DNA of 5,183 nt from the NCBI GenBank assembly GCA_030622375.1, contig JAUXGC010000098.1:1-5183 (forward strand). The letters run 5' to 3'. Source of the DNA: Sulfurovum sp. GTDB taxonomy: Bacteria > Campylobacterota > Campylobacteria > Campylobacterales > Sulfurovaceae. Both the position numbers and the translations under genes were made by a program. The notes below the pieces were generated by a model, which did not search any database, was not told the origin of the DNA, and saw nothing but the letters and a program-made list of their open reading frames with translations. Shown one piece after another: positions 1 through 5,183 of the stretch; the stretch's first letter is position 1, and each line of letters begins with the position of its first letter.

Positions 1-792
1 AAATGGCAACATAATCACAAATGATAACAGCACACAAATATCATAAATAGCCACTTGTATATTATCTGTATACTTTCCTACCATTATGACATCTATTTTT
101 GTAAGTAGTACAACTATAATGGCATTAAAACCTAACTGAACTGAATAATTAAATCTTTTTAAAAAATTATTAAAATTTATATCTTTAAAATTTAATAAAA
201 ATGGTAATTTTTTAATTGCCAAATATACTAAAATGAATTGGGACAAAATCATAGCCAATGCCAAAGAATAATAGCTTAGACTAACCAATGATAGCAAAAT
301 GAAAAATGGTACTCTTAAGGCTCTTTGAGTTAGGTTTGATAAAATAAAAGTATAATTTATCAAACCTTTTGACTTTAATCCTGCTAACGTTAGATTAAAA
401 AAACCCCAAAGCGGTATCATCAGCAAAGAAAATTGAAAATATTCTAATGTGGCATTTTGATTAAAAAAAGCAAATATAATAAAATCACTAAATAAATATA
501 ATAAAAATGTTCCAAATAATAATATTATCAAACCAAAATAAGTTTCTTCTTTAATAATAGTTTCTTTATTGTTTTCTTCACTCTGAGAAAAATATATAAT
601 TCCATTATCTCTACCTAGTAACAATACAATAACAGCTAATGCTATAAATGAAAAAATAAATCTAAACTCACCATATATCTCAGGTTCAAAAGTTCTAGTG
701 AGATATATAGTTGTAGCAAACATTAAAATATTTCCTACCATATTACTTCCAAAACCAGTAATAATATTATTGTATTTTTCCATTTTATTCAT
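1..792 (-). CDS. O-antigen/polysaccharide flippase (Wzx-like), 3' end outside the window
   Basis: I read 264 codons without a stop from ATG at 792 to the left edge, so the C-terminal part is missing (family members are usually 400-500 residues). The product is very hydrophobic. Likely membrane segments lie near residues 11-31, 43-60, 86-108, 119-138, 160-193, 216-231 and 249-264. Two stretches fit the MOP/polysaccharide-synthesis flippase family: TRTFEPEIYGEFRF (32-45), like the usual 'lGpeeyGeF' loop after the first helix, and KIDVIMVGKYTDNIQVAIYD (232-251), like the 'D.i.iG.f.....vg.Y' segment. Its inferred role is moving undecaprenyl-PP-linked repeat units across the inner membrane. The start overlaps the end of the preceding micro-ORF by 8 bp (ATGAATAA) and has no clear Shine-Dalgarno, so it is probably translated by coupling. 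ATG at 783 (codon 4) is an alternative start. The gene is much more AT-rich than the epimerases (10 G+C in 60 bases at 121-180), which is common for flippases and suggests transfer. The specific substrate cannot be told. Confidence 0.88.
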   Translation of the reverse strand, partial: MNKMEKYNNIITGFGSNMVGNILMFATTIYLTRTFEPEIYGEFRFIFSFIALAVIVLLLGRDNGIIYFSQSEENNKETIIKEETYFGLIILLFGTFLLYLFSDFIIFAFFNQNATLEYFQFSLLMIPLWGFFNLTLAGLKSKGLINYTFILSNLTQRALRVPFFILLSLVSLSYYSLALAMILSQFILVYLAIKKLPFLLNFKDINFNNFLKRFNYSVQLGFNAIIVVLLTKIDVIMVGKYTDNIQVAIYDICVLLSFVIMLPF

Positions 793-880
793 CAATAACT
801 ATTATTTTATACTCTCTAATATATTTTTGGTCTTTAAGTTTAGGGTCAGACATTGAAAATGCACTTTTGGTTTTTCTCAT
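785..880 (-). CDS. 31-residue micro-ORF with strong ribosome site, coupled to flippase
   Basis: A 31-codon frame from ATG (880-878) to TAA (787-785). I recognise no family. The peptide is charged (starts MRKTKSAFSMSDPK, ends IVIDE) with no membrane segment. It begins one base after the stop of the 32-residue ORF and ends inside the flippase start (8-bp overlap). The ribosome site AGGAGGG, 5 nt before the ATG, is the best Shine-Dalgarno in the window, which argues that ribosomes really load here. Codons 4-13 (KSAFSMSDPK) lie within the right-hand direct repeat. The same DNA in the other repeat copy reads KSAFSTPDPK in the matching frame, then V and a stop. So this may be a real peptide, a gene remnant, or just a ribosome-loading leader for the poorly initiated flippase. 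Coding status is uncertain. Confidence 0.4.
   Translation of the reverse strand: MRKTKSAFSMSDPKLKDQKYIREYKIIVIDE
839..868 (-). repeat. 30-bp direct repeat, copy 2 (downstream of ORF6N gene)
   Basis: On the minus strand this copy contains AAAAGTGCATTTTCAATG followed by TCTGACCCTAAA. It matches 1571-1600 at 28 of 30 positions, in the same orientation; the two differences are T for C. It lies within codons 4-13 of the 31-codon ORF. The two copies are 732 bp apart and bracket the ORF6N gene. The GGGTCAG core followed by TTGAAAAT (plus strand) reminds me of repeats near REP-associated tyrosine (Y1) transposase elements, but that is memory-based and unverified. Confidence 0.8.
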
Positions 881-881
881 A

Positions 882-980
882 CTAACCCTCCTTTCCTTTT
901 TTAATCTTCTTAACACTCCGACTCACTTTTGCAAAACCCAGATTGAATTCAAATTTTGTTTGTGTTGCTAGTATTTTCAT
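882..980 (-). pseudogene. 32-residue ORF: diverged copy of the ORF6N protein C-terminal tail
   Basis: A short frame from ATG (980-978) to TAG (884-882), overlapping the ORF6N gene stop by 4 bp (ATGA). Residues 8-24 align with residues 167-183 of the ORF6N protein: TKxExNLGFxKVSRxVK, 13 of 17 identical, followed in both by a lysine-rich end. No DNA-binding domain precedes it. The simplest reading is the surviving 3' end of a second ORF6N-type gene, or a tandem tail duplication that has since diverged. An alternative is a real basic micro-protein sharing a tail module with its neighbour. It has no strong Shine-Dalgarno (only AAGAAG nearby), so any translation would be coupled to the ORF6N gene. 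Confidence 0.5.
886..892 (-). promoter_or_regulatory. Strong Shine-Dalgarno (AGGAGGG) for the 31-codon ORF
   Basis: Read on the minus strand, AAAGGAAAGGAGGG (899-886) holds AGGAGGG 5 nt before ATG at 880. It sits inside the last codons of the preceding 32-residue ORF. The flippase start about 90 nt further on has no such site, so this is the likely entry point feeding the flippase. Confidence 0.6.
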
Positions 981-1555
981 GATTTATCTTCTTTGGATTT
1001 TTTAGTCTTTACAATACGGCTAACTTTGACAAACCCTAGATTCAACTCTATTTTTGTCTCAACTTCTGTCTCATCATCCTGTAGTTTTCTTATGGGTTCT
1101 ATATCTATAACTTTTTCTAGTAGTACATTCGATTTTTCTATTAATCCTAGTTGTTCTTCTTGTGTTTGGTTTTCATTTATTGAATTTAAATTTCTAGATA
1201 ACTGTTTTAAGTTTGCAAATGTTTCTATGATTTTGAGAGTCGTTTGTGTGGCTACTTTACTTTTTATTATAGTAGCCAACATATACAAACCTTTTTCTGT
1301 AAAAACTTTAGGGTTGACTGTAGAGTGCTTAAGCTTATTGAACCGGTCAAATTTTTTGACCAGTTCATTTTTTTCTTCTTTTGTGAGTTCAATTATATAT
1401 CCATCAGGAAATTTTTCAAGATTGTTAGATACTGCTTGATTAACCTCCTTGGTAGTTACATCATATAACTGTGCAACATCATTGTCAATCAGTACAACTT
1501 TATTCTTATAATTAATCAATTTACTTTCTAATGTTTCAAATTTTATTACTTCCAT
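977..1555 (-). CDS. ORF6N-domain (phage-type DNA-binding) protein
   Basis: This 192-residue protein has an N-terminal ORF6N domain at about residues 10-100. Diagnostic parts are VVLIDNDVAQLYDVTTKEVN (20-39), NLEKFPDGYIIELTKEE (45-61) and PKVFTEKGLYMLATIIKSK (82-100), followed by VATQTTLKIIETFANLKQLSR (101-121). ORF6N is a putative DNA-binding domain known from phage and mobile elements and common in bacterial islands; its biological role is poorly defined. Residues 125-160 are polar and probably helical or coiled. The end, residues 165-192, is a separate conserved-looking tail (TKIELNLGFVKVSR) rich in lysine, and it is repeated in the next ORF. The ribosome site AAAGGG lies 5 nt before the ATG. 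The start overlaps the 44-codon ORF by 10 bp, and the stop overlaps the next ORF by 4 bp. A DNA-binding protein inside a sugar operon is out of place. It could be an operon regulator or cargo of a small cassette flanked by the 30-bp repeats. Confidence 0.85.
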   Translation of the reverse strand: MEVIKFETLESKLINYKNKVVLIDNDVAQLYDVTTKEVNQAVSNNLEKFPDGYIIELTKEEKNELVKKFDRFNKLKHSTVNPKVFTEKGLYMLATIIKSKVATQTTLKIIETFANLKQLSRNLNSINENQTQEEQLGLIEKSNVLLEKVIDIEPIRKLQDDETEVETKIELNLGFVKVSRIVKTKKSKEDKS

Positions 1556-1680
1556 AGATGCCCTTTACACTTTAGGGTCAGGCGTTGAAAATGCACTTTT
1601 TCTAGAACAGTATCTAATACTACTGCTTCATAATAGTTCAAGTTTTCACCTTTTTGTATCTGTTCAAGTAACATATTCAT
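1546..1680 (-). CDS. 44-residue small ORF of unknown function between epimerase and ORF6N gene
   Basis: A 44-codon frame from ATG (1680-1678), which directly abuts the epimerase stop codon (0 bp gap), to TAA (1548-1546), overlapping the ORF6N start by 10 bp. AAAGG lies 8 nt before the ATG, inside the epimerase gene. I recognise no family. Residues 1-28 (MNMLLEQIQKGENLNYYEAV and on to LEK) look like a normal amphipathic helix-rich N-terminus. From residue 28 on, the frame runs through the 30-bp repeat and gives a sequence unlike the first part (VHFQRLTLKCKGHLWK). This suggests the 5' end of a once longer gene cut off where the repeat begins. The junction lies near 1600. It may still serve to carry ribosomes from the epimerase to the ORF6N gene. 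Confidence 0.4.
   Translation of the reverse strand: MNMLLEQIQKGENLNYYEAVVLDTVLEKVHFQRLTLKCKGHLWK
1571..1600 (-). repeat. 30-bp direct repeat, copy 1 (upstream of ORF6N gene)
   Basis: On the minus strand this copy contains AAAAGTGCATTTTCAACG followed by CCTGACCCTAAA, 28 of 30 identical to 839-868 and in the same orientation. In the 44-codon ORF it is read in a different frame from that used by the other copy. In the matching frame it gives RKSAFSTPDPKV and then a stop. Frame use therefore differs between copies, which favours a DNA-level repeat over a conserved protein motif. Confidence 0.8.
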
Positions 1681-2739
1681 CTACAGTACCTTTGCATAAA
1701 ACTCTCTATACCACTTCACAAACTCACTTATGCCATCCGCCAAAGCAGTATCTGGTTTATAGCCATAGTCTTCCATCAGCCCACTTATATTTGCGTGAGT
1801 AGAGAGTACATCTCCATCTTGCATAGGCAACATCTCTTTTTTGGCAACTTTTCCTAAAGCTTTCTCTATGGTTTCTATGAACTCCATAAGAGGCAAATGT
1901 TTACTGTTGCCGATGTTGTAGAGTCTGTAGGGTGCAGATGAGCTGTCTGTTTTTGGGTTTTTGGCATCCCATTTTGGGTTTGGCTTTGCTGGATGGTCTA
2001 TCACTTTTATGATGCCATCTACTATATCGTCTATGTAAGTAAAATCTCTACTCATTTTACCATTGTTAAAAACTTTTATAGGTTTGTCGTTTAGTATGGC
2101 ATTGGTAAAGAGCATAGGAGCCATGTCAGGTCTTCCCCATGGTCCGTACACGGTGAAAAATCTTAGTCCTGTTGTACTTATGTCATATAGATGACTATAG
2201 CTATGTGCCATCATCTCGTTTGATTTTTTTGTAGCAGCATATAGACTTACGGGATGATCTGTAGTATCTGATGTTTTAAATGGTTGTGACCTGTTAAGTC
2301 CATAAATGGATGAACTTGAAGCGTATGCTAGGTTTTTCACCCCATTATGGCGACACCCTTCCAGTATATTTAGAAATCCTAACATATTACTCTCTATGTA
2401 CGCGTGAGGATTTTCAAGAGAGTAACGCACACCTGCTTGTGCTGCTAAGTGCATAACCGCATCAAACTTTTCCTCTTTAAAGAGCTTCTCTATGCCCTCT
2501 CTGTCTGCAATATCAAGCTTAATGAACTTATGTTTAGGGTACACAGTTGAAATAGTAAAAGCATTGGAAGATACATTCTCTTTTTTAACCCCAAGCTCTT
2601 TTAGACGACCATATTTTAGATTTACATCATAATAGTCATTTATGTTGTCTAGTCCTACAACTTCATCGCCACGCTCTAGTAATTTTTTTGCTAAGTGGTA
2701 GCCTATGAACCCTGCCGTACCTGTAACCAATACTTTCAA
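1681..2739 (-). CDS. UDP-glucuronate 4-epimerase-type NAD-dependent epimerase (CapI-like)
   Basis: An extended short-chain dehydrogenase/reductase, 352 residues from my chosen start. It should interconvert UDP-glucuronate and UDP-galacturonate in the cytoplasm for capsule, O-antigen or LPS synthesis. Seen in the sequence: Rossmann motif TGTAGFIG (6-13), LDNINDYYDVNLK (31-43), the HLAAQAGVRYS segment (97-107), catalytic serine region ASSSSIYG (140-147), YAATK (167-171; Tyr and Lys of the catalytic triad), and RFFTVYGPWGRPDMAP (193-208). The last is characteristic of the GlcA 4-epimerase/CapI group. I chose TTG at 2739 because it gives MKVLVTG at the usual family N-terminus, has AAGGGG 7 nt upstream, and overlaps the galE stop by 4 bp (TTGA). 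In-frame ATG codons at 2787 and 2769 would add 16 or 10 residues encoded inside galE and look unlikely. The exact substrate (GlcA versus a related uronic acid) is inferred. Confidence 0.9.
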   Translation of the reverse strand: MKVLVTGTAGFIGYHLAKKLLERGDEVVGLDNINDYYDVNLKYGRLKELGVKKENVSSNAFTISTVYPKHKFIKLDIADREGIEKLFKEEKFDAVMHLAAQAGVRYSLENPHAYIESNMLGFLNILEGCRHNGVKNLAYASSSSIYGLNRSQPFKTSDTTDHPVSLYAATKKSNEMMAHSYSHLYDISTTGLRFFTVYGPWGRPDMAPMLFTNAILNDKPIKVFNNGKMSRDFTYIDDIVDGIIKVIDHPAKPNPKWDAKNPKTDSSSAPYRLYNIGNSKHLPLMEFIETIEKALGKVAKKEMLPMQDGDVLSTHANISGLMEDYGYKPDTALADGISEFVKWYREFYAKVL

Positions 2740-3773
2740 AGCTCGACCCCTTTTAGAGTCTTTTCCCATGCTAAAGTCGTCTGGCAAATCACCTCTAAAT
2801 CATCATACTTTGGTTTCCACTTTGTATCATTTAGTATTTTTCTGTTGTCTGCTATGAGCAAAGCTGGGTCGCCTGCACGTCTCTCTTTGCTCTCAACTCT
2901 AAAGTCAACACCACTTATTTTTTTCATAGTATCTAGTACCTTTTTCACAGAAAAACCTCTACTGTAACCCACATTAAACACATCACTTTCATTGTCTTCA
3001 AGATACTCCAAAGCTTCAATGTGTGCTTGTGCCAAATCTACTACATGTATGTAGTCACGAATGCCTGTGCCGTCAGGCGTAGGGTAATCTTCTCCAAATA
3101 TATACATTTCATCTCGTTTCCCCGTAGCAGTTTGAGCAGCTACTTTAACAAGAAGTGTAGCATTTGCAGTAGATTGACCTATGAGATTGTCGGGGTCAGA
3201 GCCTGCTACATTGAAGTATCTGAGTGTTACATATTTGAACTCAGTAGTTACTAAAGCTACATCTTGCAAAATGCGTTCACTCATAAGCTTACTCATACCG
3301 TAAGGGTTTATGGGGTTTGTAGGGTCACTCTCTTTGAGCCCACTCTCCAAGCCAACTATGCTGGAGTCAGGCTCTCCATACACTGCAGCAGTAGATGAAA
3401 AGATAAACCTTTTCACTCCATTTTGCGTAGCATACTTTATGAGGTTGGTGGTATTTACTGTGTTATTTAGGTAGTATTTGAGTGGATTTTCAACACTCTC
3501 TGGCACCACAATAGAAGCAGCAAAATGCATAATGGCATCAAAACTGTTTTTCTCCATAAGTGTTTTGATTTTATCAAAATTACTGAGGTCTTCTTCTATA
3601 AAATTCAAAGTTTTATTGTGTGTCTGTGCTATGGAGATAAGTCTATCTACAGTATCTTGAAATCCAGTAACAAGATTATCAAGAACCGTCACATTATGCT
3701 CGCTCTCTTCTAGTAAAACCTTAACAACATGACTACCAATATACCCTGCTCCACCTGTCACTAAAATATGCAA
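2736..3773 (-). CDS. galE: UDP-glucose 4-epimerase
   Basis: This 345-residue enzyme interconverts UDP-glucose and UDP-galactose using bound NAD, feeding galactose into surface glycans. Full length for the family (about 330-350). Visible motifs: Rossmann GGAGYIGSH (7-15), AASIVVPESVENP (85-97), FSSTAAVYGEP (125-135) with the catalytic Ser/Thr, NPYGMSK (156-162) with catalytic Tyr158 and Lys162, RYFNVAGSDP (185-194), DGTGIRDYIHVVDLA (234-248), VFNVGYSRGFSV (265-276) and RRAGDPA (298-304). The start codon is TTG (3773-3771), with AGGA 6 nt upstream (3783-3780); no ATG fits the conserved N-terminus. It is the first gene of the minus-strand operon and sits about 30 bp behind a TATAAT box. Its TGA overlaps the TTG start of the next epimerase, so the two enzymes are probably made in coupled amounts. 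Confidence 0.95.
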   Translation of the reverse strand: MHILVTGGAGYIGSHVVKVLLEESEHNVTVLDNLVTGFQDTVDRLISIAQTHNKTLNFIEEDLSNFDKIKTLMEKNSFDAIMHFAASIVVPESVENPLKYYLNNTVNTTNLIKYATQNGVKRFIFSSTAAVYGEPDSSIVGLESGLKESDPTNPINPYGMSKLMSERILQDVALVTTEFKYVTLRYFNVAGSDPDNLIGQSTANATLLVKVAAQTATGKRDEMYIFGEDYPTPDGTGIRDYIHVVDLAQAHIEALEYLEDNESDVFNVGYSRGFSVKKVLDTMKKISGVDFRVESKERRAGDPALLIADNRKILNDTKWKPKYDDLEVICQTTLAWEKTLKGVEL

Positions 3774-3802
3774 ATTATTTCCTATTGAGTATCGTCTATA
3801 GT

Positions 3803-3808
3803 ATTATA
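3803..3808 (-). promoter_or_regulatory. Likely -10 box of the polysaccharide operon
   Basis: TATAAT on the minus strand, with a predicted transcription start near 3796 and a leader of about 20-25 nt before the galE TTG. I see no good -35 at normal spacing, which is acceptable for sigma-70 promoters in Campylobacterota. No other strong promoter is evident in the packed operon downstream. Confidence 0.55.
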
Positions 3809-3836
3809 TCCAATGGGTACTGAAGAGATGTCCGTC

Positions 3837-3866
3837 TTAAAAATATATGTATTAAAATGTTATAAT
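3837..3866 (+). promoter_or_regulatory. Extended -10 promoter for the leader ORF and lipoprotein
   Basis: TGTTATAAT (3858-3866) is an extended -10 element with a perfect TATAAT. TTAAAA at 3837-3842 is a weak -35 (4 of 6 to TTGACA, 18-bp spacer). Transcription would start near 3873, giving a leader of about 24 nt before the 16-codon ORF. It is divergent from the galE promoter; the two -10 boxes are about 50 bp apart, so one bound regulator could affect both. Confidence 0.6.
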
Positions 3867-3896
3867 GGCTAGTATATACACCAAAAGGAATAACTT

Positions 3897-3947
3897 ATGA
3901 AAGAAGAATTGAAAGAAATAAATGAAATATTTTCAAAACTCGTTTAA
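3897..3947 (+). CDS. 16-residue leader peptide ORF, coupled to lipoprotein
   Basis: MKEELKEINEIFSKLV, from ATG 3897 to TAA 3945-3947. AAAAGGA lies 7 nt upstream, a good ribosome site. The stop overlaps the lipoprotein start as TAATG, and the lipoprotein itself has no Shine-Dalgarno in the preceding 20 nt. Translation of this peptide is thus probably what brings ribosomes to the lipoprotein gene. The peptide is a short charged amphipathic helix by composition, without the runs of one amino acid that mark classic attenuator leaders. Whether it has a function of its own cannot be told. Confidence 0.55.
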   Translation: MKEELKEINEIFSKLV

Positions 3948-4543
3948 TGCTTAAATTACTTATTATATCCACCCTACTTCTTCTGCTAAGTGGTTGCGGT
4001 ATGTCAAATTTAACATACAATAATCACCAACTCATGCTACAAATAAACAAGAAGTATTTACGGCTCGATGGAGAGTTGATTAAAGTACGCAAAGATAGCT
4101 TTGGAAGCCTTTTTATCACCCAAAAGATACTTCGTTTAGATAACGGCAACATGACTGTCTATGAAGATGCAATAAGTGATTTTCTTTATGAGTTTGAGCC
4201 AAGCATTACAAGAAGCATAAAAGTCATTTTTGATGCTAGAAAGGTCATCATTGCTTATGCAAAAAATAGCCTTTATGCCTATCAACTTATTCTACAAGAT
4301 GGAAAAATACTCAATGTCATTGCCCAGCAAAGTGGTTTTCAACGTCTTAAAATGGTATATGGTATGGATTCTACACAACTTGATCAAATGCTAAAAAAGC
4401 TAGATATCAATACAAAAAGTGTTTACTATAGGGATGTAATAGTTACAAAAAATCAAAATAAAGCAATATTAAGCAGATGGAGTGTCCAAAATGTACACTT
4501 CTTTCCACTCATCGTTCCTCTACTAAGACTTATTGGAATGTAG
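3947..4543 (+). CDS. Putative lipoprotein of unknown function
   Basis: A 198-residue protein with a clear lipoprotein signal: Lys3, a hydrophobic run (residues 4-14, LLIISTLLLLL) and lipobox LSGC with Cys17 as the lipidation site. The mature part (18-198) should be attached to a membrane facing the periplasm. I recognise no domain in it. It appears to be mostly beta/alpha mixed, with a Tyr- and Lys-rich middle. It ends in a hydrophobic stretch (FFPLIVPLLRLIGM, 185-198) that could be a second membrane contact or a buried strand. There is no cysteine after Cys17. The start at the TAATG overlap with the leader ORF is supported by the signal peptide beginning there. The gene lies 30 bp upstream of a membrane-anchored cytochrome in the same direction, so a shared envelope role is possible but not shown. 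Confidence 0.8.
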   Translation: MLKLLIISTLLLLLSGCGMSNLTYNNHQLMLQINKKYLRLDGELIKVRKDSFGSLFITQKILRLDNGNMTVYEDAISDFLYEFEPSITRSIKVIFDARKVIIAYAKNSLYAYQLILQDGKILNVIAQQSGFQRLKMVYGMDSTQLDQMLKKLDINTKSVYYRDVIVTKNQNKAILSRWSVQNVHFFPLIVPLLRLIGM

Positions 4544-4569
4544 ATTTAATAATAAGTATTATAAAATCT
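4542..4569 (+). repeat. 28-bp AT-rich near-perfect palindrome before the cytochrome gene
   Basis: Reading AGATTT (4542-4547) against AAATCT (4564-4569) and AATAAT against ATTAT(T), 12 of 13 base pairs match (one A-A mismatch) around a 2-nt centre. It begins in the lipoprotein stop codon and ends 4 bp before the cytochrome ATG. It could be an operator, or a weak hairpin near the start. It lacks the GC stem and T-run of an intrinsic terminator. Confidence 0.55.
4557..4565 (+). promoter_or_regulatory. Possible -10 region directly before the cytochrome start
   Basis: TATTAT (4557-4562) or TATAAA (4560-4565) lies 9-12 bp before ATG at 4574. TTGGAA at 4533-4538 could be a -35 for the first (18-bp spacer). 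Transcription from here would start at or a few bases before the ATG, giving a leaderless or nearly leaderless message. That would fit the absence of a Shine-Dalgarno. In AT-rich DNA such boxes also arise by chance. Confidence 0.3.
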
Positions 4570-4573
4570 GCTT

Positions 4574-5074
4574 ATGAAAAAAACCCTACCCTATATAGCC
4601 ATTATCATCGTTCTAATCTATGCTCTGTACAATGCCAAATTCCGTGACTTGAAAAAAATAGATACGCACACAAATATACACTATAAAGAGCATATAGAAA
4701 CACACAAAACCACCCACTATGAAGATGAACTCTCCCAGATAAATACAGATGAATATACTAAACAGTACATCATACGAGTGATTAATCATGGGTCCAATAT
4801 ACTAGATTTTAAAGGTGGAGTGATGGAGGCTGGTTTTGCTTCTGTGGATGATGCAGAAAAGATTGCCTGTTATACTTTAGAACTCTCTGGTAAAAAATGT
4901 AAAGACTCTTATGAAAAAAATGCTGCTATGTTTTATACGAGTATCTGTGGTGGTTGTCATGGAGATGACGGAAAAGGTTTAGGCGGTACCTGCCCAAATC
5001 TTACCAAAAGCAAATTGTTAGGTATTGTAAAAAGAGAAAACTTCTTAAAAGATATGATTCAGAGATCTCAATAG
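4574..5074 (+). CDS. Membrane-anchored monoheme c-type cytochrome with histidine ladder
   Basis: A 166-residue protein with an uncleaved-looking N-terminal anchor (LPYIAIIIVLIYALY, 5-19), so the rest should face the periplasm. A single heme c site, CGGCH (125-129), is followed by GDDGKGLGGTCPNLT (130-144), typical of class I cytochrome c. Only about 37 residues follow the motif, with one Met (161), so the usual C-terminal Met-ligand part is short or absent. Before the heme site, residues 64-106 (QYIIRVINHG, FKGGVMEAGF, DDAEKIACYTLEL) resemble the C-terminal half of a cytochrome c domain, including a candidate axial Met84. Residues 32-48 carry His at 32, 36, 40, 44 and 48. Extra cysteines are at 99, 109 and 140. 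No Shine-Dalgarno precedes the ATG, and a stop (4562-4564) closes the frame upstream. Likely role: small electron carrier or sensor at the membrane; partner unknown. Confidence 0.8.
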   Translation: MKKTLPYIAIIIVLIYALYNAKFRDLKKIDTHTNIHYKEHIETHKTTHYEDELSQINTDEYTKQYIIRVINHGSNILDFKGGVMEAGFASVDDAEKIACYTLELSGKKCKDSYEKNAAMFYTSICGGCHGDDGKGLGGTCPNLTKSKLLGIVKRENFLKDMIQRSQ

Positions 5075-5103
5075 ATAGAATGTTTTAGGGGTTGTTTGCA
5101 TAA

Positions 5104-5126
5104 GTGGCTCCGGATGCTGGAGCCAC
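5104..5126. repeat. Perfect 8-bp inverted repeat (hairpin) after the cytochrome gene
   Basis: GTGGCTCC (5104-5111) pairs fully with GGAGCCAC (5119-5126) around a 7-nt loop, in DNA that is otherwise AT-rich. It lies 29 bp after the cytochrome stop and could end transcription, but no T-run follows on either strand, so it is not a standard intrinsic terminator. It could also be an extragenic palindrome or part of the end of a mobile element starting near 5087 (GGGGTTGTTTGCATAAG). Confidence 0.6.
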
Positions 5127-5154
5127 AAAATGGGGTGCACTATATCGATGAATA

Positions 5155-5174
5155 ATATATATATATATATATAT
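5155..5174. repeat. AT dinucleotide tract, ten units
   Basis: Twenty bases of alternating A and T. Such tracts are prone to slippage and easy melting. With the edge of the window 9 bp away, I cannot say whether it lies before a gene. Nothing else is recognised between 5127 and 5183. Confidence 0.85.
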
Positions 5175-5183
5175 CTAAAATCT

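Follow-up and report, generated by a model that had tools for sequence, protein, structure and literature searches.

Two copies of a 30-bp sequence flank an ORF6N gene within a run of surface-glycan genes of a Sulfurovum genome. This arrangement raises the question whether the repeats and the gene form one mobile unit, as assumed by the original prediction, which read the segment as a possible small cassette, or whether they reached the same site separately. To answer it, three things have to be established: to which element the repeat belongs, where related ORF6N genes are found, and how the copies and the gene are arranged relative to each other.

The repeat pair and its gene context

The window, i.e. 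the whole stretch of 5,183 nucleotides that was analysed, is one contig (C69) of an assembly of 1.43 Mb in 202 contigs that is 76% complete. Its glycan genes form a same-strand run on the minus strand, which starts with a gene for a galE-like epimerase (2736-3773; named by reading, Pfam Epimerase), followed by a gene for a capI-type NAD-dependent epimerase (1681-2736), which lies upstream of the ORF6N gene in the operon. Next come a 44-aa ORF (1546-1680), the ORF6N gene (977-1555), which encodes 192 aa with the domain PF10543, an ORF6N tail piece (MKILATQTKFEFNLGFAKVSRSVKKIKKGKEG; 882-980), a micro-ORF (MRKTKSAFSMSDPKLKDQKYIREYKIIVIDE; 785-880) and finally a polysaccharide flippase gene (Polysacc_synt; 1-795), which lies downstream in the operon and is open at the contig edge. 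Beyond the glycan genes, the plus strand carries a lipoprotein-like ORF (assigned by eye) without a Pfam match (3947-4543) and an ORF matched only weakly, under the cut-off, by cytochrome c (4574-5074), and a short run of TA dinucleotides is found near the contig end (5150-5175). For the 44-aa ORF, no convincing relative was found among 150 genomes when the 28 aa up to the repeat start were used as query (own genome E=6.6e-14, next best 0.075).

Repeat copy 1 (839-868, plus strand) lies inside the micro-ORF on the minus strand, while copy 2 (1571-1600, plus strand) stops 15 nt short of the ORF6N start codon on its upstream side and is entered by the 44-aa ORF. As originally described, the copies have the same orientation, are identical at 28 of 30 positions (93%), are spaced 732 bp apart and enclose the ORF6N gene. 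The observation that the small ORFs crossing them use different frames was also reproduced, with KSAFSMSDPK being encoded at 839-868 and EKVHFQRLTLK at 1571-1600. Likewise, no Y1 or other transposase domain was detected in the eight window ORFs scanned, in agreement with the statement that the window is free of transposase genes. On the minus strand, copy 2 can be read as KSAFSTPDPKV followed by a stop codon, which resembles the end of the TIRYT protein described below (KSVYSTPDPKGN). In a repeat search, the match between the copies extended no further than 30 bp, which fits an independent arrival of the two copies and also an old shared event.

The original prediction proposed a search for the repeat in the host and in related genomes. 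At up to three mismatches, the motif occurs at six places of the own assembly, namely two in the window, three on contig C101 and one on contig C102, and the reversed control pattern occurs at none. Eleven of 150 genomes, the own one included, carry the motif at up to one mismatch, and the control gave no match in any of the 150 rows. Because of these numbers, the window repeats are not attributed to chance. The pattern named in advance as speaking against a cassette, with the repeat being confined to this locus and the ORF6N gene being always present in related genomes, is not what was found.

The repeat as the end of a Y1 transposase element

The motif that flanks the ORF6N gene in the window bounds a transposase gene on contig C101 of the same genome (C101:1515-2336, plus strand). 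There, one copy is located 5' of the gene (C101:1485-1511, plus strand) and a second one covers its last codons at the 3' end (C101:2298-2324, minus strand), so that both form an inverted pair. Further copies were found by motif search on C101 (1245-1271, minus strand) and on C102 (88-114). The encoded protein is a putative Y1 (HuH) transposase according to its sequence, with a visible H-x-H motif (NHFHLL), the Pfam domain Y1_Tnp (PF01797; 2.3e-14) and a C-terminal HTH_3 domain (1.5e-5, above the cut-off). The only PDB sequence match at E values up to 1 was a chain named TnpArep (4er8, E 0.0047). The suggestion that a Y1-type, RAYT-like transposase could act on the repeat was thus well founded.

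Homologs of the C101 transposase at E 1e-30 or better are encoded in 60 of the 150 genomes. For 30 transposase loci, fetched from a longer list of places, the presence of the motif was compared at up to 6 mismatches in 22 positions. An inverted repeat pair was present at all 12 loci with at least 62% identity to the C101 transposase, with C101 itself being one of them, and at none of the 18 loci below 53% identity; among the latter, a single 6-mismatch site was seen in L109 and in L114, and the 5' flank of L113 is missing. At the 12 loci, the repeats are positioned at -58 to -70 and at +745 to +770 relative to the start codon. Because the pair is found at all of the close and none of the distant loci, we regard the motif as the terminal repeat that is cognate to this transposase clade. 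Apart from these pairs at transposase genes, the motif is dispersed as solo copies and, in genome G096, forms three inverted doublets with a spacing of about 70 bp. The window repeat is therefore the terminal repeat of a TIRYT element, a TIRtron, of which a full copy is present elsewhere in the same genome, and both window copies would be solo terminal repeats of this element.

The full TIRtron of the own genome (L012:896-2336) is located between nadA- and nadC-like genes, both named by reading. In genome G021 (L091), a transposase with 82% identity, whose frame is broken by stops, precedes the same nadC-like gene, with its 3' end reaching the nadC start. A second gene neighborhood involves pabB, for which five loci were grouped (L095, L097, L100, L044 and C102 of the own genome, G000). 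In L095, L097 and L100 (genomes G017, G038 and G046), the TIRYT frame continues without a stop into pabB, resulting in frames of 572-587 aa, and at the place in G038 (L034), Y1_Tnp and Chorismate_bind are found in one frame. The pabB gene of the own genome on C102 (L013:153-1142) begins with MARKPRIDLFSTPDTF. This start looks like the first and the last transposase codons with the middle deleted, and thus like an internally deleted copy of the element.

Relation to known repeat families

TIRtrons have been described as Y1 transposases with terminal inverted repeats (TIRs), many of them bearing the sequence GGGGWSAS, of which single or dimeric copies are dispersed in the genomes (Di Nocera et al. 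2013, PMC3733652). The respective transposases, TIRYT, have been classified as subclass 2.1 of TnpA-Y1 with a C-terminal HTH (Quentin et al. 2018, PMC6006769). Tyrosine transposases have been reported to be encoded in Sulfurovum NBC37-1 (PMC3733652), and the word Sulfurimonas is absent from the main texts of both articles. The element analysed here resembles TIRtrons in that its Y1 transposase has a C-terminal HTH, its inverted repeats are located at similar distances, with the 3' repeat on C101 overlapping the gene, and single as well as dimeric TIR copies are dispersed. The copies found here carry a sequence similar to GGGGWSAS, [A/G]GGGTCAG. The exact consensus (GGGGTCAG) occurs in copies of G068, G065 and G141, and both window copies read AGGGTCAG, with one mismatch to GGGGWSAS. 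Two features differ from the published TIRtrons: the TIR type is tied here to its transposase clade by co-occurrence at the 12 close loci, and in three genomes pabB is read in continuation of the transposase frame.

In REP and REPIN elements, a Y1 transposase (RAYT) is associated with short repeats that are scattered as singlets and inverted doublets (Bertels and Rainey 2011, PMC3116915). The repeat analysed here is likewise short, dispersed, Y1-linked and present as singlets and inverted doublets; it differs by its modest copy number and by the simple inverted pair that its copies form around the gene. Six strands were folded as DNA, namely the window copies on both strands and the two C101 ends, and none of these single repeats formed a hairpin beyond that of shuffled sequences (z -0.05 to 0.71). 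The GT[AG]G foot (GTAG foot) of REPs is not carried by the copies, which have GGGTCAG. Since a hairpin beyond shuffles and a GTAG foot are both missing, the repeat is not a REP, and this identity was rejected. As a single copy has no hairpin, its function as a recognition signal is only putative.

The ORF6N gene and its clade

The protein encoded between the repeats is a clear member of the ORF6N family (PF10543, E=1.6e-26, 92.8 bits compared to a gathering score of 27.8). Its closest named relative in the scan of genome contigs, with 81% identity, is from a Sulfurimonas MAG. A clade around this protein was defined with a profile of seven proteins (A2), which scores its members above about 170 bits and other ORF6N genes at up to 158 bits. 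This clade comprises 23 loci, counting the window, L074 and the partial L064. Glycan genes are neighbors at 18 of these loci, compared to 2 of 32 loci of lower-scoring ORF6N hits (Fisher p=3.4e-8), with loci being treated as independent even though some share a junction type. The calls for individual loci were made by reading the neighboring sequences, and they agree with family tallies of 42 and 63 neighbors, in which the 25 commonest of 34 and 55 Pfam families, respectively, were considered. The premise of the original prediction that ORF6N genes are foreign to glycan synthesis is thus contradicted for this clade.

Among the controls, L129 has a clade-like start (MNIIKIEEI) and a glycan neighbor and was nevertheless counted as a control. 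L075, which is on the same contig as L163, the distant and unclassed loci L076 and L077 and six loci on viral contigs were left out of the comparison. The five clade loci without a counted glycan neighbor are L122, L064, L168, L125 and L059; in L122 and L064, the ORF6N gene adjoins a MarR-like gene, which we take to be EPS-associated and which was not counted as a glycan gene. The glycan neighbors of the clade encode capI-type epimerases, nucleotide-sugar dehydrogenases, Wzm, Wzt, NeuB, cytidylyltransferases, RmlB, RmlD, fucose synthases, flippases and others, and the clade genes often sit start-to-stop between co-translated genes. In the window, the gaps around the ORF6N gene are 125 and 184 bp, which is a looser packing than in most of its clade, so that the repeats could have had a role in its placement.

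Comparison of the window gene with that of L074 yielded a pN of 0.11 and a pS of 0.77, with synonymous sites being saturated; by these values, the window gene is under purifying selection. The structural model of the protein has a mean pLDDT of 76.9. Its nearest predicted viral folds in a Foldseek search bear names such as KilA-N, regulatory protein or antirepressor, with weak matches (best E 1.1e-4, TM 0.43). No PDB fold was found with the model at E 0.001 or better, and a PDB search with the ORF6N profile gave two chance-like hits (E 0.1 and 0.24). The gene is thus predicted to encode a DNA-binding in-operon regulator. Its protein resembles ORF6N, KilA-N and phage antirepressor proteins in having an N-terminal ORF6N domain above the gathering score in addition to these predicted viral folds; its clade differs from such phage proteins by being short (about 190 aa), by its own conserved C-terminal tail and by being found mostly beside bacterial glycan genes in the loci seen. 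Six viral contigs hold ORF6N relatives with 42-49% identity. A literature search for ORF6N together with polysaccharide led to a passage on the N-terminal part of a Klebsiella protein named ORF6 and to a phage paper, and a search with Sulfurimonas found nothing.

Several ORF6N genes deviate from the usual organization. In L067 and L127, clade genes are shortened by internal deletions of the same kind, with ETFAKV being joined to SRS(I/V)KKIKK and FAKV being common to both ends. The 430-aa frame of L129, which is located in a glycan locus, begins with an ORF6N-like N-terminus (MNIIKIEEIKELI) that is possibly fused to a second domain. The best hit of the profile (P0001) is a 304-aa protein with ORF6N and PF09669, presumably a phage Rha-type regulator domain, and may link the clade to phage regulators.

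Insertions at gene junctions of glycan operons

For the junction of wzm and wzt, both genes were seen in 25 of 30 loci; they are adjacent in 16 of these, with gaps of -4 to 12, and separated by other sequence in 9. In L169 and L170, the junction holds an ORF6N gene of the clade, and in L171, which encodes a Wzm with 93% identity, it is empty. Between L171 and L169, the flanks align with 88% and 84% identity; the insert enclosed by them measures 546 bp, with an overlap of 4 bp, and consists solely of the ORF6N open reading frame. Between L171 and L170, the flanks align with 84% and 77% identity around 569 bp, and the ORF6N frame of L170 overlaps the start of wzt by the usual ATGA. With this clean empty site in a relative, the notion that ORF6N is an inserted gene gains support; the site is located at another junction and has no repeat, so that the support does not extend to the repeats as cassette ends.

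Other genes occupy the same junction. Genes for four-helix proteins of the IVP type are found there in L173 (below the Pfam cut-off), L174, L179 and L180 and also in L172, where no wzt was seen. Further occupants are an AlbA_2 gene (L182) and a MNT/HepT pair (L194), while L176 has a gene-free stretch of 174 bp at this junction. At the junction of ugd and capI, an ORF6N gene is present in L074 and absent from L200, L202, L204 and L206, with flanks of 69-77% identity. In L209, an AlbA_2-like gene (assigned by eye) follows 2 bp after capI and is of the same kind as the wzm-wzt occupant of L182. A literature search for four-helix-bundle or intervening-sequence proteins together with glycan terms found nothing.

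These arrangements suggest a far-reaching idea, which we put forward as speculative and on the whole doubtful. Junctions of glycan operons might be docking sites for exchangeable bare-ORF genes, such as antirepressor-like ORF6N, IVP four-helix, AlbA_2 and MNT/HepT genes, which would insert start-to-stop between co-translated genes, bringing along neither flanking DNA nor repeats, by a dedicated and so far unrecognised route, and which would regulate or stabilise the surface-glycan locus that harbors them.

The tail piece between the repeats

The stretch at 882-980 was originally regarded as a copy of the tail of the adjacent ORF6N gene. It is indeed tail-like, with 78% identity over 27 aa to the ORF6N tail of L058 and 73% over 26 aa to that of L057. 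The tail of the window gene itself is a poorer match (71% over 17 aa). Given this closer similarity to ORF6N proteins from elsewhere, the piece would rather be the remnant of a second, different ORF6N gene. The first codons of the tail piece (MKILATQT) resemble the start of capI-type epimerases (MKILVTGT), as it is found at the junction of ORF6N and capI in L074. Homology between the ORF6N genes of the window and L074 begins 1 base before the start codon and stops 14 bases past the stop codon; these last 14 bases resemble the capI start, and the remainder of the tail piece resembles another ORF6N tail. The capI-start-like stretch and the second ORF6N tail would thus represent deletion debris, with the match being short.

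Origin of the repeat pair

If the repeats, the ORF6N gene and the tail piece moved as one unit in trans, the direct repeats would serve as left and right ends of one strand. Such a cassette would be in line with the presence, in the own genome, of the transposase to which the repeat is cognate, with the location of the ORF6N gene and debris between the two copies and with the insertion of members of the ORF6N clade elsewhere. In IS200/IS605 Y1 elements, two hairpins or ends of one DNA strand are used, and for this reason the cassette keeps a small probability. The ends are, however, inverted at all 12 close transposase loci and in the three doublets of G096, and the window pair is direct. Moreover, the repeat is absent from the 22 other clade loci (69,423 bases, searched at up to 6 mismatches in 22 positions). 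In 24 repeat-bearing loci, 18 neighboring repeat pairs were counted at up to 4 mismatches in 22 positions, 9 of them being convergent, 5 direct and 4 divergent. Besides the window, direct pairs occur in G068 (325 bp apart, without an ORF of 60 aa between them), G065 (30 bp), G017 (39 bp) and G050 (192 bp, with a 57-aa transposase remnant between them). As none of these four encloses an intact gene, a direct pair needs no cargo. In G096 (C54; L052 1-1131), two convergent repeats 1.1 kb apart surround a 196-aa non-transposase ORF, and the left one of them, at the start of the contig, already forms half of a separate, decayed doublet. Neither a repeat-bounded empty site nor a locus at which a single repeat stands without the ORF6N gene was found; in the 30 capI loci compared, the one of the window included, no capI gene is directly followed by the flippase of the window to give a comparable junction. 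Accordingly, no empty site is at hand for either window repeat, and we infer the insertion of each from the distribution of the repeats only. The cassette with the repeats as its ends was rejected as the leading reading because of the direct orientation of the pair and the absence of the repeat from the other clade loci.

The strongest rival, improbable as it is, is the decay of TIRtrons at this junction. The pair would be left over from one or two decayed elements that lost the transposase gene, and the ORF6N gene would have entered earlier or later by unrelated recombination. Precedents are the decayed element of G050 with its single transposase piece and, on C102 of the own genome, an apparent copy with an internal deletion that precedes pabB, and the minus strand of copy 2 itself resembles the C-terminus of the transposase (KSAFSTPDPK). 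Against such a decay, no other transposase sequence was found in the window, and the direct orientation of the ends would require one inversion or two elements. The RecA-type duplication named as another option in the original prediction, with a tandemly duplicated ORF6N region that is bounded by the repeats and to whose duplicated portion the tail copy belongs, would explain that the repeats are direct and that tail-like sequence is present twice. It is disfavored by the existence of the 30-bp sequence as an independent dispersed family, by a repeat match that is no longer than 30 bp and by the tail piece being less similar to the local ORF6N protein than to others, and is very improbable.

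In the favored reading, to which we give a probability of roughly three in four, the repeats are TIR copies of a TIRtron, the complete element and its transposase gene being located on another contig of the same genome; they likely result from two separate single-end insertions in trans, one to each side of the ORF6N gene, and this gene, with its predicted product being a DNA-binding regulator, was probably not carried by them. Since related bacteria carry this kind of gene between sugar-coat genes without repeats, the two ends likely landed separately. By analogy with what has been described for its relatives, the C101 transposase would move single ends in trans by single-strand cutting, and two copies would have arrived independently at the window junction. 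The ORF6N gene would have come to the operon along a route of its own, namely as a bare ORF inserted at a gene-gene junction, as suggested by the empty site for two other members of the clade. Subsequently, the junction would have collected debris in the form of the second ORF6N tail and the two transposon ends. Within the operon, the ORF6N protein may serve as a regulator in the manner of phage antirepressors, to which its model bears a resemblance.

Implications

An orphan 30-bp repeat could be assigned to a transposase family by the co-occurrence of end and enzyme, which removes a likely false cassette. The surprising part is the junction insertions, which rest on few empty sites: the same surface-polysaccharide junction has no insert in one genome, and in two relatives it is occupied by exactly one foreign gene, complete and regulator-like, which is a testable pattern. 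If the route is real, operons would gain genes without breaking the translation of downstream genes.
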